Notes under the pieces: generated by a model
What the model was told of the DNA's origin: nothing
Database searches by the model: none
The model's input: the letters and a program-made list of their open reading frames with translations, nothing else
Source: a virus
DNA length: 60,564 bases
IMG/VR virus record: IMGVR_UViG_3300035670_000224
Coordinates: 1 to 60,564 of that record
Strand: one strand, 5' to 3'
In this document: one piece after another, positions 1 through 60,564 of the stretch
Layout: each line of letters starts with the position of its first letter
Position numbering within the stretch: the stretch's first letter is position 1
Translations under genes and position numbers: made by a program

Positions 1-109
1 CATACCAGTCTCTAAGTAAGACAGGGGCACCATTATCTAGCCAGTCCATAGTATCATTCATTGCTTCATTAACCAAACGGTTAAGCTCTTCTTCAGATAG
101 GTCTTTCAT
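1..109 (-). CDS. Hypothetical protein, C-terminus cut by window edge
   Basis: An ATG at 109-107 follows a good AAGGTG ribosome site and opens a reading frame that runs off the left edge. The 36 visible residues begin MKDLSEEELNRLV and look like a small acidic, helical phage protein. I do not recognise it. It is the last visible gene of a leftward trio whose genes abut with 1-9 nt spacing. If the window is a closed circle, the frame would continue 13 codons and stop at 60526-60524. Confidence 0.6.
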   Translation of the reverse strand, partial: MKDLSEEELNRLVNEAMNDTMDWLDNGAPVLLRDWY

Positions 110-110
110 G

Positions 111-347
111 TTAATGCACCTTAACTTCTTCCCCTGTATCAAGATGGAAAATCTTGTATTCGGGTATGTCTAGGTTTGTAACAATAGCTGAAGCTACTTC
201 GTAGTTTTTATATCGACCAAGTTCAGCAAAGTCCTTGAAGTTACCAACAGGGGTAATTACTACGACCTCTCTGTCTACGAATCTATGGTACTGACCTCTT
301 GTAGTTTCTGGAATAGCGGACTTTTGTGTTTTTACTAAATTTAACAT
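111..347 (-). CDS. Hypothetical 78-residue protein
   Basis: The start ATG (347-345) has a strong AGGAGGT site 5 nt upstream. The product is a small soluble protein with a central run of hydrophobic beta-type residues (VVVITPVG) and no signal peptide. It sits 9 nt downstream of the next leftward gene, so the two are co-transcribed from the promoter at 780-807. Function unknown. Confidence 0.75.
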   Translation of the reverse strand: MLNLVKTQKSAIPETTRGQYHRFVDREVVVITPVGNFKDFAELGRYKNYEVASAIVTNLDIPEYKIFHLDTGEEVKVH

Positions 348-356
348 AGCACCTCC

Positions 357-749
357 TTAATCTTGTTTATTAGAGAACTCTTCAATCAAAGAGTCTAACC
401 ACTGTAAACGCCCTTCTTTAAAATCTTTTGGCTGCATTTTCAAAGACAGCTTTGGATGATGACGATACATCCATCCTTCATACGAGCAGCAATTGTCCCC
501 TAACCTCTTCTCAATGACCTTTACTGCTACCTTACCTGCACGACTTTTATACTTTAGTGCAAGGCAGATATAATGATAAGAATCATCTGCAATACGTTCC
601 CTAGCTATCTTAAAGGCTTCAGCAATTTCTTTATCTGTTACTTCCCTTCCAATAGGGAATAGTTCTGTAATAGCGCTTACTTTACTCAACAACCATGTGC
701 TACCTTGCACATAAGCGTATTTCAACTTCTTACCGTATTTATCTACCAT
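357..749 (-). CDS. Hypothetical 130-residue protein
   Basis: I start this gene at ATG 749-747 because it has an AAGGAGG site 6 nt upstream. The upstream in-frame ATG codons lie close to or within the -10 region of the promoter. The protein is basic with a helical N-terminal half and a Cys-Cys pair near residue 86 (DNCCSYEGW). No family recognised. It is the first gene of the leftward trio. Confidence 0.75.
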   Translation of the reverse strand: MVDKYGKKLKYAYVQGSTWLLSKVSAITELFPIGREVTDKEIAEAFKIARERIADDSYHYICLALKYKSRAGKVAVKVIEKRLGDNCCSYEGWMYRHHPKLSLKMQPKDFKEGRLQWLDSLIEEFSNKQD

Positions 750-779
750 GTTAACCTCCTTAGTTGTTTGCATAGCTGT

Positions 780-807
780 ATTGTACAGCATATTTTTAAC
801 AAATCAA
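780..807 (-). promoter_or_regulatory. Leftward sigma-70 promoter for the 1-0.75 kb genes
   Basis: On the minus strand there is TTGATT (807-802), a 16-nt spacer and TACAAT (785-780), with transcription starting just upstream of the 749 start codon. Confidence 0.55.
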
Positions 808-987
808 GCAATATTACAAATTATTACGATTTAAGTCATATCTTTTTGTTACCCATCCAAGCGTGTCTTGGAATAGGCATCAATACCAAGGCTTGTCCAT
901 CTAAGAACAGTAGACCTCTTAGAGTCTATAAAGAACCATATTAAAGCATATGTACAAACAAAGAATGTTGTTAAGAAACAACAGACA

Positions 988-1021
988 ATAAAAAATCCCC
1001 TGTCCTTTCAGAGAGGGGATT
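988..1021 (-). terminator. Rho-independent terminator, leftward
   Basis: AATCCCCT and AGGGGATT form an 8-bp stem around a 12-nt loop. Read leftward, the stem is followed by a run of U residues. It would end transcripts that start at the 1775-1803 promoter. Confidence 0.7.
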
Positions 1022-1774
1022 AAATCGTTACTTCGTAACAAGACTTCACAAGCGCACTTTAGAATAGTAATATTCATATAGACTGACCAGTCTTTAGAAT
1101 CTTACTCTACCAAAGAAGGGAGAGGAGATTATTAGGTATCTTTATAAGTAAATTATTAGTAGTTTCTAATAAGATAGTAGTCATCAAAGACACACAAATC
1201 TAAGAACTGACAAGCTCTAGTATGTACAAATATGAAGTAAACTTCATATAAGACATAAACTTTAAGTTTAATATAACTAAAAGGTTATATATATACTTAC
1301 CTAGGGAAAATCGCGACGAAGTTTCGCCTTTTAGGAGGAAAGACGGTGCTATTGCTGTGTCTCTTCCTTATTCCCAAAAGGCGTTCTGCGTCACGTTAGC
1401 TAGGTTCAGTTAGATATGTTCTTACCTGAGGGTTGCTGACGTTATGGTACTTCACAAATAGTCTAGGGGAGGTGTTGAGGCTCCAGCCAAACAGTTTGCC
1501 GATTTTCTACAGTCCATCATTTAATATCCAAGAGCAGAAACGCTCAAGTATATTCGCTTGTAGGGGATTATTCGTCAATGGTTCAGACGTAATGTGCTTG
1601 ACAGCCTTTGCTGCTACGCTTGCGGAAGGAAGACTTGGTGAATCCCATTAGATGCCGCCTTTTATCCCGCAACACCCAACCGCCATTGTACCCGTAATAT
1701 GGTATTATACCACAACTTAGCTGCACTTCTACAACTAAGCCAGAGTTAGATATGATTTCTCATGTCATACTTTA
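1022..1774 (-). ncRNA. Candidate large structured noncoding RNA (unidentified)
   Basis: About 750 nt between a strong leftward promoter (1775-1803) and a leftward terminator (988-1021) with no leftward ORF of 60 codons or more. The segment from about 1300 to 1690 is clearly richer in G+C than the flanks. It contains nested stems: CGCCTTTT (1325-1332) pairs with AAAAGGCG (1376-1383) and encloses GGAAAGAC (1337-1344) paired with GTCTCTTCC (1359-1367, one bulge). A perfect 9-bp hairpin ATATGAAGT/ACTTCATAT lies near 1228-1249. A 72-codon rightward ORF (1433-1651) lacks a ribosome site. Its translation vaguely recalls the pseudo-proteins annotated over P4-type immunity RNA loci, so the functional strand is not certain. 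I see no protein gene here. Confidence 0.4.
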
Positions 1775-1803
1775 ATTATATCAAAAAAAATAAGAAAAGT
1801 CAA
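1775..1803 (-). promoter_or_regulatory. Strong leftward sigma-70 promoter
   Basis: On the minus strand TTGACT (1803-1798), 17-nt spacer, TATAAT (1780-1775). The -35 is preceded by CTTCAC, the same context seen at other promoters in the window. Confidence 0.75.
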
Positions 1804-1867
1804 GTGAAGTCGAAAAAATATGCTAAAAACTAGCTCAATTGTGCTAAATTTATAAAAAAAGTACAAT

Positions 1868-1887
1868 TTGTGCAATAATTACACAAA
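1868..1887. promoter_or_regulatory. Possible operator, inverted repeat
   Basis: TTGTG and CACAA form an inverted repeat immediately upstream of the -35 of the rightward promoter. Related CAATTGTGC and CAATTTGTGC copies lie within 50 nt. It sits between the two divergent promoters and could bind a regulator. No cognate protein identified. Confidence 0.3.
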
Positions 1888-1891
1888 CTAC

Positions 1892-1920
1892 TTGCTTTTT
1901 AGATGTTTTTATGCTACAAT
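1892..1920 (+). promoter_or_regulatory. Rightward sigma-70 promoter
   Basis: TTGCTT, 17-nt spacer, TACAAT, ending 19 nt before the ATG at 1939. It is divergent from the 1775-1803 promoter. Confidence 0.65.
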
Positions 1921-1938
1921 ACCTCCAAGGAATAGGCT

Positions 1939-2427
1939 ATGGACTTGAAAAAACTTAATGAATTGCTTGAGTATGTTCCTCAAACAGGGGTTGTGCTTAT
2001 GAGAAGTACCAAGCATAGGCTTATTGCTGATGCAGATGGTTTCTACACAGTGTACGATACGGAAACAAAGAAGAGGACAAAGGTTAAAGCTGACAGGCTT
2101 TGTTGGTCGTTAGGTAACAACAAGAAGTTGTTGAAAACTCAGAAGATTCTGCATAAGAATCTGAACTACACAGACAACAGACTACAAAACCTTGCTCTTA
2201 CTTCCTCTAAGGTGTTTAGCAAGGTTCAAGAGGCAGTTAAGAATCTTGGAGGTGGTCTAAGACTTGCTCCGCATCATCGTGATAGGTATGATATAAATAT
2301 TTTCTATTTCAGTAATAAAAGGCTTGTAAAAGAGATTTATTGTGATATAATTGTAGCAAAGAGAAGGTTACTTGTGCTACAGCTAAGGTACGCAAAAGTC
2401 CTTACAAGGTACTGTTATTTTGATTAA
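1939..2427 (+). CDS. HNH-endonuclease-like protein (degenerate)
   Basis: The 162-residue product opens with LNELLEYVPQTGVVLM, the usual N-terminal signature of phage HNH homing endonucleases. At residues ~68-87 it has ILHKNLNYTDNRLQNLALTS, matching the second half of the HNH site (His, then DNRxxNL). The first catalytic histidine pair is not obvious, so activity is doubtful. Free-standing HNH genes of this type are mobile elements in phage genomes. It is the first gene after the rightward promoter and has only a weak ribosome site. Confidence 0.6.
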   Translation: MDLKKLNELLEYVPQTGVVLMRSTKHRLIADADGFYTVYDTETKKRTKVKADRLCWSLGNNKKLLKTQKILHKNLNYTDNRLQNLALTSSKVFSKVQEAVKNLGGGLRLAPHHRDRYDINIFYFSNKRLVKEIYCDIIVAKRRLLVLQLRYAKVLTRYCYFD

Positions 2428-2442
2428 AGAAGGGGGGGGTAA

Positions 2443-2631
2443 ATGAATGTAGGACAACTGAAAGAGACCTTAAAGGGTTTTAATGATGAGACCGAGATTA
2501 AGATTGGTGGCTGGACAGAGTCCAATTCTGGAGTGTACCGTTATAGGACAACAACTCTTGAATCAGGGCATATAAACACTGAGACTGCACAGGCTACAGG
2601 TAAGACAGTAATTGTGCTAGACTCAGATTAA
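2443..2631 (+). CDS. Hypothetical 62-residue protein
   Basis: A very strong purine-rich site (AAGGGGGGGG) precedes the ATG. The start MNVGQLKETLKGFNDETEI resembles the many small phage proteins that begin with a helix and a 'peptide-DxEV' strand. It shares this layout with the 2711 gene, so the two may be distant paralogues. Function unknown. Confidence 0.65.
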   Translation: MNVGQLKETLKGFNDETEIKIGGWTESNSGVYRYRTTTLESGHINTETAQATGKTVIVLDSD

Positions 2632-2710
2632 CGCAAAAGTCAGCATCTACGGCACGGCGTACGCTGGGACAGCCGAGTTATGACTCTGAATACAACGAAG
2701 GAGAGAAGCT

Positions 2711-2950
2711 ATGAGCGGAACGATGACGGTGAAAGAACTGATAAATAAATTGCTGGAGTACGACATGGACGAGCCTGTGTTTATCGGGCTGGGAAGCCGA
2801 AGCATCCCTGACGGTAGCGCGGAAATAATGGGGGTAGCGGAGTGGTCTTCAACCATCACCTGCGGCTTCGGGGTGTACCTCAATCCGCGTGAGCACTTGG
2901 AAAACCACGATGCGCCATCTAATGCAGAAATACTCAGATTAAAATGCTAG
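2711..2950 (+). CDS. Hypothetical 79-residue protein
   Basis: ATG 2711 follows an AAGGAGAG site. The N-terminus MTVKELINKLLEYDMDEPVFIG is a common small phage-protein fold of unknown role. The gene and about 70 nt upstream are visibly richer in G+C than their surroundings, which suggests a recent transfer. Its stop codon overlaps the next start (ATGCTAG), giving translational coupling. Confidence 0.7.
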   Translation: MSGTMTVKELINKLLEYDMDEPVFIGLGSRSIPDGSAEIMGVAEWSSTITCGFGVYLNPREHLENHDAPSNAEILRLKC

Positions 2951-3183
2951 TGTTTACTATTTCTTTTGTATATGTGCTAAGCCTAGGTGCTACCCTTTCT
3001 TATGGAATTTTTGATAAATTTTCTAGGCTTGTCACTGTCTCTTATGCTGAGGCAGCGTACAACACTGTTCTTGCGATAACCCCAGTGCTAAATTCTTTTA
3101 CAGCTTTGCTGTTCACTTTCAGATTCTACAGGAAGAAGGTTAAAGACCTAGATATATTATCCACTTCACTTGACAATCATTAA
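2944..3183 (+). CDS. Small membrane protein, two transmembrane segments
   Basis: The 79-residue product has hydrophobic stretches at ~2-22 and ~40-60, followed by a basic RFYRKKVK tail, so two inner-membrane helices are likely. It overlaps the upstream gene by 7 nt and its own end overlaps the next promoter. No family recognised; a superinfection-exclusion or accessory lysis role is possible but not supported further. Confidence 0.55.
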   Translation: MLVFTISFVYVLSLGATLSYGIFDKFSRLVTVSYAEAAYNTVLAITPVLNSFTALLFTFRFYRKKVKDLDILSTSLDNH

Positions 3184-3198
3184 AAAATATGTTATAAT
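3170..3198 (+). promoter_or_regulatory. Consensus sigma-70 promoter
   Basis: Perfect TTGACA, 17-nt spacer, extended TGTTATAAT. It is preceded by TTCAC, the same context as the promoters at 18612 and 25046. Confidence 0.85.
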
Positions 3199-3345
3199 TA
3201 AATGTCAAGCATAAAATAATATAAATTCAATACTTAGGTTATCAGGATAACAAAATCTTCTTGCCCTGCCTTAACACTGAAGTAAATTACGATTGTTTGA
3301 CATAATCTGTTGACACTCGTTTACTCCTTTCTGATTGACTCAACC

Positions 3346-3375
3346 AAGGGAACAGTAACCCTTCCCTTCGGGGTT
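3346..3375 (+). promoter_or_regulatory. Leader with two mutually exclusive hairpins
   Basis: AAGGGAA (3346-3352) pairs with TTCCCTT (3362-3368). The overlapping AACCC (3357-3361) pairs instead with GGGTT (3371-3375). The two stems cannot coexist. They lie in the ~190-nt leader between the promoter and the ATG at 3396, a layout seen in attenuators or translational switches. Confidence 0.35.
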
Positions 3376-3395
3376 TAATAAATAACTAAGTAGGT

Positions 3396-3575
3396 ATGGA
3401 AACTAAAAATAATAAGAATGGTTACAATAGAAAACCATCAGGAATATTTGCACAAGAGGAAGAAGACGACTTCTACCTAGAGATACAGACCTTGGTAAAT
3501 CCTACAGGCTGTACGCCTGTTGTACTGTACGATAGAGAAGAAGAGATACAAGAAAATAACTTATACAGTGCTTAG
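3396..3575 (+). CDS. Hypothetical acidic 59-residue protein
   Basis: ATG at 3396, stop TAG at 3573-3575. The product starts METKNNKNGYNRKPSGIF, contains a run of five acidic residues (EEEDD) and a second acidic stretch near the C-terminus. It is soluble and has no Cys pair or signal peptide. The ribosome site is weak (TAAGTAGG, close to the start). It is the only ORF served directly by the 3170 promoter. Function unknown. Confidence 0.5.
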   Translation: METKNNKNGYNRKPSGIFAQEEEDDFYLEIQTLVNPTGCTPVVLYDREEEIQENNLYSA

Positions 3576-3596
3576 GAGTACGGTATAATAGAAATA

Positions 3597-3670
3597 TGTG
3601 TTGTCGTCTAAATGCTAGGACAGCCCTCGACGGAGGGTAGATGCAGGTTAAAATCCTGCCGATGCGTACA
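3597..3670 (+). tRNA. tRNA-like element with aberrant anticodon loop
   Basis: The acceptor (TGTGTTG with CGATGCG, several G-U pairs), a D-stem GTCT/GGAC, an anticodon-like stem GCCCT/AGGGT and a perfect T-stem GCAGG/CCTGC can be drawn. However, the anticodon loop is 6 nt (CGACGG) without a recognisable U33, the D-loop lacks GG and the T-loop lacks C56. No CCA is encoded. It is best read as a degenerate tRNA or tRNA mimic; no amino acid identity can be assigned. Confidence 0.35.
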
Positions 3671-3933
3671 AGACTTTCAGCGAGTAGCTGATGGCACTAT
3701 GGAAAGACATAGACCAAAATAAAACGTACTGTGACTATAATAATAAAAAAGCAGTACATTTGGTTTTGGTGCGGTGTGGATGGACACACAAGGCGAGTTA
3801 TGTTTGCGTGAATAAGAATCGCAAACGGCGGGCTGTTAATACGTAATAGACAGGCACTGGCAGGGTCTTAAAAATCCGAGACGCTAATCGGCAACCTGCA
3901 AGCTGGTATCAAGCCCAGTCACCAATTAAATCA
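3671..3933 (+). other. Hairpin-rich noncoding stretch before tRNA-Glu
   Basis: No ORF with a ribosome site. Successive stems include TCAGC/GCTGA, CTATG/CATAG, GTACTG/CAGTAC, GTGT/ACAC, GTTTGCG/CGCAAAC and a nested set near 3850-3925 (ACTGG/CCAGT enclosing GCAGG/CCTGC and GTCTT/GAGAC). This density suggests a structured RNA co-transcribed with the tRNA. I cannot assign it to a family. Confidence 0.35.
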
Positions 3934-4008
3934 GATGCTATCGTATAATGGTCAGTACAGCAGGTTTTCATCCTGCTAATCAGAGTTCAATTCTCTGTAG
4001 CATCTCCA
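3934..4008 (+). tRNA. tRNA-Glu (anticodon TTC)
   Basis: Acceptor GATGCTA pairs perfectly with TAGCATC. D-stem GTAT/GTAC, anticodon stem GCAGG/CCTGC with 7-nt loop TTTTCAT, T-stem CAGAG/CTCTG with loop TTCAATT. Discriminator T and an encoded CCA follow. This is a canonical class I tRNA. Confidence 0.92.
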
Positions 4009-4030
4009 AGTAAACAAGAAGGGGGCTAGA

Positions 4031-4213
4031 ATGCGTTTAAAAGCTGTTTTAGTGCTGTTATTTGCGTTGGCAATACCTGCACAAGCAAAATCACCAGAAG
4101 CCCCTAAAATCCTCTTAGAATGTGGTTCCTTAGCTGGCTTTGGAGCATTGCATCTGTATCTTAAAGACGGAACAGGCATAACCATAAATATTAAGTGCGG
4201 AATGCAAGCATAG
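4031..4213 (+). CDS. Small secreted protein with signal peptide
   Basis: ATG 4031 follows AGAAGGGGGC. The 60-residue product has a clear Sec signal, MRLKAVLVLLFALAIPAQA, with an AQA cleavage site, leaving a mature peptide of about 40 residues with two cysteines that could form a disulfide in the periplasm. It is 22 nt after tRNA-Glu and 9 nt before the next small membrane gene. Function unknown. Confidence 0.65.
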   Translation: MRLKAVLVLLFALAIPAQAKSPEAPKILLECGSLAGFGALHLYLKDGTGITINIKCGMQA

Positions 4214-4222
4214 GAGAAAGAA

Positions 4223-4339
4223 ATGCAAGAAACAAACGAACTTGTACAGATAAGCGGAGCACCTACATCTGACTGGGTAATGGATGTGTTTATTTTCTTG
4301 TTTAACTTTTTTGACTTGCTCTTTGGTTGGATGTTCTGA
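4223..4339 (+). CDS. 38-residue single-pass membrane peptide
   Basis: ATG 4223 has an ideal AGGAGA site. The product starts MQETNELVQISG and ends in a very hydrophobic segment rich in Phe (VFIFLFNFFDLLFGWMF), typical of a single inner-membrane helix. It is too short for family assignment. It follows the secreted protein gene by 9 nt, as in an operon. Confidence 0.55.
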   Translation: MQETNELVQISGAPTSDWVMDVFIFLFNFFDLLFGWMF

Positions 4340-4354
4340 CAGTGAGCTCTGTCT

Positions 4355-4423
4355 CTAAAAGTCTGCTACTTTATCTAATGATGTCTATTCTTGGTAAAGA
4401 CAAATAAGGTTGTAGACTTTTAG
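4355..4423 (+). ncRNA. Structured RNA closed by a 10-bp stem
   Basis: CTAAAAGTCT (4355-4364) pairs perfectly with AGACTTTTAG (4414-4423). The enclosed segment holds an inner TGTCT/AGACA hairpin. No ORF overlaps it. Two CCTAGG palindromes follow at 4428 and 4467. Role unknown. Confidence 0.35.
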
Positions 4424-4489
4424 CTTCCTAGGTTGTAAGTCAATAAGACTAAACACTACATATACACCTAGGAGCTAGATAAATAAAAC

Positions 4490-4569
4490 ACCCGTCAAGC
4501 CTAGAACGCTGGAGAACTGTAATACTGGCAGTGCTGGGCTGGAAACGGTCGATGCTCAAACCGACGGGT
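4490..4569 (+). ncRNA. Compact multi-stem RNA element
   Basis: Outer stem ACCCGTC (4490-4496) with GACGGGT (4563-4569). Inside are AGCC/GGCT enclosing ACTG/CAGT, and a separate CGGT/ACCG arm. The 7-bp closing stem and 80-nt size recall a tRNA, but no proper D-, anticodon- or T-loop can be drawn. It lies 46 nt upstream of the 4615 gene and could be a riboregulator or a highly diverged tRNA. Confidence 0.35.
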
Positions 4570-4614
4570 TAATTTACAACATGGTGTAAACAATACACAC
4601 AAAAGGAATCAATA

Positions 4615-4743
4615 ATGAATTTTCTGAAATCAGCAGTAAGCGCAGTTAAGGGTGTGTTTACACCAACAACAGTCACTTTCATAAACCTGAATTGGTGCAA
4701 GATTGCACTTGTCGTAGTTAGTCTTATTGCATTCTTTAAGTGA
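4615..4743 (+). CDS. 42-residue single-pass membrane peptide
   Basis: ATG 4615 has an AAAAGGA site. The product starts MNFLKSAVSAVKGVF and ends with a hydrophobic helix (CKIALVVVSLIAFF) and a terminal lysine. It is the third tiny exported or membrane product between the two tRNA genes. Function unknown. Confidence 0.5.
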   Translation: MNFLKSAVSAVKGVFTPTTVTFINLNWCKIALVVVSLIAFFK

Positions 4744-4794
4744 GTATGTTATATACGAAATAATGAATGCGAATACCAGACCGTTGTGATATAT

Positions 4795-4871
4795 TGACGG
4801 TTAGCCAAGCTGGTTAAGGCATCGGATTTTGATTCCGACATTCGCAGGTTCAACTCCTGCACCATCTGCCA
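4795..4871 (+). tRNA. tRNA-Gln (anticodon TTG)
   Basis: Anticodon stem TCGGA/TCCGA with loop TTTTGAT, T-stem GCAGG/CCTGC with loop TTCAACT, D-arm GCC/GGC, encoded CCA at 4869-4871. The acceptor TGACGGT/ACCATCT has a U-U at 1-72 and a C-A mismatch at 4-69. The weak 1-72 position is typical of glutamine tRNAs, while the 4-69 mismatch is unusual. Confidence 0.85.
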
Positions 4872-4884
4872 ACAAACAAAATTT

Positions 4885-5005
4885 TGTGCAAGTTTCATCT
4901 CTTGCACATAAAAAGTTCTAACTACCTTAGAACCCTTATGACAGCGGATAGGCTATCAACCTTAGCGTCATATTAGATGGTACTACTAATTAAAATAACA
5001 GTACC
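4885..5005 (+). other. Train of consecutive hairpins after tRNA-Gln
   Basis: Four back-to-back stems: TGTGCAAG/CTTGCACA (4885-4908), GTTCTAA/TTAGAAC (4915-4933), TATGAC/GTCATA (4937-4972, with inner GATAG/CTATC) and GGTACT/AGTACC (4979-5005). No ORF lies here. They may protect or process the tRNA transcript. Confidence 0.4.
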
Positions 5006-5017
5006 GCATTTAGCTAA

Positions 5018-5045
5018 GGAAGCCTTCTCTGAGGGCTTTCTTTTT
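5018..5045 (+). terminator. Rho-independent terminator
   Basis: AAGCC (5020-5024) pairs with GGCTT (5034-5038), followed by TCTTTTT. It closes the tRNA and small-gene transcript before the packaging genes. Confidence 0.6.
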
Positions 5046-5108
5046 AGTCTTTGTAAGTATATTAAATATATTGTGTAAGACAAACATTAAAAAGAAATTG
5101 AGTAGATT

Positions 5109-5492
5109 ATGGTATTCAGAAAAACAGTAAATGGTGAAGTCGATGCTGACATCAACACCAGCGGAAGACCGCTAAAGGGCGATGGAACTAAGAAACTGAC
5201 TAATCGTCAGATTCGTGAAAAAGAGTTCCTATCTCTTGCAAGAAAGTTTAAACCCCTTCAGGCTGCTGCTCTTGCTACTGCATCAAAGATTATGCAGAAT
5301 GAAGAGTCTAGCGATATGAATAGGCTTAAAGCGTCTGCTTTAATTATTTCGACATACCAAGACTTGTTAAAAGATGTCTACGACAAGGATTATGACGCAG
5401 AAGGTGCAGATGAGATTCAACAAGGGAATAAAGCGCCCGTGTTTTCTTTATCTATCGTAGGCGGTAACGAAGAAGAAAAGAAAAAGAAGTAA
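5109..5492 (+). CDS. terS: Small terminase subunit (putative)
   Basis: The 127-residue protein lies at the usual terS place, ahead of the large terminase and portal. It is mostly helical: a basic N-terminal third (TKKLTNRQIREKEFLSLARK), a central helix, and a highly charged C-terminal tail ending in a run of Lys. TerS recognises the packaging site and loads TerL on DNA. Sequence similarity alone is weak, so the call rests on length, composition and position. The start has only a weak ribosome site. The nuclease gene at 5583 separates it from terL. Confidence 0.6.
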   Translation: MVFRKTVNGEVDADINTSGRPLKGDGTKKLTNRQIREKEFLSLARKFKPLQAAALATASKIMQNEESSDMNRLKASALIISTYQDLLKDVYDKDYDAEGADEIQQGNKAPVFSLSIVGGNEEEKKKK

Positions 5493-5582
5493 GTTTTAAC
5501 AACAGCTAGGGTCATTCCCGAAAGAGAACTCCTCATTCTCCCGCTGTTTGTTTTATTTTAGAGGATTATCTGAGGAGATAAT

Positions 5583-7298
5583 ATGGGAATGTTTACAGAC
5601 TTAATTAAAAACAGTAAACAAAGTGAAAATGAACGCTTTGAATCGAACAGAAGAGATGCTGAGAAACGCGGGCTTGATTTATTAAGTCATTTCTCAGAGA
5701 ACAATCAGTGGTTTGGTAATTACATCTTCAAGAGTTGTGGTCACTCGACCACCAGACAAATTAATAATATCCGCAACAGTAAAGGCGTACTTGTGTGTAA
5801 AGAGTGTTCTGACTTGAGAGCACAGCAATCAGAAGTATTGAGAGGTCTAGTTTGCCTTGGTGCTGCTTCCGACGGGCATATACGAAAACAAAGATACAAG
5901 GTATTAGCCTGTGGACACGAAGTTGACATTTTTAACGGTAATATGCAAAAACCGCCGTACAACTTATACCCTTGCAAAGAGTGCCTTACCGCAAGGCGGA
6001 ATAAGTTGTTAGAAACGCTGGGGATATCTGTTGTTGAAAACGGTGAACTGGGTAAAACATCTCTTCGCAGGGGGCATCTTTACCAAGAGTTTAAGTATTC
6101 TGGGTGTGGACACAGATTTTCAGCTTTGTTTACGCACCTTGAGGAAAGACCTCGTGGCTGCGTAGAGTGTAAAAAGTTAGAGAGTTCAAAATTGAACTCA
6201 GAGGTGGATACAACAGAAAATCCACGGTTAACAGGTAAGTTCAAGACAAGAGATATACCTGTCAGCCATAAAAAGATTAACGAAGCAATAGAGAAAGGTC
6301 TAACGCTTATCTCTGCTAGTAATAACCGTTGTTACGGCTACTATAGATTACCCTGCGGGCATAATTCATTCCTGCACTATGGTGCAGTCCGAAAAGCGAA
6401 AACTAACTTATTTAAATGTGAGCCTTGCTTAGATTTGAAGTTAAAGGCAGAAGCCGAGAATGTAGGTATTACTTATATTAAAGGTTTATTTGATATTAAG
6501 AAAAACTATATAAGAAATTACCAATTCCCGTGTGGTCATGTGTTACAGTTACGAACTGACAATGTTCGCACAGGGAAAATATCTTGCACAACGTGTAAAG
6601 AGGAGAAGTATAAAAGTGAAGCCACTGAAAGAGGTTTAGTATTACTTTCAGTTGGAGATAGGCAGTCCACCTATAACTACTTATTACCTTGTGGTCATAT
6701 TAAACCGACATATCTGTCATCCGTGAGGAACTACTCTTGGAAATGTAGAGAATGTCAGGAGCAAAGGTATTCCGAAGAGGCAAAAGCTGCTGGTCTTGTA
6801 ATGAACAGGAATGTGAAGAGTCATCACCATGATTATCGTAACTACACATTACCTTGCGGCTGTTCTAAAGATATAAGCATATTTTGTGTAAAGAATAAAT
6901 CCTTTGAGTGCAAAACACATCCAGATAGAAAGTTTGATTTCAGTCAACCAATATCTGTGTACTTAATTAAACTAATACTTCAAGACACTGAGGTTTTGAA
7001 ATTAGGTTATAGCAATGAACCCTCAAGACGGTTCAGGTGCTATGGTCTGGATGGTTCAGTAGAGGTCATCAAGGTTATAGAGTTCAGTAACGGACAAAAC
7101 GCTGTGGACTTAGAACGGCATTTGCACGAGAAGTACAGGCACATATCACTTAATTCTGAACAGATGTCGAACTACATGGGAAACGGTTTCACAGAGTGTT
7201 ACCCATTGGAAATGAAAGACACGTTGTTGAAAGAATTACAAGTTCTTGAAACAACATACAAAGGTACATTAAAAGAAGAAAGGAAACCTCTTGAGTGA
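5583..7298 (+). CDS. Free-standing GIY-YIG-type nuclease with seven zinc-ribbon repeats
   Basis: ATG 5583 follows TGAGGAGA. The 571-residue protein has seven tandem modules of about 55-80 residues, each with CGH (the last CGC), a spacer of about 20-25 residues, and CxxC or a degenerate form. They start near residues 52, 109, 175, 258, 317, 371 and 425. The C-terminal ~100 residues (VYLIKL, KLGYSNEPSRRF, LERHLHEKY) match the GIY-YIG/T5orf172-like nuclease fold with its Tyr, Arg and Glu. The ribbons would provide long modular DNA recognition. Its location between terS and an intron-split terL suggests a homing endonuclease acting on terL, possibly mobilising the ORF-less introns in trans. Its stop overlaps the terL start. 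Confidence 0.75.
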   Translation: MGMFTDLIKNSKQSENERFESNRRDAEKRGLDLLSHFSENNQWFGNYIFKSCGHSTTRQINNIRNSKGVLVCKECSDLRAQQSEVLRGLVCLGAASDGHIRKQRYKVLACGHEVDIFNGNMQKPPYNLYPCKECLTARRNKLLETLGISVVENGELGKTSLRRGHLYQEFKYSGCGHRFSALFTHLEERPRGCVECKKLESSKLNSEVDTTENPRLTGKFKTRDIPVSHKKINEAIEKGLTLISASNNRCYGYYRLPCGHNSFLHYGAVRKAKTNLFKCEPCLDLKLKAEAENVGITYIKGLFDIKKNYIRNYQFPCGHVLQLRTDNVRTGKISCTTCKEEKYKSEATERGLVLLSVGDRQSTYNYLLPCGHIKPTYLSSVRNYSWKCRECQEQRYSEEAKAAGLVMNRNVKSHHHDYRNYTLPCGCSKDISIFCVKNKSFECKTHPDRKFDFSQPISVYLIKLILQDTEVLKLGYSNEPSRRFRCYGLDGSVEVIKVIEFSNGQNAVDLERHLHEKYRHISLNSEQMSNYMGNGFTECYPLEMKDTLLKELQVLETTYKGTLKEERKPLE

Positions 7299-7701
7299 AC
7301 AAATCATAATCGGACCACGCTCCAAAAAGCAAGAAATGTACATCCAGAGCGAATGTGACGTAGTTGTGTTCGGTGGTGGAGCAGGCTAAAGCTGGAAAAA
7401 GTTTTCTGGGAGCAATGGATACATTGAAATACACAGAAGACCCTAAATTTAGAGCACTTGTAGTTAGAAGGTTAACCCCACAGATTCACGGTCCTGGGGG
7501 TATCTTTGAAACATTTGCAAACCTTCATAGAGAAATCTATGATACTAGATTAAAGGTCAAAAAACGTGACGGTATTTTAGAATACCCTAACGGTGGTACA
7601 ATTTCATTCCGCCACTGCCAATATGAGGACGACAAACACTCGTTCCAAGGTTGGCAGTTGAGTATGGCTTAACAGAAAGTTAATAGATGAGGCCCAACAG
7701 T
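7291..7701 (+). CDS. terL: Large terminase subunit, exon 1 (ATPase motifs; frame broken twice)
   Basis: TTG 7291 has an AGGAAA site and overlaps the upstream stop. The product begins SEQIIIGPRSKKQEMY and reaches the P-loop, VVVFGGGAG, where an in-frame TAA occurs at 7387. Removing TAAA (7387-7390) restores GGGAGAGKSF, the canonical Walker A. The frame then runs to GWQLSMA, where a second TAA sits at 7670. Removing ten bases (7670-7679) restores MALIDEAQQ, the canonical spacing to Walker B. The exon ends at T7701, defined by pairing with the intron guide. With both insertions and both introns removed, TerL is about 488 residues, normal for the family. TerL pumps DNA into the prohead and cuts the concatemer. 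Confidence 0.75.
7387..7390 (+). other. Stop-containing micro-insertion in Walker A of terL
   Basis: GGAGCAGGC-TAAA-GCTGGAAAA. The four bases begin with an in-frame TAA at a codon boundary and shift the frame by +1. Skipping only the T would also restore the frame but adds a lysine inside the P-loop. Either bypassing, frameshifting or a sequence error must be invoked, since TerL is essential. Confidence 0.6.
7670..7679 (+). other. Stop-containing 10-nt insertion before Walker B of terL
   Basis: ATGGCT-TAACAGAAAG-TTAATAGATGAG. Like the first insertion it starts with TAA at a codon boundary, is 1 modulo 3 in length, follows GGCT and ends in an AAA(G) run. Without it the protein reads MALIDEAQQ, which fits the family spacing. 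Confidence 0.6.
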
Positions 7702-7991
7702 CAATTTTGTATTAGCTGTTGTAAAATCCCTTGAATTGCTGGAATCCCCTCAGAGCCTTTAAGCTACAACAAAACTGGAAACGGTAAGTGTGAATGCGTG
7801 AAAATTAAAGGATTGGGCAATCAGCAGCTAAGACTCTGAAATGAGTAAAGTTCAACGACTATTCCGTAAGGAAGTAGTAGGAAAGTTCCTACGAAGCGGG
7901 GGAGTACGAAAGTACATGATATAGTCTATTCTAGTGCGAAAGTACTAGCAGCGAAAGCGGTTTAGTATTGACGATACTAAGCGAATAAAAG
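7702..7991 (+). ncRNA. Group I intron in terL (intron 1)
   Basis: A 290-nt self-splicing intron without an ORF. P1 is visible: exon CAACAGT pairs with the guide GCTGTTG (7735-7741) with a U-G at the 5' splice site after T7701. The conserved Q/R/S core is present: GCAATCAGCAGCTAAG, GTTCAACGACTA and GATATAGTCTA, with P7 as GACTAT/ATAGTC. The 3' end is the G at 7991. Splicing joins T7701 to TG at 7992, giving a Leu codon and DEAQQLTQSQVIYIMSRLRS, exactly the expected TerL sequence. Confidence 0.88.
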
Positions 7992-8277
7992 TGACACAAT
8001 CTCAGGTTATTTATATCATGTCTCGACTACGGTCTGAGGCAGCTATGAAACCTAAAATGCGAATGACGTGTAACCCAGCAGGTAAAGGGCATTGGTTAAC
8101 TAATTGGTTGGAGTGGTATCTACTTCCATCAGGTTTACCAGACCCCGATAAATGTGGTGTTGTAAGATACTTCACCATGAATGACAATGAAATGATATGG
8201 GGCGACACAGCTGAAGAAGTAAAAGAAAAAGTACAAGGGTGTTCTCCATTGAGTTTCACCTTTATTTCTGCAAACGT
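7992..8277 (+). CDS. terL: Large terminase subunit, exon 2
   Basis: The exon encodes TQSQVIYIMSRLRSEA, then motif III (RMTCNPAG), and continues to SPLSFTFISANV. These are the coupling region and the end of the ATPase domain. Both borders are fixed by intron base pairing and by continuity with the family sequence. The stop at 8285 belongs to intron 2. Confidence 0.85.
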
Positions 8278-8576
8278 AAATTTATAGCGTCCTGTAAGAG
8301 AAATCTTACTTGAATAACCTTGTTAACTCAGGGGAAGCCTTACCATTAGGTTGAAGGTAATCCTGAGCTTGTGTTGTTAAATATACAACCCAAGTGCAAC
8401 GACTATCGAAACCGCTCATTATGAGATAAGGGAGTAGAGTAGCTTCAAGTGAAGCGAAACGCAAGGGGTCTGATTGGTGATAGCCAAAGACCGTGATATA
8501 GTCTGGTCTTAATGGAAACATTAAGCAGCTTGAATAAAGCGAGTAGGATATTAACGAATCCTGCTGAACAAACACG
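8278..8576 (+). ncRNA. Group I intron in terL (intron 2)
   Basis: A 299-nt ORF-less intron. P1 pairs exon ACGT (ending 8277) with GCGT just inside the intron, placing U-G at the splice site. P2 is GTAAGA/TCTTAC with a GAAA-type loop. The core contains AATCCTGAGC, GTGCAACGACTATCG and GATATAGTCTGG. The intron ends at G8576 after P9-type hairpins (CTTAATG/CATTAAG; AGGAT/ATCCT). Splicing gives ANVYDNPT, the expected TerL sequence. Confidence 0.87.
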
Positions 8577-9360
8577 ATACGACAACCCAACCTTGCTACA
8601 AAGGCAGCCACAATACGTTGCATGGTTAGAAGGTCAAGACCGAGAAACCAAAGAGGCTCTTCTTTACGGGAACTGGTATGTCACAAAACAGCAGGAAAAC
8701 TACTTTAAACGCGCTTGGTGCAGGTTAATTCAAGATGTACCACCTGTTATACAATCAGTAAGAGGTTTTGACTTAGCGGGTAGTATTAAAGACGAGGTAA
8801 ACAAAGACCCTGACTATACTGCCACAGCCTTGTTGCATAAAACAAAGGATGGTAGATATGTCATTGAACACGCTGACCACATCAGAGAGAGATTTCACAC
8901 TGTAGAAGAGTGGATATTTAAATTGAGCGAAACAGACGCAGATAATGTAGTCTACGTGATTCCTGTTGATGCTGGAGCAGCGGGTAAAGCCTACGCTTCT
9001 ACACTTCAAAAGAAACTCGCAGAAAGCGGAAGAGCTTGTAGATTATTTCCAATGTCTAACAAAAGCAAGCTAGTACGTTTTAGACCTTTTGCATCAGTAG
9101 CTCAGGCTGGTTATATTGATATACTTAATTCTCAGTGGAATACTTTTTACTTTGACGAGTTAGAAAAGTTCAGCGGAGATGGTAAAACACATGACGATAT
9201 GTTAGATGCTACAGTTGCTGGATTTTGGTTTTTAAATCAAGTCCGACAACTCCCCAGCTTCACCCTCCCCGACCTCTCCCAGTCAACCTCTTTTGGCTTT
9301 CAGTCAAGCGCACTCCCAACAGAATTAACCTCTCCTTTACAACAAGGTGAGTTTTTATAA
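8577..9360 (+). CDS. terL: Large terminase subunit, exon 3 (nuclease domain)
   Basis: Begins within YDNPTLLQRQPQYVAWLEG. It carries the RNase H-like nuclease domain with acidic residues in VRGFDLAGS...DPDYTA, a DAGAAGKAY segment and a C-terminal HDDMLDA motif, which coordinate metal for cutting concatemeric DNA at packaging start and end. The ATG at 8512 lies inside intron 2 and is not a real start. The portal gene follows after 20 nt. Confidence 0.87.
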
Positions 9361-9380
9361 AATAAAAGGATAATAATTTC

Positions 9381-10847
9381 ATGGTCAGAAGAAAAGATAT
9401 TGCTAAAGCACAAGACCCTTTAGATGACAAACCAGTACCTTTTCGTTTGGGTGAAATTGGTGTAAGCGGTTCAAATATTGTTGCAAGCCTACCACAGGAC
9501 GAATTGAAAAGGGAATTAAATTTCCCTTACAATATAAAGACATTTAAACAAATGATGCTGCACCCAGCAGTTAATGCGTCTATCAGTCTTTACAAAAGTA
9601 TGCTATCAAAAGCTACTTTCAGAGTAGTCCCTGTAAAGAACGCCACAGCTAAAGAGCGCAAGCAAGCTGAGTTAATCGACGGTATGCTCAAAGACATGGA
9701 GACACCTCTTGAGGACGTTATCTCCGAAGCGTTGAGCTGCTTAGAGTACGGCTTTGCTCCAGTTGAAAAGGTATTCCGTCTTAGAGACGGTACGCAAGGG
9801 GGGGTTTATAAAGACGGTTTAATAGGGATTAAAAAACTCTCATTAAGAAACCAAGAGAGTATACTACGCTTTGAGTTTGACGAAGATGGCAACGATGTTG
9901 TCAACTTAGTGCAATCACTCTCAAAAGTACATGACCCTTTTGGACGTTACAGTAAAAGAGCTTCTGCCGATATTGTCATACCTAGAAGTAAATTCTTACT
10001 GTTCACCACAGGCAGTAACAAAGGTAGTCCTTACGGTACTTCACCTTTACGCAATGTGTACCTGCCTTGGAAATACTTACAAGCTATTGAAGAGCTAGAA
10101 GCCTCTGGTGTTGCAAAAGACCTTCAAGGCATCCCCTACATGAAGCTACCTGCTGCCTATATGTCAGAAGAGGCTTCGCCAGAGAATAAAGCATCTCTTG
10201 AGAAATTTAAGAATATCCTGAGGAATTTGCAACAAAATTCTCAGGCGGGTGTGATGCTCCCAAGCGACGTAGACCCAGAAACTAAAACCCCTTTATTTGA
10301 TATTGAGCTTCTAACCTCTGTAGGTAAGAAATCTTTTGATACTGAAAAAATAAAGGATTATTACAGGGTAATGATTTTTATTGGGTTATCAGCAGATATT
10401 CTACTAATCGGTAACACCCAAACTGGTTCGTTTGCACTTGGAGCGATTAAAAACTCCTTGACAGGGACGGCTGTAGAAGGTTATTTAAAGAACATTGTCA
10501 AAGTCTTCAATACAGACCTAATTAAGCACTTATACGAGTTAAATAACTGGGACTTGTCACGCAGATGCTCTCTTGATTTTGAGAACTTTGGGGATATTGA
10601 CCTCGACAGCTATAGTAAGGCTATTCAACGTATCGCATCGGTTGGTATATTACCAATTACATTGGATGTTGTAAATGACGTACTAGGTAAACTCGGATTA
10701 GATAATTTACCAGCAAATACAAAACTTGAGGATGTACTGTCAAGCAAGACTTCCAGAAGTGGAGATGGTATGAAGACTGCTGGCGAGGGGACTTCAACTG
10801 ACCCAGCAGGCACTGATACATCATCGATGAATGTGGAAAACGCTTAA
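9381..10847 (+). CDS. Portal protein
   Basis: The 488-residue protein directly follows terL, as portals do. It has the DUF935/Mu gp29-like layout: an N-terminal wing, EALSCLEYGFAPVEKVF near residue ~115 (the conserved 'YGfspvE' motif), a central crown/stem region and a Gly/Ser/Thr-rich disordered C-terminus (residues ~455-488). Portals form the dodecameric channel at one capsid vertex through which TerL packages DNA. ATG 9381 follows AAAAGGATAA. I am confident of the role, less so of the exact subfamily. Confidence 0.85.
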   Translation: MVRRKDIAKAQDPLDDKPVPFRLGEIGVSGSNIVASLPQDELKRELNFPYNIKTFKQMMLHPAVNASISLYKSMLSKATFRVVPVKNATAKERKQAELIDGMLKDMETPLEDVISEALSCLEYGFAPVEKVFRLRDGTQGGVYKDGLIGIKKLSLRNQESILRFEFDEDGNDVVNLVQSLSKVHDPFGRYSKRASADIVIPRSKFLLFTTGSNKGSPYGTSPLRNVYLPWKYLQAIEELEASGVAKDLQGIPYMKLPAAYMSEEASPENKASLEKFKNILRNLQQNSQAGVMLPSDVDPETKTPLFDIELLTSVGKKSFDTEKIKDYYRVMIFIGLSADILLIGNTQTGSFALGAIKNSLTGTAVEGYLKNIVKVFNTDLIKHLYELNNWDLSRRCSLDFENFGDIDLDSYSKAIQRIASVGILPITLDVVNDVLGKLGLDNLPANTKLEDVLSSKTSRSGDGMKTAGEGTSTDPAGTDTSSMNVENA

Positions 10848-10894
10848 AGGCACTGCAACAGTGCAAAATAAATAAATAATACAAGGATAATAAA

Positions 10895-11137
10895 ATGGAT
10901 ACCCCAATCTGGCCCTCTAGTTCACTGCTAACCGTCACCCCAAGTAATTCTACAATTCTGGCAAGTGTTGCTCGCCAACTTTATGTCGGAACTGGCGGGG
11001 ATGTCACTGTCCTTACAGTTGATAATCAAGTAATCCTGTTTAAAAATGTAGGAACTGCTCAAGTCATTGGACCATTCTTTGTTAAACGAGTGAATGCCAC
11101 AGGTACAACTGCTACAGATATTGTAGCATTTATTTAA
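10895..11137 (+). CDS. Spike-base-like phage structural protein (80 residues)
   Basis: The sequence ARQLYVGTGGDVTVLTVDN through RVNATGTTATDIVAFI matches the common small family related to the gene-transfer-agent 'spike base' protein (RcGTA Rcc01079 type), usually found beside tail fibre genes. The fold is a short beta barrel. It is 12 nt upstream of the large fibre gene at 11149, so it may form the attachment base for it. Ribosome site ACAAGGATAA. Confidence 0.65.
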   Translation: MDTPIWPSSSLLTVTPSNSTILASVARQLYVGTGGDVTVLTVDNQVILFKNVGTAQVIGPFFVKRVNATGTTATDIVAFI

Positions 11138-11148
11138 GCAGGACGGCT

Positions 11149-13332
11149 ATGCAGATTAGTTTAGCGATAAAAGCCCCTACACAGCCTACCACTATCCAAC
11201 GCGCTATAACTACACTTGCAGGGCTGTTTAGGTCAGGTGTACAAGGTGTATGGTATGACCCTAGTGACATTGAGCGTTATATGGCGACTGGAGAGGAGCT
11301 AGTAACGAATGGTGATGGTACAAGCATGTCAGGGTGGACAGGTTCTACGGGCTACTCTGTTGTAAGCGGTACATTAAAATGCGACGGTGTAACAACAGCG
11401 CCAAGCCTACGGCAACCAATTGGCGTCGTTCAAGGTAAAACCTACATTGTCAGGTTTACCCAGTCAGGACGAACGTCTGGGAATTGCTACCTTGTCTTAG
11501 GCGGTGCGCAACCAGCTGGCACGCCAAATCTAATTGGTGAGCAAACCTACCAGTTTGTTTTGACTTGCACAAACAGCTCAGGAACGATAGGTTTTGAAAC
11601 ACCGTCAGGGACTTTTAACGGGTCTTTTGACAACATCTCCGTCCGTGAACTACCCGCAATCGGGACAGCAACGCTATTCCAAGATAGCGCAGGCACAACG
11701 CCAGTAACAGCAGTTGAACAGTCTGTCGGATTGATGCTTGATAAAAGCAAGGGTCTGGTGCTGGGTAGTGAGCTTGCTACCCCGTTGACCACTAGCAATT
11801 GGTACGTTAGTGGTGCAGATGGCACACACATCGTTACATTTTCAAGCGGTACTTTACGCTATCAAAGTGACACAACCAGTCCTCAGCTAACCGTAGGCTG
11901 CAATGCCCTCGCTGTGGCTATTCCAGCTGGCACTTACGAATTAACAGTCGTTGTTTCAAACTATGTATCTGGCGGCGTTAAAGTCTTTGAAAATTCAGGA
12001 GCAAGTGGCTTTTTGACGGCAAATGCTTTGGGTACGTTCAAAGCAAGAATAACGGTTCTTGCGAACGCATCCCTAAATATAACCCGTGCAACAACCAATG
12101 TCGATTTAACAATTTCAAGCGTTTCATTAAAGTTACTCGCAGGCAATCACGCCACACAGCCAACTGCTATCAATAGACCAGTGCTTAGTGCTAGGGTGAA
12201 TTTGCTGACCAAGAGTGAGCAGTTTGATGATGTTTATTGGGTGAAATCCAGATGCAGCATTACACAAACAGCATCATCCTCGCCTATTGGCACATTGACT
12301 GCATGTAAAGTCACAGAAGATACCCAAAACGGTTCACATGCAGTTGTTGGCGGTAATGCCGCAATTGTTTCAGGCGTAGCATATACATATAGCGTCTACG
12401 CAAAAGCGGCAGAAAGGTCACACATAAGACTTACGTTACCGCAGTCTTTGTTTGGCGGGGTTGCAACTGATTCAGGCGCTAGATTCAATCTATCAAACGG
12501 GACATTAGAAGGCTCGGCTGACGCAAACGTAACGGCTTCAATTCAATCCGCTGGCAATGGCTGGTATCGCTGCTCAATTACTATGGCGGCTACCGTAACA
12601 GGCACATTAACCCTAGCGCGTATTTACGTGTCAACACAATCAGGCATCAGCTACTTGGGCGATGGCACATCTGGGTTATATATTTGGGGCGCGCAATTAA
12701 TTGCAACAAACAGCCTACCAAGCAATCAATACCAGCGCGTTACCACAGCCACTGACTACGACACCGTAGGCTTCAAACACTACTTAAAGTTTAACGGCAC
12801 AAACAGTGGTATGTCCACTGGCAGTATTAACTTTACTGGCACTGACAAAATGATGGTGTGTGCTGGGGTTAGGAAGTTGAGCGATGCTATTGACCAAGCA
12901 ACGATTGTTGAACTTGGTACAAATAGTAGCAGCACGGCGGGGTCGTTTGCTTTGCAATGCTCGCCAGCGTTTACTGGTAGATACAGGATGCAGCTATTTG
13001 GCAGCTCTAGGGGTGTGCGAGATACTTTGTTAAATACCTTTGCCGCACCCAATACATCTGTATTAACGATGCTGTCTGATATAGCGCAGTCTACGATTTC
13101 TCAAGAACTTATTGCCAGAGCTAACGGTGCAGTTTTAAGCATGGATAACGTACTTAGCCCAGCAGGCACGGGCAACTACGGCAACTACCCACTATACATA
13201 GGTGCCCGCGCTGGCACTTCGCTATTCTTTAACGGAAATATCCACGGTCTAATTGTTGCAGGAACCGCAGCTACACCAGCACAGATAGCGGCAGCCGAAC
13301 GTATTATCAACGACGACACAGGGGCATATTAA
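11149..13332 (+). CDS. Large tail fibre or receptor-binding protein with lectin-like domains
   Basis: 727 residues. The N-terminus contains GVWYDPSD, a motif that opens many phage fibre modules. Three carbohydrate-binding-like beta-sandwich domains follow (residues ~50-165, ~205-325, ~350-520). The C-terminal ~180 residues (KFNGTNSGMSTGSINF to QIAAAERIINDDTGAY) resemble a concanavalin-A/LamG lectin fold. The gene is richer in G+C than the late genes around it. A role in surface recognition is inferred from the domains. It is followed directly by the 13333 gene with no gap. Confidence 0.65.
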   Translation: MQISLAIKAPTQPTTIQRAITTLAGLFRSGVQGVWYDPSDIERYMATGEELVTNGDGTSMSGWTGSTGYSVVSGTLKCDGVTTAPSLRQPIGVVQGKTYIVRFTQSGRTSGNCYLVLGGAQPAGTPNLIGEQTYQFVLTCTNSSGTIGFETPSGTFNGSFDNISVRELPAIGTATLFQDSAGTTPVTAVEQSVGLMLDKSKGLVLGSELATPLTTSNWYVSGADGTHIVTFSSGTLRYQSDTTSPQLTVGCNALAVAIPAGTYELTVVVSNYVSGGVKVFENSGASGFLTANALGTFKARITVLANASLNITRATTNVDLTISSVSLKLLAGNHATQPTAINRPVLSARVNLLTKSEQFDDVYWVKSRCSITQTASSSPIGTLTACKVTEDTQNGSHAVVGGNAAIVSGVAYTYSVYAKAAERSHIRLTLPQSLFGGVATDSGARFNLSNGTLEGSADANVTASIQSAGNGWYRCSITMAATVTGTLTLARIYVSTQSGISYLGDGTSGLYIWGAQLIATNSLPSNQYQRVTTATDYDTVGFKHYLKFNGTNSGMSTGSINFTGTDKMMVCAGVRKLSDAIDQATIVELGTNSSSTAGSFALQCSPAFTGRYRMQLFGSSRGVRDTLLNTFAAPNTSVLTMLSDIAQSTISQELIARANGAVLSMDNVLSPAGTGNYGNYPLYIGARAGTSLFFNGNIHGLIVAGTAATPAQIAAAERIINDDTGAY

Positions 13333-13722
13333 ATGACACAGGTAAACCGATGTTTGATAGTCCCAGCCGCTTATGCACCCTTAGCCCGCGCTTTATGTGC
13401 GGGTATTGCAAGTGGTGAAAGTGGAGAGGGTATGCTTACTACACCACTGTCAAAAACAGGGCAATTGCCAGTCACGCACTTTATATCTGCTGGGTTGATT
13501 GACGCTGACTTTGCAGAACTACTGCCATTGACAACCTACGACGAAGACGGTGTAGCAACTACGGTAGCAGGTCAAACTAGCACCATTGTCGAACTAGCCG
13601 ATGGCTCTGTTACCCAAACCAATGTTACTGCCTTATTAAACGCAGTCAATGTGACAGAGTTAGACCCATTTACCGCGATGGGTTATCTTGGGCTACAGAT
13701 TGTGCAGGGTGATATTTTATGA
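13333..13722 (+). CDS. Hypothetical protein in fibre cluster
   Basis: A 129-residue soluble protein that starts 1 nt after the fibre stop and overlaps the following lipoprotein gene by 4 nt, so all three are translationally linked. I see no motif; a central acidic, threonine-rich segment (TYDEDGVATTVAGQTS) is beta-like. It may assist the fibre, but this is inference from position only. Confidence 0.6.
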   Translation: MTQVNRCLIVPAAYAPLARALCAGIASGESGEGMLTTPLSKTGQLPVTHFISAGLIDADFAELLPLTTYDEDGVATTVAGQTSTIVELADGSVTQTNVTALLNAVNVTELDPFTAMGYLGLQIVQGDIL

Positions 13723-14177
13723 AAGTACTTGCACTAATTTTAGCGGTTCTGATAACTACTGGCTGTGCCAGCAACCTCAAACAATCGGCTCAAGCATCCG
13801 TCGCTGCCGATGCGGCAACTACTGTGGCTGGCGTGGCATCTGGTGTGGCGGCTGAGGCAAATCCGTTGATAACTAGCCCAGCTGGGTTAGTGGCAACAGT
13901 AGCTTTGCGGTTAGTCATTATAGACAAAATCAACAAACTACCTGAAGATGAGCGAATCAACGCACTTGCATCGTTTAATTCCGTGACATGGGGTATCGCC
14001 GCTAGTAACTTAGCCATTATTGCCTTGGCATCAAATCCAATTGGTCTAGCTGTGGGACTGGTGACTGGGTTGTCAGTTTGGGAATCAACCAAGGATGAAC
14101 GATTGTTTGCAGAATCTTGCGCCTACATGAAACAGACCGACCCTACTATTAAATGCGTGTTTGGTAAAAAATCATGA
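13719..14177 (+). CDS. Lipoprotein, possible superinfection exclusion factor
   Basis: The 152-residue product starts MKVLALILAVLITTGCASN. The lipobox ITTGC gives acylated Cys at residue 17 with Ala+2, compatible with outer-membrane sorting. Long Ala/Val/Leu segments at ~28-65 and ~95-125 could insert in or lie on the membrane. Phage lipoproteins encoded next to receptor-binding genes sometimes block the phage's own receptor, as T5 Llp does. That function here is inference. The gene overlaps its neighbour by 4 nt. Confidence 0.6.
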   Translation: MKVLALILAVLITTGCASNLKQSAQASVAADAATTVAGVASGVAAEANPLITSPAGLVATVALRLVIIDKINKLPEDERINALASFNSVTWGIAASNLAIIALASNPIGLAVGLVTGLSVWESTKDERLFAESCAYMKQTDPTIKCVFGKKS

Positions 14178-14206
14178 TTATTCTAGGCTGGGTCTGCAAA
14201 TACTAA
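14174..14206 (+). pseudogene. 10-codon remnant starting MIILG
   Basis: An ATG overlapping the lipoprotein stop opens MIILGWVCKY then stops. The sequence CATGATTAT(T/C)CTAGGCT recurs at 34610, where the same start MIILG is followed by 19 more codons. MIILG is a typical start of phage permuted NlpC/P60-type proteins. Both look like stubs left by module exchange. Confidence 0.35.
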
Positions 14207-14332
14207 AGATGGTGCTTTCCTAAAGATATGGTTAATCAGGACGAATACATATTAAAGAAGTAATTAAGAAAACGAACATAAAGCAAGAGATTAATATTAA
14301 GAAGACAAAAATACTCTAAAAACAAGGATAAA

Positions 14333-14674
14333 ATGATAGGAAAACTAAACATACAAACACTAAGGGGCGACACGTTTAGTGAGTACCCATTTCAAATACT
14401 GATTAATTCAGTTGCCTTGAATTTAACCGACGCTGAAATTAAAATAGACTTAAAAAAAGATTTAGGTTCGAGTCCTTCTTTAACTCTGACAAGTGCAGCA
14501 AATAATGGTATCACAATTACAGATGCACTTAATGGCAGATTTGTGATTAATGAGCAAATTTTCAATATTCCTGCGTGTAATTATATTTATGATATTCAAA
14601 TTACCTTTCCAGATGGTAGGGTTAAAACTTGGGTTGGCGGCTATTTTCAAATTATCAATACTGTAACAATATAA
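14333..14674 (+). CDS. Fibre N-terminal or baseplate adaptor domain protein
   Basis: 113 residues. The layout, RGDTFSEYPFQILINSVALNLTDAEIKIDLKK then a strand-rich C-terminus ending in VKTWVGGYFQIINTVTI, matches the BppU-like immunoglobulin-type domain that often precedes or is fused to fibre proteins. It ends 4 nt before the next fibre gene, so it may be a separate attachment subunit. Its A+T-rich composition differs from the 11-14 kb genes. Confidence 0.55.
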   Translation: MIGKLNIQTLRGDTFSEYPFQILINSVALNLTDAEIKIDLKKDLGSSPSLTLTSAANNGITITDALNGRFVINEQIFNIPACNYIYDIQITFPDGRVKTWVGGYFQIINTVTI

Positions 14675-14678
14675 CAAT

Positions 14679-16793
14679 ATGAGTGATATAATAGACATTA
14701 ACGTAACACCAACTATTGAAGAAGTTACAATAAATACAACGGAATTTCTAACTACTATTAATGTTACTAATCAAAGTGGCGGGGGCGGAGGAGCTACAAA
14801 CTTATCCTTAATTGCAAATCCAACAAACAATATAGTTACCAACAGTAATGGTAACGGATTTACTATTCCTTTGGCAGGAGCTGTTAATGCAGGTTTGATT
14901 ACGGCAACCGAAAAAACAAAGATAGAAACAGCCTTACAACCGAGTGCTATTGCAGGTTTTGCTACAACTACATATGTCAACCAGCAGGATAATTTAAAAG
15001 TTGATAAAGTAACAGGCAAATCTTTAGTTAACGACACTGAAATTACAAAACTTGCAGGAATTGAAGCAGGCGCGGAAGCTAATGTAAACGCCGACTGGAA
15101 CGCAACAAGTGGCGACGCTGAGATATTAAACAAACCAACTATTCCAAGTATAACAGGATTAGTACCCTACACAGGTGCAACTTCTGATGTTGACTTGGGG
15201 GAAAATCAAATAAAATCAGGTCAAATAGAATTAGACCAAACACCAACTGGGGTTTTTGGAGTTGGTAAAATAAGATGGAATGATACTGAAGGTACAGCCG
15301 AAATAAGATTAAAAGGCAACAACGTAACTTTACAAATAGGTCAAGAACTTGTAAAACGAGTTGTAAATAAGACTACAACCAATATAACACTTCAAGAAGC
15401 TAACTACCAAGTTGTAAAAATAATAGGTGCGGCAGGTCAAAGACTATCTGTCGATTTGGCACAAGCAAATACGAGTTTAAATACGGCTACAACATTAGGA
15501 GTAGTCACTGAAACTATTGCTAACAACCAAGAGGGTTTTATAACCTACTCGGGAGAAGTTAATGGAATTAATACAACAGGAAGTCTGCAAGGCGAAACAT
15601 GGGCAGATGGAGATGTTTTATATTTAAGCCCTACAATTGCAGGCAGTGTTACTAATATAAAACCAATCGCTCCAAATCACTCTGTAATTGTAGGATATGT
15701 CGAACATGCACATAATACAAACGGAAAAATATTTGTAAAAATCGACAATGGCTATGAATTAGAAGATTTACATAATGTTAGTAGCACGTCTTATAATTCT
15801 GTAATAGAAACGGACAGTTTACTTGTCAGAGATACAACAAATTCAATTTGGAAAAGATTTACTTTTGCTAATCTAAAAACGTGGCTAGATACTTATTTTA
15901 CAGCAACTAAAATTAGAAGTATTTTAGGTATTACAACACTTTCAGGAAGTAATACAGGTGATGACTCAACTAATACAACTTCAAACGCTTATGCAGATGC
16001 AAAAGTAACGGATGCTATAATTGACGGAGTTACAACAGTTGCACCAAGTCAAAACGCAGTTTTTGATGCTTTAGCAACAAAAGAAAACACTATTACGGCA
16101 GGTACCACTTCTCAATATTTTAGAGGAGATAAAACTTTCCAAATATTGGATAAAACAGCAGTAGGTTTGTCAAATGTAGATAATACAAGCGACGTTAATA
16201 AACCAGTTAGTGCAGCAACCCAGACTGCCTTGAACGCAAAAGCAGATTTAGTAGGCGGGTTAATACCGAGTAGCCAACTGCCAAGTTATGTTGATGATGT
16301 TATCGAAGTTGCTGATTTCGCAGCTTTGCCGATTACAGGTGAAGTTGGTAAAATCTATGTATTGCTAGACAGCGGAGAATTGTATCGTTGGACAGGTAGT
16401 TTATACGTTGAAATTTCTCAAGGGGTTACACTACACAATCAATTGACATTGAACGACGGTACGAATCCGCACGGAACAACAAAGTCAGATGTAGGGTTAA
16501 GTAATGCAGACAATACTTCAGACCTTAATAAGCCAGTAAGCAATGCCACGCAAACAGCGCTAAACACAAAGCAAGACACACTGGTTTCAGGTACGAACAT
16601 TAGAACAGTCAATGGAAATTCGATTCTAGGTAGTGGTGATTTATTGATTTCCGCAAACTCTGTTCCTACCTATTCAGCTTCATCATTCATAGTTGCACCA
16701 AACACACAAGTGCTCTTCGCAGAAGAAATTACAACAACGTCGACATCATGGATTGAGGTACAATCTGGTGCGGTATTAAGAGAGGTTCAATAA
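14679..16793 (+). CDS. Long tail fibre protein with repeated fibre motifs
   Basis: 704 residues. It carries hallmark trimeric fibre motifs: KLAGIEAGAEANVNADWNA near residue 125, and two copies of the GLSN(V/A)DNTSD(V/L)NKPVS repeat (near 495 and 607), each followed by ATQTALNxK. Low-complexity Asn/Thr-rich beta sequence fills the rest. Such proteins form elongated fibres that contact host surface sugars or proteins. Start ATG 14679 lies 4 nt after the upstream stop. Confidence 0.75.
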   Translation: MSDIIDINVTPTIEEVTINTTEFLTTINVTNQSGGGGGATNLSLIANPTNNIVTNSNGNGFTIPLAGAVNAGLITATEKTKIETALQPSAIAGFATTTYVNQQDNLKVDKVTGKSLVNDTEITKLAGIEAGAEANVNADWNATSGDAEILNKPTIPSITGLVPYTGATSDVDLGENQIKSGQIELDQTPTGVFGVGKIRWNDTEGTAEIRLKGNNVTLQIGQELVKRVVNKTTTNITLQEANYQVVKIIGAAGQRLSVDLAQANTSLNTATTLGVVTETIANNQEGFITYSGEVNGINTTGSLQGETWADGDVLYLSPTIAGSVTNIKPIAPNHSVIVGYVEHAHNTNGKIFVKIDNGYELEDLHNVSSTSYNSVIETDSLLVRDTTNSIWKRFTFANLKTWLDTYFTATKIRSILGITTLSGSNTGDDSTNTTSNAYADAKVTDAIIDGVTTVAPSQNAVFDALATKENTITAGTTSQYFRGDKTFQILDKTAVGLSNVDNTSDVNKPVSAATQTALNAKADLVGGLIPSSQLPSYVDDVIEVADFAALPITGEVGKIYVLLDSGELYRWTGSLYVEISQGVTLHNQLTLNDGTNPHGTTKSDVGLSNADNTSDLNKPVSNATQTALNTKQDTLVSGTNIRTVNGNSILGSGDLLISANSVPTYSASSFIVAPNTQVLFAEEITTTSTSWIEVQSGAVLREVQ

Positions 16794-16794
16794 A

Positions 16795-17577
16795 ATGTTT
16801 CATACCTATAAAATAGACCCAGCGAGCGTTCCAAACGCAGCGACTGGAATGCTCCGATGGTTTATTGACGAATCAACTAACATGTTGTCGTTTGTAGATG
16901 AAAACGGTGATATTAAAACAGCTGGTAATACCATTGCAAGTATTGCCAAGACACAAGCTTCTGGAAATGTAGATACATACACAATAACCTACGTCGACGG
17001 TGGAACTACTACTTTCACAGTAACCAACGGCAATGGTCTACCTTCAGATGTTCTACCTAGTATTATTAATCCAGATGACGCAAGTTCGATAGGAACGCAG
17101 TCTTCCAAGTACGCACTGTCAGACCATACTCACGGTGTGGATACTGATATTGCCTCTGCACTTGGAAATACTGCGCTAGAAGGAACAGCAAGTTCACTTT
17201 CTAGGTCAGACCACGTTCATCCATTCCCCACTGCCGAGCAAGTTGGTGCTACTACAAAACAATACGTTGATACAACAGTTAGCACAATACCGAAGCGATT
17301 GCTGAATAGTTTTACAGTTGATTTCCCAAATACATCAGATATTTTTTATACAGATGTAGTTGATTCAGATGTCTCGGTTTCAAAACCCCCCCACGGATTT
17401 ACAGTAAAGCCTTCAGAGCTTGAGTGGGACATTTCCTATAAAATCGTCTTGTTGAGTGTTCAAGATGGTTCCTTTAACGTGTCTGTCGTGCCTGAAGACA
17501 TTAGCGGCGATACCTTAATCGGATTGCCTTTACCAGCAATAACAGTTTATTATTTGAAAGAAGTTAATCATGCGTAA
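16795..17577 (+). CDS. Tail fibre protein
   Basis: 260 residues, starting MFHTYKIDPASVPNAATGML. It contains SDHTHGVDTDIASALGN and SRSDHVHPFPTAEQVGA, His-rich fibre repeats that bind metal along triple-helical or beta-helical shafts in other phages. The start overlaps the context of the preceding stop (TAAAATG). It ends overlapping the next gene by 8 nt. Probably the distal or side partner of the 14679 fibre. Confidence 0.65.
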   Translation: MFHTYKIDPASVPNAATGMLRWFIDESTNMLSFVDENGDIKTAGNTIASIAKTQASGNVDTYTITYVDGGTTTFTVTNGNGLPSDVLPSIINPDDASSIGTQSSKYALSDHTHGVDTDIASALGNTALEGTASSLSRSDHVHPFPTAEQVGATTKQYVDTTVSTIPKRLLNSFTVDFPNTSDIFYTDVVDSDVSVSKPPHGFTVKPSELEWDISYKIVLLSVQDGSFNVSVVPEDISGDTLIGLPLPAITVYYLKEVNHA

Positions 17578-18319
17578 TTTTGCCAACGTAGTTCGTAACA
17601 TAGCCAACAGCGTTCTCGCTACAGAAAATACACCAACCCAAATGCGTCTTAACCAGCGCGGCGAGCAATTCGTTGCACCCGCTGGTGTTCTGGGTATGGC
17701 ACTTGAAGGTTCATTGTATTCTTCGCTAACGCCTACTCCAGGTACTGGTGTTTCCTTGGGTATTGGTGGTTCATTTTCACCAACCGCGCCAACCATAATG
17801 ATTAGGAACACCAATTCAATTGGTGGTTCTGATATAATTCTTCGTGAAATTCAAATGATAGTTACTGCCGTTGGTGGTTTGTCATCTCTAGAGTCTTGTG
17901 TCTTTATGGATACAACATCTAGATACGCATCGGGTGGTTTGATAGCAGGCGACGTTGTAAACGGCAGTGCACTAGTCAACACAAACATTAGACCTGGCCA
18001 CCCATCTACTCTGTCGGCACAAATACGAACAGCAACGACTTCCATGACGGCTACTACACCTACTGCCACAGCAAAGCTACATTCACGGCAGAAGCTAAGG
18101 ACTGCTGCCTTGGTTGTTGGCGATATTATCTCCATCTCCTTTGGTTCAGATGTTGCCCCTGGTTTTGGTTTTGTTTCTGGTACAACGGCACAGATAATGA
18201 AACAAGGTGCAAACCCTGTTGTTATTCCACCGCAATGTGATTTCCTGTATTATTTGTGGGCAACTGGTTTCGCCGCACAACCTGCTTTTGAAATTTCAAT
18301 GTTGTTTTCTGAGCGATAA
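17570..18319 (+). CDS. Structural protein of unknown role in fibre cluster
   Basis: 249 residues, rich in Thr, Ser, Gly and Ala with alternating hydrophobics, suggesting an all-beta virion protein. The N-terminus MRNFANVVRNIANSVLATEN is an amphipathic helix. It overlaps the fibre gene upstream by 8 nt, so it is probably co-translated and may be a fibre tip or base. No family recognised. Confidence 0.55.
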   Translation: MRNFANVVRNIANSVLATENTPTQMRLNQRGEQFVAPAGVLGMALEGSLYSSLTPTPGTGVSLGIGGSFSPTAPTIMIRNTNSIGGSDIILREIQMIVTAVGGLSSLESCVFMDTTSRYASGGLIAGDVVNGSALVNTNIRPGHPSTLSAQIRTATTSMTATTPTATAKLHSRQKLRTAALVVGDIISISFGSDVAPGFGFVSGTTAQIMKQGANPVVIPPQCDFLYYLWATGFAAQPAFEISMLFSER

Positions 18320-18429
18320 ATTAGACTAACCGCAATAGCCCTGAGATAGTATCAACGGGTTAACCTGGCGGGATGACAATCGTCTGGGTGTAGTAATACT
18401 TTTTGCAAGAAGGAAATAATGCGGCTTCG

Positions 18430-18555
18430 ATGAGAATTTTTGCCACAGCAACGAGTACTGTCCGTATTGCTACTACAACAGACTTAGCTACTGTTGTAGT
18501 TGGCGGTGGTACGTGTAGCGCAATAATCTTATCAATTCAATTTTACGAGATTTAA
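18430..18555 (+). CDS. Possible 41-residue protein
   Basis: The ORF starts MRIFATATSTVRIATTT and continues with a Val/Gly-rich strand. A GAAGGA site is 18 nt upstream and also serves a 4-codon ORF (ATG 18419) whose stop overlaps this start (ATGA), so re-initiation is possible. The remaining ~355-nt gap around it holds only the 18612 promoter. Weakly supported. Confidence 0.3.
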   Translation: MRIFATATSTVRIATTTDLATVVVGGGTCSAIILSIQFYEI

Positions 18556-18611
18556 TAAAAATAAAGCTAACAGTGAAAAAGTACAATAATCTAAAATATT
18601 ACTGACTTCAC

Positions 18612-18640
18612 TTGACTTTGCTAATATTTTATGTTATAAT
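18612..18640 (+). promoter_or_regulatory. Sigma-70 promoter for head genes
   Basis: TTGACT, 17-nt spacer, extended TGTTATAAT. It is preceded by GACTTCAC, as at the 1775-1803 promoter. The expected start of transcription (~18647) falls after the ATG at 18646, supporting the downstream start of the protease gene. Confidence 0.82.
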
Positions 18641-18675
18641 TATATATGTATCTGTGTATACAGCATAGGAAAGAA

Positions 18676-19398
18676 ATGAATAAAACATTTAAACCTACTT
18701 CCGCCGTGTTAGAAAACATGAAAAGAGGTGTCGCCTTATCTAAGAAGTATCACCGAGATTCGGTACTTGGGCAAAAGAGAATAGAACAAGTAGAGAAAGC
18801 AAAGCATTTTTACGAAGGTGAATTAGACATTGAGGCAGTTAAGAGTATATACAACAGTCTTAGTAAAATAGAAAAATCTACAGACTTTAGTACTAAACTT
18901 TCAGATAATGGCGCAACAGACGACACTATCACCTTCTATGCTTTTGGTGGTCTGTCAGGTCTGGCTTGGTCTCGCCAAATATTAAAGTCTGAAGGGTATC
19001 TTCCTTCTTTAAAAGCAGATAAATTCAGTAACGATAAGTTAAGCATAGCCAAGTCAATAGATACAGACTTAATGCAAGTCACATACGTTGCAATGAAAAT
19101 TGGAACAGATTTACACGGGGACTACTCAGATTCGGCTACCGTCAGGAAAGCAAAAGAGTCGTTTAATAAATCCCTTATGAAAGCAAACCTGTTTCATCAG
19201 GCAATGACTGATAAGTTTTCAGTAATCGAAAGTTATCTTGCACCTACTACAATGGTCTTAAATAAGAATTTAGTTGAAGAAGGTGAGTGGTTAGTAACCC
19301 TCCAAATACACGATACTGAGTTGTGGGAGATGATTAAGAACGACGACATTACTGGCGTGAGTATTGGTGCAATGGCTCAGGTTGAGGAAATAGATTAA
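18676..19398 (+). CDS. Prohead serine protease, XkdF-like
   Basis: I start at ATG 18676 because it has an AGGAAAG site; the in-frame ATG at 18646 overlaps the transcription start. The 240-residue protein ends with FSVIESYLAPTTMVLNKN, EGEWLVTLQIHDTELWEMI and DITGVSIGAMAQVEEI, matching the C-terminal part of the XkdF phage protease family. That family processes scaffold and capsid during maturation. It stands directly before the scaffold gene, the standard order. Confidence 0.75.
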   Translation: MNKTFKPTSAVLENMKRGVALSKKYHRDSVLGQKRIEQVEKAKHFYEGELDIEAVKSIYNSLSKIEKSTDFSTKLSDNGATDDTITFYAFGGLSGLAWSRQILKSEGYLPSLKADKFSNDKLSIAKSIDTDLMQVTYVAMKIGTDLHGDYSDSATVRKAKESFNKSLMKANLFHQAMTDKFSVIESYLAPTTMVLNKNLVEEGEWLVTLQIHDTELWEMIKNDDITGVSIGAMAQVEEID

Positions 19399-19406
19399 GG
19401 AATAAT

Positions 19407-20435
19407 ATGACAGAACGTAAAGCAAAAAGAAAACTCTCCAATATTGACTTTTCTGGGAAAGATGCACATATTGCACTGGTGTCAAAGCAACAGGGCGGTC
19501 CAGCTTCAGGTGCAGATTATAAGCTAGTACTAAAATCTGCAAAATACACTGATGAGCATTTAGAAAAAGCCGCAAAGATTCGTATCACAATGGACATTGA
19601 GGACTTTTTAGTCAGGTTTTACAATCTAATGTACGAAGATGCTGAAGTCTTAGCAAGAGCGCTCGGATTTGATACCGCCGAAGAGGATATGTCTGAAGAC
19701 GAAGATAAAGAACAGACATACGAAGATTGGATTACCTCTCGTGTAGAAGCTATCGAAGTTATTAAACAACTAGAACAATCTGAGAATATCAACAAGACAT
19801 TATCAGAATTAGACCCAGAAGATTATCTGGCTCTACTACGTTCACAACAAACACTTGAAAAAGCAATGAAGTCAATTGCTAAAGCTAAAAAAGATTCTAG
19901 CTCTGCTGTAAAAACAGTAGCAGGAGAAGGCGCAACTACAGCCGTAGCATCAGCTAAAGAAGTAGGAACCAAGGAAGCCAAGGCTGTGCCTTCTGGCAAA
20001 AAAACTAAAACGGAGAAATCTAATATGACAGAAAACGTCACTGTTACTGAAACAGAAAAGACAGTTGAAGTGGTAGAGAAATCGGCATTTGACGAATTGC
20101 AAAAATCGTTAAAAGACCAGAAGGAACAACTCACTAAAGCTCTCGAAACTGTAGAACTGTACAAAAAGAAAGAGCAAGAGTCTATTCTCAAAGCTCGTAA
20201 AGAACAACTGAAAACCACACTGGTTGAAGATGAAAAAGTTGAGGCACTGTTCAAAGCCTTATCGGGTGTAGACGAAGAACTTTTCCAAGGCGCAGTAAAA
20301 GCACTTGAAGGTTTGATGTTGGTGCAAAAGAGTTCTGAATTGTTTAAGGAACAGGGCGCAAGTTCTGCAACTGAGCAACAACCAGAAGAAACTGCCCTGA
20401 TGAAAGCAATCAAAGCAGCTACTGCTGTTAAATAA
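19407..20435 (+). CDS. Scaffolding protein
   Basis: 342 residues, very charged and largely helical. A Lys/Ala/Ser-rich linker (~150-205) separates an N-terminal domain from a C-terminal coiled coil (~220-310, KSLKDQKEQLTKALETVELYKKKEQES). Position between protease and decoration/capsid genes and the coiled-coil composition indicate scaffold. An internal start at 20025 may give a short scaffold-only form, as lambda C and Nu3 do. Confidence 0.7.
   Translation: MTERKAKRKLSNIDFSGKDAHIALVSKQQGGPASGADYKLVLKSAKYTDEHLEKAAKIRITMDIEDFLVRFYNLMYEDAEVLARALGFDTAEEDMSEDEDKEQTYEDWITSRVEAIEVIKQLEQSENINKTLSELDPEDYLALLRSQQTLEKAMKSIAKAKKDSSSAVKTVAGEGATTAVASAKEVGTKEAKAVPSGKKTKTEKSNMTENVTVTETEKTVEVVEKSAFDELQKSLKDQKEQLTKALETVELYKKKEQESILKARKEQLKTTLVEDEKVEALFKALSGVDEELFQGAVKALEGLMLVQKSSELFKEQGASSATEQQPEETALMKAIKAATAVK
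20025..20435 (+). CDS. Possible nested short scaffold (internal start)
   Basis: In-frame ATG 20025 has GGAG 8 nt upstream, a better site than many true starts here. It follows the low-complexity linker and would release the coiled-coil region as a 136-residue product starting MTENVTVTETEKTVEVVEK. Nested scaffolds of this sort are known in lambda-like phages. Inference. Confidence 0.4.
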   Translation: MTENVTVTETEKTVEVVEKSAFDELQKSLKDQKEQLTKALETVELYKKKEQESILKARKEQLKTTLVEDEKVEALFKALSGVDEELFQGAVKALEGLMLVQKSSELFKEQGASSATEQQPEETALMKAIKAATAVK

Positions 20436-20459
20436 TTTTAAATAATTGGAGAAATAAAA

Positions 20460-20855
20460 ATGAGCGTAATCTCAACTGAGTCGCACGTCAAAGGTAACGT
20501 GATTAAACAAGAGCTTTGGGCAGACTTGGGCTATTGCCGTGAAGTCGTAACCGTTAACGATACTGCTGGTACTCTGGCTGTCGGTACGGTACTGGGTAAA
20601 GTAACTGCCGACGGTAAATACAAACGTGCAGTGCAATCTGCTACTGATGGTTCACAAGTAGCAGATGCTATCGTAATTGCAGCAACAACCATTGCTGGTT
20701 CAACTGACACTAAGGTGCTGGTACTGATTCAAGGTCCTGCTGTTGTTTCCAGAGCTGGTTTGGTATTGGATGCTACATACAACACCGACCCTGAACTTGC
20801 TGCTGTGTATGCAGCCTTGGAAGCTAAGGGCATTGAGTGCCTTGTTACTGTTTAA
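20460..20855 (+). CDS. Head decoration protein
   Basis: 131 residues with the gpD-like layout: KQELWADLGYCREVVTVND, then VGTVLGKVTADGKYKRAV and a beta-rich body ending in LVTV. Such trimers sit at three-fold sites and clamp the expanded capsid. It is directly upstream of the major capsid gene. Ribosome site TTGGAGAAA. Confidence 0.8.
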   Translation: MSVISTESHVKGNVIKQELWADLGYCREVVTVNDTAGTLAVGTVLGKVTADGKYKRAVQSATDGSQVADAIVIAATTIAGSTDTKVLVLIQGPAVVSRAGLVLDATYNTDPELAAVYAALEAKGIECLVTV

Positions 20856-20873
20856 TATTAAGGAATAATAAAA

Positions 20874-21893
20874 ATGACACAACGTAGTTTTACTAACAAC
20901 TTTGAAGTTGTAGACAGCACAAAAGAATTGTCGCTGTTGCCTCAAACATGGACACTCTTAGGAGATTCTGGATTGTTCAAGGAAGAGTTCCTTACACAAA
21001 ACACAGTAACTTTCCAAGAGGTCAGTGGTTCTATCGCAATTGTGAAAGACCAAGTACGCGGCGCACGTCCTCAAACAACCAGCAACGATGTTCGCAAGAT
21101 TCATTCTTATGTGCTGACCCATCACCCATTGGTTGATGCCCTGTACCCAGATGACATTGCTGGCAAATCTGCTTACAACGACTTGTCTGCTGCTGATACT
21201 GAAGCCGCAGCCTTGGTACGCAAGATGACCAAGATTCGTAAGTCTTTTGACGTTACCAAAGAATTGGCGCGTTTTCAAACCTTGGTAACTGGACAAGTCT
21301 GGGCACCAAACGGTACTGTAGTCGCTGACTACTACACCGATTTCGGTTTGACTCGTAACGAAGTTAACTTTGATTTGGCAACTGCTACTACCGACGTTGT
21401 TGGTAAATGCGAGTCAGTTATCGCTGGCTTCCAAGCAAGTGCAAACGACGGTGTTATTATTAACTCTGTGACTGCTTATTGCTCACCAGCTTTCTTCTCT
21501 GCTTTGATTAAGCACGCTAAGGTTCAACAAGCCTACACTTACTACACTGCAAGCGAAGGTCAGTCTATCTTGCGTAACCGTGCAGGTGGAATGGGATTGT
21601 ATCGTAGATTCAGTTTCTCCAACATCAACTTTGTTGAAGTTCCTACCGTCTTGGCAGGTAACACTTTGATTCCTTCTGGTGATGCTTACTTTGTTGCAGA
21701 AGCTGATGATGACTCATTCGTGACTTACTATGGTCCTGCTAACCGTTTCGGTTTGGTTAATACCATTGCAATGCCACAATATTTGTTCCAGTATCGTGAC
21801 CCAAGGGGTGTAGAAATCACACTAGAAGCGGAGCTTAACCAGCTCAACGTACTACGTAGGCCCAACTTCGTAGCCCGTGGATATACAGCTTAA
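20874..21893 (+). CDS. Major capsid protein (lambda gpE-like)
   Basis: 339 residues with HK97 fold signatures of the phage capsid E family: FKEEFLTQNTVTFQEV (strand after the N-arm), a GARPQTTSN segment, HPLVDALYPDDI, and the C-terminal PQYLFQYRDPRGVEITLEAELNQL-type P-domain. Codon use is noticeably biased to highly expressed codons. It is followed by a strong terminator. The start has AAGGAATAA. It builds the icosahedral shell. Confidence 0.9.
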   Translation: MTQRSFTNNFEVVDSTKELSLLPQTWTLLGDSGLFKEEFLTQNTVTFQEVSGSIAIVKDQVRGARPQTTSNDVRKIHSYVLTHHPLVDALYPDDIAGKSAYNDLSAADTEAAALVRKMTKIRKSFDVTKELARFQTLVTGQVWAPNGTVVADYYTDFGLTRNEVNFDLATATTDVVGKCESVIAGFQASANDGVIINSVTAYCSPAFFSALIKHAKVQQAYTYYTASEGQSILRNRAGGMGLYRRFSFSNINFVEVPTVLAGNTLIPSGDAYFVAEADDDSFVTYYGPANRFGLVNTIAMPQYLFQYRDPRGVEITLEAELNQLNVLRRPNFVARGYTA

Positions 21894-21914
21894 TTTAGAT
21901 TAAGTTAATAGATT

Positions 21915-21937
21915 CCCCTCTTAGGAGGGGTTTCTTC
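21915..21937 (+). terminator. Rho-independent terminator after capsid gene
   Basis: CCCCTC and GAGGGG form a 6-bp G+C stem with a 4-nt TTAG loop followed by TTTCTTCT. Confidence 0.85.
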
Positions 21938-21984
21938 TGAGAGTATTATGTATTTTCAGAAGAGATAAAATAAAAGGATTATTG

Positions 21985-22401
21985 ATGGCACTATCACTCA
22001 TACAACAGGTACGTCTACTCATACAAGACAATAACGTATCATTTCCATTTTTATCGGACGACGAGATTACCTATTTCCTAGAGAAAAATTCTAACAATGT
22101 GAATAGGACCTCCCTTGACTGTGCCAAGGTAGTGTTGTTACAACTGTCTATGAGGTCAACATCTGAGACCATAGACCTGTTCAGCATATCGGGCGGGCAT
22201 CGTTCGGCGGAGCAGTACAGAATAGCTTTAGAACTATTCCTACGTAACCCAAGCCTTAACCCAATTTACCAAGGTCTTAATGGATACGCATCTGGAATAA
22301 GTGTCACAGACATTCAAGCCAATATTGACAACGCAGACAATAACGCAGTCATTACCCCATTAGCAGAAGTAGCCCCAAGTGGCACTTATTTTGAGTTGTA
22401 A
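21985..22401 (+). CDS. Head-tail connector (adaptor) protein, putative
   Basis: I start at ATG 21985 (site AAAAGGATT). The 138-residue helical protein, ALSLIQQVRLLIQDNN and DDEITYFLEKNSNNVNRTSL, has the shape and place of the gp6/gp15-type adaptors that ring the portal. Assigned by position and helical pattern; no diagnostic motif. Confidence 0.6.
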   Translation: MALSLIQQVRLLIQDNNVSFPFLSDDEITYFLEKNSNNVNRTSLDCAKVVLLQLSMRSTSETIDLFSISGGHRSAEQYRIALELFLRNPSLNPIYQGLNGYASGISVTDIQANIDNADNNAVITPLAEVAPSGTYFEL

Positions 22402-22403
22402 TT

Positions 22404-22766
22404 ATGGTAGATGTTTTTCTTAATGCAAGTATAAATGCAGTACAGCGCAATGGCGTGGCTTGTACATACGTCAAAGTGCAAACAGGCACTTACGACGTAG
22501 AGACAGGCTCTACTACAGGTGCAACTGAAACATCCCACAGTGTTGTGATGTACAAAAAGCACCTAAAGACAAATCAGTATTCATTTCCTAATCTTATAGG
22601 AAAAGATGTTGGAGTTTTTTATTTAGCTAATAGTGAGTTGCTATTTACCCCAGCAGTTAAAGATAAGATTGTCTTTGATTCTCAAACATACCTTGTAGAC
22701 TCCTTCGAGAACTGCATGGCGCACGGTCAAATAGTCTTATTCAAAATAGTTGCCGTGAGGTCTTAA
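22404..22766 (+). CDS. Head-tail completion (stopper) protein, putative
   Basis: 120 residues, all-beta. The sequence ALNASINAVQRNG-like start and C-terminal VKDKIVFDSQTYLVDSFENCMAHGQIVLFKIVAVR resembles the stopper/head-completion family whose 'D.i.f.g..y.V..v......g....y.l...' pattern is common. Two nt separate it from the adaptor. It would seal the portal after packaging. Confidence 0.6.
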   Translation: MVDVFLNASINAVQRNGVACTYVKVQTGTYDVETGSTTGATETSHSVVMYKKHLKTNQYSFPNLIGKDVGVFYLANSELLFTPAVKDKIVFDSQTYLVDSFENCMAHGQIVLFKIVAVRS

Positions 22767-22767
22767 T

Positions 22768-23247
22768 ATGATTAACTCAAATGCCACTGAAGTTGCTAAG
22801 TCAATAGAAGAGTATAAGAAAGAGCTAGAACGAAAACTAATCAACATGGTTGCTGGCTTTGCTGGTGAGCTTACTCAAGCTGCTTCTGATAGTACCCGTA
22901 TAGGTGATGTAAGCAATGCTGAAAGTGCAGCCAAGTATGTAAAAAGCTACAAGAGACGTGAGAAAAAATACGGGATAAAACCGATAGAAGGTTTTCACAA
23001 GGGTGCCTGGGTTTACTCTGAAGGTGTAATTGACTTTGATGAGACGATTTACCCAGTTGGTATTGCAGTGGGCGAAGTTATAAGCGATGCAAGGACTAAG
23101 TACAAGTTAGGAGATAGCTTCACTATTGGAGCTAAAGGACCAGCTTATGAGATGCTTCAAAAAGAAGATGATATTGAAGGCGAAGCACTTAAAATCATTA
23201 TGAACGCTCATAAAGCGGATTTACCGAGATATTTTAACGAAGGGTAG
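22768..23247 (+). CDS. Neck or tail-completion protein, putative
   Basis: 159 residues, helical N-terminal half (IEEYKKELERKLINMVAGFAGELTQAA) and a mixed C-terminal half. It occupies the place of the HK97 gp10-like neck protein between stopper and tail terminator. No diagnostic residues, so the role is from gene order. Confidence 0.5.
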   Translation: MINSNATEVAKSIEEYKKELERKLINMVAGFAGELTQAASDSTRIGDVSNAESAAKYVKSYKRREKKYGIKPIEGFHKGAWVYSEGVIDFDETIYPVGIAVGEVISDARTKYKLGDSFTIGAKGPAYEMLQKEDDIEGEALKIIMNAHKADLPRYFNEG

Positions 23248-23249
23248 GT

Positions 23250-23654
23250 ATGGCTATAGTCGAGACAAAAAAAGCCCTAGAAAGGCATTTAAACAGCCTT
23301 ACACCAGCTATTCCGACGGCTTTTGAGGGCGTGAGTTTTGACCCACCTACAACAATGTATCAAAGTTGTCAGTTTGTAATCAACCAACCAGATACACCAA
23401 CATTAGGTACAAATTACTACAGAGAGCGTATTCAGTTTCAAGTGTTTGTTATTGGTGAGTCTAATAAAGGTACAGCTACAGCTATTACAAGAGCTGAGTT
23501 AATCAGGCAGCACTTTCCCAGAGGTTCTACATTTCTTGAGGGTGCATTTAGAATTTATATTCTTACTACACCGCACGTTGGCTCAACAGCAAAAGTTGGT
23601 ACACGTACTATTGTGCCTGTAATGATTGATGTTGTTACTGAGGTCTATGAATAA
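23250..23654 (+). CDS. Tail terminator protein
   Basis: 134 residues with ALERHLNSLTPAIPTAFEGVSFDPP, CQFVINQPDTPTLG, YRERIQFQVFVIG and GSTFLEGAFRIYI. This is the layout of the tail-terminator (gpU-like, DUF4128) family, which caps the tail tube and joins it to the head. It lies between the neck gene and the tail tube gene. Confidence 0.7.
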   Translation: MAIVETKKALERHLNSLTPAIPTAFEGVSFDPPTTMYQSCQFVINQPDTPTLGTNYYRERIQFQVFVIGESNKGTATAITRAELIRQHFPRGSTFLEGAFRIYILTTPHVGSTAKVGTRTIVPVMIDVVTEVYE

Positions 23655-23746
23655 GACTTGTTAATACAAGACGAATAGTAGTTAGCTATCTCTACAGAAA
23701 AGATAGCAAATCTTGCAAGATTTAAACTTAATTAAGGAATAATAAT

Positions 23747-24958
23747 ATGACAACAATTTCAAAAGGCACAGCAAAGAAGATTGCCTATCTCCGCGAAAGC
23801 ACTTGGGGCACACTGGCTGGCACATCTGGCGCTAAGTACTTGCGTCGGGTTACTGGACAAATGAACTTAAAAAAGGATGTCTATGAAAGTTCGGAGTTGA
23901 GAACAGACCGTCAATTAGCCGACTATAGGCACGGCGTTAGAAGTGCAGAAGGTTCATTGAATGGTGAATTATCTCCTAATTCATACTCAGCTTTTATGGA
24001 AGCCCTTTTAGCACGTGATTTTACTGCTGGTGTAACCTCTACAGCATTTTCTGCTACCGTTGCAGCCGCAGGTGACTTGTGGACTGTTACCCGCTCTGCT
24101 GGTTCTTTCTTAACTGACGGCTTGAATGTAGGTACAGTTGTTGCCCTTATTGGTGGCGGATTATCCGCTGGTAACGTAGCTAAAAATCTTTTGATTGTTT
24201 CAATGACTGCAACAGTGCTTACTGTTAAAGTTTTAAACAACTCTGCATTAGTTGCAGAAGGTCCAATTGCTACAGTTACAGCCACTACTCTTGGTAAAGC
24301 TACGTTTGTTCCACAAACTGCTCACACTGACGCATCATTTACCGTCGAAGAATGGTACGAAGATATTGCTCAGTCTCAAGTTTACACAGGTATGAAGTTC
24401 TCTTCAATGGCTGTTAAACTCCCAGCTACAGGTTTGGCTACAGTTGACTTTGCAATGCAAGGTAAAGACTTAACACAAACAGGGACAGCACAATACTTTG
24501 TCAGCCCAACTGCCCAAGGTACTGATGGTATTTTTGCTGCTGTTAATGGTGCTGTTATTGTAAATGGCGTACCTGCTGCTTTGATTACTTCAGCAGACTT
24601 TAATATCGAACGCGCCTTAGAGAAAGCTGTTGCAGTTGGTTCTAACTCAGTCGCAGAACTTTTCACAGGTCGTATTAAAGCAAATGGTAACTTGAGTGTT
24701 TACTTCCAAGATACTGCATTCCGCGATTATTTCAAGGATGAGACAGTTGTATCATTGGTGTTTGTTTTAACTGTAGATAATACAGCAAACTCTCCATTTA
24801 TTAGCTTCACATTACCGAAAGTTAAATTAGGTTCATTCGACCTCACGGATGCCGAGCTTGGCTTAACAGCTTCTTGCTCATTCCAAGCCTTGCTTAACGA
24901 CGTAACAACCGATGGTTTGCCTCAAACTACTGTTGCTATCCAAGATAGTACACTGTAA
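23747..24958 (+). CDS. Major tail tube protein
   Basis: 403 residues. It starts TTISKGTAKKIAYLRESTWGTLAGTSGAKYLRRV and has the YESSELRTDRQLADYRHGVRSAEGSLNGELSP block typical of phage tube proteins, followed by an inserted Ig-like domain and a C-terminal tube half (LPKVKLGSFDLTD). Hexamers stack to make the tail. Site AAGGAATAA. A strong terminator follows. Confidence 0.85.
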   Translation: MTTISKGTAKKIAYLRESTWGTLAGTSGAKYLRRVTGQMNLKKDVYESSELRTDRQLADYRHGVRSAEGSLNGELSPNSYSAFMEALLARDFTAGVTSTAFSATVAAAGDLWTVTRSAGSFLTDGLNVGTVVALIGGGLSAGNVAKNLLIVSMTATVLTVKVLNNSALVAEGPIATVTATTLGKATFVPQTAHTDASFTVEEWYEDIAQSQVYTGMKFSSMAVKLPATGLATVDFAMQGKDLTQTGTAQYFVSPTAQGTDGIFAAVNGAVIVNGVPAALITSADFNIERALEKAVAVGSNSVAELFTGRIKANGNLSVYFQDTAFRDYFKDETVVSLVFVLTVDNTANSPFISFTLPKVKLGSFDLTDAELGLTASCSFQALLNDVTTDGLPQTTVAIQDSTL

Positions 24959-24977
24959 GTTTTAGTAAGCCTTATAT

Positions 24978-25014
24978 AAACCCCTACAGGTTAACACCCG
25001 TAGGGGTTTTCTTT
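24978..25014 (+). terminator. Rho-independent terminator after tail tube gene
   Basis: AAACCCCTAC (24978-24987) pairs with GTAGGGGTTT (25000-25009), followed by TCTTT. Confidence 0.85.
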
Positions 25015-25045
25015 CGTCTGTATAATCTTACTTTAGTTATTTCAC

Positions 25046-25074
25046 TTGACAAAGCACAGCCTGTGTGTTATAAT
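25046..25074 (+). promoter_or_regulatory. Consensus sigma-70 promoter for tail genes
   Basis: TTGACA, 17-nt spacer, extended TGTTATAAT, preceded by TTTCAC. It drives the chaperone, and the tape measure if the downstream terminator is read through. Confidence 0.85.
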
Positions 25075-25144
25075 TATACTGTGTGCAAGATAATAAATTT
25101 TAAATTTATCTTGTGTTTCTATAATCATTAAAAGGAGAACTAAA

Positions 25145-25582
25145 ATTTTTGATATTGCAAAAAATAACCCAGCTAAGATTGCTGAAGATGGTTACGAATT
25201 TACCGTAGAGTTGCCAGACGGAACTACTACAGACTGGAAGATTAAAGTACGCGGTGAGAATAGTCCAAAAGTACGTACCTTCAGGCGCGAAGTATATAAT
25301 CAAGGTCAAATCCGTAGAAACATCGCTAAGAAAAAAGGTAAAGGCGATGATGAGGATTTAAGTATCGAAGAGATTGAGGATTATGCTATCCGCAATGCTG
25401 TTGTGCGTACTATTTCTTGGACAGGTTTAACCGAGGATGGTGTAGAGGTTCCAAGTACTCCTGATAACATTGCACGTATCATGAAAGACTATGCTTTTGT
25501 ACGTGACCTTGTAGCAGAGGAGAGCGCAAGAGCTTATAACTTTCGACACAACCTTAATAAATCAGACAATAGCGTACTGTAA
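25145..25582 (+). CDS. Tail assembly chaperone, short form (ATT start)
   Basis: The frame with coding character begins right after a perfect AAAGGAG site (25131-25137). The first codon at the proper 7-nt spacing is ATT (25145), giving FDIAKNNPAKIAEDGYEFTVEL, typical of the gpG-like chaperone start. The only ATG/GTG/TTG in frame is a TTG at 25211 with no ribosome site, which would delete the first strand. AUU is a known but rare start codon. The protein (about 145 residues) chaperones the tape measure; its 3' end carries a frameshift into the 25581 frame. Confidence 0.65.
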   Translation: MFDIAKNNPAKIAEDGYEFTVELPDGTTTDWKIKVRGENSPKVRTFRREVYNQGQIRRNIAKKKGKGDDEDLSIEEIEDYAIRNAVVRTISWTGLTEDGVEVPSTPDNIARIMKDYAFVRDLVAEESARAYNFRHNLNKSDNSVL

Positions 25583-25928
25583 ACAAGAGTTTGAGGGTGC
25601 TGTTCTAGGTAGCACAGGTAGCTCATACAGAGAGCAGTTAATATCTGTCTGGAATCAGACAGGTGTTAAACCTAAAGCGTTAGATAATCTAATTGAACTA
25701 CCTGAAGAGCACTTTGAAATATGGGGATGGTTTGCTACATTAAATGAATCAAGGTCATCCAATGGGTATGGTCTTAATCCAATAACGTACAGTGACATCC
25801 TTGCATTTTTTACGCTTATTCAGGTACAACCTCACGAATGGGAAGTTCAACTGATTAAACGCCTAGATAGAGAAGCACTCCGTGTGTATTCTAAAAAAGC
25901 AGAACAAGACCTAAAGAAAAAAACATAA
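25581..25928 (+). CDS. Tail assembly chaperone extension (frameshift product)
   Basis: This frame has no start of its own. It reads KQEFEGAVLGSTGSSYREQ and ends KKAEQDLKKKT, a 115-residue gpT-like extension between the short chaperone and the tape measure. To enter it, ribosomes must shift by +1 (or -2) near CTG-TAA at the end of the upstream frame; skipping the U of UAA leads directly to AAA CAA GAG. Most phages use -1 here, so the direction is notable. Confidence 0.75.
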   Translation, partial: KQEFEGAVLGSTGSSYREQLISVWNQTGVKPKALDNLIELPEEHFEIWGWFATLNESRSSNGYGLNPITYSDILAFFTLIQVQPHEWEVQLIKRLDREALRVYSKKAEQDLKKKT

Positions 25929-25929
25929 C

Positions 25930-25976
25930 CCTCATAGGTGCAATCTAGTTAATAGTAGCACCTTGAGGATTTTTTC
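25930..25976 (+). terminator. Rho-independent terminator
   Basis: CCTCA-TAGGTGC and GCACCT-TGAGG form a long stem around a 16-nt loop followed by six T residues. It separates the chaperone and tape measure genes, perhaps damping tape-measure expression. Confidence 0.75.
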
Positions 25977-26028
25977 TGTTTGTGTATACACTAAATATAC
26001 AAACAAAAAAGATAACTAAGGAAGAGAT

Positions 26029-29000
26029 ATGGATTTAACTACATTAAAGTTTAATGTTGATACAGTAAAACTCCAAGAAGCCGTAGAGCTTGTTGGTAAA
26101 TTAACTGCGTCTGTATCTACGCTTAATAAACCTATTCAGGCTGTAACCGAGAAATCAGGTAATCTTTCTACAAGTATTACCAACAACTCAAAAGCAGTTG
26201 ATGATAATACAGACAGTGTAAAAAAGAACCAAACTATTCTTGAAAGACAAGAGAGTATTCTGAAGTTCATGTCTGAGGGCTACTCCAAAGGACAAGCCTC
26301 TATACTTGCCGCAGGTAAGGCTGCTGGACTTGCTAACGCCGAGATGACAAGACTGTCTGAGACTATTGTTACTCAGCGTAAACTTGTAGGCGGCGACCCT
26401 TTTGATAAGAGCGTAAGCGGTTTACGTTCAATGACTCAACAACTAGGGCAAGCCCGTGAAGGCTATCGCCAGATGATTGAGTATCAGAATAAGTATAAAG
26501 CCTTAACAGATGCAGGAGATACTGTAGGCGCTGCATCCCTGACACTGCTAAATAAGAAGGAAACGGATAACCTCTATAGAGATAAGACAAGACTTTTTGA
26601 GCTTTATAAACAAGAAAGAGAAGTCTTAAAACAGAATCTACAGACTCAAATAAGCACTGGTGCAATTTCGATTGCAGAAGAGCAAAAGAAGCTACAAGAA
26701 CAAAAAAGGATATTTGGGCAAAGCCTGAGGGATACTGAAGCTCATTATAAAACGCTTTCAGGGATGAAGCGTCCCATTGAGAATCTCCGCACAGTAGACT
26801 CAACAAAAAGAGCCGATGAACTTCGGTATCTTGCTAGAGCCACGTCTGTACAATTAGGTGATATTGGTATATCGCTTGCAGGTGGTCAAAACCCTCTTAC
26901 AGTCTTCCTACAACAGGGCGACCAATTAAGGGGTGTGTTCAATCAAGTAGGGGCAAGTGCAACTGAAATGAAAGATGCCCTTAGTACAGCGTTCAGTCAA
27001 ATTGTGCGAGGCTTTGTTGACGTTGCTGGAGTGCTTGGTAAGTTTGTTGTCAACGCAGTCGTAGAGGCAACACAGGCAACTGCAAAATTTCTTGCAAACC
27101 TTACAGGTATTCCACAATTACTTGCAAAACTTGAAAGTATGACTGGCGGCTCTGAAGGGGGTTTTGGAAAATTTATTAAATCTATATCACCTATAGCTAT
27201 CAACCTTGCAGCTGGTGCCTTAGCTGGTTTGGCAGCAGCAGCTATTGCCGTAGGTGTAGCTTGGAAAAATATCCTCGAAGTTCAAGGCAATGTTTCAAAA
27301 GCACTCGCTACCAGTGGTGCTGCAATAGCAATTACAACTCAAGAAGCGTTAGCCCTAGCAGAAGCTTTGGCTGACGGCTCTGGCACGACTATACAATACG
27401 CAGAAACTATCGGCGAGATAGCAAAAGCAGGTAACATTAGTAAAGCTGAAATTGCAGACGTATCTAAGATTGCAATTGAATCAGAGAGATACTTAGGTAT
27501 TGCTGTTAAGGATACAATAGCTGCATATTCTAAATTTAGAGATGACCCAGTTAAGGCGCTCATTGACGTAGGCACAGCCACTGGACGTGTAACTGTAGCA
27601 CAAGTTGACCACATAAAAGAGTTATTAGAGGCTGGCGATAAAGTAAAGGCTTTGAAAGAAGCACATGACCTCTATATTGGCAGTGCAGAGCAGGGTATTG
27701 AACAAGTAATAGGGGATATGACTCCACTTGGGCAACTCTGGGACGAGATGAAAGAGAAGTTAAGAGACCTCAAGGAAGGTGTTTACGAATTTGCACAATC
27801 ATCTACTGTGGTAGATGCGCTTAGAATTGTATGGGAGACCTTGGCTGTTACAATTTCCGAAGTTGCTTTTGTTTTCAAGACAATTGGAACTGAGATAGGT
27901 GGACGTGCGGCACAAGCTGCTGCTGTGCTTACTGGGGATTTAACTGGCGCATCAAATATTGGTAAAATGATGAAGGAAGATGCAGCCAAGGCGCGAAAAG
28001 AGCAGGACGCATACGTTGCATCTATACTGAACGGGACTGACGCTAGAAGTAAGGCGAATAAAGTCGATACCGAAGGTAACAAAGCAAGAAGAGAACAGCA
28101 TAAATCTTTAGAAAACTTTATGAAAGCGGAAGAAAAGTTCGGAATTAAATCTGTGCTTACCGCAGAGCAAAAGAAAAGAAAAATCCAAGAAGAAATAACT
28201 AAAATCAAAGCTGACGCTGATAGGCTTAGAAAAGATGGTGGACTCTCTCCAGCCGAGATAGACAGACGTGAAAAAGACTTGATTGGAAACGTGGAAGACT
28301 TTTACAAAGATAAGAACAAAGGTAAAAAAGGCTCTGGTAATAGGGATAGAACAGCAGCAGAGAGAGACAGAATAGCAGCAGAAAAAGATAAGTTTGATGC
28401 AGAATTAAAAGACCTTGCTAACAAAAGAAAAGAAATCGAGAACGAAGAAAAGACACGTCTTGACGAACTTAAATTTAGACAAGATATGGAGCTGGTTAAC
28501 ACCAAAGACTTCATAAATGAAAAGTACAAAATAGAAGCTGACAGTCTACAAAAGACTTTAGAAAACTACGAAGCAGAGAGAAAGATTCTTGAGAAACAAA
28601 AGAACAACAAAAAAGAGCTAGAAGAGTTAGCAGGTAAAGTCGCGGGTGTTACACAACAACAAAAAGATTTGCCAGTTAAACAAGGAAGGGAATTAACCCT
28701 AGTAGATTATAAAGAAGCAAAAGAGCAGAAAGCAGTCGACCAAAAGATTATAGATGGTTATTTAGAAGAAGCCAAAGCGCTTGGTGCAAGCAATGAGCAG
28801 CTGAGACTTAGAAATGAATTACAAGGGTTAAATCAAACTCAAACCGATGCACTCACAAACAAAAAACAAGATAAGTTAGTCGGAGACGCAGTTGCAGATT
28901 TAGTAGATGCTCAGAATATGTCCACAGGAACAGATGCTGATGCAGCTAAGATTGCAGCCTTAGAAAGGATTGTAGAGTTAAGAAAGCAAAACAGAGACTT

Positions 29001-31404
29001 AATACTTGAATCACAAGACTCTTCTTTAGTCTCTAATCTTAAAGACATGGCAGATATTACAGGCTCAATGGGCGAAGGCTTTGCTAAAGCTACTCAATCC
29101 ATAAAGGGCTTTGCTAAGGGTATAGACACAGTTCAAAAAGCCCAAAAGAACATGAAGCAAGGCTCTATCGAGCAAACATCTGCAACCGTCGGTGGTTATG
29201 CAGAAATGGCTGGTGCTGCCAAAGGATTCTTTGAAGAGGGTACTGCTGGTTACGAAATCCTAGGCGCAGCAGAACAAGCGTTCCGTGCGGTGCAATTAGC
29301 TATGTCTATCGCAGCAATGGTACAAAGTAAAACAGAGGCTGCTTCCTCGGTAGCTGATAGTACAGCAAAGGGAAGTGCTTCAGTCTTTGCAGGTGTTGCT
29401 AAAGCCTTTGAACAGATGGGTGTTTTTGGTTTTATTGGTGCTGCTGCTATCATTGCATTTATGGCAGGTGTTGGCGGGGGTGGTGGCTCTGGTGGTGGTG
29501 GAGGTGGAAGCGGTGGTGCTTCAAGTTTAAGAGCACCAGAAGGCTACGAAATGCTAGACAGCGGCAGGATGGCTAAGAAAGCCCCTGAAGCTGATTGGCA
29601 AGGTAACATGGACCAAAGCAAATATGACGCTTGGGTAGAAGAGGAAGCAGCTGCACAAAGAGCTTGGGAGGCAACTAGAAAACTGAACGGCGGTCTGACC
29701 GAACTCGAAGAGAAGTTAGAAGGCGTTAAGAGAGGTGTACAAGGCACAGGACGTGCAGCATACGAGACTGCTACAGAGGGTATGTCAGACGCTGAAAGGT
29801 CAACCTACGACTACAATGCGTCTTTGAAAATGCAAGCTGCTGTGTTGATTGATATAGCAAACGGCACTGAAAACACCAGCGATACAATGCGAGAACTCGC
29901 TCAAGAATCTGAGCAACTTGCTATTGATTTGATGAGAGCATCTGGTGATATTGCTGGTGCAAGACAAGCTCAAGCAATGATTGACACTCGTGGTTATACA
30001 GAGCAAGAGGTTGCAGTGTACAACCACAACCAAGCACTCAGAGACCAGATTGAATCTTACAATGCAGCTAGTCAAGCAGCAGAAGATTTAGCTCAGAAAC
30101 AATGGGATGTATCGTCTCGCTTGAACTTGTTGTTAAACAGAACTACTCAGACACAAATAGACAGAACAGCAGAGTTAGCTGAAACTACAGATGCTTCAGT
30201 TATCGGCATGTTGAACTTGATTTATGTGCTTGAGGACATGAACACTGCTATTGATAATAGTTTTGCTACACTTGAAAGAAGCATCGAAGCAGAGAAGAAA
30301 CTTGCTAATACGAGATTACAAGCAGCTACTGCATTGCAGTCTGCACTTAAATCTTCTGTAACAGCAGCAACCGACGACCTGACAAGAAAGCAAGCACAAG
30401 ACCGTTTATTGGGCTTTTTAGAGCTTGCTAAGTCTACTGGTGCTCTACCTACAGCCGATGCAATTTCATCGACATTAAGGGCTTTAGGAGCACCATCTGA
30501 GGAACTATTCAGCAACTTTGTTGATTATCAGCGGGACTTCTTAAAGACAGCTAATAACATCAGTGAAATGTCAACTCTTGCAGATAAGCAAGTGTCTATG
30601 GAGCAAAAAACTCTTGACAATCTTGACGCTCAATTGAAGACAGCACAAGACCAGTTAGACGCTTTGAGAGGTGTAGATAACTCTGTTAAAGATGTAGCTA
30701 CTGCGGTAGCTGACTTTAATGCAGCTATGCAAGCCTTGGCAGCAGAACAAGCAAGAGCAGGTAGCTACAGCTACAGCCCTATAACTGGAGGCGGCGGAGG
30801 CGGGGGTGGAGGAGGCGGTGGAGCAGGTGCTCCAGCCTTTGAAGATATTGCTGGGCAAGATAACAAGGATATTGTTGCAGCTTACCGAGCATACTTTAAT
30901 AGAAACCCAGACGAGGGTGGCTACCGAACTTGGTTAGAGCAGTACAACAAGGGTATTGTTGGCGATAAACTGATGCAGTTAATCCTAGGTAGTGCTCAAG
31001 GCGGCGACAGAGATATGGCTATATCTCGTGGCTATAATCCAGATGACCCGTCTGTGAAATACTTACGTAGTATACTGAATCCAAGCACTCAAACTACAAA
31101 CAGCAGCAATTACATAGATTCGTTTGCAGTTGGTATCAATGAAGTGCCAGAGGATATGACAGCTAATATCCATAAGGGCGAGCGTATCTTACCTGCTGCG
31201 GATAATAGAGAATTGTTTAGACGTTTACAAAGCCCAGAAGTGAATGCGTCTGTTTTAGCAGCAGCAGTTGCTAGACTGACTCAAGAAGTGGAAGGGCTTA
31301 GGGTTGAACAACGTCAGACAGCTATCAACACAGGAGATACTTCTAAGATATTGAAACGACTTGGAGGGGAGGATGATATGTTAACAGTGAGGGTATCAGA
31401 ATGA
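26029..31404 (+). CDS. Tail tape measure protein
   Basis: 1791 residues; length sets tail length, implying a tail well over 200 nm by the usual ~0.15 nm per residue rule. Residues ~258-300 (RYLARATSVQLGDIGISLAG, then FLQQGDQLRGVF) match the TMP_2/lambda gpH-type N-domain. Hydrophobic segments lie near 390-412 and 1128-1150, the latter followed by a Gly/Ser-rich run. Extensive coiled coil occupies ~660-980. Near 1611-1680 is a DUF4214-like helical repeat (AAYRAYFNRNPDEGGYRTWL), unusual in a tape measure. Site AAGGAAGAG. It overlaps the next gene by 4 nt. Confidence 0.92.
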   Translation: MDLTTLKFNVDTVKLQEAVELVGKLTASVSTLNKPIQAVTEKSGNLSTSITNNSKAVDDNTDSVKKNQTILERQESILKFMSEGYSKGQASILAAGKAAGLANAEMTRLSETIVTQRKLVGGDPFDKSVSGLRSMTQQLGQAREGYRQMIEYQNKYKALTDAGDTVGAASLTLLNKKETDNLYRDKTRLFELYKQEREVLKQNLQTQISTGAISIAEEQKKLQEQKRIFGQSLRDTEAHYKTLSGMKRPIENLRTVDSTKRADELRYLARATSVQLGDIGISLAGGQNPLTVFLQQGDQLRGVFNQVGASATEMKDALSTAFSQIVRGFVDVAGVLGKFVVNAVVEATQATAKFLANLTGIPQLLAKLESMTGGSEGGFGKFIKSISPIAINLAAGALAGLAAAAIAVGVAWKNILEVQGNVSKALATSGAAIAITTQEALALAEALADGSGTTIQYAETIGEIAKAGNISKAEIADVSKIAIESERYLGIAVKDTIAAYSKFRDDPVKALIDVGTATGRVTVAQVDHIKELLEAGDKVKALKEAHDLYIGSAEQGIEQVIGDMTPLGQLWDEMKEKLRDLKEGVYEFAQSSTVVDALRIVWETLAVTISEVAFVFKTIGTEIGGRAAQAAAVLTGDLTGASNIGKMMKEDAAKARKEQDAYVASILNGTDARSKANKVDTEGNKARREQHKSLENFMKAEEKFGIKSVLTAEQKKRKIQEEITKIKADADRLRKDGGLSPAEIDRREKDLIGNVEDFYKDKNKGKKGSGNRDRTAAERDRIAAEKDKFDAELKDLANKRKEIENEEKTRLDELKFRQDMELVNTKDFINEKYKIEADSLQKTLENYEAERKILEKQKNNKKELEELAGKVAGVTQQQKDLPVKQGRELTLVDYKEAKEQKAVDQKIIDGYLEEAKALGASNEQLRLRNELQGLNQTQTDALTNKKQDKLVGDAVADLVDAQNMSTGTDADAAKIAALERIVELRKQNRDLILESQDSSLVSNLKDMADITGSMGEGFAKATQSIKGFAKGIDTVQKAQKNMKQGSIEQTSATVGGYAEMAGAAKGFFEEGTAGYEILGAAEQAFRAVQLAMSIAAMVQSKTEAASSVADSTAKGSASVFAGVAKAFEQMGVFGFIGAAAIIAFMAGVGGGGGSGGGGGGSGGASSLRAPEGYEMLDSGRMAKKAPEADWQGNMDQSKYDAWVEEEAAAQRAWEATRKLNGGLTELEEKLEGVKRGVQGTGRAAYETATEGMSDAERSTYDYNASLKMQAAVLIDIANGTENTSDTMRELAQESEQLAIDLMRASGDIAGARQAQAMIDTRGYTEQEVAVYNHNQALRDQIESYNAASQAAEDLAQKQWDVSSRLNLLLNRTTQTQIDRTAELAETTDASVIGMLNLIYVLEDMNTAIDNSFATLERSIEAEKKLANTRLQAATALQSALKSSVTAATDDLTRKQAQDRLLGFLELAKSTGALPTADAISSTLRALGAPSEELFSNFVDYQRDFLKTANNISEMSTLADKQVSMEQKTLDNLDAQLKTAQDQLDALRGVDNSVKDVATAVADFNAAMQALAAEQARAGSYSYSPITGGGGGGGGGGGGAGAPAFEDIAGQDNKDIVAAYRAYFNRNPDEGGYRTWLEQYNKGIVGDKLMQLILGSAQGGDRDMAISRGYNPDDPSVKYLRSILNPSTQTTNSSNYIDSFAVGINEVPEDMTANIHKGERILPAADNRELFRRLQSPEVNASVLAAAVARLTQEVEGLRVEQRQTAINTGDTSKILKRLGGEDDMLTVRVSE

Positions 31405-32813
31405 AGGTAATCCAACCTTTAACAATTACAGAAGATAATCTAATTTCATCAAACCTTTACGATGTTGCCCCAGCTTTGTATGATGCTGGGACAACGTACG
31501 CTCTGGGAGATTATGTAGGTGTAGCTGGTGAGCTTGGGGAGATACTTATTTACAAGTCTCTCCAAGCTAGTAACACTGGTAATACACCTGCATCTTCACC
31601 GACTTGGTGGGAGTATAGTAGCAAGACTTACGAGACTTACAACCTTTTTGCAAAATATGTTGGCGTTGGGTACAGAGTTATAGACCCAACAAGCTCAAGT
31701 ATCTATGAAAGTCTTATTCCTTATAATGAGTATCAACCATTAGACATAACTGCTACGCCCGTTTGGGCAAAAGGGGATAAGACAAGCCTTACTTTACCAG
31801 ATACATGGGCAATTGGTACAACATATACATTTGGGCAGTTGGTTTATGCAGAAAATAAAGTTACAGATTTAGGTACAGGTATTACCACTGTCTACGAGAA
31901 CGGTGTTTTTAAATTAACTACTGCATCTAGCACGGGTACAAGCCCTTTTTCAAAGATTTTCCCAAATCCTTGGGAGTTTGTACCAACTTACCCTGTACCT
32001 TATTTTGAAACTGCTATATACTTATCAGGTAGCCAAGTCAGAGACGAGTCAGACATTGCATATACGGCGTTAAGGAATACAAAATATACTGCGCTTAATA
32101 ACCCAGCCGCTTGGTTTAAGATTGGCAGCAGTAATCGTATGGCAATGTTTGATTCTCAATCCACTACTCAAAGTATAGCAGCCAAGGAAGTCATTGTAAC
32201 TATAGCTAGTGGTATTATTGACACAGTTGCTCTTATTAACGTAAGTGCTTCGTTTGCAGAAATAACAGTTAGGGATGGATTAGGGGGAACGATTGTATTT
32301 CAAAAAACTATAGGACTTTCTGGTGGCAATCCTGCTAACGCTTGGGACTATTACTTTACTGACCCGACGATTAAGCTCACCCAAGGTGTTGTAGAGGGTA
32401 TACCACCTTTTATCAATTCGCACGTGACCATTAAATTAACTGACGCGAATACGGTGAAAATAGGTAATGTTGTAATAGGTAGAGCTAAAGACTTAGGTCT
32501 AACTACAACGGGGTCTCAAGCAGGTATTTTAGACTTCTCTACAAAAAATACGGATGCTTTTGGTTTCACTACCTTTGTACAAAGAGGTTATAAAAAGACT
32601 TTATCTGTGCAAACAGAAATTAACAAAGCTGATATAAACAAAGTTCAAAATACTTTGTACAGCCTTAGAGCCACACCTTGTCTTTGGCTATCTACCGCTG
32701 ACCCTGCATTATCAGAGCCAATGGTTCTATATGGTTTTTATAAGAACTTTAGTACAGATATTAGTTACCCAACACATTCGTTGTGTTCACTAGACATAGA
32801 AGGATTGATATAA
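31401..32813 (+). CDS. Distal tail or baseplate protein with carbohydrate-binding-like segments
   Basis: 470 residues. It follows the tape measure with a 4-nt ATGA overlap, the place of distal tail proteins. Two segments (YDAGTTYALGDYVGVAGE and WAIGTTYTFGQLVYAEN) have the 'Y..Gd.V......y....' pattern of chitin-binding-like CBM5/12 modules. The C-terminal half is beta-rich, ending in SLCSLDIEGLI. Probably the tail-tip hub with host-surface binding. Confidence 0.6.
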   Translation: MKVIQPLTITEDNLISSNLYDVAPALYDAGTTYALGDYVGVAGELGEILIYKSLQASNTGNTPASSPTWWEYSSKTYETYNLFAKYVGVGYRVIDPTSSSIYESLIPYNEYQPLDITATPVWAKGDKTSLTLPDTWAIGTTYTFGQLVYAENKVTDLGTGITTVYENGVFKLTTASSTGTSPFSKIFPNPWEFVPTYPVPYFETAIYLSGSQVRDESDIAYTALRNTKYTALNNPAAWFKIGSSNRMAMFDSQSTTQSIAAKEVIVTIASGIIDTVALINVSASFAEITVRDGLGGTIVFQKTIGLSGGNPANAWDYYFTDPTIKLTQGVVEGIPPFINSHVTIKLTDANTVKIGNVVIGRAKDLGLTTTGSQAGILDFSTKNTDAFGFTTFVQRGYKKTLSVQTEINKADINKVQNTLYSLRATPCLWLSTADPALSEPMVLYGFYKNFSTDISYPTHSLCSLDIEGLI

Positions 32814-32846
32814 AATGGAAATAAGATTTAATATAGGAGAGCAAGC

Positions 32847-34160
32847 ATGACAGTTCCAGTTTTTACAGGTAATGTACCCAATCGTTTATCTTCTCCTGAG
32901 ACTTTCTCAGCGGATACTGACTCATACCATGCAGAATTAGGTGGAGTTATTGCAGGTATGAATGAGACCGCTATTGCTATGAATTTAAACAGCACTACAG
33001 ATACTTCTAGCACAAGTCTTGCCATAAGTTTAGGTAGTAAAAGTTTAACTGTATCTATAGCTAAGTCATTCCAAGCAGGAATGTACTTAATACTTGCAGA
33101 TAGTGCAGCACCTAGTACAAATAGTATGGTAGTGCAAGTCACAAGTTATAATGCAGGTACTGGTGCAATGGCGGCAGAGTGTGTGCAAGTCAAGGGAAGC
33201 GGAACAAAAACATCTTGGGTTATATCTCAATCTGCTTCACCTTCCTTAGATATATCAGCAGCTATGCTGCCTGTTACATCTGCCAGTACTATTGAGGCAG
33301 CACGCACAGCACTAGGTTCTACAACTGTAGGTGATGCAGTATTTGTAGCAGCCAATGCTACAGTCGCTCAGGCCGCTTTAGATGTATACTCAAAAGCCGA
33401 AATTGCAATACCAAACCTAATCGACAACAGTAATTTTGCTATCAATCAGCGCGGCGTGGTTAGTACAGTTACACTGGCAGCTGGCGCATACGGGCACGAC
33501 CGTTGGAAAGCTGGAGTTAGTGGCTGTGTATACGATTTTTCAGCTTCAGGCGGCATCACCACCATTACAATCAGTTCTGGTTCACTGGTACAGGTTGTTA
33601 ATGGTGTTGAGCTACTGACAGGCGCTTACAAGGTTCACTGGACTGGCACAGCGCAAGGGCGCGTTGTGGGCGGTAGTTATGCGACTGATTCATTTACAGT
33701 TACAGCCGTGGCGGGCAGTAACCTCTCACTTGAGTTTGGTATTGGCACACTGTCAAAAGTTAAAATGAATGAGGGGACGGTATCGAATAAATGGTACATG
33801 CCAAACACTCAAGATGAGCTGATGAAGTGTCAAAAGTACGTTGTTAAGTTATTAAGCGGAGTCTCGCTCGAAACGCTTGGGCTGGCTGCATCGTCATCAT
33901 CAACGGCCGCAATTTGCATTGTGCCACTGCAAGTAAAAATGAATGCAACACCTACGCTTACATATTTATCAGGTAACACTACTAACCTTGCATTTGGCTC
34001 ACCTATATCTGGCACCCTTTCAGGTATCAGTGCTGTATCACTTGGAAACGACGGTAAGTCTATCCGCTTAGATTTGACTGGCACTGGGTTAACAGTAGGC
34101 GCGTCAATCCTGCGCCAAAACTCTGGTACACCTATTTTAATAGCAGCAGCTGATTTATAA
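32847..34160 (+). CDS. Tail fibre or receptor-binding protein
   Basis: 437 residues. An N-terminal attachment domain (residues ~1-180) is followed by LIDNSNFAINQRGVVSTV and HDRWKAGVSG, the standard opening of a C-terminal receptor-binding head in many fibres. The last ~250 residues are richer in G+C than the start, suggesting that the head domain was exchanged. Site GGAGAGCAAGC. Confidence 0.7.
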   Translation: MTVPVFTGNVPNRLSSPETFSADTDSYHAELGGVIAGMNETAIAMNLNSTTDTSSTSLAISLGSKSLTVSIAKSFQAGMYLILADSAAPSTNSMVVQVTSYNAGTGAMAAECVQVKGSGTKTSWVISQSASPSLDISAAMLPVTSASTIEAARTALGSTTVGDAVFVAANATVAQAALDVYSKAEIAIPNLIDNSNFAINQRGVVSTVTLAAGAYGHDRWKAGVSGCVYDFSASGGITTITISSGSLVQVVNGVELLTGAYKVHWTGTAQGRVVGGSYATDSFTVTAVAGSNLSLEFGIGTLSKVKMNEGTVSNKWYMPNTQDELMKCQKYVVKLLSGVSLETLGLAASSSSTAAICIVPLQVKMNATPTLTYLSGNTTNLAFGSPISGTLSGISAVSLGNDGKSIRLDLTGTGLTVGASILRQNSGTPILIAAADL

Positions 34161-34170
34161 GGGCACAACC

Positions 34171-34614
34171 ATGTACCAACTTAACGCAGCAGGGTCAATT
34201 ATCCGATTAGAGGATGGCGCAATTATTCCTCCAGACGAAAACAACAGCGATTACAAACAATATCAATCGTGGGTGGAAAGCGATAATGTCGCACAGCCAG
34301 CAGATGTGCTTACTCCTACGCAAGCCCAACTAGATTACGACCGATACATCAGACGCGCCCAAGCGAAGGATAAAATCCTTGCCGAGTTCGCGTCTGAAAA
34401 TATGAGCCGCATTCGTGCGGGAACTTGGACAGTGCCTAACCTTGTCGAACTGACACAGGACTCTCAATTGAATTTGCTGCTGGCCAACATCAATACCCTA
34501 AGTTTTGAGCTTGCCATTAGCTCTATCCAAGGCATAACAAACCCTTTAATCACGTCTGAAATAAAAGCTGGCTGGGTAGCCAAGTTGCAGGCTCACTTGT
34601 ACCTAGTGCCATGA
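34171..34614 (+). CDS. Fibre-associated protein, possible fibre assembly factor
   Basis: 147 residues. The N-terminus GSIIRLEDGAIIPPDENNSDYKQYQSWV and central RAQAKDKILAEFASENMSR resemble the small proteins encoded after fibres (DUF4376/tail fibre assembly-like). It is mostly helical in the C-terminal half. It begins 10 nt after the fibre stop. It would help fold or attach the fibre; inferred from pattern and position. Confidence 0.5.
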   Translation: MYQLNAAGSIIRLEDGAIIPPDENNSDYKQYQSWVESDNVAQPADVLTPTQAQLDYDRYIRRAQAKDKILAEFASENMSRIRAGTWTVPNLVELTQDSQLNLLLANINTLSFELAISSIQGITNPLITSEIKAGWVAKLQAHLYLVP

Positions 34615-34685
34615 TTATCCTAGGCTATATCGGTGACTACAAAAAAAAAAGACACACTGTCAGTGCGATTGGGGTGGTGGTTTAG
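34611..34685 (+). pseudogene. 24-codon stub of a MIILG-type protein
   Basis: ATG 34611 overlaps the stop of the upstream gene and reads MIILGYIGDYKKKR before stopping at TAG 34683. The beginning matches phage proteins of the permuted NlpC/P60 kind, but the body is missing. The related functional gene is at 35359. The same 17-nt start region occurs at 14172, so it marks recombination joints. Confidence 0.35.
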
Positions 34686-34819
34686 GTATGACCGAGGTAC
34701 AACTCGACGAACTATTTATAGCAGCAGCAGCAATACCATGATGCACCTATTCGCAGGGGCTTAAATACGCACCACCATTGGTGATTTGTTTTTGGAATAT
34801 TTATTTTTAAGAGGTAATT

Positions 34820-35317
34820 ATGAGCATAGCTTATGTATTTGTTTTTTTACTTGTGGTGTGGTTGATTTATCGCGCTAAAAAGTTAGGTAAATTCAAAGAA
34901 AAGGGGAAACCCTTGCCTGTAAATAAGACCCATGCTGGCAGGTATATCGGAGACATCACCGCAGCTACAGACAAAGAAGGAAAAATGCTTACTTGGGGTG
35001 GGGTGAATGATGAGCATAGCCCAGCGGACACAGCGGCTACCTTAGCAGCTAGACCTGACTGGCGCGGTTTGGGGTATTGTCCCGCTGGAACTTTTGACTT
35101 TACAGTAGGAGCTGATAAAATCATCCGAGGCTTTGCAACTATCTACGGCCACCGCGTAAACGTGCTGTTAAACCCTTATATGCACGAAAGCAACATTGAG
35201 TTTTTTGTCGATGGTCACGTTGTAAATTTGACGTTTGACAATGGGAAAGTCACTGGTAGGTTATGGGAGGGGCACGATAAATTAAAGCGTGCAACTGTAT
35301 CTGGGATTCGTGTGTGA
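34820..35317 (+). CDS. Membrane-anchored hypothetical protein
   Basis: 165 residues with one N-terminal transmembrane helix (IAYVFVFLLVVWLIYRAKK) and a soluble mixed alpha/beta domain. The anchor has positive charges after the helix, placing the domain in the cytoplasm. It is a single gene with AAGAGGTAATT before the ATG. Between 34686 and 34820 I see only a 17-codon ORF. Role unknown; the place just before the lysis genes may be relevant. Confidence 0.55.
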   Translation: MSIAYVFVFLLVVWLIYRAKKLGKFKEKGKPLPVNKTHAGRYIGDITAATDKEGKMLTWGGVNDEHSPADTAATLAARPDWRGLGYCPAGTFDFTVGADKIIRGFATIYGHRVNVLLNPYMHESNIEFFVDGHVVNLTFDNGKVTGRLWEGHDKLKRATVSGIRV

Positions 35318-35358
35318 GAACCTTAATTTTATAAGGTGAAAAGTTAAAGAGGTGAACC

Positions 35359-35781
35359 ATGAAAATAGGTTTTAAAAGAGGTAGTAAATTCTATAGCCCT
35401 ATTGTCAGGGCTTTTACAACAAGTCGGTGGTCTCATGCGGTTTTGCTGATTCGTGGACGCATTTACGAGTCAACGGCGTTACGTGGCAAGTATTACAAAT
35501 CAGGTGTAAGGGATTATCCAAGTACGCCTGAAATAGAAGCTGAATACGAATGGTTTGACTCTTGCGTCGATGAAAATCAGGCTTTACGGCGATACGAGAA
35601 AATAAAGAATTGTAAATATGACTATGCCAGTTTACTTTCATTTCTCTTATTAAAAGTACGGGATTCAAAAAGATACTATTGCTACGAAGCTGTTCTATAT
35701 ATGATGCTAGGAAGGGTGGACGAACGCGCTACAAGTGAAGTCATCTTAGCGTGGGAAATGCGATTAAGAGGTAATTTATGA
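35359..35781 (+). CDS. Permuted NlpC/P60-like cysteine peptidase or amidase
   Basis: 140 residues with the circularly permuted papain-like pattern: SRWSHAVLLIRGRIYEST (His after Ser, near residue 24), KYDYASLL near residue 80, then RYYCYEAVLYMM with the candidate catalytic Cys near 113. Phage members of this family cut peptidoglycan peptides, or are virion-associated. Overlaps the next gene by 4 nt. Confidence 0.55.
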   Translation: MKIGFKRGSKFYSPIVRAFTTSRWSHAVLLIRGRIYESTALRGKYYKSGVRDYPSTPEIEAEYEWFDSCVDENQALRRYEKIKNCKYDYASLLSFLLLKVRDSKRYYCYEAVLYMMLGRVDERATSEVILAWEMRLRGNL

Positions 35782-35975
35782 CTAATATAAGAATCAGTGA
35801 TGCACTATTATTAGCAATCTTTTGCAGCGTAGTCCTATTTGTTACAGGTATTAGTTCAATTCATTATGCAGTGCAGTTTGATGAGTGGACACAGAATTTT
35901 GTTTATTTTCTAGGTCGAATACCTATTTTGTTTTTTGTTATTTTAGTATATTTTAACGGTGTTAAAAATGAATAA
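35778..35975 (+). CDS. Small membrane protein, possible holin or antiholin
   Basis: 65 residues with two transmembrane helices (ALLLAIFCSVVLFVTGIS and FVYFLGRIPILFFVILVYF). It lies between the peptidase gene and the holin, overlapping both neighbours. Paired small membrane proteins at this place are often holin/antiholin partners. No sequence signature. Confidence 0.5.
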   Translation: MTNIRISDALLLAIFCSVVLFVTGISSIHYAVQFDEWTQNFVYFLGRIPILFFVILVYFNGVKNE

Positions 35976-36261
35976 CCTAGTTACTGAACCAGTCGGTTTT
36001 AAGTTTACGTTAGCTGGTTTCTTTGCGTGGGGTTATTCTGTCCTACAGGGAGTTGACCTAACACAAGTAATCGGCTTCTTTACCCTTATAATCGGTATTG
36101 TAATCCAAGTTGTTGCGTACTACCGACAACGTAAAGCAGATGAGCGTGCTAAAGAAGCAGATAAGCGCGACAAAATAAAATACGAATTAGAAGTAGAGTT
36201 GCTCCAGAAACAATTAGCAGCTCACGGAAAGGTTGTAAAAACTCATGGCAGCGACTCCTAA
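35968..36261 (+). CDS. Holin
   Basis: I start at ATG 35968. The 97-residue product has hydrophobic segments at ~11-26 (FTLAGFFAWGYSVLQG) and ~31-50 (VIGFFTLIIGIVIQVVAYY), then a highly charged tail (RQRKADERAKEADKRDK). Two-helix holins with charged C-termini time membrane permeabilisation. It overlaps both the upstream membrane gene and the endolysin. Confidence 0.65.
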   Translation: MNNLVTEPVGFKFTLAGFFAWGYSVLQGVDLTQVIGFFTLIIGIVIQVVAYYRQRKADERAKEADKRDKIKYELEVELLQKQLAAHGKVVKTHGSDS

Positions 36262-36787
36262 TAGGACACCGATAGCACGTATTATTATTTCAACAGTACT
36301 AGCTTCTACTGTAATGCTTTATGAGCATTTTGTACCAGATGCAATGATACCAATAAAAGGGGATGTTCCCACAATAGGGTATGGTACTACTGTTAATCCA
36401 GATACAGGTAAGCCTGTCAAATTAGGTGACAAGATTGACAGGAAAACAGCAGACAGGTACTTAATGAAAGACCTCGATGTTTTCAAGACTGGTCTAGCTA
36501 AGTGCGTTAAAGCGCCATTGTCAGAGAACGAGTTTAATGCTTTCATGTCCTTGACATACAACATAGGTGTATCAGCAATCTGTAACTCTAGTATACCTAG
36601 TAAACTTAACCTAGGTCAGTATGATGCAGCTTGTAAGACTATCTTACAATTTAACAAAATGAAAGATGTCTCAAAGCCGATGTACTATGACAAGGCAACT
36701 AAGAAATGGAAGTACCAGTTGAAGGTTGTTAAGGGTTTAGATAATCGCAGAAAGCAAGAGTACGCTACTTGTATTAAGGGGGGCTAG
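36245..36787 (+). CDS. Endolysin, GH24 lysozyme with N-terminal signal anchor
   Basis: 180 residues. Residues ~10-25 (IARIIISTVLASTVMLY) form a weakly hydrophobic signal-anchor-release segment. The catalytic Glu is in YEHF, followed by DVPTIGYGTT, giving the Glu-x-Asp-x-Thr triad of T4/R21-type lysozymes. Cysteines at ~87, ~111 and ~176 could control release-dependent activation. It hydrolyses peptidoglycan glycan strands. Lies in the standard holin-lysin-spanin order. Confidence 0.85.
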   Translation: MAATPNRTPIARIIISTVLASTVMLYEHFVPDAMIPIKGDVPTIGYGTTVNPDTGKPVKLGDKIDRKTADRYLMKDLDVFKTGLAKCVKAPLSENEFNAFMSLTYNIGVSAICNSSIPSKLNLGQYDAACKTILQFNKMKDVSKPMYYDKATKKWKYQLKVVKGLDNRRKQEYATCIKGG

Positions 36788-36788
36788 A

Positions 36789-37310
36789 ATGCTCAGTTCA
36801 TTGTTTGGTGGGGTGTATGGTGGGGTAATCAAGATAAGCCTTGTTTTAGCCCTTCTAGGGGCTTTGTACGGTGGTTATCGCTACAAAGTCAACCAAGAGG
36901 TCAAAGCAGCCGTAGCTGTTGAGAGAGTTGAACAACAAAAAAAGTTAGAAGCTGAGAAAGAAGTTCTGCTACTTAAAAAAAGAAGCGCAGAGAAATCTTT
37001 AAACGAAGACTTTAAAAAACGACAAGGAGAGAGTGATGCTAAAATTAAAAGTCTCAACGCTACTGTTAATAGCTTGCTTGCAGGGGTGCAGTCTCGTCCC
37101 GCTAGGGAGGTCAGCACAACCAATAGTGCCAGAGATACCAGCACAGGTCAAAGTACAGCAGGAGCTACTGGAGCAGGACTATTTAAGCCTGATGCAGAAT
37201 TTCTTATCAGGTATTCTGCCAACACAGAAACCTTAAAATTAGGCTTGTTGCAGTGCTACAAGGACTATGAATCTGTAAAGAAAAGTTTAGAATCTTATAG
37301 CAATAAGTAA
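36789..37310 (+). CDS. Rz: Inner-membrane spanin (Rz-like)
   Basis: 173 residues with one N-terminal transmembrane helix (ISLVLALLGALYGGYRYK) and a long periplasmic coiled coil (EVKAAVAVERVEQQKKLEAE onward). One nt after the lysin stop. It complexes with the nested lipoprotein to fuse inner and outer membranes at the end of lysis. Another reading frame (37036-37236) encodes the partner. Confidence 0.85.
   Translation: MLSSLFGGVYGGVIKISLVLALLGALYGGYRYKVNQEVKAAVAVERVEQQKKLEAEKEVLLLKKRSAEKSLNEDFKKRQGESDAKIKSLNATVNSLLAGVQSRPAREVSTTNSARDTSTGQSTAGATGAGLFKPDAEFLIRYSANTETLKLGLLQCYKDYESVKKSLESYSNK
37036..37236 (+). CDS. Rz1: Outer-membrane spanin lipoprotein (Rz1-like), nested in Rz
   Basis: 66 residues, in another frame wholly inside Rz. 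Signal LKVSTLLLIACLQGC has a LQGC lipobox; the mature part is Pro-rich (PIVPEIPAQVKVQQ), as in Rz1. The ATG at 37036 follows AAGGAGAGAG inside Rz, with a GTG one codon upstream. The nested architecture is that of lambda. Confidence 0.85.
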   Translation: MLKLKVSTLLLIACLQGCSLVPLGRSAQPIVPEIPAQVKVQQELLEQDYLSLMQNFLSGILPTQKP

Positions 37311-37321
37311 TAGACGTAAGA

Positions 37322-37357
37322 AAACCCCCAAGGCTTTTAGCTCTGGGGGTTTTTTAT
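37322..37357. terminator. Bidirectional terminator between convergent blocks
   Basis: AACCCCCA and TGGGGGTT form an 8-bp stem with T runs on both strands (TTTTTT rightward, TTTTC leftward). It ends the late rightward transcript and the leftward nucleotide-metabolism transcript. Confidence 0.88.
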
Positions 37358-37366
37358 TGTCTGTAC

Positions 37367-37654
37367 TTATCGTTTAAGAAAAGCAACAATCGTATCGAGT
37401 ATTATTTTTGTACTTACAGTGTCATCACTATATCGAAGGACTTCTTCACCCTCCTCGAACAGTAACACTGTAGGTGAATGGTGCACTCGAAAGAAGGTTG
37501 AAATATCTGGACTATCGCTGATGTTAATCACTTGTAAAGAATCCTCATCAATGTTTGTTCCTTCAAGCTCTCGTATCAAATCTAAGGATTTTCTACAGTG
37601 CAAGTTTCTAAAAATAGTAACAACTTTTTCATTCCTTTCACTAATTTCACTCAT
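37367..37654 (-). CDS. Thioredoxin/glutaredoxin-like protein (CxxS)
   Basis: I start at ATG 37654 (AAAGGAG site). The 95-residue protein has KVVTIFRNLHCRKSLDLI, a redoxin active site with Cys-Arg-Lys-Ser, then HHSPTVLLFEEGEEVLRY, holding the conserved cis-Pro. It overlaps the nrdB end by 8 nt, so it is probably the electron donor or a regulator for the phage ribonucleotide reductase. The second Cys of CxxC is Ser, giving a monothiol site that would need glutathione or a partner. Confidence 0.65.
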   Translation of the reverse strand: MSEISERNEKVVTIFRNLHCRKSLDLIRELEGTNIDEDSLQVINISDSPDISTFFRVHHSPTVLLFEEGEEVLRYSDDTVSTKIILDTIVAFLKR

Positions 37655-38642
37655 TTTTGACTCCTTCTTTTGGTTGAATCCATACATCCCCCCATGACCC
37701 TGTTAATGCTCCCTTGGCATAATCAGTAACCTTCTGTTCAAAGAAGTTACTATGAGTTGTACCAAGCATACCATCAACCCAAGGTAACGGGTTTTTCTTT
37801 ACTTTAAAGATACCCTTTAGTCCTAAGCTAATCAATCGCCTATCAGCAATATAACGAATATAAGCCTTGACCTCTTCTTTAGCCAGACCTTTCATTTCAT
37901 TTACCCCGTAAGCAAGGTCAATAAAGTTATCTTCAAGTTGTACCATCTTCTCGGCGATAACATAGATTTGAGACTTTAGCTTATCTGTCCAGATGTCTTT
38001 ATTTTCTTTGATAAATTCTCTGAAGAGTTTAATCATGCTTTCAGTATGAAGTGACTCATCTGCAATACTCCAAGCAATGATTTGACCCATGCCCTTCATT
38101 TGCCCAAACCTTGCGAAGTTCAGTAACATCACAAAGGAGCTAAACAATTGCATACCCTCAGTGAAAGCAGAAAAGACTGCAATCTGTTGTGCCATTGTAT
38201 ACTTGTCCTGAGTAATGAACTCTTCTACAAAATCATGCTTATCTTTCATTTCCTTATACTGAAGAAATTCGTTATAAGTTGCCTCTGGTATCCCAAGTGT
38301 TTCAATCAAGTGACTGTATGCAGCAATATGGATAGCTTCCCGCGCTGCAAAACTGCTTAGCATCATACGTACTTCTGGTTGAGGGAAGTTTGGTAGATAG
38401 TTATTCACATAAGCACCTGCAACATCCACATCAGCTTGCGTAAAGAACCTAAACAAGTGCATCAGAAAATCTTTCTCAGACTGGGTTAGTTTATTTTTCC
38501 AATCTACAACATCTTCCTGCAAGGGAACTTCTTGAGGCAGCCAGTGCATTTGTTCTGACTGCATAAATGAGTCGTAGCACCACGGGTAATTGAATGGCTT
38601 ATAACTGCTGCGCTTATCTGTTAATTTAAGTTTATACTTCAT
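37647..38642 (-). CDS. nrdB: Ribonucleotide reductase class I beta subunit
   Basis: I start at ATG 38642 (AAGG site), 2 nt after the nrdA stop. The 331-residue ferritin-like protein keeps the di-metal ligands: Asp in FTQADVDVAG, Glu and His in REAIHIAAYSH, Glu in FTEGMQLF, and Glu/His in ADESLHTES. The radical Tyr is in the expected place after EAIHIAAY. It makes the tyrosyl radical that starts ribonucleotide reduction in NrdA. Confidence 0.92.
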   Translation of the reverse strand: MKYKLKLTDKRSSYKPFNYPWCYDSFMQSEQMHWLPQEVPLQEDVVDWKNKLTQSEKDFLMHLFRFFTQADVDVAGAYVNNYLPNFPQPEVRMMLSSFAAREAIHIAAYSHLIETLGIPEATYNEFLQYKEMKDKHDFVEEFITQDKYTMAQQIAVFSAFTEGMQLFSSFVMLLNFARFGQMKGMGQIIAWSIADESLHTESMIKLFREFIKENKDIWTDKLKSQIYVIAEKMVQLEDNFIDLAYGVNEMKGLAKEEVKAYIRYIADRRLISLGLKGIFKVKKNPLPWVDGMLGTTHSNFFEQKVTDYAKGALTGSWGDVWIQPKEGVKNE

Positions 38643-38644
38643 AA

Positions 38645-41600
38645 TCAACCTTGACAAGATAAGCACTCTTCATTATTAACTAAAGCAGTTAAATCAATCT
38701 CATCCTCAATACGTTTTCTTTCTACTTTTTGTCCCACTTTATCCGCCTTTCTTAATTTTGAACTACGTACATAGTACAAAGATTTTAAACCTTGTTTCCA
38801 TGCTTGAAAATGCACAGCATGAAGGTACTTAACAGCTACATCAGGTCTTAGATAAATATTTGTACTAGCAGCTTGGTCAATCATTTTCTGACGGTCAGCC
38901 GCGTGTTCAATTATCCATCGTTGGTCAATCTCCATGCCCGTCTTGAATATGGCTTTTGTATTCTCATCTAATTCGTCAAGATGTTGTACAGAGCCATCGT
39001 TTGCAGTGATACTTGCCCAAGTTGAATTATACCAGTCTTCAGGCTTTCCTACAGCAAGCTCTTTAAGTATTTTATCAAGGTACTTATTCTTTGTAACATA
39101 AGCACCAGAGGATGTATCCTGTCTGTATACGTTTGCTGCAAAGGGTTCTGTACTTGGTGAAGTGTTACCCATAATTAAAGATGTAGAAGCATTAGGAGCA
39201 ATTGCCGAGGTATGGCTACACCGCTTCATTACACCAAAATCTGCTGCATCAGGGCAAGCACCACGCTCTTGTGCTAACTCAAAATTTGCCTTATCTAAAC
39301 CTACTTTCATGTGTTTGAAAATCTGATTGTTAACAGACTTAGCCATTACACCTTCAAAACTAAAACCACGCTTTTGCAAGTACGCATGAAAACCTAAAGC
39401 TCCAATACCTACACTTCTTTCTCTTTCTGCACTATAACGTGCTCTGGAGATTTCATCAGGTGCATTGTCAATGAAGTATTGCAACACATTATCCAGCATT
39501 TCTAAAATATCTCGCAAGAACTTATCATCCTTAGACCACTCATCATAGTATTCAAGATTTGGTGAACTCAAGCAACATACAGCAGTACGGTCAGGACTTG
39601 TTACTAGACTTATCTCGGAACATTGTCCAGTCAATATGCCGTTAAAAACCCCCATGCCGCGCTTTGGTTCAGTAAAGCAATAAGTGTCATCATAACGTCC
39701 TTCGTCAAGAACTTCAGTTACTTTTGTAAACTGAGTACATTCTCTATTTGGAACATGAGCAGAGAGCACTAAGCGGTTAGTCTTAAAACCCAGTTCTTGC
39801 AAAGTACAAATACCAGTCTGCCCAATGAGTAATCTAAAAATCTTTTGTGTCCAGTATTCTTTGTTATCCCCTGTTCCGTCGTTTTTAGGCAGCCAATTCC
39901 ATCCTTCGTCCCTAGACATTGTTACTTTTGAGGAGACACCTAGTGTTTGTAGCAGTAGCTGCACCTCTAGGAGCATATTGTAGTTAATACTGCCTACCTG
40001 TATACTTTGCGTTTTACCATTTCTAGTTACAGTTCCATCGCCATCACACAACCCAGCAAACCACTTGAGTTTAGATGCAATTGTGAAATCCCCGTTAGGT
40101 ACAAAAAACTTACTGCGAAGAGACCTAGTTGTTGCAATTTCTCTGTTTTCACTTTCCTGTACGTACCAGTTTGTAAAAATAGATTGATTAACAAAGTCCT
40201 TGAGTTTACGTTTCTCGTGGTAAAAATATATCTTTTGTTGACTCTTATCTACAAAACCTTCTGCACTAAATAGCCCATTTTCATACGCATTCTCTAACAC
40301 AGTTGTACCCTCTATGATTGGAAAATCACATTTAATCAGCTTATCTCCTTTAACCAACTCGTTTGCTCTTTTTTCGATTACCCAACGATTACCACCTGTG
40401 GGGTGACGCATAGCCACATAGAATTTATGGTAAGGCGTACATTCCAACTCAAAGCCGCAATTTGTTTTAACCTTAATAAGTTTTTGGTTTTCCCCTGTTT
40501 TAACTACCTTGGTGCTTGAAAACTCCTTACCATTCCATACATTAACTTGTTCATCTTCTAAGTCGGCTATCTGTTGATACCCTTCGTCAGTGAGTATAAG
40601 TGTTTCTGGTGCTACACATAAATTGCTACCATGATTCTTTAATCCAATCGCTTTTTGATACTCTGGCACACCTTCATTAGCTCTGTCAATAAACCAAATA
40701 TAAGGCTCTCCAGTGTGTATACGAAGCTCTAAAAGTTTAGACCACAGTTTCTTAGCCGAAACAACTTCCTTAACCTTGCCTGTGTTTGGTTGTATCAATT
40801 CCCAATCGTCCTTCGCCTCTGGGTCTACCATGCAGCGCTCAATGATTTGCATGAACTTATCTGAAATATTCACACCATGATGCAGGTTCAATGTACGAAG
40901 ATTTTGGTCTCCTGTAGGCTTTCTCATCTCTAAGAATTGAACAATATCGGGGTGAGACATATCCAAGTACATTGCATAGCTGCCTCTCCGTGAACCTTGT
41001 TTATAAGCAAGGGTACAAGCATCATAGGTTTTTAAGTGCGGCATTACACCTACTGATTTATCATCTGCACCACGTATCCCTACATGAACACCTACACCTC
41101 CACCATACATAGACAACCAATTTGTCTCTGATAGATTATTAACCAAGTCGCTACTTGTATCCGCCAAAAAATTTAAGTAACAATTATGTGCAATCAAACC
41201 AGCGGCAGAAAAGCTCTCATCTTCTTCAACTTGAATATCATGTACAAGCATTTCCGTATTAACTTTTGTAATAGACTTAATACCTGAGTAAGATAAACCA
41301 TCTAGCATTCTGATACCATCACGGACAGAGTTTCGTTTAGTCGAAATATCAGAAAACGTCAGTAAACCATTGTACACAAAATTTTCTCTCGCTTTGTTAA
41401 AAGCACAATACTTACGATACTGCGCCGATACGCGATAACCTCTCTCCATAAGTTTGAGACCAATTTGTGAAACAAGAACTGTATTTGTTAACTCAAACAT
41501 CCTGCAAGATGTTGTCTTAAAACCGTCTCCTAAATAGAAACCTTCGATGAACGCATCCAGCACTTCGTTTTTCCACTTCACCCGCATCCACTCTGATGGA

Positions 41601-42520
41601 AGCCGCTTCACCTTACAACCTTTGCCGAACAAGGTATCAAAGTTTCGTTGCAGGTCTACACTGTAAACCTCTCCACCGTACCAGTTTCTACCCTCTTGGT
41701 CAGTGGTTGTACTGTTTAGACCAAACTTATTCCCAATAATAGTCGCAAACTTCTTGCACGGTTCTAAGTCGCCGTGTGTAACCTTGACAGCACCATTTTT
41801 CGCTGTTGAGCCTTCTGCAAACCAAAATCCAAGTGCCCAAGCTAATTCCGAGTCAACCTCTACGTTAGAAGCTACTCTTGTAGCTGAAAACTGCCCTGCG
41901 TTGTTTGACTCTTTTCTCGTGTCGCTTGTTTGGAAATACAGTGTGGTTTCCTCGCCTCGTTCAACTTTACCAGAGCTTGCTATAAGGTCGTTCCCTACAA
42001 CAAGCTCATCTACCCTTTTCCAACCTGAATTGGTGTACATAAGGTGATTACCTGTAACAAACAATGGGGTAGTATTCTGTAGGGAACGAAGCTCGTAAAT
42101 ATCATCTGACTTGCTTTGCTTCGTTGCAAGAACTTTTCTGAATCGCCCCTTGTGTGTTAAAACAAGGTCTCCTTTAGCAATATCCTCGATATTCTTAATC
42201 CCGTCTTCTGTATATACAGGTGTGCCACTAGCAAAACATGAAATTGGAAGTCCACGTTTGTTTTTCCCAAATGAAAGAATAGGTGTAGCATAGGATAACC
42301 AGTGCTTACTTGAGTAATCATACAATCGTTGAGCGTGCTCTTGATTACTTGCAAAAGCTGCGCTTACAAAAGCAAACCTCTCTTGTGGAGATGTCTCATC
42401 ATCTCGCATATAGCTTTCACGTAATCGGGTCATACCCAAAGGGTCAAACAATCCGTCACGTTCATAATCAATAACGATGTTGTATTTATCTCCGTTATTT
42501 GCATTAGTATACTCAGACAT
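38645..42520 (-). CDS. nrdA: Ribonucleotide reductase class I alpha subunit with two inteins
   Basis: The 1291-residue precursor contains two in-frame inteins (352 and 332 residues). Removal leaves an extein of 607 residues, short for the family because it lacks an N-terminal ATP-cone domain. Catalytic residues remain: substrate-site Cys after PIS, thiyl-radical Cys after GSNL followed by SEI, the third Cys in AVCCLSS, the Tyr-Tyr pair in SLYYVRSSK, and the C-terminal CLSC redox pair. It converts NDPs to dNDPs. Overlaps the 42520 gene by 1 nt. Confidence 0.95.
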   Translation of the reverse strand: MSEYTNANNGDKYNIVIDYERDGLFDPLGMTRLRESYMRDDETSPQERFAFVSAAFASNQEHAQRLYDYSSKHWLSYATPILSFGKNKRGLPISCFASGTPVYTEDGIKNIEDIAKGDLVLTHKGRFRKVLATKQSKSDDIYELRSLQNTTPLFVTGNHLMYTNSGWKRVDELVVGNDLIASSGKVERGEETTLYFQTSDTRKESNNAGQFSATRVASNVEVDSELAWALGFWFAEGSTAKNGAVKVTHGDLEPCKKFATIIGNKFGLNSTTTDQEGRNWYGGEVYSVDLQRNFDTLFGKGCKVKRLPSEWMRVKWKNEVLDAFIEGFYLGDGFKTTSCRMFELTNTVLVSQIGLKLMERGYRVSAQYRKYCAFNKARENFVYNGLLTFSDISTKRNSVRDGIRMLDGLSYSGIKSITKVNTEMLVHDIQVEEDESFSAAGLIAHNCYLNFLADTSSDLVNNLSETNWLSMYGGGVGVHVGIRGADDKSVGVMPHLKTYDACTLAYKQGSRRGSYAMYLDMSHPDIVQFLEMRKPTGDQNLRTLNLHHGVNISDKFMQIIERCMVDPEAKDDWELIQPNTGKVKEVVSAKKLWSKLLELRIHTGEPYIWFIDRANEGVPEYQKAIGLKNHGSNLCVAPETLILTDEGYQQIADLEDEQVNVWNGKEFSSTKVVKTGENQKLIKVKTNCGFELECTPYHKFYVAMRHPTGGNRWVIEKRANELVKGDKLIKCDFPIIEGTTVLENAYENGLFSAEGFVDKSQQKIYFYHEKRKLKDFVNQSIFTNWYVQESENREIATTRSLRSKFFVPNGDFTIASKLKWFAGLCDGDGTVTRNGKTQSIQVGSINYNMLLEVQLLLQTLGVSSKVTMSRDEGWNWLPKNDGTGDNKEYWTQKIFRLLIGQTGICTLQELGFKTNRLVLSAHVPNRECTQFTKVTEVLDEGRYDDTYCFTEPKRGMGVFNGILTGQCSEISLVTSPDRTAVCCLSSPNLEYYDEWSKDDKFLRDILEMLDNVLQYFIDNAPDEISRARYSAERERSVGIGALGFHAYLQKRGFSFEGVMAKSVNNQIFKHMKVGLDKANFELAQERGACPDAADFGVMKRCSHTSAIAPNASTSLIMGNTSPSTEPFAANVYRQDTSSGAYVTKNKYLDKILKELAVGKPEDWYNSTWASITANDGSVQHLDELDENTKAIFKTGMEIDQRWIIEHAADRQKMIDQAASTNIYLRPDVAVKYLHAVHFQAWKQGLKSLYYVRSSKLRKADKVGQKVERKRIEDEIDLTALVNNEECLSCQG
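39623..40618 (-). mobile_element. Intein 2 in NrdA (thiyl-radical cysteine site)
   Basis: 332 residues, from CVAPETLILTDEGYQQIADLE to GVFNGILTGQ, inserted exactly before the radical Cys of GSNL-CSEI. Block A Cys1, block B (NCGFELECTPYHKFYV, with the TxxH-like motif) and an AGLCDGDG LAGLIDADG-type motif are visible. The C-terminus is Gly-Gln instead of the usual His/Gly-Asn, so Gln would cyclise. The +1 residue is Cys. Confidence 0.9.
41183..42238 (-). mobile_element. Intein 1 in NrdA (substrate-site cysteine)
   Basis: 352 residues, from CFASGTPVYTEDGIKNIEDI to SAAGLIAHN, inserted between PIS and the conserved CYLN of NrdA. Block B is VTGNHLMYT. Two LAGLIDADG-like motifs (LAWALGFWFAEGS at residues ~226-238, DAFIEGFYLGDG at ~322-333 of the precursor) indicate an intact homing endonuclease. 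C-terminal His-Asn and +1 Cys are canonical. Confidence 0.93.
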
Positions 42521-42855
42521 TAACTCAACCCCTTCTGACGATATAAATCGCCAAGTAACTTAGAACCACTCGCCTTATCTTTAGCCTCTCTTGAAGCATA
42601 GCCAGATTTAATCCATTTCTCATCTGTACGTTCATTACCTAAGTACCTATCGCACTGAACAACCGTACCATCTAGTGCTTTGTGTTGTATATTCTCTTGA
42701 GTCTCAAGTCCTTGGTTTACATCAAGACCTAACTCATACAAGATATTTAAAAACTCTTTTCTATTTGACTGTACAAAATCGTAAGTAAAGTTAGGAACTA
42801 TTTTAGCAATATCTGCTGCTGAAATGATTTTTAATGCTATGATATTTGTTGACAT
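42520..42855 (-). CDS. Hypothetical protein upstream of nrdA
   Basis: 111 residues, with GGAGAATAA before the start. It reads ISAADIAKIVPNFTYDFVQSNRKEFLNILYELGLD near the N-terminus, then a charged C-terminal half. It overlaps the nrdA start by 1 nt, so expression is coupled. No known domain recognised. Confidence 0.65.
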   Translation of the reverse strand: MSTNIIALKIISAADIAKIVPNFTYDFVQSNRKEFLNILYELGLDVNQGLETQENIQHKALDGTVVQCDRYLGNERTDEKWIKSGYASREAKDKASGSKLLGDLYRQKGLS

Positions 42856-43524
42856 TTATTCTCCTTTTGTGTTTACTGCGTGGTTAAATATAGTTTGAAT
42901 TGCTTCTGCAACTTTCAAGGCTAATAGTCTGTGTTCCTTTTGTGTGCTAATGTCTTTTCTTACTTCGATGTAGTGAATCCAAGAACGAATAGTCCCTTGC
43001 ACATATAGCCTGCTCATTGTATTGCCCTCTGGTAAGACTACCCGTGCCTGCTCTTTAGCAATACCATTTGTTATAGCCCACTGATATGTCTCCTTAGCTA
43101 AACGTATTACATCCTGTTGCTTCTCTTCCCATAGGTTTTGCAATTCCTTATCATCTACTTCAATGCTACTTTGACGATTCTTAACATCTTGCAATCTTGC
43201 TTCTCGGATAATAAATTGCATGTCTTTTACAGGGTCTGCATATCTTTGAGAGAACTCCTGATATGAAAATGACCTGTGACGTAAAAGTTGACGGGCTATA
43301 TCTCGTGGACACTCTACTTCTATAGTAACTGAAGCCATCTCTAAAGGAGACCAATGTTTATTTTTAATAAGATAGCTAATCAGTTTATCTGATGTAGTCG
43401 TATTAAGTTGGTTACTTGGATTAGAGACTCTTGCACAATAAGATACAAGGTCTTTGACATCTGAGAAACTGCCCTTAAATTCCTCGCTTGGTTGCGTGTA
43501 GCCGATAATTTTTGCACTAATCAT
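42856..43524 (-). CDS. thyX: Flavin-dependent thymidylate synthase
   Basis: 222 residues containing the ThyX signature RHRxxSxxxxSxR as RHRSFSYQEFSQR near residue 82-94, and the C-terminal SRLYVQGTIRSWIHYIEVR. It makes dTMP from dUMP using FAD, NADPH and methylene-tetrahydrofolate, and works without a separate dihydrofolate reductase. It abuts the 42520 gene and overlaps the 43521 gene by 4 nt. Confidence 0.95.
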   Translation of the reverse strand: MISAKIIGYTQPSEEFKGSFSDVKDLVSYCARVSNPSNQLNTTTSDKLISYLIKNKHWSPLEMASVTIEVECPRDIARQLLRHRSFSYQEFSQRYADPVKDMQFIIREARLQDVKNRQSSIEVDDKELQNLWEEKQQDVIRLAKETYQWAITNGIAKEQARVVLPEGNTMSRLYVQGTIRSWIHYIEVRKDISTQKEHRLLALKVAEAIQTIFNHAVNTKGE

Positions 43525-44069
43525 TTACCCACCCCCTTATTAAACTCAGGACTATATCTAAACTCTGAAAGAAACAGCGCATTAACAGCAATTGCAGCCA
43601 AGTGGTCATTGCCCTCTGTATCTACTGTTTCACCCTTCCTATAAGCCTCTGTATGCCTTATAAGTGCATCTAAATATCGTTCCTTAGCTCCATCAACATA
43701 TTTCCAGTTATCTGGTGCATATTTACTTGCCCCAAGTGTTAAACATTTAGCTACCTGCTCTAAAGCATAAGGAGGAATCAATGAATAGCGCAGCTTACCT
43801 GCATCGTCTTTACGTCCAGAGACTGTCTCCTTCACCACCTTAGCAAATATCACTCCAGCGCAATTGCCTGTTGTATTATTGCTGCTCAACTCTTTACAAA
43901 GTTCTTCAGAGTTTCTAGCACAGCACCCAAAACAAGAGCCTTGTATGCTTTCTTTTAGACGCTCATAGTCAGCACCTAGTGCATGAACGATGCTACCAAC
44001 TGCACTGTTTGCACTCTTAACTTTTGTCGTTCCCTGTGCATTCTTAACACTGTGTATTTGCTCTGACAT
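43521..44069 (-). CDS. dATP/dGTP diphosphohydrolase-like protein
   Basis: 182 residues. The region GRKDDAGKLRYSLIPPYALEQVAKCLTLGASKYAPDNWKYV and RYLDALIRHTEAYRKGE...TEGNDHLAAIAVNALFL matches the phage dATP/dGTP diphosphohydrolase (DUF5664) domain, an all-alpha NTP pyrophosphatase-like fold. The N-terminal ~80 residues hold a Cys-rich segment (CFGCCARNSEELC). Likely modifies purine dNTP pools. Overlaps neighbours at both ends. Confidence 0.7.
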   Translation of the reverse strand: MSEQIHSVKNAQGTTKVKSANSAVGSIVHALGADYERLKESIQGSCFGCCARNSEELCKELSSNNTTGNCAGVIFAKVVKETVSGRKDDAGKLRYSLIPPYALEQVAKCLTLGASKYAPDNWKYVDGAKERYLDALIRHTEAYRKGETVDTEGNDHLAAIAVNALFLSEFRYSPEFNKGVGK

Positions 44070-44607
44070 AATTCTCCTTTACTTCGGTGGTTATATATTT
44101 AGATAAGTCATTAGACACAAAGTTCAACGGCTTGACTATCTTGCCAGTTTCGCTGTTTCTAATAACAAACCTATTATACTCCTGATTGAAGGTGTGAAAA
44201 GTATTTATACCTTTTTCTGTCTTTAATTTATCGACAGTTTGGTAAACAACAGAAGGGATATTTGTGTACTTACTAAGATTGTTATTAGCGGTATCAATAC
44301 CAGCTTGCCCAACATCCACACCTAGTGTCTCTAGCTTCTGCATAAAACCAAAAACTGTAATGATAATGTCCAAGCAGTCATCCAAAACAGGCTCAAGCAT
44401 AAATGATTCAAGTGAGAGCCTACTGATGTTATCCCCATCTACAGTGTCGAGCTTATCCCCTACATTTACAGCAAGTTCTTTAAACTCTTCCCGTATATAG
44501 CTATATTGTTCTAGGAATGCTTTCTCATCTACTTCATTCACAGACCCAGATATTGTATTAAACTCTTTTGTTAAATCATAAAGTTTCTGTATTTTATTCC
44601 CCGTCAT
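44044..44607 (-). CDS. MazG-like nucleotide pyrophosphohydrolase
   Basis: 187 residues. YIREEFKELAVNVG supplies the Glu-x-x-Glu, EPVLDDCLDIIITVFGFM the Glu/Asp-x-x-Asp, and GQAGIDTANNNLSKY the Asn motif of the all-alpha NTP pyrophosphohydrolase (MazG) fold. It would hydrolyse NTPs or alarmones to NMPs. It overlaps the gene downstream by 26 nt and the 44594 gene by 14 nt. Confidence 0.7.
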   Translation of the reverse strand: MTGNKIQKLYDLTKEFNTISGSVNEVDEKAFLEQYSYIREEFKELAVNVGDKLDTVDGDNISRLSLESFMLEPVLDDCLDIIITVFGFMQKLETLGVDVGQAGIDTANNNLSKYTNIPSVVYQTVDKLKTEKGINTFHTFNQEYNRFVIRNSETGKIVKPLNFVSNDLSKYITTEVKENYVRANTQC

Positions 44608-44788
44608 TACTTACCTCCTCACAATCCTTTTTAAGGATAATATTTGTATAGCCACTAGGCTCTCTTACTAAATAATCCTCAGCTGTCTCATTGATAGTTG
44701 TGAAGACCTTACCTATGTGATTAGCATACCAAAATAGCGAATCACTACAGGTGATAACCCTTATTTTAATAGTAATTCGCTTTGGCAT
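44594..44788 (-). CDS. Small conserved phage protein
   Basis: 64 residues. The pattern KIRVITCSDSLFWYANHIGKVF...YLVREPSGYTNIILKKDCEEV is common to many small phage proteins of unknown function ('WY...G..f.v......y.V.e..gy.n.I...Dce'). It is a compact beta fold. It overlaps both neighbours by 1 and 14 nt. Confidence 0.6.
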   Translation of the reverse strand: MPKRITIKIRVITCSDSLFWYANHIGKVFTTINETAEDYLVREPSGYTNIILKKDCEEVSNDGE

Positions 44789-45009
44789 TACTTTTTATTC
44801 TTCACAAAAAATGATTCTGCTTGGGCTTTAACTGGCACTGCACTGACATCTTCGTGGTAAATAATTTGACTTGCAGTATCCCCTGCATCATCCTTGTATT
44901 CCACTACGTATCGCCACTCCTTACCATAAATAGTCTGAACATCTTTAACTATACCTTGCACTTCGTTACCATTGATTTTAGCTATCACTTTATCTTCTAC
45001 TTTAAACAT
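44788..45009 (-). CDS. Hypothetical SH3-like small protein
   Basis: I start at ATG 45009 because of the AAGGAGGAAAATC site. The 73-residue product, MFKVEDKVIAKINGNEVQGIV and WRYVVEYKDDAGDTASQIIYHEDV, has the 'G..V.v........G.V..v.......Y.V.f.d' pattern of KOW/Tudor/SH3-like barrels. Function unknown. Confidence 0.6.
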   Translation of the reverse strand: MFKVEDKVIAKINGNEVQGIVKDVQTIYGKEWRYVVEYKDDAGDTASQIIYHEDVSAVPVKAQAESFFVKNKK

Positions 45010-45068
45010 GATTTTCCTCCTTGTATTATAAATTAACCTCTGCCTTTTAAAATCTGCACTATTACTGC

Positions 45069-45410
45069 CTACCAAGCCTCAAATTGAATGTCATAACCAT
45101 TCTTTTCACAGTCAGATAGCCAGTGCTCAAACTCTGCAATGTGCTCCTTTCCAGTGTTATAAACTCTCGTGCCGATGGGTTTATTTTCACAAAAGGAGTC
45201 CTCTTTAGCATATATGTTTTCCACCTTGTCCTCAGAAACGGATAAAACCCATCTTTTATATTCACAAATCTTGTCTTGCTTTTGCATAATTTGTTGCGTA
45301 ACTGTAGTAGGTGTTTGCCAAACAGGGAACTTTATTTGCTGGACATCTGTCTTATTTGTACTGAGTACAAGAATTTTCCGTTTCGCTATAATATGTATGT
45401 TTGTACTCAT
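45069..45410 (-). CDS. Conserved phage protein, 113 residues
   Basis: I start at ATG 45410, preceded by GGAGGAAAGAGGG. The pattern IHIIAKRKILV...KFPVWQTPTTVTQQIM...WVLSVSEDK...GKEHIAEFEHWLSDCEKNGYDIQFE occurs in many early-region phage proteins of unknown function. The start lies inside the end of the 45352 gene. Confidence 0.65.
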   Translation of the reverse strand: MSTNIHIIAKRKILVLSTNKTDVQQIKFPVWQTPTTVTQQIMQKQDKICEYKRWVLSVSEDKVENIYAKEDSFCENKPIGTRVYNTGKEHIAEFEHWLSDCEKNGYDIQFEAW

Positions 45411-45630
45411 ACCCTCTTTCCTCCTTGTAGTTATCAACCGCTGATTTAAAATTGTCAAGCAGAACCTTGTTTATGTGTTCTGCTTGATTGTCGTTATACT
45501 CTTCTGTTCCGCACTCTGAGCATCTGACGAAAAACAAGGGAAGTTGTACTTCTATCTCCTTGTAGTTAACATCTTTTGTCTCATAGTGAAAATAGAATGT
45601 ATCTACTGCTCCGCAAGTATTACACCGCAC
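45352..45630 (-). CDS. Zinc-ribbon protein, YgiT/MqsA-type N-domain
   Basis: 92 residues with MRCNTCGAVDTF and FFVRCSECGTEEY, two CxxC knuckles 33 residues apart, as in the YgiT-type zinc finger of MqsA antitoxins, but without the helix-turn-helix part. The C-terminal half is helical and acidic. It may bind nucleic acid or a toxin; this is inference. The start has a poor GGGGG site. Confidence 0.6.
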   Translation of the reverse strand: MRCNTCGAVDTFYFHYETKDVNYKEIEVQLPLFFVRCSECGTEEYNDNQAEHINKVLLDNFKSAVDNYKEERGYEYKHTYYSETENSCTQYK

Positions 45631-45653
45631 TTATTACCCCCTTTTTCACAAAT

Positions 45654-45684
45654 AAAAACCCTCAAGACGGTTAAATCTTGAAGG
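45654..45684 (-). terminator. Leftward terminator
   Basis: Read leftward, CCTTCAAGA and TCTTGAGGG form a stem with one bulged base, followed by TTTTTA. It lies just downstream of the possible -10 at 45689-45694, so it is either the terminator of the 45730 gene or an attenuator. Confidence 0.6.
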
Positions 45685-45688
45685 CTTT

Positions 45689-45717
45689 ATTATAACACAA
45701 ATTTTGACATTTTGTTA
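45689..45717 (-). promoter_or_regulatory. Possible extended -10 promoter, leftward
   Basis: Minus strand TGTTATAAT (-10 at 45694-45689) with a poor -35 (TAACAA). The extended -10 matches other promoters here. Transcription would begin within the terminator hairpin. Confidence 0.4.
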
Positions 45718-45729
45718 CTCTTGTGTAAT

Positions 45730-46653
45730 TTACATTACTAAATTTTTTCTCTTACCTTTGGTGGTTGTACTTGTTCTATTTCTATGAACAGCACCGCACG
45801 AATCGCAACGATATTCTTCAAATAAAGAAAGTGAAGTTGCTGCTACCCTGCCTGTCAAGTGAATGTCATCAGAACCGCACGTCCTACAACGTAGCTTTTC
45901 ATCATTATAGTACAAGCCAGCGTTGAAATCTGAACCAGCTTTCCCAGCATGACGGATTCTCAGATAAACTTGCTCAAGTACTACAACGTCTTGCTCGCAG
46001 TATTGTAGCATATCTTTCATAGCTTGTTTGTTACCAAATTGCACTTCTTTCCAAAGAGTGATACCAGAGGTATCTAGCTTTGTCTCCAAGCCAAAGTACT
46101 CTGCGACATCACCCAGTTTGTTACTTGGCAATCTGAATGACTTCTTAGCAATCTCTAGTGTATCAAGAACCTTAACTACAGGTAAAGCTGGAAAGTAGTT
46201 AGCTGTAGCTCTGGCTTGTAGTACCTTGTGGTCAAAGCCTTTAGAGTTATGAGCAACCACCGCATCTGCATCTTCATATAACTCAAAGAACGTAGCAATG
46301 ATTCGACTATCGTCGCCATTATCTATTTCCTCTGGGGTAAGACTGATAGAAGATATTTTACTATCTCCTAGATATTTCCATGCTGCACAAAGGATATATC
46401 CACCGCTTTTTACTACGTTCTTTTGTGAGATATTTTGCTTCCACCTACCAAAATGCAGAGAAATATCTGCTGCTGTCTCTAAGTCAAATAAAAGGATTCT
46501 TGGTGCAGAGTTATCTACGGCTTCTGTCTGCTCTCTTGCGAGATAATAATTGATACCTGATTTAGAAATATTTAACTTGGTTGCTATTTTCCTAGAGGAC
46601 AACCCCTTAGCTTTAAGTTCTAGTATCTTTTTGCACGTTTCTGTATTGTACAT
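45730..46653 (-). CDS. DEDD-family 3'-5' exonuclease with HTH and zinc ribbon
   Basis: 307 residues. Residues ~1-42 form a homeodomain-like HTH (LKAKGLSSRKIATKLNISKSGINYYL). Then LLFDLETA (DxE), VVAHNSKGFDHKVLQAR and YCEQDVVVLEQVY give the DEDDy exonuclease set. A C-terminal zinc ribbon (CRTCGSDDI...YRCDSCGAVH) follows. The three-part architecture suggests sequence-directed DNA processing. It stands alone between two small genes. Confidence 0.75.
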   Translation of the reverse strand: MYNTETCKKILELKAKGLSSRKIATKLNISKSGINYYLAREQTEAVDNSAPRILLFDLETAADISLHFGRWKQNISQKNVVKSGGYILCAAWKYLGDSKISSISLTPEEIDNGDDSRIIATFFELYEDADAVVAHNSKGFDHKVLQARATANYFPALPVVKVLDTLEIAKKSFRLPSNKLGDVAEYFGLETKLDTSGITLWKEVQFGNKQAMKDMLQYCEQDVVVLEQVYLRIRHAGKAGSDFNAGLYYNDEKLRCRTCGSDDIHLTGRVAATSLSLFEEYRCDSCGAVHRNRTSTTTKGKRKNLVM

Positions 46654-46661
46654 CTAGTTCC

Positions 46662-46880
46662 TTACGTAAAGTTAAAAGTTGAGGTGTCGGGTATACTGTG
46701 GTTAATAATTATACTGTCCCGATTTAACAAAAAACCACAGCCACTTAGAAAATATTTAAATTGCTCTATAGCTTCCAACCATGTATCTGCTCTGAAAGTC
46801 TTCTTTGTTAGAGTACCTTCTGAATCCTCATAACTGAATGAAAATTCACCTACCGCATCGTCATCATCGTAATTTGACAT
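46662..46880 (-). CDS. Hypothetical acidic protein, 72 residues
   Basis: Starts MSNYDDDDAVGEFSFSYED, very acidic, with RADTWLEAIEQFKYFLSGCGF, the pattern seen in small phage proteins with an 'aW.eal..F..fL' helix. It overlaps the endonuclease gene by 17 nt. Function unknown. Confidence 0.6.
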   Translation of the reverse strand: MSNYDDDDAVGEFSFSYEDSEGTLTKKTFRADTWLEAIEQFKYFLSGCGFLLNRDSIIINHSIPDTSTFNFT

Positions 46881-47394
46881 TACTAATCTCCTTTATTAAG
46901 TTATCTATCGTTGTGAAACCAAGTTCTCTTTGCATTATAAGACTTGCAAAGATTTTCTTGCGTTGTGTACTATTCCCACCATCATGCTTTCCAAGTGCAG
47001 CTAAGACTTTCCCTTTATCTTTTTCAGATAGCTTGTTAAAAGAAGTCTTTAGCTTTCGTAGAAAATGAGGATGTCGCCATCTCTTATCCACAGGTCTTTC
47101 TAAATAAGCTGCTGCACCTCTAAGGAAATCAGAGAGTGTACCATCATACCAGTGCCGTAAGTACCTTGTATAAATACCCTCTAATTTCCCTAGTGCTGCA
47201 TTCGTCTGTCTATTTAGAACCGCCCTAACAAAAAGATTATCGTGAGAGTGGTCTAGGCAGCCTTGATTAGGCAGAACGGGTGTATTGGTTAATACATCAA
47301 TCCCGTACTGCTCTTTCAATAATAGCTCTCTGACTTCTTTAACATCTTTTGGTGTGTACAGGTCCCTAGTCTGGTGTTTCGTCATTATAGTCAT
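46864..47394 (-). CDS. Recombination endonuclease VII-like
   Basis: 176 residues. CLDHSHDNLFVRAVLNRQTNAALGKLE matches the core of T4 endonuclease VII (His-Asp-His then RgvLCxxCNxalG), but the zinc cysteines are replaced. It resolves Holliday junctions and branched DNA before packaging. The ATG at 47394 or the one at 47385 may be used; the latter has better spacing to TTGGA. Confidence 0.75.
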   Translation of the reverse strand: MTIMTKHQTRDLYTPKDVKEVRELLLKEQYGIDVLTNTPVLPNQGCLDHSHDNLFVRAVLNRQTNAALGKLEGIYTRYLRHWYDGTLSDFLRGAAAYLERPVDKRWRHPHFLRKLKTSFNKLSEKDKGKVLAALGKHDGGNSTQRKKIFASLIMQRELGFTTIDNLIKEISNVKLR

Positions 47395-48376
47395 CCAAGT
47401 CTATACTGTACTTTTTAGCAAAGTCTTTAAAGTCAAGCGTATCGTCCTTAGTTTCACGCATTCTAATTCCTTTGTGGTACATATCAATAATATCTTTCCA
47501 AGACGCTTTACGTTCTACACCGTGGCAATCTGTATAGGCAGTAATCTTAGGATACCACTTAATATAGTTAGCAATACATAGCTGCAAGGCTTCTTGTTCG
47601 TTTACACAATCCTTGAGCAGTGTATACGCCGATTTAGCGCCATACTTTATTTTACACAGTGCTGTAGGTTTAAGATTGTCAATTAAATCTCCCACCATTA
47701 ACTGCAAACAATACCAAAGAAACCCATTACCCTTTACATCACCTTTATCATTAAGCCATAAAGAACCTAGTTTAGGTATCTCAACAACCTCTGGATTCTC
47801 TTGAGTATAGTTATAGATTTTCAAACCTGAGTAAGCATTAGAATCTTTATCACTGGTTACAATAATAACCTCATAACCTTTGTTAAGATACTCATAACCC
47901 ACCCATATTACCCTGTCATCTACCTCTTCACCATTTACCTTAATTGCCTTGTGCTTACCAATTAAATACTCCTTGCAATCATTTCTGAGTAAAGGCTTTA
48001 GGGATGTATCGCGCTGACCTTTGTATTTCTCTGGCAACGGTAGTTTATCTCTAAAGTTATTTTTACCCGCTACATAGACTATGCAAGAATCTCCCCACAG
48101 GGTTTCTTTGATGTTCTTTAACTGAGTATCAATTAAAAACTGATATGATACATTTTCATTGACGGTTTGAATATCTTTAATATCATAATCAGCAGCTACG
48201 TAGTCGAACTCCTTTTCCTTTAGGAAGGTCTTAAACTCTGTCCGAGTCTTAAAGATTTTCTTTCTGCTGGACTTCTTATGAGTTACTTCAATTGTTCGTT
48301 CTTCACAAGCTGCTGACGTTCTATAGACGAGTATATCACCATCAATGAGTACAATACGTTTTTTCTTTTTAGGCAC
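47366..48376 (-). CDS. 5'-3' exonuclease (FEN/T7 gp6-like)
   Basis: 336 residues. IVLIDGDILVYRTSAA, NFRDKLPLPEKYKGQR, VNGEEVDDRVIW, VTSDKDSNAY and QLMVGDLIDNLKP supply the acidic metal ligands of the FEN superfamily in order. It removes RNA primers and degrades host DNA. It overlaps both neighbours. Confidence 0.88.
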   Translation of the reverse strand: MPKKKKRIVLIDGDILVYRTSAACEERTIEVTHKKSSRKKIFKTRTEFKTFLKEKEFDYVAADYDIKDIQTVNENVSYQFLIDTQLKNIKETLWGDSCIVYVAGKNNFRDKLPLPEKYKGQRDTSLKPLLRNDCKEYLIGKHKAIKVNGEEVDDRVIWVGYEYLNKGYEVIIVTSDKDSNAYSGLKIYNYTQENPEVVEIPKLGSLWLNDKGDVKGNGFLWYCLQLMVGDLIDNLKPTALCKIKYGAKSAYTLLKDCVNEQEALQLCIANYIKWYPKITAYTDCHGVERKASWKDIIDMYHKGIRMRETKDDTLDFKDFAKKYSIDLDDYNDETPD

Positions 48377-48590
48377 TTTCTAACTCATCCAGAATGTCTA
48401 AGGTGCTCTCCAGTTTCAACCGAAGATTGCCAGACTTACCATCTGAAATTGCTTTAGCAATCAATACCAGCTTAGCTGGGTCATGCCCTGCTGTCTTAGC
48501 CTCTGCTTTGAGTTCTTTCAAACCTTCGTCAAGACTTCCGATTTGGTCAAAAATTGCTACCATCTTATCAATATGCTCTCTTACTTTCAT
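48369..48590 (-). CDS. Hypothetical helical protein, 73 residues
   Basis: All-helical, with LKELKAEAKTAGHDPAKLVLIAKAIS in the centre. This recalls the GapR/DUF2312 coiled-coil DNA-binding family, but the match is too weak to name. It overlaps the exonuclease start by 8 nt. Confidence 0.55.
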   Translation of the reverse strand: MKVREHIDKMVAIFDQIGSLDEGLKELKAEAKTAGHDPAKLVLIAKAISDGKSGNLRLKLESTLDILDELESA

Positions 48591-48700
48591 GTTTACTCCT
48601 TTTTATTGTTTCTATATGCCATTTAAACCTGCCGTAGCAGGGCTTAAGGCGTCTAAAAGGTAAGAGGCTATACCAACCCCTTACCTGCTGTTAAACTACA

Positions 48701-49711
48701 TCAAAACGGCGCACCGTCATCCAAGTCTTCTAAATCTGGCGCAGGTTTAGCTGCTGCCTTCTTAGCTGCTGCGGGCTTTGGAGCTACTTTAGGTGCTGGA
48801 GGTGTATCATCCTCTGATGTATCCTCAGCATCGTCTTGCTTACTGTAACCACCTCGTGCAGCCTCAAGTTGTTTTTGAATTGGTGAGCCTTCATAGTTAA
48901 TAGCATTCTTGATTGTGCTGACAATGTGGTAACGAAGTTCTTTCAACGATTGCTCATCATTAACTTCATTAAACTGCACAACAAAAGGTTTGACTGGAAG
49001 TTCTGGTGCTGCCTGACCACGCCCAAGCGCAGCTTTGAATGTAATCTTCTCTGTGAAATAAGACTTACCGTCCTTTCCAGCTTTCATGTAGACTTGAACT
49101 TCAAATTGAAAAGCCTTACCTACAATCTTGTCAATATCTTGAGGTAAGAATACACCATCTGGTGCAATCAGCTTAGAAGCTACTGCCATTTTAAACAAGG
49201 TGTGTTTGTTGTTAAAACTCCAGCGTCCTTTTGTATCTTTACCAATACGTAGCGGAATAGGTTTAGCAACTACTTTAGCAGTACCGTTCCAAAATTCACC
49301 ACCAAGCCATAAGCGTAGAGGCTTCTCTTCACCAGAGTCATCACCAAAGAATTGCCCTTTGTTAAGGAGAATATCTGGGAAGTCTACTGCAATTGCTACA
49401 GACTGAATGGGCTTCTGAGGCCAGCATTTGTAACGTACAGGTTTACGTGACACAGGGTCTGTACCATTCTTAAAGTAAGTGCTAGGCTTTTCAGCGATAG
49501 CTGCCTCTTCGTCCTCTGGTGTACCGTTAAAGACCATTTCTGCATCAGCTTGAGCTTGCGTACCAAGGTCAACAAGACCTGATACAACGCCAACTAATGT
49601 CTCAGGTGATTGCAGACCTGCTGTTTCAACCACGTACTTATTTAAAGCGTCGTAGTCAATATCTTTCTTCGTACCTTCATTTTGGCTTGCACCATAGCTT
49701 TGAAACGTCAT
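48701..49711 (-). CDS. Single-stranded DNA-binding protein
   Basis: 336 residues. A central OB-fold-like region (LRLWLGGEFWNGTAKVVAKPIPL through FQFEVQVYMKAGKDGKSYF) is followed by a Pro/Ala/Lys linker and an acidic tip DLEDLDDGAPF, the hallmark of SSB tails that dock replication proteins. It has its own consensus promoter and a repeat-bearing leader, fitting high, regulated expression. Site GAAAGGGAAAATT. Confidence 0.7.
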   Translation of the reverse strand: MTFQSYGASQNEGTKKDIDYDALNKYVVETAGLQSPETLVGVVSGLVDLGTQAQADAEMVFNGTPEDEEAAIAEKPSTYFKNGTDPVSRKPVRYKCWPQKPIQSVAIAVDFPDILLNKGQFFGDDSGEEKPLRLWLGGEFWNGTAKVVAKPIPLRIGKDTKGRWSFNNKHTLFKMAVASKLIAPDGVFLPQDIDKIVGKAFQFEVQVYMKAGKDGKSYFTEKITFKAALGRGQAAPELPVKPFVVQFNEVNDEQSLKELRYHIVSTIKNAINYEGSPIQKQLEAARGGYSKQDDAEDTSEDDTPPAPKVAPKPAAAKKAAAKPAPDLEDLDDGAPF

Positions 49712-49734
49712 TCTAATTTTCCCTTTCTATTTAA

Positions 49735-49779
49735 GTTTTGTCGATAGTCATAAACTTTTATGACTATGTTTTGTCGATA
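49735..49779 (-). promoter_or_regulatory. SSB leader: hairpin flanked by 12-nt direct repeats
   Basis: A perfect 10-bp inverted repeat, ATAGTCATAA/TTATGACTAT (49744-49753, 49758-49767), is framed by two copies of GTTTTGTCGATA (49735-49746, 49768-49779). It lies in the 5' untranslated region of the SSB gene, 24 nt from the start codon, a likely autoregulatory site. Confidence 0.5.
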
Positions 49780-49849
49780 TGACAAGATAGTTTTAGAGAC
49801 TATAAACTCATGCTAACTTGATTCAACACTTCTTTGTTAAAAGTCCCGA

Positions 49850-49878
49850 ATTGTAACACATCCTGTATTGTTTGTCAA
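49850..49878 (-). promoter_or_regulatory. Leftward sigma-70 promoter for SSB
   Basis: Minus strand TTGACA (49878-49873), 17-nt spacer, TACAAT (49855-49850). Confidence 0.82.
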
Positions 49879-49890
49879 GCACCAACTAGG

Positions 49891-50082
49891 TCAGCGCACA
49901 AGAGATTCAAGCAAATATCGCCGTACAGTCGCTTGGTCATCAATAGAGCCTTTCCACAGTGAAATTGGTGTTCTATCATCGAGTGCCTTATTGGGAGACT
50001 TCCACCACCTTTTAGACAGGTCTTTAGAACCTGTGAGTGACAGAAGTATAAGGTTAAGTTTATCTTTTTGATTTAGTTTCAT
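49891..50082 (-). CDS. DUF2384/MbcA-ParS-like small protein
   Basis: 63 residues. W-W-KSPNKALDDRTPISLWKGSIDDQATVRRYL resembles the C-terminal toxin-binding domain of Xre/MbcA/ParS antitoxins (a 'W...pn..l.g..P...l' motif). There is no DNA-binding domain and no RES-type toxin beside it. It could neutralise a host toxin; this is inference. ATGA overlap with the upstream gene. Confidence 0.5.
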   Translation of the reverse strand: MKLNQKDKLNLILLSLTGSKDLSKRWWKSPNKALDDRTPISLWKGSIDDQATVRRYLLESLVR

Positions 50083-50405
50083 TTATGAGTTGCAAAATAC
50101 AAAGCGAGGCGTGTAGTGAGTGAAAGCGGGGTTCGGTAGTAGGCTTCCTCTTCTTTTGTTTTTTCATCTACCCCTAGTGCACTTAATAGTGCATGGGCTT
50201 GTTTTAACTCGAAGTCAAGTTTATCCTTCTGTTCTGTGTTGTATTTTTGTGCCTTCTCCAACTCATTTTTCTTTTTCATAAGGTCTGCAATCTCCGCGAG
50301 ATTTTTCTGTTTGTCAAGGTACAAGGCAGTCACTTGCGCTGTATCAAGATTTACTGTTACGTTCTCAAGCTCTGTACCTTGGACTGTGATTTGAATGATT
50401 GACAT
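50079..50405 (-). CDS. Hypothetical coiled-coil protein, 108 residues
   Basis: A short beta start (IIQITVQGTELENVTVNLD) is followed by a long coiled coil (LDKQKNLAEIADLMKKKNELEKAQ) and a basic tail. AAAAGGAGTAAAT precedes the start. Overlaps the 49891 gene by 4 nt. Function unknown. Confidence 0.6.
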   Translation of the reverse strand: MSIIQITVQGTELENVTVNLDTAQVTALYLDKQKNLAEIADLMKKKNELEKAQKYNTEQKDKLDFELKQAHALLSALGVDEKTKEEEAYYRTPLSLTTRLALYFATHK

Positions 50406-50472
50406 ATTTACTCCTTTTTATTTTGTTATTGGTTGTAATATACCCTTACCTGTAAGGCAAGGGAATTACTCG

Positions 50473-50802
50473 TTAAGTGTTCTCAGTTAAGCAACCTTCG
50501 ATAGGCGAATAAATGCAAGCATAAATACCAGAAGAGTCGGTTAACTTTTGTTCAAATATCTCATAAAAATTACGGGCTTCAACCTCTGTATCAAAAGTAA
50601 GTAGCCCGCCTGCAATTGTAGCGTGCAAAAAGTCATAGAAGTCCTTATCCAAAGGATAAATTTTTCGTATCTCTTCTTGCACAAATTTTGCAATCTTATC
50701 ATCTTCTTGTGTGTTATCTAAACCGTAGTCAAGATAAACACCGAACTTGTTTAAGGCTTTACAGACGATTTCATTCAACTGGTTCCAATTAAAATATTCC
50801 AT
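50473..50802 (-). CDS. Hypothetical protein, 109 residues
   Basis: Starts MEYFNWNQLNEIVCKALNKFG. The end LTFDTEVEARNFYEIFEQKL and IYACIYSPIEGCLTEN resembles small phage proteins with a ferredoxin-like 'F.t..eA..f...f......yac.y.p.G' pattern. The start has AAGGAGG. Its own extended -10 promoter lies upstream. Function unknown. Confidence 0.6.
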   Translation of the reverse strand: MEYFNWNQLNEIVCKALNKFGVYLDYGLDNTQEDDKIAKFVQEEIRKIYPLDKDFYDFLHATIAGGLLTFDTEVEARNFYEIFEQKLTDSSGIYACIYSPIEGCLTENT

Positions 50803-50831
50803 TTTACCTCCTTGTTTGTTATGTGTTGTGA

Positions 50832-50837
50832 ATTATA
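50832..50837 (-). promoter_or_regulatory. Extended -10 promoter element, leftward
   Basis: Minus strand TGCTATAAT with no clear -35, 30 nt upstream of the 50802 start. Confidence 0.45.
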
Positions 50838-50877
50838 GCACGTATTTTAGGATAGTGCTTGTTGTCTTGATTTTTCA

Positions 50878-53166
50878 TTAGTGACATTGTCCCCAGTTAC
50901 GTCCAGTTATATACTCAAACCCCAAGGGAACTCTTAGACCTAGCTCTTTAGAGGCTTGTTCAATCCCCTCCGCAATACAGTCAATAGGTAAAGTTCTATT
51001 GGTTACATAGTAGCCTTTACTGCTGTGTCCAATAGCTCCAGAGGTATCCGTTCTGTATGTTTTTGCTTCATCCTCCGTCTTAAATAATTTAAGTTCTAAA
51101 AGTTTAGGATGTGCCGCCATTTGCTGTTCATCGTGCATGTGGATTAACCACCAAACTACAGCATCAGTTGCACTATTAACAAAAGGATTACCAAGGATTC
51201 CACGTGCCTCCATTTTCCCTGCCAACCTGACTGCACTCCACTTAGCCGCAATCGCTCCCCCAGATTGAAATAAAACATTTAATAAGCTGTGCTTACTGCG
51301 TGTACTCACTAAACGACCATCCAACCCAGTAATAAACTTCTTGTCGTAGGTTAACCAGTGAGCTTCAATTTTTTCCTTGAGTTCCTTCAGTGCAGGGTTA
51401 GCGTCCCAGAATGAGTTATAAATACGTTTAGCTTCCTTCGGGGAAACATTCAGCATCTTAACCAACTTAGCCGCTTGAGCGCCATATAGCACAGCGTAGT
51501 TCACAGACTTAGCATGGTCACGACTAATCCCCATTTTTTGTGCCGTAAGTGAATGGATGTCGTTGGGCTTCACAGCAAGCAAAGCCTTAGCTAATTCCTC
51601 ACCACCTGTATACGGAAGAACATAGTGTCCTTCAATCCGCGCCTCAAGGCTTGCAAAATCGTAGCCCAGCTGATGACCAAGTTTGCCACTTCTAAACATT
51701 GAGCGCATTTCTGTACCAAACAGGCTGGTGTTGCGTGGGATATTACAGACAACCTTATGCCTATATCGTCCAGTGTTAGCTCCAAGTGTATCGGCAGGCG
51801 TGGGTATACGCCCATCCTCTCTTACGCAGCTCAAAAAGCCCGTGATTGGTTCACCATCCTCGTCGAGTTCTCCGCCTGCAATAGCGTTACGCCTATGCCG
51901 ATAAGTGTAGTATTCGACCACATCTTTGACAAACTCCGCTTTCTCTCCGAGTGAAACAAGATTAGGGCAAATCTCCTTCTCAAGCCCTACCGTCAATTTT
52001 GGTGTTGTTGGAATATAAACGGGCTTTGTTCCTTCCATCTTGTTAATTAGAAACTGTTTTAAATCCTTCAAACTCACGTCTAAAAGCTCAAGACGCAAGT
52101 CCTTAAATACAGAAGATTCTGTTTGTTTGACGTACCTATCAATAGCCTCAATAGCTTGTTGATAATTCTTAACACTTTTGTCAGTGTTCTTCATTAAGTC
52201 TCGCTCTTTAACCTCTGTAGGTATCCAACCCAACGAGATAAGGTAGCCCTTAACAACATCAATATTTTCAATTGTAGCCTCTTCGTGCGTCCGCAACGGC
52301 AGAGAATAATCTATTGGGTATTCTTTATTTTCATATCTAATAGTGCGTTGCTCAGTGAAGACTGCACCTGTCTTGGCTAAGAACTTCTCTAGGTTAGCAG
52401 AAAGAGTGCCGTCTTTTTTAAACCTGAGTTTAGGCAGTTCAAAAAATGAAGCATCTACAGCAGACATCTTCTTAGGCGGGAGAAGCGGGTTCACTTTTAC
52501 AGCTATCTCTGCCATACGTGTGTTTAAGAAGTCTAAGTTTTTTTGAGCCAATTCAATATCAAAATCAAACCCCAGCAATTCTTGTTTCAGTGTCAAATCT
52601 GCTAATTTAATTTCCATGCTATAAGAACGAAACCAATCGTGTGTGCCTTGTTCTTTAATAAGTGCAGATAGAATAGAACTATTTACTTTCGTATCTTGTA
52701 CGCAGTATTCTAACATTTCTTGTGAAAACTTAGACCAATCGTTAAAATCTCCTTTGTAGTCTCCCAGTCGTTTGCCCCAAGACTTGAGGCTATGTCCACC
52801 AAGGCGGTCTGGACTTAGGAGCTTAGACCAAAGAAGTGTATCTGTGATAGTAACAGACCTGCCATAGAGCGTAGAAGGAGAATCTGGATAACCTATTTCA
52901 TAGTCTAAAAGACCAGAAAGCATTAACACAGGCAAGTCAAACTGAACTATATTGTGCCCAACTAACTCCGTGCATTTACGCAACGAGTGTTGTAAATTTT
53001 CTCTAGTAAGCTCATTCCCGCTGAAGGTTTTTACAGCCCCTGTATCTACGTGACGTAACACCACGCACCAAATCTTATAGGTGTCTTTTAGGCGATAAGG
53101 CAAACTGGTGTAGTCTAGTCCGTCCTGTAGCAAACCATTAGATTCAATGTCGATGATATATTTCAT
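50878..53166 (-). CDS. DNA polymerase, family A (T7 type)
   Basis: 762 residues. An N-terminal 3'-5' exonuclease domain (IIDIESNG, VGHNIVQFDLPVL, YCVQDTKVN) is followed by polymerase motif A (YDFASLEAR), the O-helix RDHAKSVNYAVLYG, and motif C (MHDEQQ). The residue equivalent to E. coli Phe762 is Tyr, as in T7 polymerase, which lowers discrimination against dideoxynucleotides. It replicates the phage genome together with the 53373 primase-helicase. Confidence 0.95.
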   Translation of the reverse strand: MKYIIDIESNGLLQDGLDYTSLPYRLKDTYKIWCVVLRHVDTGAVKTFSGNELTRENLQHSLRKCTELVGHNIVQFDLPVLMLSGLLDYEIGYPDSPSTLYGRSVTITDTLLWSKLLSPDRLGGHSLKSWGKRLGDYKGDFNDWSKFSQEMLEYCVQDTKVNSSILSALIKEQGTHDWFRSYSMEIKLADLTLKQELLGFDFDIELAQKNLDFLNTRMAEIAVKVNPLLPPKKMSAVDASFFELPKLRFKKDGTLSANLEKFLAKTGAVFTEQRTIRYENKEYPIDYSLPLRTHEEATIENIDVVKGYLISLGWIPTEVKERDLMKNTDKSVKNYQQAIEAIDRYVKQTESSVFKDLRLELLDVSLKDLKQFLINKMEGTKPVYIPTTPKLTVGLEKEICPNLVSLGEKAEFVKDVVEYYTYRHRRNAIAGGELDEDGEPITGFLSCVREDGRIPTPADTLGANTGRYRHKVVCNIPRNTSLFGTEMRSMFRSGKLGHQLGYDFASLEARIEGHYVLPYTGGEELAKALLAVKPNDIHSLTAQKMGISRDHAKSVNYAVLYGAQAAKLVKMLNVSPKEAKRIYNSFWDANPALKELKEKIEAHWLTYDKKFITGLDGRLVSTRSKHSLLNVLFQSGGAIAAKWSAVRLAGKMEARGILGNPFVNSATDAVVWWLIHMHDEQQMAAHPKLLELKLFKTEDEAKTYRTDTSGAIGHSSKGYYVTNRTLPIDCIAEGIEQASKELGLRVPLGFEYITGRNWGQCH

Positions 53167-53214
53167 TTATTCCTTTACCTTATTAGTGCAGTCCGATAAA
53201 ACTCTTTGTGCTTA

Positions 53215-53242
53215 ATTATAACAAATTTTTGATACGCCTCAA
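53215..53242 (-). promoter_or_regulatory. Leftward promoter for DNA polymerase
   Basis: Minus strand TTGAGG (53242-53237), 16-nt spacer, extended TGTTATAAT (-10 at 53220-53215). The -35 overlaps the end of the HNH remnant. Confidence 0.55.
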
Positions 53243-53343
53243 ACGCTTCCGACTCTGTATGTGCTATTAGCTAACCGCCTCTTCCAAGTAAACACATCGC
53301 CCTCAGGATTATACTCCAAAATTCCTTTTAAGTGCTTTTGCAT
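53239..53343 (-). pseudogene. Truncated HNH homing endonuclease remnant
   Basis: A 34-codon ORF starting at ATG 53343 encodes HLKGILEYNPEGDVFTWKRR, the stereotyped N-terminus of free-standing phage HNH endonucleases, and then stops at 53239. The catalytic domain is missing. It occupies the gap between helicase and polymerase genes, a typical mobile endonuclease location. Confidence 0.6.
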
Positions 53344-53372
53344 TAAAACTTTAGTCGTTTTTCTCCAGTCAT

Positions 53373-55166
53373 TTAAAACCCTGTCTCATTCTCAGCCATC
53401 CAAGTATCCAAATTCACTAGACGATGTTCTTTGTTGTCGTAGTATAAGCTACCAGCATCCCCAGTGTTACCAGCATGGCGAGACTTCAATAGTCGTAGCT
53501 TTACTGTGTTTCTTTCGATTTCTGTCTCTGCCATCTTGTTACGCACCAGTCCGATAACAACAGAAGCAGATTTCACAAGTGTAGACGAGCCAATAATATC
53601 GCTATCGCTAATCTCTGCTCCTTCACTTGCATCCTTCTTACCTCCCTGTGTCTTTCGAACGTGGCACACGTTTACGATTGATACACCTGTCTCTTTCACT
53701 AAGCGTTTTTGAAAAACCATAAACTCTTCTTGTCTTGCTATATCTAGCCCTGATAAAATATCGCTTGTAACATCAATTAAAAGCACAGTGACACCCATCG
53801 AACGAATAATCTCTTCTACCTTTGTTTCTACATCGTCAACTGCACCACCTCTATCGTCACATAATAGAAAGGTTGGGCGGCCTTCCTCATCCTCAAATAG
53901 CTCCTTTGCTTGTGCTGCAATCTCTGGTTCGCTCATTGCAGATAGTCGAACTTCACGGTCTTGGATATTAACAAACTTTCTCTTGCAATAATATGAGAGT
54001 AGCTGTGTTGCAAACTCCCCAGCCGTTGCTTCAAGAGATAATACAGCAAATACCTCTTTGCGGTCTTCAGGCTTCTTCTTGTTCTCCATAATCCAATCAA
54101 CAAACAACTGATTTACCCAAGTTGACTTCCCAATAGAGGAAGCAGCAGCTATTAAAGTAAGGGTAGCTTTAGGAATACCACCAGCAAGCATATCGTTCAT
54201 GGTACCCAGCCAATCAGGTAGTGCTAATTTCTCTAAGTCTGCGTATTTTAACGCTTCCTCGTACAAGGAGGTAGAGCTATGCAATGCAACAGGTGTCCAA
54301 GGCTGAGCACTAAAATAATTGTTCAGAAAGTCCTTCTCCTTGTCCTTTTCTAAATACTCAGCAATATCTTTCAATGCACCCTTAAATACAAAAGCCTTGC
54401 CCCGTGGTAAAGCCTTAGCTACAGCATCCACAGCGTCTTGTCCTGCTGCGTCTTGGTCTAGGGCGATAATCACCCGTGAGAAGCCTTCAAAGAAACTGTA
54501 GTTAGCTGCAACCTGTTTAGCTGCTGCCTGAGCGCCTACACTGATACCTACAACGACAGGCTCACCAAAGTCGCTACTTCTTTTATCATTGTACTCTTTC
54601 AACATCTGAAACCCAGCCATAGTGTCCTGTTCACCCTCTGTTATCAAGCAATACTTACCGCTTTTATTCTTATAGCGAAACTGCCCAAACATTTCTACAG
54701 TCGCAGTAGTATCCCCTATACCTGAAAAGGATTTAGGCAACAAACGCTTCTTGTACCCAACAAGTTTACCGTCACGAGTAGCAGGATAGAAAATAGATTC
54801 TAACTCGCCTGTACTCTCATCATAAGCTCCGCGAGTTGCGTAGAACTTAGATGTCTCATGTTTAATCTTCCTCCAACCTTGAAGGTCTGTTGTAGTAGTT
54901 GTCTTAATCTCTTCTTTTGCCTCTTCTGTGATAGGGTCTTTAATCTTAACTTGTGTGACTTCTGCCATTGATGGTTCCTTTTCTTTTGTGTGTACGCTTT
55001 TGTAATTATTTCTTGTCTTGCTACCTTCGTTCTTTAGTGCCTTGAACTCTTCGCTGGGTCTGGTAAATTGACAGACAAAGCAATGCCCAGACCCATCCTC
55101 GTAGACTGCATAACCATCAGATGAGCCGCACTTAGGGCAAGATGTGTGATACTTGAATCTACTCAT
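53373..55166 (-). CDS. Primase-helicase (T7 gp4 type)
   Basis: 597 residues in the order zinc finger (CPKCGSSDG...HCFVC, residues ~10-33), TOPRIM primase fold (CLITEGEQDTMAGFQ and IIALDQDAAGQDAV), and DnaB-like helicase with Walker A AAASSIGKSTW near residue 340 and Walker B VTVLLIDVTSD. It unwinds DNA and primes lagging-strand synthesis. It overlaps the ligase gene by 8 nt. Confidence 0.93.
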   Translation of the reverse strand: MSRFKYHTSCPKCGSSDGYAVYEDGSGHCFVCQFTRPSEEFKALKNEGSKTRNNYKSVHTKEKEPSMAEVTQVKIKDPITEEAKEEIKTTTTTDLQGWRKIKHETSKFYATRGAYDESTGELESIFYPATRDGKLVGYKKRLLPKSFSGIGDTTATVEMFGQFRYKNKSGKYCLITEGEQDTMAGFQMLKEYNDKRSSDFGEPVVVGISVGAQAAAKQVAANYSFFEGFSRVIIALDQDAAGQDAVDAVAKALPRGKAFVFKGALKDIAEYLEKDKEKDFLNNYFSAQPWTPVALHSSTSLYEEALKYADLEKLALPDWLGTMNDMLAGGIPKATLTLIAAASSIGKSTWVNQLFVDWIMENKKKPEDRKEVFAVLSLEATAGEFATQLLSYYCKRKFVNIQDREVRLSAMSEPEIAAQAKELFEDEEGRPTFLLCDDRGGAVDDVETKVEEIIRSMGVTVLLIDVTSDILSGLDIARQEEFMVFQKRLVKETGVSIVNVCHVRKTQGGKKDASEGAEISDSDIIGSSTLVKSASVVIGLVRNKMAETEIERNTVKLRLLKSRHAGNTGDAGSLYYDNKEHRLVNLDTWMAENETGF

Positions 55167-56196
55167 TCTTTAACAACCACTCATCTGATATTACTTTGAA
55201 GGATTTCTCAGGTTGCACTAAGCATTGGAAAACTACACCCTCTCTTTGAGAACCATTCAATTTAGATTTACCATTCGCGTATGTTAATAGTTCCTCTACT
55301 GTGTACTGAGTTAAACTAAATTCTGTATCAAGTAAAGGTACTGCCTTAACCCCTAGCATATCAGCTAAAGAGTGAACAGCTCCTAGTGGTAGATACCCTT
55401 CACCAACTTTGTAAACATCGAACAAGTTAAAGCAGGGCTTGCACTTGTATTGATTACCTTGGATGCCTTCACCAATAATTTCACCTTGGAGAGCATGACC
55501 GAGTAAACCTAGGTTCCTCATCTTATTCTCAATATCACTCTGAATAGCGATTTTCCAATAGAGATTATTCTCATCTGGCTTGAGGTCAAGATTGCGAGAA
55601 CAGACGTGAAAATCTCCTGTGTTGTCGAGGAAATATGTCGCTGAACAACCGTCCAGCTTCTCTGTAACAGCCCATCTGTACTGCTGTAATTCTGCAAACT
55701 CTTTTGTCAAATTTTGTACACGTTCTTGGTCAGTTTTTGGAATTTCAGATGGAAAGTTTCCACGAATTAGACCCGCTAACTGAACTGGGACTGGCTTTTC
55801 ATATTTGAGAATACCTAACCAGTCTGCAACATCTGTACCTATATCTATAAGAATATCGTCCGCTGGGACAACACCGTGCCCTGCCACATCCGTTAAGGTT
55901 GTTAATGGTAGCAGCAGTCCCTGAGAAAGTTGCCCCTTTAGCTTAATCGTTCGTAGTCTTTCACCCCAAGTGCCATCAAACTCACGGGGTTCTTTACCTT
56001 TAGACAGGAATGGTGCAAGATGGTGCGGTATAAAAGAGTCCACTTCACAATAAATAACTCTGTCACCTACTTTGTACTTTCCAACTTGGTCTACCACCCA
56101 CCAGCCATCTACACGGTAAGCACAAATCTTATCTGCACCTTTAATAGGTTTCACTTCTGCAATAGTACGCACTGTTGCTAATTTACGTTCTGTCAT
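55159..56196 (-). CDS. RNA ligase (DraRnl/Rnl-like nucleotidyltransferase)
   Basis: 345 residues. An N-terminal OB-like domain (VDGWWVVDQVGKYKVGDRVIYCEVDS) precedes an adenylyltransferase domain with motif I EKLDG (Lys near ~180), GEIIGEGIQGN (motif III/IIIa area) and REGVVFQ and SFKVIS (motifs IV and V). The N-terminal module is the Rnl5-type OB fold. It repairs nicked RNA, for example tRNA cut by host defence nucleases. Start preceded by AAAGGAGTTTAG. Confidence 0.85.
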   Translation of the reverse strand: MTERKLATVRTIAEVKPIKGADKICAYRVDGWWVVDQVGKYKVGDRVIYCEVDSFIPHHLAPFLSKGKEPREFDGTWGERLRTIKLKGQLSQGLLLPLTTLTDVAGHGVVPADDILIDIGTDVADWLGILKYEKPVPVQLAGLIRGNFPSEIPKTDQERVQNLTKEFAELQQYRWAVTEKLDGCSATYFLDNTGDFHVCSRNLDLKPDENNLYWKIAIQSDIENKMRNLGLLGHALQGEIIGEGIQGNQYKCKPCFNLFDVYKVGEGYLPLGAVHSLADMLGVKAVPLLDTEFSLTQYTVEELLTYANGKSKLNGSQREGVVFQCLVQPEKSFKVISDEWLLKNE

Positions 56197-56254
56197 CTAA
56201 ACTCCTTTCATTGTCTAACTCATTAAGGGTATCATCATACCTGTAAAGGGAATG

Positions 56255-56536
56255 TTAACTGTAACTATATTTGATACTGCCACATGTAGCCACCTTGACC
56301 TCTAGCTTAAACCAGCCAAGGACAACTCTGTAGGTGATTATATCGCAGTCTGAGAATTTATTGAACAGCATATGCACTTTTTCACCGTGCCATCCAATTC
56401 CTGTTGTGTAATATTTCATAGCTGCCCCTGTTCCATAGACCCAAGAACCCACGGCAAAAGATACATCCACTCCAGAGAGGCTCACCAACCATGTTTTAAG
56501 CACCTTTAAAGGCTTGATTTTAACTTCCTGCATCAT
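56255..56536 (-). CDS. Hypothetical protein, 93 residues
   Basis: I start at ATG 56536, whose ATGA overlaps the stop of the 56533 gene and which has AAAGGCAGGGC upstream. The product starts MQEVKIKPLKVLKTWLVSL and has aromatic, beta-like stretches. No family recognised. Confidence 0.55.
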   Translation of the reverse strand: MMQEVKIKPLKVLKTWLVSLSGVDVSFAVGSWVYGTGAAMKYYTTGIGWHGEKVHMLFNKFSDCDIITYRVVLGWFKLEVKVATCGSIKYSYS

Positions 56537-56682
56537 TGCCCTGCCTTTACAGAACAAACGCCTAAAATGACGTTTATAGCTTGAATAACATCATGTTGTT
56601 GCATAGGATGCAGGCTACTCCAAGGAACAGTACCTCCAAGCTGCTTTTGAATACTTTGATAGAACTTTTCTACGTCTGACAT
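56533..56682 (-). CDS. Hypothetical protein, 49 residues
   Basis: ATG 56682 has GGGAG 6 nt upstream; the stop TGA overlaps the following start. The product, starting MSDVEKFYQSIQKQLGG, contains WSSLHPMQQHDVIQAINVIL, a helical pattern common in small phage proteins that follow SSB or early genes. Supported by the clean ribosome site and coupling. Confidence 0.6.
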   Translation of the reverse strand: MSDVEKFYQSIQKQLGGTVPWSSLHPMQQHDVIQAINVILGVCSVKAGQ

Positions 56683-56767
56683 TGTGAACTCCCTTTGTTT
56701 TAAAACTTACTTTAATATTGACACCGCAAGGTTGGTACTATCCTTACCCTTTTGTGTATACCGTGTG

Positions 56768-56998
56768 TCACCATTGTACCCACTGCCCTTCTAAACTCAT
56801 ATCCTGTGCATCCATTGCCATGTCTCTGGTAACTTGCACCATTTCTGGCTGACCCTCATAACCGCAACAATCCCCGTTGGTTTGCTCTGCTTTATCGTAA
56901 TCTACACCATCCGTAGGTATGAGAAGCACCGTACCAAATTCGTCAGTAGGTGTTCCGCAGTACCCACAGCGATAACATTTAATAGCCTCAGTCATCAT
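56768..56998 (-). CDS. Small zinc-ribbon protein, 76 residues
   Basis: I start at ATG 56998 because the upstream ORF would begin before the promoter at 57033-57061. The product starts MTEAIKCYRCGYCGTPTDEF with a CxxCxxC cluster and a later CC pair, a likely zinc site. Function unknown. Confidence 0.6.
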   Translation of the reverse strand: MMTEAIKCYRCGYCGTPTDEFGTVLLIPTDGVDYDKAEQTNGDCCGYEGQPEMVQVTRDMAMDAQDMSLEGQWVQW

Positions 56999-57032
56999 CT
57001 TAATATGTTTGAGTGTTGTAGACGTTAATTGA

Positions 57033-57061
57033 ATTATAGTACATCTTTTACTACTTCGCAA
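57033..57061 (-). promoter_or_regulatory. Leftward sigma-70 promoter
   Basis: Minus strand TTGCGA (57061-57056), 17-nt spacer, TATAAT (57038-57033). The -35 overlaps the end of the 57051 gene. Confidence 0.65.
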
Positions 57062-57335
57062 TCTTTTTTAATTCGTCGGCAAGCCGTTCATGGAATGTAC
57101 CCTCTCCATCGTCACAACTAACAAGTCGGTCAATCCGTTGCACATAAACAAACGCTTGTTGTAAAAAAGCTACAGCTTTCTTAAACTCTGCAATCGTCTC
57201 TGGGCTGTATCCTCTTCCGTCTTTACGTCCCCACTCATCCAGTGCAGTACTGTTGTTGTTATCAATAAGCTCCTGAATTTGACTCTCAACGTCTGAAATT
57301 CTATATTGTTTATAGTCAAAGTGTCCGCCACTCAT
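57051..57335 (-). CDS. Conserved phage protein beginning MSGGHFDYKQY
   Basis: 94 residues. MSGGHFDYKQYRISDVESQIQ is the signature of a widespread small phage and prophage protein family of unknown function, with the 'Y.pe....f..a...l..a.vy..riD.L.sgDD' pattern in the second half. It overlaps the next gene by 4 nt. Confidence 0.75.
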   Translation of the reverse strand: MSGGHFDYKQYRISDVESQIQELIDNNNSTALDEWGRKDGRGYSPETIAEFKKAVAFLQQAFVYVQRIDRLVSCDDGEGTFHERLADELKKIAK

Positions 57336-57610
57336 TCCTGCCCTCCTGTCACTTTAGGTGGAGTCATATTTAGCCACGCAGTGTCAAAACTTTTCATTGC
57401 ATCGTTTGGGGTTCTGCCAAAGCCAGAAACGCCAACTTGCAGGTTATCGCCGTACATGGCGCACCAAGCGTCACCATCCAATGACAACTTAGGCTTCCAA
57501 ATTACGCTTGGTCTTGCCGATTCAAGACTCGCTCTCAGCGTCGCTTTGTAAAGAGTTTTTAACTCCCAAGAGTCAGCTGACTCGTTGAGAATCTGAATTA
57601 AACTTTTCAT
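57332..57610 (-). CDS. Hypothetical protein, 92 residues
   Basis: Starts MKSLIQILNESADSWELK; the second half, WCAMYGDNLQVGVSGFGRTPNDAMKSFDTAW, is the 'wcal.G.nlq.GvaGfG.sp..A...F...w' pattern of small phage proteins of unknown role. Coupled to both neighbours by 4-nt overlaps. Confidence 0.65.
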   Translation of the reverse strand: MKSLIQILNESADSWELKTLYKATLRASLESARPSVIWKPKLSLDGDAWCAMYGDNLQVGVSGFGRTPNDAMKSFDTAWLNMTPPKVTGGQE

Positions 57611-57825
57611 TTTATTTCCTCCGATTCTCTGATATATCTATCAACTTCAGAACGAACAATAAAATCATCTACACCAAAAAACAAAGTACGCTTAGACCTC
57701 AGTGTAACAAGTTTTTCTAGGCTCTCCTTTGTTGGTCTGGCATAATTCTCTTCGTTGAAGGCTGCTGATATACAGCAATTGTTAATTGCCGCATAGAGTT
57801 CGTCATTTGTTGGTTCTTTAATCAT
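57607..57825 (-). CDS. Hypothetical protein, 72 residues
   Basis: Helical and charged, starting MIKEPTNDELYAAINNC. Part of a run of five genes linked by 4-nt overlaps (57051-58606), evidence of one translationally coupled operon. Function unknown. Confidence 0.6.
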   Translation of the reverse strand: MIKEPTNDELYAAINNCCISAAFNEENYARPTKESLEKLVTLRSKRTLFFGVDDFIVRSEVDRYIRESEEIK

Positions 57826-58055
57826 GCTTGCCCTCCTATTGCTTTATCAATGACCTGCTTTGCCTTTGCAAGCGCGTCTTGTATCGTCAGAGGTGCGGAG
57901 TCAGACCATCCGCGACACTCTCCAAACTTCGTCCATGCGATAGCTTGGCAAACATCTTTCAAAGCCTCTAATAGCTCTTGGTTTATGTCCTTCAGTTCAG
58001 TAATCTCTGATGACATTTCAAGAACCATGTTGACGAGTGATAATTCTGTGTTCAT
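57822..58055 (-). CDS. Hypothetical protein, 77 residues
   Basis: Starts with a coiled-coil helix (LVNMVLEMSSEITELKDINQELLEALKD) followed by a compact C-terminal part (FGECRGWSDSAPL). Resembles short phage proteins with an oligomerising helix. Function unknown; coupled at both ends. Confidence 0.6.
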   Translation of the reverse strand: MNTELSLVNMVLEMSSEITELKDINQELLEALKDVCQAIAWTKFGECRGWSDSAPLTIQDALAKAKQVIDKAIGGQA

Positions 58056-58606
58056 ACTACCTCCTTTTGGACTAAAGTCCTAGCAATGTGCCAACCTGTT
58101 TTAGTCGCTTCACTGACTTTAAAACCTAAATCTGACTCATATTCAGAAATAGTAGCCCACATATATTCAACAGTTTTCGTAGGGTCTGTCTCCTCTACGT
58201 CATCACAAATTTCGTTCAAAGTCTTTAACGCATCAAGCACTTCTTCTTTGGTAGGATTGATTTCAGGATTGCCCCCTGCTGCATTCCAAATCTCTTGTAG
58301 TGTCAATGTTTCAGCCTCTTGCACAGGTGCTGGGTGTGCCATTAAACGCTCAATCTCATCGCCACGTAAATACCACTCGCGTTCAAAGTGCTCTGCTTGA
58401 GTATTTGCTTTTTTAAGACAATCTGTCAGTCGCGCAATCTCACACTTGTAATCACGCTCTGTCTCTGCTCGGGCTTGCTTGATAGTTTCAGTAATTTTTG
58501 GTAAATTAAACTCGCACTCTGGCGTCATCAATACGACTCCACCACCGTGTGTTTGAAGTGCCTCCAAAGTTTTCAACGCTAAGTCTAATGCTTGATTTTT
58601 ATCCAT
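58052..58606 (-). CDS. Hypothetical protein with central coiled coil, 184 residues
   Basis: LALKTLEALQTHGG at the start, then a coiled coil (ETERDYKCEIARLT...AEHFEREWYLRGDEIERLM) and an acidic C-terminal domain. The opening resembles the 'ALkl.leaLe' family of small phage Ead/Ea22-like proteins. It is the first gene of the five-gene coupled run. Site AAAGGAGAAAACA. Confidence 0.6.
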   Translation of the reverse strand: MDKNQALDLALKTLEALQTHGGGVVLMTPECEFNLPKITETIKQARAETERDYKCEIARLTDCLKKANTQAEHFEREWYLRGDEIERLMAHPAPVQEAETLTLQEIWNAAGGNPEINPTKEEVLDALKTLNEICDDVEETDPTKTVEYMWATISEYESDLGFKVSEATKTGWHIARTLVQKEVV

Positions 58607-58663
58607 TGTTTTCTCCTTTATTTTCAGTATTTATGTTTTCTACTACTTTCATTGTACCTTACT

Positions 58664-58957
58664 TTATTGCGTATCAGAAACAGAGCAAGCATTTACATTG
58701 TCTCTGTGAATCTTAAACAACTTTTGACGTTCTTCAAAACTAAGGTTCTTAGGGCGCTTCAGCGCTTGTTCTTTACTCGCCTTCTGGAACTTCCTAAAGG
58801 CTATATTGTATAGTGCATTGTAGTATTGAAACTTAGCGTCCTGAAGGATATGGTCTGGTGTGATTGAACCAAGTACGTAGCCAAGTTCTTCCTTACGCCT
58901 TAGAACCTCGCCTGAGTAGTGCAGGCAGTTCTTTTCTAACTGAGCTAAAGTCTCCAT
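58664..58957 (-). CDS. Hypothetical helical protein, 97 residues
   Basis: Fully helical, basic C-terminus (EQALKRPKNLSFEERQKLFKIH). It is the first gene after the strong promoter at 58990-59018 and so probably the first product made from the leftward block. Such proteins are often host takeover factors; not demonstrable from sequence. Confidence 0.6.
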   Translation of the reverse strand: METLAQLEKNCLHYSGEVLRRKEELGYVLGSITPDHILQDAKFQYYNALYNIAFRKFQKASKEQALKRPKNLSFEERQKLFKIHRDNVNACSVSDTQ

Positions 58958-58989
58958 GTTCTTACTCCTTACTTTTAACTATTTCTTTA

Positions 58990-59018
58990 ATTATAAGTCG
59001 CTTCACTTGCCTTGTCAA
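58990..59018 (-). promoter_or_regulatory. Main leftward early promoter
   Basis: Minus strand TTGACA (59018-59013), 17-nt spacer, TATAAT (58995-58990), a perfect consensus. It drives the early leftward block and is divergent from 59148-59175. Confidence 0.88.
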
Positions 59019-59147
59019 GCTCTTATCCTAGTGCAGTAGTCTATCCTGCTTTTACTGTCTCGTCAAGATGTGTTGATTGTACAGGACATTTATAGTGTTT
59101 GAGCATTGTCGCGTAAATACAACAAAAATAAAATATGTTATATTTAT

Positions 59148-59175
59148 TTGCAAGAGTCTTAAATTTGTGTACAAT
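59148..59175 (+). promoter_or_regulatory. Rightward early promoter
   Basis: TTGCAA, 16-nt spacer, TACAAT, 29 nt before the ATG at 59205. The ~245-nt intergenic space between 58957 and 59205 holds only this divergent promoter pair. Confidence 0.65.
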
Positions 59176-59204
59176 ACGCACATCTTGACAAAACGGAGGT
59201 AAGT

Positions 59205-59747
59205 ATGACAGACTCGAAAACACCTGAGCACAGTTTAACTCTAGGTATGCAAAATGAATACATGGGACTAAGTACAGACTCGAACGGTTGGAAGCATTTT
59301 TTATGGCGGTGTACCATACGAGGCAAGACGTACAACTACCGCACTGGGCTGGGGCACGCGGAGCAAATCAAGGTGCGAGACACACGCTTTGGTAGTGGCA
59401 TACGCAACCAAGAAATAAACGCTATGTACTATGTTTATAAACAGGCGGTGTCCAAGGGGTTCACCCAAGCCCAAGCCCGTGAGCTACAGTACGCCGAGGG
59501 TAACTTTCCAAAGAAACTATACATACCTACACCACCAGACGAAAAAGATGTAATGTACGCGCTACTGTCAGACGCTGAAGCCCTAACGCAGAGTTTTGAA
59601 GACTGGGCGGACGGTTGTGGCTACGACACTGACAGCCGAAAAGCTGAGGCTACATACAACACCTGCCGAGATAATGGGTATAAGCTGTACGCCACCTTCA
59701 CTACAGCAGAGCTTGAGCAGTGGCGCAAAGACTTGGAGGATTATTAG
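59205..59747 (+). CDS. Hypothetical early protein, 180 residues
   Basis: ATG 59205 has an ideal CGGAGG site. The N-terminal part (MQNEYMGLSTDSNGWKHFLWRCTIRGKTYNYRTGLGH) resembles a widespread phage family of unknown function; the remainder is helical with Cys/Asp-rich SFEDWADGCGYDTDS. It is more G+C-rich than the two following genes. Confidence 0.7.
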   Translation: MTDSKTPEHSLTLGMQNEYMGLSTDSNGWKHFLWRCTIRGKTYNYRTGLGHAEQIKVRDTRFGSGIRNQEINAMYYVYKQAVSKGFTQAQARELQYAEGNFPKKLYIPTPPDEKDVMYALLSDAEALTQSFEDWADGCGYDTDSRKAEATYNTCRDNGYKLYATFTTAELEQWRKDLEDY

Positions 59748-59813
59748 CACAAAAGCGTAGAATCAGTGTAAAATATCAAGGTCAGAGAATTGAAAGCGAA
59801 AAAAGGGGTGAAA

Positions 59814-60020
59814 ATGAAAGAGATTGAATTAAAAGTAAATGTAGCCAATGAGGTCAGAACGGCTAAAGCTAGTTATGAGCATATTAGCAAAGGAGGGGCG
59901 ATATATCAGGCGAATAGCGCAGAGGATGCCCTTCTTATATGCTATCATTACCGTAAGTGTGCAGCAGCGGATATTTCGATGTCTGTAGATGGGGAGTGGT
60001 TCGTTCTTATTGTAAGGTAA
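59814..60020 (+). CDS. Hypothetical protein, 68 residues
   Basis: I start at ATG 59814 (site AAAAGGGGTGA). The product starts MKEIELKVNVANEVRTAKAS and ends with a strand, WFVLIVR. No family recognised. Confidence 0.55.
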   Translation: MKEIELKVNVANEVRTAKASYEHISKGGAIYQANSAEDALLICYHYRKCAAADISMSVDGEWFVLIVR

Positions 60021-60049
60021 GTGAAATAATTAAGATAAAGGAGTAAAAT

Positions 60050-60550
60050 ATGTTAACAAATAAACAAAGAAATAAAGTTAAAGCCAAAGCACTAGAGTTT
60101 GGGTTTCCAGAAGAGATAGCACAGAAGATTAGTACAAATGCTGAGGTACTTTCTATAGACAATGCGTATGACCTATTATTTGATACGTTTCAGTGGAGTG
60201 AAAGTCCAGAAGGTACTCGCTACTGGTTTAATGTTTACAAGACTCTCAATATCGACTTCCAGAGTTACCGTGAACCATGTACTCCAAGATTCTCATGGGA
60301 AAGTAAAGAGATTACACAGTCTGAAAAGCAACAACTTCTGAGCATCCTTCGTGAAAGCCTAGAGAACGCTGTTTTTGGCAGGGATTTGTGCAAACGTAAA
60401 GCTGGGTATGCTTGGACTTTAGCAGAAAAGGGTACCCCACAAGGTGAGTTCAATTTCCAGCTTTTTAGTGAAATAAACAAGGAGGCTAAAAAGTACAAAA
60501 AAGAAGTCAGTAAGATTTCAAATTTAATCAAGAAGGTAAAGGCAATCTAA
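60050..60550 (+). CDS. Hypothetical early protein, 166 residues
   Basis: ATG 60050 follows AAGGAGTAAAAT. Residues ~1-60 are helical with ALEFGFPEEIAQKISTNAEV, a UBA-like pattern; a Trp/Tyr-rich middle (WSESPEGTRYWFNVYKTLN) and a basic C-terminal helix (INKEAKKYKKEVSKISNLIKKVK) follow. Function unknown. It ends 14 nt before the window edge. Confidence 0.65.
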   Translation: MLTNKQRNKVKAKALEFGFPEEIAQKISTNAEVLSIDNAYDLLFDTFQWSESPEGTRYWFNVYKTLNIDFQSYREPCTPRFSWESKEITQSEKQQLLSILRESLENAVFGRDLCKRKAGYAWTLAEKGTPQGEFNFQLFSEINKEAKKYKKEVSKISNLIKKVKAI

Positions 60551-60564
60551 TTGAAACTTAAATA

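Follow-up and report, generated by a model that had tools for sequence, protein, structure and literature searches.

The nearest described counterparts of the locus analyzed here come from translation and from RNA splicing. In bacteriophage T4 gene 60, ribosomes cross a 50-nt gap bounded by matched GGA codons, and this insert is thought to protect the gene against an adjacent endonuclease (PMC5009743). The mitochondria of Magnusiomyces capitatus contain 81 byp inserts (PMC5009743), which are distributed across many genes and are bypassed by the translating ribosome. On the RNA side, engineered group I ribozymes are described as excising segments of as many as 28 nt in vitro and, in E. coli, of a single nucleotide (PMC4094466, PMC6155759), and the corresponding reaction, trans-excision-splicing (Bell, Johnson and Testa 2002; Baum and Testa 2005), is outlined in the reviews PMC6155759 and PMC4094466. 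Finally, the terL gene of phage SIOphi harbors tandem group I introns whose splice sites are reported to be exchangeable, the 5' site of one intron being joinable to the 3' site of the next (PMC11878797).

The terL gene examined in this work shares features with all four systems and departs from each of them. As in T4 gene 60, stop-containing inserts interrupt a phage gene that is essential and associated with a homing endonuclease, with target protection as a likely role; unlike in gene 60, the inserts measure 2-11 nt, lack matched codons, obey a single RNA cut rule and are strictly linked to an intact group I intron. Many short, frame-breaking inserts in essential genes are also what M. capitatus byps represent, but those are longer and show no linkage to a ribozyme. 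Group I introns in a phage terL recall SIOphi, where, however, both introns have their own ribozyme core and, in the part of PMC11878797 that describes them, no micro-introns are mentioned. The closest resemblance is to trans-excision-splicing, in which a group I ribozyme removes a short internal segment (1-28 nt there) whose 3' end is a G, while a guide in P1 holds the 5' exon. In contrast to those laboratory constructs, the system proposed here would be natural, would act on several segments of the ribozyme's own mRNA and would rely on an exonic guide.

Results

The sequence under study, hereafter the window, comprises 60,564 bases and is a virus record of IMG/VR. Its terL region is organized as follows; here and below, a slash within a sequence marks a cut site or junction.

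5583..7298, + strand: GIY-YIG-type homing endonuclease gene, 571 aa, between terS and terL (ORF list; Pfam MUG113, GIY-YIG-like, E 2e-4)
7291..7387, + strand: terL exon 1a, ending in ...GCAGGCU, which reads MSEQIIIGPRSKKQEMYIQSECDVVVFGGGAG (aligned with the intact TerL of L004)
7384..7387, + strand: GGCU, 5' boundary motif of putative micro-intron 1 (Gly codon GGC invariant in 8/8 carriers)
7388..7391, + strand: putative micro-intron 1, AAAG, 4 nt, within Walker A (comparison of carriers with intact genes)
7392..7669, + strand: terL exon 1b, from the rest of Walker A to ...SMA, ending in AUGGCU (spliced-ORF reconstruction)
7666..7669, + strand: GGCU, 5' boundary motif of putative micro-intron 2 (Ala codon GCU invariant in carriers)
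7670..7679, + strand: putative micro-intron 2, TAACAGAAAG, 10 nt, just before Walker B (sequence; alignment with intact relative)
7680..7701, + strand: 22-nt mini-exon UUAAUAGAUGAGGCCCAACAGU (LIDEAQQ plus one base), from putative micro-intron 2 to intron 1
7691..7694, + strand: GGCC, candidate second guide (IGS') for GGCU, with U.G at the cut (invariance in carriers)
7702..7991, + strand: group I intron 1, 290 nt (Rfam RF00028, 60 bits; junction as in intact L004; P10)
7992..8277, + strand: terL exon 2
8278..8576, + strand: group I intron 2, 299 nt (Rfam RF00028, 60.5 bits; junction ANV/YDNP as in L002-L004)
8577..9360, + strand: terL exon 3, including the stop codon

The final codons of the endonuclease gene overlap the start of terL, which presumably initiates at a TTG codon in exon 1a. 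Upstream of terS, the window also encodes tRNA-Glu(TTC) at 3934-4008 and tRNA-Gln(TTG) at 4795-4871, and a sub-threshold Rfam match to int-alpA RNA (33 bits against a cut-off of 35.8) lies at 5499-5564, between terS and the endonuclease gene. The sign of the GC skew switches at about 38000, which suggests that the two halves of this genome are transcribed in opposite directions.

A preliminary description of the window had reported two stop-containing insertions in the ATPase motifs of TerL, and both are borne out by comparison with relatives. The ten bases at 7670-7679 (TAACAGAAAG) are flanked by ATG GCT and TTA ATA GAT GAG GCC CAA CAG, whereas in the nearest intact relative the two flanks adjoin directly (ATGGCTTTACTAGATGAGGCTCAACAG); NRK residues are therefore not normal at this point of the protein. 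The first insertion had been described as TAA following GGC in Walker A. Its best bounds are AAAG at 7388-7391, because the U before it counts with the upstream exon and completes a Ser codon once the insert is gone: with this U the insert forms the stop UAA, and taking AAAG out yields GGC UCU GGA AAA, that is, G-S-G-K.

Protein and pattern scans of IMG/VR recovered terL relatives on 14 contigs, making 15 genes with the window. Eight of them are carriers, namely the window and seven further IMG/VR contigs (G001=L043, G002=L046, G003=L047, G004=L050/L045, G006=L002, G007=L024 and G008=L044), together drawn from at least five samples, the source samples including IMG 3300020045, 3300046328, 3300043399, 3300016667 and 3300006037, and the remaining seven have an intact terL (G005=L048, G009=L042, G010=L039, G011=L040, G012=L041, G013=L038 and G014=L004). 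The record of G004 spans 75.9 kb, and its ends overlap by 22 nt, which indicates a circular record. A protein search found no carriers among GTDB genomes, matches among cultured phages all fell below 60% identity (the best rows at about 44%), and a P-loop pattern scan for more carriers returned only those already known and one chance match.

Inserts occupy both sites in all eight carriers and neither site in the seven intact relatives; the recurrence of the pair in seven independent relatives shows that it is more than chance. At site 1, in Walker A, GGCU is followed by AAAG (window, G003, G007), AG (G001, G002, G006, G008) or AATAG (G004). At site 2, before Walker B, it is followed by TAACAGAAAG in the window, GACTAGAAAG in G001, ACCTATATAAG in G002, ACCTAAG in G003, TGATAG in G004, AACTAGAAAG in G006, AACTAAAAG in G007 and AGATAG in G008. 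G004 alone has a third site, CGAAGGCU/AUCUACUCAG/UACUCC, where removal restores RRLTPQIH. These 17 inserts, of 2-11 nt, are unlike in sequence and varied in their effect on the reading frame. A stop results at site 1 in all carriers and, in frame, within the site 2 insert in seven of the eight, and a frame-split comparison of the genes of G000-G005 found no micro-inserts elsewhere.

Comparison across carriers also redefines what the inserts have in common. They had been characterized as 1 modulo 3 in length, beginning with TAA, preceded by GGCT or GGC and ending in AAA(G). The length class holds in the window only: over all carriers, site 1 inserts measure 2, 4 or 5 nt and those of site 2 measure 6, 7, 9, 10 or 11 nt, spanning every modulo-3 class (net frame change of 1 or 2 at site 1, and of 0, 1 or 2 at site 2). 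Nor is a leading TAA a rule, as AACTAG, GACTAG, ACCTAAG, AGATAG and TGATAG occur as well. The flanks are corrected to GGCU before the insert and AG at its end, a pattern (GGCU/...AG/) that all 17 inserts follow even though the three sites fall in three different codon phases. In every case, therefore, U is the last base of the 5' exon and G that of the insert, which is the boundary rule of group I introns. No insert contains a catalytic core of its own.

When the GGCU/..AG/ rule is applied and the introns are removed, each of the eight carriers yields a single TerL reading frame of 478-499 codons. The restored proteins all contain FGGGAGSGKS and GWQxSxALxDEAQQ, and the seven intact relatives likewise have GGGAGSGKS and ALxDEAQQ, with Ser at site 1 in 7/7. 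The alternative uniform rule, GGC/U..A/G, was rejected because its product is wrong at sites 1 and 3: with the cut one base earlier, site 1 would read Ala (found in none of the seven) and site 3 would give RRR instead of RRL. It is hence the product that fixes the boundaries at sites 1 and 3, with the exon ending in U and the insert in G. Sequence comparison indicates purifying selection on the part of terL that follows both inserts, with pN/pS of 0.10-0.34 across all pairs and no stops, and the gene is present in single copy in the six genomes compared. The comparison thus supports a functional terL in carriers, and a reading of the insertions as repair scars in a dead gene is not supported by it.

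Intron 1 has the conserved catalytic core of group I introns (RF00028, 60 bits, E 1e-12), a perfect and invariant P1 between exonic CAACAGU (7695-7701) and the internal guide GCUGUUG (7715-7721) with U.G at the 5' site, a terminal G (omega-G, 7991) and a P10. Its junction, CAACAGU/UGACAC (DEAQQ-L-TQ), is that of the intact relative L004. Across the eight genomes, 59 of 72 P10 positions are paired, G003 and G004 show compensatory changes, and swapping partners between genomes reached this value in 68 of 5000 trials. Seven of the eight copies of intron 1 end in AG, that of G008 ending in CG. A placement of P1 on GGCT/TAAC suggested by Rfam, under which everything from 7670 would be intronic, was discarded: LIDEAQQ would be deleted, and both the intact relative and P10 put the 5' site after CAACAGU. 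The Rfam placement of P1 on GGCU varies among carriers and was not counted as evidence. G001-G004 gave no group I match other than intron 1; in the window it is joined by intron 2, and an Rfam search at E 0.01 revealed no third. Intron 2 is an ordinary group I intron, found among these terL genes only in the window and without an adjoining micro-insert.

Codon usage at the sites is constrained. Outside them, codons for constant residues are codon-invariant across the eight carriers in 0 of 57 fourfold cases and 1 of 67 twofold cases. GGC at site 1, GCU at site 2 and GAG GCC CAA CAG just before intron 1 are nonetheless identical in all eight, and the codon preceding GCU at site 2 is ATG, GCG or GGG, the residue varying while the G stays constant. 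The invariance of CAA CAG is explained by the P1 pairing of intron 1. The preceding GAG GCC, replaced in non-carriers by GAG GCT, GAA GCC, GAA GGT or GAA ATT, contains GGCC; among the invariant 4-mers of intron 1 and its flanks that begin with G, this one alone can pair with GGCU. The putative GGCU/GGCC helix has four pairs with both strands invariant in 8/8 carriers, and hence zero covariation, and its GGCC is exonic rather than intronic; part of the GAGGCC invariance may also stem from co-conversion with the intron. Where introns sharing this P1 occur in other genes, GGCC is absent next to the P1. Two further introns belong to the same sub-family: one, at about 4930 on the minus strand of L129, lies in a coat-protein-like gene and has the CAACAGU P1 but no adjoining GGCC, and the other is in a Thiovulum MAG (L207:5894-5917). 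Another candidate guide, AGAGCC within intron 1, is complementary to site 1 and was not adopted, since G007 has AAAGCU in its place and the element recurs in the related L052 intron outside terL. GGCU..AG also occurs in exons, where it is kept (e.g. GGCUGGCAG in G002), and no avoidance of GGCU was seen in carrier exons; the rule is therefore insufficient, and something more must mark the true sites.

The inserts and intron 1 are distributed alike. Intron 1 follows DEAQQ/ in 8/8 carriers and 0/7 intact genes, so that its presence and that of the inserts agree in all 15 genes, with a Fisher probability of 1 in 6435 to be read with the non-independence of the genes in mind. Carriers are interspersed with non-carriers on the TerL tree (five changes, of which four or more are forced), and carrier G002 and non-carrier G009 are sister rows with nearly no divergence in their C-terminal regions, providing a natural near-isogenic pair. 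Both observations imply that inserts and intron 1 are gained or lost together. In all eight carriers, as in two of the seven non-carriers, terS and terL are separated by a homing-endonuclease-like gene; in carriers it is a GIY-YIG relative in six cases (the window and five others) and HNH in G008. In G002, the gene at this position (L046:3181-4005, 275 aa) has no Pfam match and is possibly a new type of endonuclease. The distribution supports the notion that inserts, intron 1 and upstream endonuclease gene make up a mobile cassette at the DNA level, in line with the mobility that had been suspected from the window.

Several non-carriers have introns of their own in the same motifs. Small, ordinary group I introns are located in Walker A of G010-G012 (L039, L040 and L041; GGCGGU/../GCUGG), a few bases from site 1, and in L042 (G009) Walker B is closely preceded, at about 3048-4006, by a group I intron that contains an endonuclease-like frame. 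These positions point to the motifs as favored targets. With T4 gene 60 as precedent, the inserts probably also spoil endonuclease target sites in the ATPase motifs and so protect the DNA, and their stops would keep ribosomes off unspliced terL RNA.

Discussion

The comparative evidence supports the view that the inserts are real, conserved and tied to intron 1, that they follow a single cut rule and that the gene is functional. The reading we favor, which we regard as probable by a moderate margin, is that they are micro-introns excised from the terL mRNA, likely by the ribozyme of intron 1 with GGCC as guide, and that they belong to a mobile cassette and probably protect the DNA. From the sequences we infer removal at the RNA level and, with less certainty, the identity of the catalyst and of its guide. 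Removal would have to act on RNA boundaries and not on codons, since the four bases that mark the cut are identical at sites in three codon phases and since the Ser codon is built from the U before the insert and the CN after it, which a ribosome keeping its codon pairing cannot achieve. The ribozyme of intron 1 is proposed on account of the group I boundary rule, the AG ends and the standing of intron 1 as sole group I match in G001-G004.

Under this proposal, two transesterifications, at GGCU/ and AG/, would take each micro-intron out of the terL mRNA, and the catalyst would be the group I ribozyme of intron 1, which starts 22 nt downstream of micro-intron 2. For its own splicing, intron 1 uses the P1 formed by CAACAGU and GCUGUUG. 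For micro-intron excision, the upstream GGCU would pair with the exonic GGCC directly abutting the P1 stem, which would then take the position of P2; guanosine would cleave after GGCU, the freed U would attack after the AG of the insert, and intact TerL would result. With respect to the P10/P9.0 contacts used at the 3' site in trans-excision-splicing, the inserts end in AG/ like most copies of intron 1, and their P10 is weak. That a single group I ribozyme splices three to four introns per mRNA, itself and two to three coreless micro-introns of 2-11 nt, through an exonic second guide, we judge to be slightly better than an even prospect.

Among other explanations, the one that fares best, although unlikely, also removes the inserts from RNA, through a protein or another RNA: a GGCU..AG/YY hairpin would be cut and sealed by an endonuclease and an RNA ligase of phage or host. 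Local pairing of GGCU with AG/CC or AG/UU is indeed available at sites 1 and 2 in most carriers and would add to a GGCU..AG rule that does not suffice alone, but site 3 lacks a local hairpin, the inverted repeat at 2-nt inserts (GGCUAGCC) leaves a loop of zero, and neither the strict co-occurrence with intron 1 nor the invariant GAG GCC would be accounted for.

Ribosomal bypassing, as in T4 gene 60 or the Magnusiomyces byp elements, had been put forward for the window, and we consider it improbable. At site 1 a Gly codon is immediately followed by a stop, downstream of a homing-endonuclease gene, as in gene 60, and bypassing in a terminase has been proposed for Streptomyces phage Hau3 (PMC5009743). 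Matched take-off and resume codons are found in no carrier, the codon before the resume point being GCN against GGC at site 1 and AAG/UAG against GCU at site 2; some Magnusiomyces byps do lack perfectly matched codons, but here the product would also lose the Ser that is universal in intact relatives, and at site 3 it would be wrong, either losing Leu or requiring a hop between unlike codons. Inserts of 2-5 nt are too short for a coding gap, the frame change is not constant, with lengths in all modulo-3 classes, and the dependence on intron 1 is left unexplained, whereas one RNA cut rule accommodates 17/17 inserts across the three codon phases.

Programmed frameshifting or stop readthrough, yielding TerL at low level across inserts that confer immunity on the DNA, would be in keeping with the stops and frame changes at both sites, with a low demand for TerL and with the proximity of endonuclease genes. 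It is very improbable, however, as the net change varies modulo 3 among carriers so that no single shift suffices, and the extra residues would fall within Walker A and Walker B. That the genes are dead or the inserts assembly errors can be virtually dismissed, given eight agreeing contigs from at least five samples, one of them a circular 75.9-kb record (G004), and a sole terL copy with otherwise intact ATPase motifs and purifying selection downstream.

Conclusions

Two similarly built inserts in the ATPase motifs, associated with introns and with a homing-endonuclease gene, had been described as new; this assessment holds, and the gene that contains them is live. Even if the mechanism were ribosomal, the maintenance by eight phages of stop-containing inserts of 2-5 nt within Walker A would constitute a new decoding event. 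To our knowledge, neither natural trans-excision-splicing nor introns as short as 2 nt were known before. If excision by the ribozyme of intron 1 is correct, terL would provide the first natural instance of trans-excision-splicing and the shortest introns, and these introns would rely entirely on a ribozyme located in another part of the transcript. The origin of spliceosomal introns is postulated to have passed through a step in which degenerate introns were served by a shared catalyst, and the micro-introns, here with a phage group I ribozyme as that catalyst, would offer a living model of introns that lose their own ribozyme for a shared one. Gene finders would call such genes broken, and others may hence have been missed. 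For the phages themselves, the proposed system would mean that the DNA of essential motifs could be armored against homing endonucleases while the encoded protein remains unchanged.
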